Shown here piece after piece: positions 1 through 10,013 of a stretch of DNA of 10,013 nucleotides. The notes beneath the pieces are model-generated. The model saw nothing but the letters and a program-made list of their open reading frames with translations, searched no databases and was not told the DNA's origin. The stretch is taken from positions 1 to 10,013 of the forward strand of contig JAILPU010000042.1 in assembly GCA_024699395.1 (NCBI GenBank), given 5' to 3'. The translations under genes were made by a program, and so were the position numbers. Origin of the DNA: Lachnospiraceae bacterium. GTDB lineage: Bacteria; Bacillota; Clostridia; Lachnospirales; Lachnospiraceae. How positions within the stretch are numbered: the stretch's first letter is position 1; every line of letters starts with the position of its first letter.

Positions 1-1026
1 GGAAATGCCGAAACCTTCAGAGGTTACGCTCCCGATCTGGGATACGATTTTTTGAGAAAAGCAATTGTGGATTATGATTTTGTAAAAAGAGGCTGCGACA
101 TTGAAGCAGATGAGATTTTCGTATCCGACGGCGCCAAGAGCGACTGCGGAAACATTCAGGAAATCTTTTCAACCGATTGTAAAATAGCGGTGTGCGATCC
201 CGTTTATCCCGTTTATGTGGATTCCAATGTAATGGCGGGAAGAACCGGAGAGTATGACGAGAAGACTCAGGGCTTTAAAAATGTAATCTACATGCCCTGC
301 AAAAAGGAGAACGGTTTTGTTCCCGAGCTTCCGGGTGAAACACCGGATCTTATCTATCTGTGTTTCCCCAATAACCCCACGGGTGCTGTTATCAGAAAAT
401 CGGAGCTTCAAAAATGGGTTGATTACGCTAACGAAAAAGGTTCGGTAATCCTCTACGATGCGGCTTATGAAGCGTTTATTGAAGAGGAGGACGTTCCCCA
501 CAGTATATATGAGTGTAACGGTGCAAAGGAATGTGCCATAGAGTTCAGATCCTTCTCCAAGACCGCAGGCTTTACGGGACTTAGATTGGGATACACGGTT
601 ATTCCCAAGGATCTTAAGTTCAAGGGTAAAAACCTCCGGCCTTTGTGGGCAAGAAGGCACGGCACCAAATATAACGGCGCTCCCTATATTGTTCAGAGAG
701 CGGGAGAAGCTGTTTATACCAAAGAGGGAAGAAGCCAGATTGAGGAACAGATTGCTTACTACAAGGATAATGCAAAGCTTATCCTCAAGGGCTTGAAAGA
801 AGCGGGATACGAAGCCTACGGCGGTGTGAACGCACCTTATATATGGCTGAGAACCCCCGATAATATGACAAGCTGGGAATTCTTTGACCACCTTCTTAAC
901 AAGGCACAGGTGGTGGGAACCCCGGGATCGGGCTTCGGCCCCGGTGGCGAGCATTACTTCAGGCTTACCGCATTTGGAAACAGAGAACAGACTGCTTTGG
1001 CAATGGAGCGTATAAAGAGTCTGTGA
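1..1026 (+). CDS. dapL: LL-diaminopimelate aminotransferase, 5'-truncated by the window edge
   Basis: PLP-dependent class I/II aminotransferase that converts tetrahydrodipicolinate plus glutamate directly to LL-diaminopimelate and 2-oxoglutarate, for lysine and peptidoglycan synthesis; cytosolic. The frame is open from base 1, and the first visible residues ([20 protein letters not shown]) match the family's conserved early block, so roughly 70-80 N-terminal residues lie outside; 341 codons are visible against a usual length near 400-410. Seen in order: FVSDGAKSD near 118; the cofactor motif FPNNPTG at 364-384; [15 protein letters not shown], whose Lys codon at 559-561 is the expected Schiff-base lysine; [11 protein letters not shown] near 640; and YFRLTAFG, with the carboxylate-binding Arg at 961-963. 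The TTG at 52 is an internal Leu codon, not a start. The stop is TGA at 1024-1026. The last codons may overlap regulatory elements for glnN. Another aminotransferase is unlikely given the N-terminal block. Confidence 0.94.
988..1016 (+). promoter_or_regulatory. Possible promoter for the glnN leader inside the dapL 3' end
   Basis: TATAAA at 1011-1016 is a good -10. The hexamer 17 bases upstream, CAGACT at 988-993, matches TTGACA at only three positions. A start near 1022-1023 would put the first candidate leader hairpin at the very 5' end of the RNA, as at gltB. It lies in conserved dapL codons, so the match may be chance; read-through from dapL is an alternative. Confidence 0.28.
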
Positions 1027-1090
1027 GCATAGTGGTTATTTACATGAGACAACGGCGTCTCGGGTTTATCCCGGGGCGCCTTCGTATTTT
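1022..1090 (+). promoter_or_regulatory. Putative ANTAR-type antitermination leader upstream of glnN
   Basis: The well-supported part is a hairpin at 1046-1061, GAGAC-AACGGC-GTCTC: a perfect 5-bp stem with a six-base loop carrying A at position 1 and G at position 4. Its 3' half (1054-1061) is also the start of the terminator's 5' arm, so the two folds exclude each other. A weaker candidate first hairpin lies at 1022-1044: loop ATAGTG at 1029-1034, again A1 and G4, closed by AGC/GTT and TGT/ACA with bulges. Paired hexaloop hairpins with A1 and G4, the second overlapping a terminator, are the known RNA target of ANTAR antiterminators such as EutV and NasR. Inference: a regulator bound to the hairpins stops the terminator forming and lets transcription reach glnN-purF. 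The first hairpin is the weak point. Confidence 0.55.
1054..1090 (+). terminator. Intrinsic terminator/attenuator between dapL and glnN
   Basis: GGCGTCTCGGG at 1054-1064 pairs along all 11 positions (with G-T wobbles) with CCCGGGGCGCC at 1070-1080, around a TTTAT loop. It is followed by the moderately T-rich TTCGTATTTT. It could simply end dapL, but its overlap with the hexaloop hairpin at 1046-1061 suggests it is conditional. Confidence 0.75.
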
Positions 1091-1146
1091 AGTAAATAAA
1101 AATATTGAAATAAAAAACAAACAAAATTATTATTCAGGAGGACAAC

Positions 1147-3246
1147 ATGGAAAAACAGAACGTACCCGAAATTTTTGGCTCTATGGTATTTGATGACAGA
1201 GTGATGAAATCAAGGCTGTCAGCCAAGGTTTATAAATCACTCAGAAAGACTATCGACGAGAATGCAGATCTTGACGAAGAAGTAGCAGAGGCAGTTGCCG
1301 AGCAGATGAGAGACTGGGCTCTTGAGAAGGGCGCAACCCACTATACTCACTGGTTCCAGCCCCTTACCGGTATAACAGCCGAGAAGCACGACAGCTTCAT
1401 CACCCCCTCACCCGACGGCGGTGTTATCATGGAGTTTTCAGGCAAAGAGCTTATAAAGGGTGAGCCCGATGCATCCTCATTTCCTTCAGGTGGTTTGAGA
1501 GCTACCTTTGAGGCAAGAGGTTATACAGCATGGGATCCCACATCATATGCATTTATTAAGGATCATACCCTTTGCATTCCCACAGCTTTCTGCTCATACG
1601 GCGGAGATGCTCTTGATAAGAAGACCCCCTTACTCAGATCCATGCAGGCACTTAACAGACAGGCTAAGAGAATCCTTAAGCTTTTCGGTAAGGATGTTAA
1701 GAATGTAAGAACAAGCGTAGGACCCGAGCAGGAATATTTCCTTATCGACAAGGAAATGTTTGAAAAGAGACCCGACCTTGTATATACCGGAAGAACTCTT
1801 TTCGGAGCAATGCCTCCCAAGGGACAGGAACTTGACGATCACTACTTCGGTGTGATCAAGCCCAGAGTATCTGCATTTATGGAGGATCTTAACAGCGAGC
1901 TTTGGAAGCTGGGAATCCTTGCAAAAACAGAGCATAACGAGGTCGCTCCCGCTCAGCACGAGCTGGCACCTATTTTCTCCACCACCAACGTTGCAACAGA
2001 CAATAACCAGCTCACAATGGAAATAATGCAGAAGGTTGCAAGAAAGCATGGCCTTGTATGTCTCCTTCATGAGAAGCCCTTCGCAGGTGTAAACGGTTCC
2101 GGTAAACATAACAACTGGTCCATGGCAACAGATGAGGGTTCAAACCTTCTCTCACCCGGAGAAACTCCCTATGAGAACGCTCAGTTCCTTCTATTCCTCT
2201 GCGCAGTAATTAAAGCAGTTGATGAGTATCAGGATCTTTTGAGACTTTCCGTTGCAACCGCAGGAAACGATCACAGACTTGGTGCAAACGAGGCACCTCC
2301 GGCAATCATTTCGGTATTCCTTGGAGACGAGCTTTCTGCAATTCTTGATGCTATCAAAAACGATGCTCCTTATGAAGGCAAGGAGAAAGAGGTAATGAAA
2401 CTCGGTGTTCATGCCCTTCCCAAGTTCTCTAAGGACACCACCGACAGAAACCGTACATCACCCTTTGCATTTACCGGTAACAAATTTGAGTTCAGATCTC
2501 TTGGAAGCGCAAACAGTATCGCATGCTGCAACATCATGCTTAACGCTTCGGTTGCGGAGAGCTTAAGACAGTTTGCCGATTCTTTGGAGGGATCTAAGGA
2601 TTTCGAAAGCGACCTTCACGAACTTATTAAGAAGACCATCAAAGAGCATGAAAGAATCCTCTTTAACGGAAACGGATATACCGATGACTGGGTAAAGGAG
2701 GCAACCGAGGTAAGAGGTCTTTCCAACTTAAAGACCACCGCAGATGCTATGCCTCATCTTCTTGATGAAAAGAACAAAGAGATGCTTATGAGACATAAGG
2801 TATTTACCGAGGCCGAGCTTACATCAAGATGCGAGATCATGCTTGAGAACTACTGCAAGACAGTAAATATCGAAGGTCACACCATGGTTGATATGGTAAG
2901 GAAAAATTACCTTCCCGCCATCGAGGGTTATATGTACAGCCTTGCAAGAACAACTTCTCTTATGAAGTCTGTATCCGACAACGTAAAGTGTGTATACGAA
3001 GTAACCACTCTCGAGAAGCTTTCACAGCTTACCGACAGCATTATGGAATCTGTTGTAACTCTTGAAAAAGCTCTTGCAGATCTTAACGGATATGAAGACA
3101 TTACAGAGACTTCCGTAGCGGTAAGAGACAAGGTGCTTCCCGCAATGGAGACTTTGAGAAAATATGTGGATGAGGCCGAGATGCTTGTAGGTGAAAAGTG
3201 CTGGCCCTTCCCCGGTTACGGAAAGCTTTTGTTCAGCGTATATTGA
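1147..3246 (+). CDS. glnN: Type III glutamine synthetase (GSIII)
   Basis: Makes glutamine from glutamate, ammonia and ATP; cytosolic, and in characterised members a large dodecamer. The 699 residues fit the GSIII family (about 700-730), well above the 440-470 of GSI. Signature blocks: [14 protein letters not shown] about residues 153-166; [11 protein letters not shown] at 191-201 with metal/substrate glutamates; [17 protein letters not shown] from 261; [13 protein letters not shown] at 314-326, the ATP/glutamate-site histidine region; [16 protein letters not shown] at 435-450. The C-terminal part is the family's helical extension. The start is ATG 1147, with AGGAGG at 1136-1141 five bases upstream and the native-looking N-terminus [15 protein letters not shown]. 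purF follows after 19 bases with no terminator, so the two are probably co-transcribed. A putative attenuator lies upstream at 1022-1090. GSIII genes are known from Bacteroides and Butyrivibrio. Confidence 0.97.
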
Positions 3247-3265
3247 TTTTAAAAGGGGTAAACTT

Positions 3266-4651
3266 ATGTCCGATAATTGGATAATGGATAAACCTCATGA
3301 GGAATGCGGAGTTTTCGGGATGGTTTCCTGTGAAAACAAATCCGTATCCGAAGACATCTACCACGGGCTCATGGCTCTCCAGCACAGAGGTCAGGAGTCC
3401 GCGGGAATATCGGTGTCCGACACATCAGGTCCCATGGGTAATGTAACCACCCACAAGGGAATGGGTCTTGTGACAGAGGTTTTTAACAAGGATGAACTTA
3501 ACAGACTTGTGGGAAATATAGGCGTGGGGCATGTGAGATATTCCACCACCGGGGGAAGCATCCCTGAAAATGCCCAGCCTATCGCCATGAATTATATAAA
3601 AGGATGTCTGGCTGTAGTGCATAACGGTAATATCACAAATGCCGAGGAACTTAAACAGGAGCAAATGCTTCGGGGACAGGCTCACTACACCACCTCCGAT
3701 TCCGAGATATTGGCATACGAACTTGTGAATGAAAGACTGACCTCTAAATCCATAGAGGAGGCAGTGGGTAAGGCCGCCCTTAGACTTAAGGGAGGCTTTG
3801 CCCTTATTGTAATGAGTCCTCAAAAACTTGTGGCTTTAAGGGATCCTGCAGGAATAAAGCCCCTTGTGATGGGTAAAAAAGATGACGCTTATATCTTCGC
3901 TTCGGAGACCGCTGCCATTAAAGCTGTGGGCGGAGAGGTCATAAGGGATGTGGTTCCCGGAGAGATAGTGACGGTATGCGATTCCAAGGTGTACAGTGAC
4001 ACTACTCTTTGTGACAGGAAAAGAGCTCATTGCATTTTTGAGTATATTTATTTTGCCAGAGCCGATTCGGTGATAGACGGTATTGAGGTATATGACGCCA
4101 GATTTAATGCGGGAAAGGCCCTTGCTAAGGCTACCAAGGTGGAGGCTGATATTGTGGCAGGTGTGCCGGATTCGGGCCTTGCCGCAGCCAGAGGATACGC
4201 AGAGGAATCGGGTATTCCTTTTGCATTTGCTTTCCACAAAAACAGTTACGTGGGGAGAAGCTTTATAAAGCCCACGGACAAGGAGAGAAAAAATGCGGTA
4301 TCCGCAAAGTTGAGCGTTATATCTTCCGTGGTTAAGGATAAGAGTATAGTTCTTATTGACGATTCCCTTGTAAGGGGTAACACCATGCGCCGTATTATCG
4401 AGATGCTTAAGGAAGCCGGCGCCAAAAAAGTTTTTGTGTGCATCAGTTCACCGCCCTTTTTGTATCCCTGTTATTACGGGACGGATGTTCCTTCCAGGGG
4501 ACAGCTTATCGCTACGGATCACTCCACGGATGAGATACGCAAAGACATCGGAGCCGATGCACTCTGCTATCTTAACCCTGCAGATTTCAAAGATATGGTG
4601 GGAGAGCTCCCCCTCTGCAAGGCATGTTTCGACGGCAATTATCCTGTATGA
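3266..4651 (+). CDS. purF: Amidophosphoribosyltransferase (glutamine PRPP amidotransferase), Fe-S type
   Basis: First committed step of purine synthesis: glutamine plus PRPP gives phosphoribosylamine, glutamate and pyrophosphate; cytosolic. 461 residues. The N-terminal Ntn glutaminase domain begins at Cys14 in EECGVFG, implying a 13-residue propeptide to be cleaved, close to the 11 of Bacillus subtilis PurF; LQHRGQESAG and RYSTTGGS follow. The C-terminal phosphoribosyltransferase domain has VLIDDSLVRGNT at residues 362-373, the PRPP loop. Cys256 (AHCIFEYIYF), Cys402 (YPCYYG), Cys451 and Cys454 (LCKACFDG) align with the four ligands of the Bacillus [4Fe-4S] cluster, so this is the oxygen-sensitive type. 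The protein stops only seven residues after Cys454. ATG 3266 is chosen because AGGGG at 3254-3258 precedes it at normal spacing; an in-frame extension to 3191 would run into glnN. ATG 3284 is possible but would leave a shorter propeptide. Probably in an operon with glnN. Confidence 0.97.
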   Translation: MSDNWIMDKPHEECGVFGMVSCENKSVSEDIYHGLMALQHRGQESAGISVSDTSGPMGNVTTHKGMGLVTEVFNKDELNRLVGNIGVGHVRYSTTGGSIPENAQPIAMNYIKGCLAVVHNGNITNAEELKQEQMLRGQAHYTTSDSEILAYELVNERLTSKSIEEAVGKAALRLKGGFALIVMSPQKLVALRDPAGIKPLVMGKKDDAYIFASETAAIKAVGGEVIRDVVPGEIVTVCDSKVYSDTTLCDRKRAHCIFEYIYFARADSVIDGIEVYDARFNAGKALAKATKVEADIVAGVPDSGLAAARGYAEESGIPFAFAFHKNSYVGRSFIKPTDKERKNAVSAKLSVISSVVKDKSIVLIDDSLVRGNTMRRIIEMLKEAGAKKVFVCISSPPFLYPCYYGTDVPSRGQLIATDHSTDEIRKDIGADALCYLNPADFKDMVGELPLCKACFDGNYPV

Positions 4652-4699
4652 TCCCTGAGTCTCTCCTGCCGACAAAGCGCGTCACTGTATACATACAGG
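4643..4699 (+). repeat. Inverted repeat spanning the purF stop codon
   Basis: CCTGTATG at 4643-4650, containing the last purF codons and most of its stop, is the exact reverse complement of CATACAGG at 4692-4699. The right arm is also part of a compact palindrome, CTGTAT-AC-ATACAG, at 4685-4698, and TCCCTG at 4652 can pair with CAGGGA at 4696, so several folds compete. No T-run follows, so it is not a classic terminator. It may mark the border of the repeat-rich insertion or stabilise the mRNA 3' end. Confidence 0.55.
4663..4685 (+). repeat. Solitary copy of the CCGACAAAGCGCGTC repeat
   Basis: The 15-base core is at 4669-4683, preceded by CTCCTG and followed by AC. The full 23 bases are identical to 5368-5390 in the array upstream of gltB, about 700 bp away. 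This shows the motif is dispersed and not specific to the gltB promoter. Confidence 0.85.
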
Positions 4700-4700
4700 G

Positions 4701-4869
4701 ACTATGGCGGAGTCGGCGTCGGAGCCACTATATTTGCACTCGGGCACGCTCTCGCTCGTTGTGTGCCGTAGCGGACGCTAACCTCGAACTGCGCTCACGC
4801 TTGTTCTCGCTAAGCGCCGACGGCATACAAAGGCCTACCGTGCAAACACAGTGCCTCACTCCGCCTCCG
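4701..4869. repeat. 169-bp structured repeat, copy 1
   Basis: Matches 4947-5115 at a constant offset of 246 bp with no gaps and only three differences (4751, 4836 and 4852), all C/T. By my count about 61% GC, clearly above the neighbouring genes. The unit is a nested imperfect palindrome: GGCGGAGT 4706-4713 with ACTCCGCC 4858-4865; TTTGCAC 4733-4739 with GTGCAAA 4840-4846; GTGTGCCGT 4761-4769 with ACGGCATAC 4820-4828; CGG 4772 with CCG 4817; CGCT 4776 with AGCG 4813; GAAC 4786 with GTTC 4803; and a GCG-CTCA-CGC tip at 4791-4800. No convincing protein is encoded. It resembles a MITE or REP-like extragenic element, or a structured RNA. Confidence 0.9.
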
Positions 4870-4895
4870 GTTTAAAGCATCTGAAGTCGATATGT

Positions 4896-4913
4896 GGTGG
4901 AGTCGGCGTCGGA
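4896..4913. repeat. Truncated third copy of the 169-bp repeat's left end
   Basis: These 18 bases match 4706-4723 with a single C-to-T change. Similarity stops at 4913. The piece lies in the 77-bp spacer between the two full copies (4870-4946), which otherwise shows nothing recognisable. Confidence 0.7.
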
Positions 4914-4946
4914 CACAGCTCGTGATTCGCCTGCTTACATGCAGAT

Positions 4947-5115
4947 ACTATGGCGGAGTCGGCGTCGGAGCCACTATATTTGCACTCGGGCACGCTTTCG
5001 CTCGTTGTGTGCCGTAGCGGACGCTAACCTCGAACTGCGCTCACGCTTGTTCTCGCTAAGCGCCGACGGCATACAAAGGCCCACCGTGCAAACACAGCGC
5101 CTCACTCCGCCTCCG
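4947..5115. repeat. 169-bp structured repeat, copy 2
   Basis: Second, directly oriented copy, 166/169 identical to copy 1, with the same nested inverted arms shifted by 246 bp. The upstream flanks are also alike for about 11 bases (TACAT-R-CAG, 4690 and 4936), so the duplicated unit may start a little earlier. Its right end CCTCACTC (5100-5107) is the reverse complement of GAGTGAGG at 5147-5154, giving a further possible stem across the boundary. No target-site duplication is evident. Confidence 0.9.
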
Positions 5116-5274
5116 ACCTAAACCAAGTTAATAATTTATGTCATCTGAGTGAGGGCGGAATTACATACAGTGTGTCTGTAGTTTGACAGATAGATCGTTA
5201 TTGTCGAACCCGGTAACAATACTGCATAATTTTTTCTCACAGCGCGCGAGGCAGGAGCGGCTCTTGTCTGAGGG
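5116..5274. other. Non-coding spacer with short degenerate repeat fragments
   Basis: No gene is seen. It holds GAGTGAGG (5147-5154), complementary to the end of copy 2; ACATACAG (5163-5170), also present at 4691-4698; a small stem TACAG/CTGTA around 5166-5180; TATTGT/ACAATA flanking about 11 bases near 5200-5220; and a T-run at 5230-5235. CGCGC-GA-GGCAGGAG at 5243-5257 is a shortened reverse-complement version of the CTCCTGCC...GCGCG repeat found at 4663 and 5368. Confidence 0.5.
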
Positions 5275-5340
5275 CCTTATTAAACGTCGGTACTTAGCGA
5301 CCGAACTTTGGTCGCTTATGTACCGCTACGTTTAATACGG
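5275..5340. repeat. Long perfect-armed hairpin
   Basis: ATTAAACGT (5279-5287) pairs with ACGTTTAAT (5328-5336), CGGTAC (5288-5293) with GTACCG (5320-5325), and AGCGACC (5296-5302) with GGTCGCT (5310-5316). That is 22 Watson-Crick pairs, broken by a two-base bulge (5326-5327) and a TT/TAT internal loop, with apical loop GAACTTT. Outer bases 5275-5278 and 5337-5340 add pairs with one mismatch. No T-run follows. It could be a cruciform, an RNA processing site or the remnant of a mobile element. Confidence 0.85.
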
Positions 5341-5367
5341 AGTGAGAACGTCCCGAAGAAAGAGTCA

Positions 5368-5456
5368 CTCCTGCCGACAAAGCGCGTCACTTGCGATAAT
5401 ATTCGCACCGACAAAGCGCGTCACTTGCGATAATGCTCCTGCCGACAAAGCGCGTC
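5368..5456. repeat. 34-bp-period tandem repeat, about 2.6 units
   Basis: The core CCGACAAAGCGCGTC recurs at 5374-5388, 5408-5422 and 5442-5456, exactly 34 bp apart. Units 1 and 2 share ACTTGCGATAAT after the core; units 1 and 3 share CTCCTG before it. The third unit breaks off where the AT-rich start of the gltB promoter region begins. A fourth core lies at 4669-4683. Confidence 0.88.
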
Positions 5457-5471
5457 TCTTAAAAAACTATA

Positions 5472-5500
5472 TTGACTTTGGCGGGAGATTGCGATACAAT
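5472..5500 (+). promoter_or_regulatory. Sigma-A promoter for gltB
   Basis: TTGACT (5472-5477), a 17-base spacer, then TACAAT (5495-5500): each hexamer is one base off consensus at ideal spacing. Transcription would begin near 5507, just ahead of the first leader hairpin at 5510, giving a leader of about 135 bases before gltB. Confidence 0.87.
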
Positions 5501-5506
5501 CAAACA

Positions 5507-5599
5507 AAATTGCAAAGGTGCAACGAGAAGAAATAATAAAAGAATATTTGAAACAGAAGCAAAGGCGCTTCGGATCTTAGGATCTGAGGCGCTTTTTTT
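5507..5599 (+). promoter_or_regulatory. Putative ANTAR-type two-hairpin antitermination leader of gltB
   Basis: Hairpin 1 (5510-5523) is TTGC-AAAGGT-GCAA and hairpin 2 (5556-5571) is GAAGC-AAAGGC-GCTTC. Both have a six-base loop with A1 and G4, and they are joined by a 32-base A-rich linker. Hairpin 2 shares 5565-5571 with the terminator's 5' arm, so it cannot coexist with the terminator. The core around hairpin 2 closely matches the AGCAANGRRGCUY element that I recall for the Enterococcus eut leaders recognised by EutV, with one loop base differing. Inference: an ANTAR-domain protein, activated by a nitrogen signal, stabilises the hairpin pair and allows read-through into gltB. Without it, transcription stops after about 93 bases, so the leader could also accumulate as a small RNA. 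No regulator gene is in the window. Confidence 0.75.
5565..5599 (+). terminator. Intrinsic terminator/attenuator in the gltB leader
   Basis: The arms at 5565-5576 and 5581-5592 pair at all 12 positions (two G-T wobbles) around a TTAG loop, followed by seven Ts at 5593-5599. AAAG upstream can extend the stem into the T-run. It lies between a strong promoter and the gltB ribosome site, so it must be bypassed for gltB expression. Confidence 0.92.
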
Positions 5600-5640
5600 A
5601 CGTTAAATCTCTTTGAAAGAAGAGTATGGGAGGAAAAGTA

Positions 5641-8600
5641 ATGGTTGATCAATTTGAGCAGATAAGAGAACACGGACTTTACAGAGCCGAATTTGAACAT
5701 GATAACTGCGGAATAGGAGCCATTATAAATATAGATGGCACCGCAGATCATAATATTGTGGCAGATGCATTGTCCATAGTGGAAAATCTGGAGCACAGAG
5801 CCGGTAAGGATGCCGAGGGAAAAACAGGAGACGGAGTGGGAATCCTGACACAGATCCCCCATGACTTCTTTGCAAAGGAACTGGAGAAGATGGGAGTCAA
5901 GGGTATCGCAAAAAGAGGATACGCAGTAGGTATGTTCTTCTTCCCCCAGGATGAGCTGGCAGCCAAAAGGGAAAAATCCATGTTTGAAATAATAACCGGA
6001 AAAGCCGGTTTAAAGTTCCTTGGATGGAGAAAAGTTCCCGTAGCTCCCGAAATACTGGGTACCAAGGCAAGAGAGTGCATGCCCAATATATATCAGGCAT
6101 TTATTGAGAGACCTGAAGGCTGCGAAACCGATCTTGATTTTGACAGAAAGCTTTATATTGTAAGAAGAGAGTTTGAGCAGAGCAGTGTTCACACCTATGT
6201 GCCTTCACTGTCATGCAGAACCATTGTATATAAGGGAATGTTCCTTGTGGGACAGTTACGTACCTTCTTTAACGATCTTGAGAACAAAGAATACAAATCA
6301 GCCATTGCAATGGTTCACTCAAGATTCTCCACCAATACTCAGCCCAGCTGGAACAGAGCTCATCCCAACAGATTTATCGTTCACAACGGAGAGATAAATA
6401 CCATAAAGGGAAATGCGGATAAGATGCTGGCAAGAGAAGAGACCATGCATACAAATGTATTTTCCGATGAGGATATGACCAAGGTGCTTCCTGTTATTTC
6501 AAGTAAGGGTTCCGACTCCGCAATGCTTGATAACACTTTGGAATTTCTTGTAATGAGTGGAATGGAACTGCCTCTTGCAATGGCAATGATGATTCCCGAG
6601 CCCTGGGCGCATAATGAGACTCTTTCTCAGGAGGAGAGAGACTTCTACCAGTATTATGCAACCATGATGGAGCCCTGGGACGGCCCCGCGTCCATCCTGT
6701 TTTCTGACGGTGATGTCATGGGCGCGATCCTTGACAGAAACGGTTTAAGACCTTCCAGATATTATGTAATGGATGACAACAGACTTATCCTTTCCTCTGA
6801 GGTAGGTGTTCTTGATATAGATGAGAGCCATGTCCTTAAAAAGGAAAGACTCCATCCCGGCAAGATTCTTTTGGTGGATACAAAGGAAAAGAGAATAATA
6901 TACGATGAGGAGATCAAAGAGAGATATGCATTCGCAAAGCCCTACGGTGAATGGCTCGACAGTAATCTCACACTTTTATCTGATATAAAGATTCCCAATA
7001 AGAGAGTTCCTGTGATAACCACAGAGGAGAGAAAGAGACTTCAGAAATCCTTCGGTTACACCTGGGAAAATTACCATGACAGCATTCTTACCATGGCAAG
7101 AGACGGATCTGAAGCAATCGGATCCATGGGTGTTGATACTCCCATAGCATCTCTCTCCGGAGAATATCAGCCTCTGTTTTACTATTTCAAGCAGCTCTTC
7201 GCTCAGGTTACCAATCCTCCCATTGACGCACAGAGAGAGGAAATTGTAACTTCCAGAACCGTGTATGTGGGAAAGAACGGTAATCTCTTGGAGGAGAAGC
7301 CCGAGAACTGCCATGTGCTCAAGATCAACAATCCCATCCTTAACGATCTTGACATGCTTAAGATTCTTAATATGAAAAAAGAAGGCTTCAAGGTAGCAAA
7401 GGTATCAATCCTTTTCTACAAGAGCACACCCATGAAGAGAGTTCTCAATCATCTTTTTGTGGAAGTGGACAGAGCCTACAAAGAGGGTGCCAACATCCTT
7501 GTATTGTCAGACAGAGGTGTGGATGAAAACCACGTGGCTATTCCTTCACTCCTTGCTGTCGCTGCGGTACATAAGCACCTTGTAGAAACAAGAAAATGTA
7601 CTGCAATGTCTCTTATACTTGAGTCCGCAGAGCCTGTTGAAGTTCATCACTTTGCAACACTTTTGGGCTTCGGTGCATCGGCAATAAACCCCTATCTTGC
7701 CCATGCCACCATCGCTGAACTTGTGGACAATGAATTACTTGAAAAAGATTATTATGCTGCTGTTGACGATTACGATAAGGCTATTCTTTTCGGTATCGTA
7801 AAGATCGCTTCCAAGATGGGTATTTCCACCATCCAGTCATATCAGGGAAGTAAGATTTTCGAGGCCCTCGGTATTTCCGAAGAGGTTATAAACGAGTACT
7901 TCCCCGGAACCGTATCAAGAATCGGTGGTATCACTCTTGAGGATATCGGAAGAAGCGCAGACGAACAGCACAGCAGAGCCTTCGATCCCTTGGGGCTTGA
8001 TACGGATTTGGAGCTTACCGCTTTGGGACGTCATAAATTAAGAAGTCAGGGTGAGCACCACAGATATAATCCCCGGACCATCCATATGCTTCAGAGTGCC
8101 ACCAGAGAGGGAGACTACGATAAATTCAAGCAGTATTCCAAAATGGTGGATGATGAGAGAACAGGTTATCTGAGAAGCCTTTTTGATTTTGCATATCCTG
8201 ACAAGAAAGTTCCTCTTGATGAAGTTGAGAGTGAAGATTCCATTGTAACAAGATTTAAAACAGGAGCCATGTCCTACGGTTCCATTTCGGAGGAAGCTCA
8301 TACAACTCTTGCCATTGCCATGAACAGACTTCACGGAAAGTCCAACAGCGGTGAGGGTGGCGAGAGTCATGAGAGAATCCTCACAGCAGGTACTTTGGTT
8401 GATATGAATTCTGCCATCAAGCAGGTGGCAAGCGGAAGATTCGGCGTAACAAGCCGATATCTCGTAAGTGCCAAAGAGATACAGATTAAGATGGCTCAGG
8501 GCGCAAAGCCCGGTGAAGGCGGACATCTTCCCGGCAAGAAGGTTTACCCCTGGATTGCAAAGACAAGACATTCAACACCTGGCGTGAGCCTTATATCTCC

Positions 8601-10013
8601 TCCCCCTCATCATGATATCTATTCCATTGAGGATCTGGCTCAGCTTATATACGACCTTAAAAATGCCAATAAGGATGCTCGTATTTCTGTAAAACTTGTA
8701 TCCGAGGCGGGAGTGGGAACTGTTGCAGCCGGTGTTGCAAAGGCCGGTGCAGGGGTTATCCTTATTTCCGGTTATGACGGAGGTACAGGTGCAGCTCCTT
8801 TAAGTTCCATTCACAATGCAGGTCTTCCCTGGGAGCTTGGTCTCAGTGAGACACATCAGACTCTTATTGCAAACGGCTTGAGAAATCAGGTTGTGATAGA
8901 GACAGACGGTAAGCTTATGTCCAGCCGTGATGTTGCAATTGCAGCTATTCTCGGAGCTGAGGAATTCGGTTTTGCCACAGCACCCCTTATCACCTTGGGA
9001 TGCGTTATGATGAGAGCCTGCCAGTCCGACACCTGCCCTATGGGTGTGGCTACACAGAATCCCGAACTTAGAAAGAGATTCGCAGGCAAGCCCGAATACG
9101 TGGAAAACTTCATGCGCTTTATCGCAAGAGGTTTGAGAGAGATAATGAGTGAGCTCGGTGTAAGAACCGTTGCCGAGCTTGTGGGAAGAACAGATCTTTT
9201 GAAGATGAAGGATAAGCTTTCCGATAAGGAAGGCCGTCTCGATCTTTCGGGCATCCTTCTTGATATGTCTAAGAATGACAGAAAAGATATGATATTCGAT
9301 CCCGCAAAGGTTTATGATTTCAAGCTTGAGGCTACCAAGGATGAGAGCGTTCTCCTTAAGTCAGCTGATATTAAGAAAGCGATAACAAAGGGAGAAAAGG
9401 CAACTGCGAAAGTAAGCTTAAAGAGCGTGGACAGAACCTTTGGCACTCTTTTGGGTGCTGAGATTACAAGAAACAATCCCGAAGGATTAAAAGAGGATAC
9501 CATCACCGTTAACTGTGACGGTTCCGGCGGACAGAGCTTCGGCGCATTTATCCCCAAGGGACTTACCCTTGTTCTTTCCGGAGATTCCAACGATTACTTC
9601 GGTAAGGGACTTTCCGGCGGAAAACTTATTGTCAGGGCACCTAAGGAAGCGGCATACGACCCTCATGAAAATATTATAATAGGAAACGTTGCTCTTTACG
9701 GTGCTACCTCAGGTAAGGCATTTATAGCAGGTAAAGCCGGCGAGCGTTTCAGTATAAGAAATTCAGGTGCAATATGTGTCTGCGAGGGCGTAGGTGAGCA
9801 CGGATGCGAATACATGACCGGTGGTACTGCGGTAATCTTGGGAGAGACAGGTAAAAACTTTGCCGCAGGTATGAGCGGCGGTATCGCTTATGTACTTGAC
9901 GAGGGCAATAAGCTCTACAGAAACCTTAACAAACAGCTGGTGGAGATGGAGAGGCTTGAGAAGAAGGAAGATATCGAAGCACTTCGCTCCATTATCGAGG
10001 AACATGTAAAATA
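5641..10013 (+). CDS. gltB: Glutamate synthase large (alpha) subunit, 3'-truncated by the window edge
   Basis: GOGAT: glutamine plus 2-oxoglutarate plus reductant gives two glutamates, closing the ammonia-assimilation cycle with GlnN. The frame is open for 1457 codons to the edge; the family usually has about 1500-1520 residues, so only the extreme C-terminus is missing. ATG 5641 has GGGAGG at 5628-5633. Domains: a 22-residue propeptide then Cys23 (HDNCGIG), the Ntn glutaminase nucleophile, with the glutaminase domain to about 430 (HSRFSTNTQPSW, HNGEINT); a central domain about 470-780 (SLSGEYQPLFYYFKQ, NPPIDAQREE); an FMN-binding synthase domain about 830-1210 (MSYGSIS from 877, KPGEGGHLPGKKV, GGTGAAPLSS from 1047); Cys1121, Cys1127 and Cys1132, the C-x5-C-x4-C ligands of the [3Fe-4S] cluster; and the GXGXG helix domain about 1240-1440 (CDGSGGQSFGAF, GGTAVILG). 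The small subunit gene gltD would be expected downstream but is not visible. No internal frameshift was seen. Confidence 0.97.
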   Translation, partial: MVDQFEQIREHGLYRAEFEHDNCGIGAIINIDGTADHNIVADALSIVENLEHRAGKDAEGKTGDGVGILTQIPHDFFAKELEKMGVKGIAKRGYAVGMFFFPQDELAAKREKSMFEIITGKAGLKFLGWRKVPVAPEILGTKARECMPNIYQAFIERPEGCETDLDFDRKLYIVRREFEQSSVHTYVPSLSCRTIVYKGMFLVGQLRTFFNDLENKEYKSAIAMVHSRFSTNTQPSWNRAHPNRFIVHNGEINTIKGNADKMLAREETMHTNVFSDEDMTKVLPVISSKGSDSAMLDNTLEFLVMSGMELPLAMAMMIPEPWAHNETLSQEERDFYQYYATMMEPWDGPASILFSDGDVMGAILDRNGLRPSRYYVMDDNRLILSSEVGVLDIDESHVLKKERLHPGKILLVDTKEKRIIYDEEIKERYAFAKPYGEWLDSNLTLLSDIKIPNKRVPVITTEERKRLQKSFGYTWENYHDSILTMARDGSEAIGSMGVDTPIASLSGEYQPLFYYFKQLFAQVTNPPIDAQREEIVTSRTVYVGKNGNLLEEKPENCHVLKINNPILNDLDMLKILNMKKEGFKVAKVSILFYKSTPMKRVLNHLFVEVDRAYKEGANILVLSDRGVDENHVAIPSLLAVAAVHKHLVETRKCTAMSLILESAEPVEVHHFATLLGFGASAINPYLAHATIAELVDNELLEKDYYAAVDDYDKAILFGIVKIASKMGISTIQSYQGSKIFEALGISEEVINEYFPGTVSRIGGITLEDIGRSADEQHSRAFDPLGLDTDLELTALGRHKLRSQGEHHRYNPRTIHMLQSATREGDYDKFKQYSKMVDDERTGYLRSLFDFAYPDKKVPLDEVESEDSIVTRFKTGAMSYGSISEEAHTTLAIAMNRLHGKSNSGEGGESHERILTAGTLVDMNSAIKQVASGRFGVTSRYLVSAKEIQIKMAQGAKPGEGGHLPGKKVYPWIAKTRHSTPGVSLISPPPHHDIYSIEDLAQLIYDLKNANKDARISVKLVSEAGVGTVAAGVAKAGAGVILISGYDGGTGAAPLSSIHNAGLPWELGLSETHQTLIANGLRNQVVIETDGKLMSSRDVAIAAILGAEEFGFATAPLITLGCVMMRACQSDTCPMGVATQNPELRKRFAGKPEYVENFMRFIARGLREIMSELGVRTVAELVGRTDLLKMKDKLSDKEGRLDLSGILLDMSKNDRKDMIFDPAKVYDFKLEATKDESVLLKSADIKKAITKGEKATAKVSLKSVDRTFGTLLGAEITRNNPEGLKEDTITVNCDGSGGQSFGAFIPKGLTLVLSGDSNDYFGKGLSGGKLIVRAPKEAAYDPHENIIIGNVALYGATSGKAFIAGKAGERFSIRNSGAICVCEGVGEHGCEYMTGGTAVILGETGKNFAAGMSGGIAYVLDEGNKLYRNLNKQLVEMERLEKKEDIEALRSIIEEHVK

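Follow-up and report, generated by a model that had tools for sequence, protein, structure and literature searches.

A probable ANTAR-type attenuator before gltB in a Lachnospiraceae bacterium and its relation to single-hexaloop leaders of nitrogen genes

How expression of gltB, the gene for the large subunit of glutamate synthase, is set in a Lachnospiraceae bacterium is the question raised by the 10,013-nucleotide stretch of DNA analysed here (the window, whose first letter is position 1). The leader of the gene carries two small hairpins with six-base loops and a terminator, and an earlier note made from the sequence alone had proposed that these form a switch of the kind operated by ANTAR-domain proteins. 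The window corresponds to contig 27 in a draft genome of 1.9 Mb and 333 contigs, which is 76% complete. It contains an aminotransferase gene (named by eye), glnN encoding a type III glutamine synthetase (GSIII; 1147..3246, forward strand), purF, and gltB (5641..10011, forward strand), which reaches the end of the window and for which the ATG at 5641 is the likely start, the listed frame opening at 5626. In the gap of about 800 nucleotides between purF and gltB an imperfect inverted repeat, TTAAACG...CGTTTAA at 5280-5337, was seen by eye and may be a small repeated element. Three tandem repeats of 34 nucleotides are found at 5374-5475 (CCGACAAAGCGCGTCACTTGCGATAAT...), the third 71% alike, and extend into the gltB promoter.

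This promoter, which the earlier note had called near-consensus, is of the sigma-70 type (TTGACT-17-TACAAT, 5472..5500, forward strand) and agrees with the consensus at 10 of 12 positions; here as in all other leaders promoters and transcript starts were assigned by consensus only. Nine nucleotides past its -10 box begins the hairpin P1 (TTGC-AAAGGT-GCAA, 5510..5523), followed by an A-rich linker of 32 nucleotides (5524..5555), the hairpin P2 (GAAGC-AAAGGC-GCTTC, 5556..5571), which on the evidence of folding and covariation is the proposed ANTAR-bound antiterminator, and an intrinsic terminator (5561..5599), all on the forward strand. The terminator stem at 5561-5596 has 16 pairs, the last ones using the U tract (U7, 5593-5599). 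The arrangement that had been described, P1, an A-rich linker and a P2 sharing sequence with the terminator's 5' arm, was confirmed. The P2 loop AAAGGC and the P2 3' arm GCTTC together are the 5' arm of the terminator, and P2 and the terminator are mutually exclusive. P2 has what characterises an ANTAR leader, a six-base loop with A at position 1 and G at position 4 and an overlap with a terminator. P1 provides the second A1/G4 hexaloop expected of a dual-hexaloop leader, and a C:G pair closes the loop in both hairpins.

Folding of the separate pieces yielded -24.8 kcal/mol for the terminator (0 of 200 shuffles as good), -6.3 kcal/mol for isolated P2 (3 of 200) and -3.3 kcal/mol for isolated P1, which is unremarkable by energy because 15 of 200 shuffles match it. 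For P1, RNAfold finds a five-base-pair stem with a four-base loop, in which the first A of the hexaloop pairs with its last U, to be better than the open hexaloop. Among 5000 dinucleotide shuffles, 59 produced an A1/G4 hexaloop on a stem of 4 bp or more between the -10 box and P2, and 3 produced a hexaloop with a C-G closing pair, A2 and R5 (a purine at position 5). No Rfam family was found at gathering score in the window or in 20 leaders.

With -6.3 kcal/mol for P2 against -24.8 kcal/mol for the terminator, read-through requires some stabiliser of P2. By default the nascent RNA would fold the terminator and transcription would end near 5599. When nitrogen is limiting, an ANTAR protein would bind the P2 hexaloop with its C-G closing pair, A1 and G4; P2 held together in this way would block the terminator's 5' arm from pairing, and the polymerase would read into gltB. 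From the sequence we infer the binding of P2 by the ANTAR protein, the direction of the response and its signal.

The gltB leaders of relatives were compared. The gene was found in 121 of 150 genomes of the family and in 47 of 61 genomes of the genus. Of the 138 leaders examined, the family search supplied 110, after omission of 11 matching genomes as contig-edge, partial, weak or not fetched; the other 28 came from the genus search, where 29 loci included one duplicate and 17 matching genomes were not fetched. Seventy-three leaders were without a nearby terminator, several of them visibly downstream of pyrG or purF, one contained an N, and 64 had a terminator. An A1/G4 hexaloop hairpin engages the terminator in 51 of these 64 leaders and does not in 13, so that most of the related leaders with a terminator retain the P2 hairpin and its loop bases, as the earlier note would have it. 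The 51 leaders fall into class A with the geometry of the window (29 leaders, one with a 3-bp stem) and class B (22 leaders), where the 5' arm and loop of the hairpin together are the terminator's 5' arm, typically with the sequence CGC-AANGRN-GCG; two class A rows were later regrouped with class B. A2, R5 and the C-G closing pair occur in 51 of 51 leaders; A1 and G4 had been criteria for selecting these leaders, and A2 and the closing pair had not. A terminator finder allowing no bulges gave the hairpin in 15 of 110 leaders and its RNAfold-based replacement in 22 of 110, and scans of this kind overlook some leaders and may include ordinary terminators. Like hairpins outside the count were seen by eye in L145 and L148, which had been scored as having no terminator, and in L077 and L150, scored as terminator only; one of these has a G1 loop. 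Upstream of the -35 box, a AATNNTCWGACAATT-like box recurs in L071, L133, L139 and other class B gltB leaders, and none was seen by eye in the window. We take this AATNNTCWGACAATT-like box to resemble a CodY box.

When hairpins competing with gltB terminators were collected with no rule for the loop (42 leaders), 26 of 45 had loops of six bases. At 44 terminators 22 A1/G4 competitors were observed, compared to a mean of 3.9 and a maximum of 7 in 200 runs with the 45 nucleotides upstream shuffled. Covariation of the P2 stem was assessed in an alignment of 22 of the 27 class A leaders, the other five rows being omitted; the aligned rows had been preselected for the stem and are hence fully paired by selection. 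It comprised 24 compensated cells versus a shuffle mean of 6.7, and 0 of 500 shuffles reached 24. Three of the four P2 pairs are changed on both sides, a value also reached by 283 of 500 shuffles, and pairing falls from 100% to 24-52% when the partner is slid by 1 to 3 columns. The covarying stem that the earlier note had asked for was obtained for P2, and in the terminator 10 of 13 pairs covary. For the 3-bp stem of class B no covariation was found because this stem hardly varies, and the support for class B consists entirely of loop conservation and position.

These controls bear on the simplest explanation, a plain terminator accompanied by chance hairpins and free of any regulation. It would account for the weakness of isolated P1 and P2 relative to the terminator; in view of the shuffle controls, the covariation of P2 and the recurrence of the element at four nitrogen genes of the same genome it is considered highly improbable. 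The hairpins might also belong to a different sensor, be it a small-molecule riboswitch, a trans-acting RNA or another protein, the likeness to ANTAR leaders then being a by-product of the terminator's A-tract and GGC base. As loop positions 4-6 in class A form the base of the terminator stem, GGC and the A-tract could persist for termination alone. However, A1 and A2 are kept also in loops reading AACGGC or AATGGC, loops of exactly six bases predominate, A1, A2, G4 and the C-G pair are also preserved in the second geometry, where the 5' arm of the hairpin is part of the terminator, and the leaders co-occur with ANTAR genes, which leaves another sensor an improbable explanation.

A Pfam ANTAR search of the draft genome yielded one protein (contig 124, E=2e-13), encoded directly downstream of glnA, and as the genome is 76% complete a second ANTAR gene could be absent from the assembly. 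With this protein present and the hairpin kept in most of the terminator-bearing leaders, neither of the two outcomes named beforehand as refuting the switch, a genome with no ANTAR-domain protein and related leaders keeping the terminator and losing hairpins or loop bases, was encountered as far as P2 is concerned. In all 11 loci inspected by eye (L002 and L033-L042), which include 10 other loci of the family, glnA precedes the ANTAR gene. The gene of NitR, an ANTAR protein, likewise lies next to glnA. Among solved structures the protein of the window genome comes closest to 1s8n (Rv1626; E 8e-6), 6wsh (EutV; 1e-4) and, weakly, AmiR (0.03). Pfam Response_reg found no match in the receiver-like half of the window genome's protein and a weak one in 4 of 7 family members. 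Opposite the phospho-accepting aspartate of 1s8n the protein has an asparagine, and 6 of 6 relatives have a glycine at the like motif, read by eye in an alignment in which the protein itself is out of register. With the phospho-accepting aspartate replaced, an EutV-style phosphorelay is unlikely, and of the ANTAR-domain response regulator expected by the earlier note the ANTAR domain was found and the phosphorylatable receiver was not. Leucine and histidine at the positions of EutV Arg142 and Tyr164, as judged by eye from the alignment, were counted against the proposed switch. The signal of the protein may come from the glutamine synthetase encoded next to it.

Further leaders were sought with two covariance models, R1 and R2, of which R1 consists of P2 and terminator from 22 gltB leaders. 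Its E-values rest on a short calibration, it can match ordinary terminators, and the loop bases in its matches are biased because it was trained on gltB leaders. In the genome of the window R1 recognised gltB (E 5e-9), asnB (4e-4), gdhA (0.003) and glnN (about 0.005), the identities of asnB and gdhA being confirmed by Pfam, and two weaker matches (E 0.5 and 2) look unrelated. The glnN match (1043-1088, E=0.0046) contains a hairpin GAGAC-AACGGC-GTCTC (1046..1061, forward strand, -6.9 kcal/mol) overlapped by a terminator (1054..1080, forward strand, -23.0 kcal/mol). Eight nucleotides upstream of this P2 lies a weak 3-bp P1-like hairpin, AGC-ATAGTG-GTT, with one wobble pair. From the aminotransferase stop (1026) to the glnN hairpin no promoter was accepted by the rule applied, and the hairpin-terminator unit may be fed by read-through. 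At gdhA the 19-nucleotide piece has a better fold than the isolated hexaloop hairpin.

In the family, 128 of 150 genomes have R1 matches at E<=0.1. At E<=1e-4, 88 of 131 genomes with an ANTAR gene have matches and 0 of 19 genomes lacking one do, with a p-value of 8e-9 which, like all p-values here, is too small because the genomes are related; when the 18 training genomes are removed the figures are 70 of 113 and 0 of 19. At more permissive thresholds some genomes lacking the gene have matches too (107 of 131 versus 3 of 19 at E<=0.001, 122 of 131 versus 6 of 19 at 0.1), which counts against the ANTAR reading. A set of 73 places was then compiled, 69 from the family search, taken mostly by score order, and four from the genome of the window. 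One place with no hexaloop was dropped, and one of the remaining 72 has a 1-bp stem. The next gene is glnN in 23 cases, asnB in nine, gltB in eight (rows which overlap the leaders of the gltB comparison), pyrG in five, purF, amtB and carA in three each, glnA, gdhA and glnK in two each, guaA, an ABC ATPase and dapL in one each, and others in nine. One amtB, carA, P-II, pyrG, guaA and ABC protein each was checked, the other names being given by BLAST to the genome's own genes or by eye. With names assigned partly by eye, 61 of the 72 hexaloop matches precede genes of ammonia uptake or assimilation or of glutamine-using amidotransferases.

What the analysis itself shows is the sequence, the competing folds, the covariation, the joint occurrence of leaders and ANTAR genes, and the identity of the nitrogen genes that follow the matches. 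An ANTAR-type antitermination switch on gltB, as originally proposed, remains the best reading. It is very probable that the gltB leader works as an ANTAR-type attenuator of transcription, that the sole detected NitR-like protein binds its P2, that this protein probably controls glnN, asnB and gdhA as well, using a hexaloop at each terminator, and that P1 is an extra.

P1 departs from this picture. The claim of paired hairpins stands for the window itself, where P1 and P2 are both present, and does not extend to the relatives, as P1 was found in only 3 of 51 gltB leaders (the window, L007 and L123, with differing stems). The linkers of these three leaders measure 32, 29 and 31 nucleotides, respectively, a spacing far above the 5-12 nucleotides described for the eut leaders of Enterococcus faecalis (PMC3369931). 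Where a promoter was found, the terminator-engaging hairpin of gltB leaders starts within 18 nucleotides after the -10 box in 40 of 49 cases. The 72 regulon leaders gave a similar result, with 55 hairpins within 18 nucleotides of the -10 box, 6 further away and 11 with no accepted promoter, versus 7 of 71 in a control with the anchor moved 70 nucleotides upstream. A hexaloop starting so soon after the -10 box leaves no room for a P1 in most leaders, and consensus hexaloops further upstream of the regulon hairpins are not in excess (one, compared to three downstream). The P1 finder is able to detect a classical pair, as it did in L364 with a linker of 3 nucleotides before an eutA-like gene; this gene lies beside eutV- and eutW-like genes (6942-10660, names by eye), and the EutV-like receiver there retains its aspartate. 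The L364 genome also has a second ANTAR gene and R1 matches elsewhere, and offers a natural side-by-side of the dual and the single layout. Besides a short-linker pair before amtB in L353, the finder reported in the regulon set an amtB leader with a 40-nucleotide linker (L225) and a case with 62 nucleotides (L235) which is perhaps unrelated. In L009, L126, L336, L339 and L344 the whole hairpin-terminator unit is repeated in tandem before one gene.

One may still hold that these are canonical dual-hexaloop leaders in which the ANTAR dimer must use P1 and P2, single-hairpin relatives being degenerate or having an unseen P1. The near-identical loops of P1 and P2, the recurrence of P1 with changed stems in L007 and L123, the short-linker pairs of L364 and L353, further P1-like hairpins in L332 and L349, and the weak one in the glnN leader are in line with this explanation, as is the need or preference of EutV and NasR for both hairpins. 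EutV is described as requiring both in vivo, and a linker of 14 nucleotides as drastically reducing induction and 20 additional nucleotides as abolishing antitermination in vitro (PMC3369931, PMC8934654). The linkers at gltB, by comparison, measure 29-32 nucleotides, the rule applied found no P1 in 48 of the 51 leaders of this gene, and the closeness of the regulon hairpins to the -10 box (55 of 72 versus 7 of 71 at the shifted anchor) and the lack of an excess of upstream hexaloops likewise argue against an obligatory P1, which makes the dual-hexaloop explanation unlikely.

The best reading is instead a basic element consisting of a single hexaloop at the 5' end of the RNA, used by a NitR-type ANTAR nitrogen regulon, to which gltB in the window adds a distant P1. 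The relatives suggest that one hexaloop hairpin near the RNA start is usually enough. The weak P1-like hairpin before glnN and the more mixed layouts seen in other families speak against this reading. A hairpin at the 5' end would be complete about 20 nucleotides from the start and clear of the polymerase before the far arm of the terminator is made, and such an early, unobstructed hairpin may substitute for the recruiting role of P1. In the window P1 occupies the 5'-terminal place and P2 follows 32 nucleotides on, an arrangement which would fit a protein docking at P1 and passing to P2; loss of P1 is then predicted to weaken and not to abolish control. Most likely P1 is an additional docking site peculiar to the gltB lineage of the window and not an obligatory half of the signal.

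Beyond the family, 245 genomes of the class were searched, and R1 matches at E<=1e-4 occurred in 65 of 124 genomes with an ANTAR match and in 7 of 121 lacking one, these seven genomes outside the family having R1 matches and no ANTAR match, a point against the ANTAR reading. A C-A..G..-G hexaloop was present in 29 of 29 newly fetched loci (five from the family itself). The layout is more mixed, as 15 of 25 leaders with a promoter lie within 18 nucleotides of the -10 box, P1-like hairpins occur in L332 (4-nucleotide linker, one wobble pair), L349 (24 nucleotides) and L353, and a further unit or hexaloop lies upstream in L330, L336, L339 and L344. An exact pattern of -10 box and AAAGC-AAAGGC-GCTTT, from which P1 is absent by construction, was found in 72 stretches of named genomes including Blautia hansenii, Blautia luti and [Clostridium] asparagiforme DSM 15981. 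They are followed by glnN (45), purF (9), amtB (5), asnB (3), gltB, dapL and an ABC ATPase (1 each), and other or no genes (7), and a narrow terminator pattern matched 55 of the 72.

Parts of this picture are already in print, namely glutamate synthase leaders of the dual kind (PMC3369931) and control of GS/GOGAT genes by NitR (PMC6316151). NitR of Clostridium saccharobutylicum is reported as an ANTAR protein that induces these genes by antitermination on nitrogen limitation (PMC6316151). The likeness concerns the regulator as described there and its GS/GOGAT targets; matches here precede gltB, glnN, asnB and gdhA, to which the relatives add purF, carA, pyrG, guaA, amtB and glnK. A covariance search has predicted ANTAR leaders in several phyla, located before genes of glutamate synthase and glutamine synthetase and before further nitrogen genes (PMC3369931, PMC3369936), in agreement with the target genes found here, and since it defined its element as a dual hairpin, leaders with a single hexaloop would have been missed. 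EutV/EutW of E. faecalis share with the present system the ANTAR regulator, the A1/G4 hexaloop P2 overlapping an intrinsic terminator, and antitermination. They differ in that EutV needs two hexaloops with a linker of 5-12 nucleotides, whereas P1 is absent here in most relatives examined and 29-32 nucleotides distant where present, and in that EutV is activated by phosphorylation, while the protein's receiver-like half lacks the phospho-accepting aspartate. For NasR, acting on nasF of Klebsiella, selection returned the C:G closing pair, A1 and G4 that are common to both systems, and NasR binds a single P2 weakly (about 12 uM) and prefers P1P2 (PMC7496416). A structure paper on EutV of 2022 describes each hexaloop as bound singly and redefines the minimal binding motif as one hexaloop, still holds two hexaloops necessary for antitermination, and calls for bioinformatics on single-hexaloop sites (PMC8934654). 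Leaders with a single 5'-terminal hexaloop were not found described as a class in the open-access papers searched.

That a single hexaloop at the 5' end is a complete antitermination signal, which defines a NitR nitrogen regulon in the family and partly beyond and is read by a receiver-like protein not phosphorylatable in the usual way, with P1 as an accessory, is judged fairly probable, sufficiency of the one hexaloop being, like the binding itself, deduced from leader sequences. The ANTAR literature encountered is built on EutV, NasR and AmiR, systems that need two hairpins or favour them. The many leaders in which one hexaloop is joined to a terminator meet the request of the 2022 structure paper, and they make testable in vitro why two hairpins are needed. 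If true, the single-hexaloop signal would revise the view that antitermination needs an ANTAR dimer in contact with two hexaloops, and gut Clostridia would gain a compact nitrogen switch.
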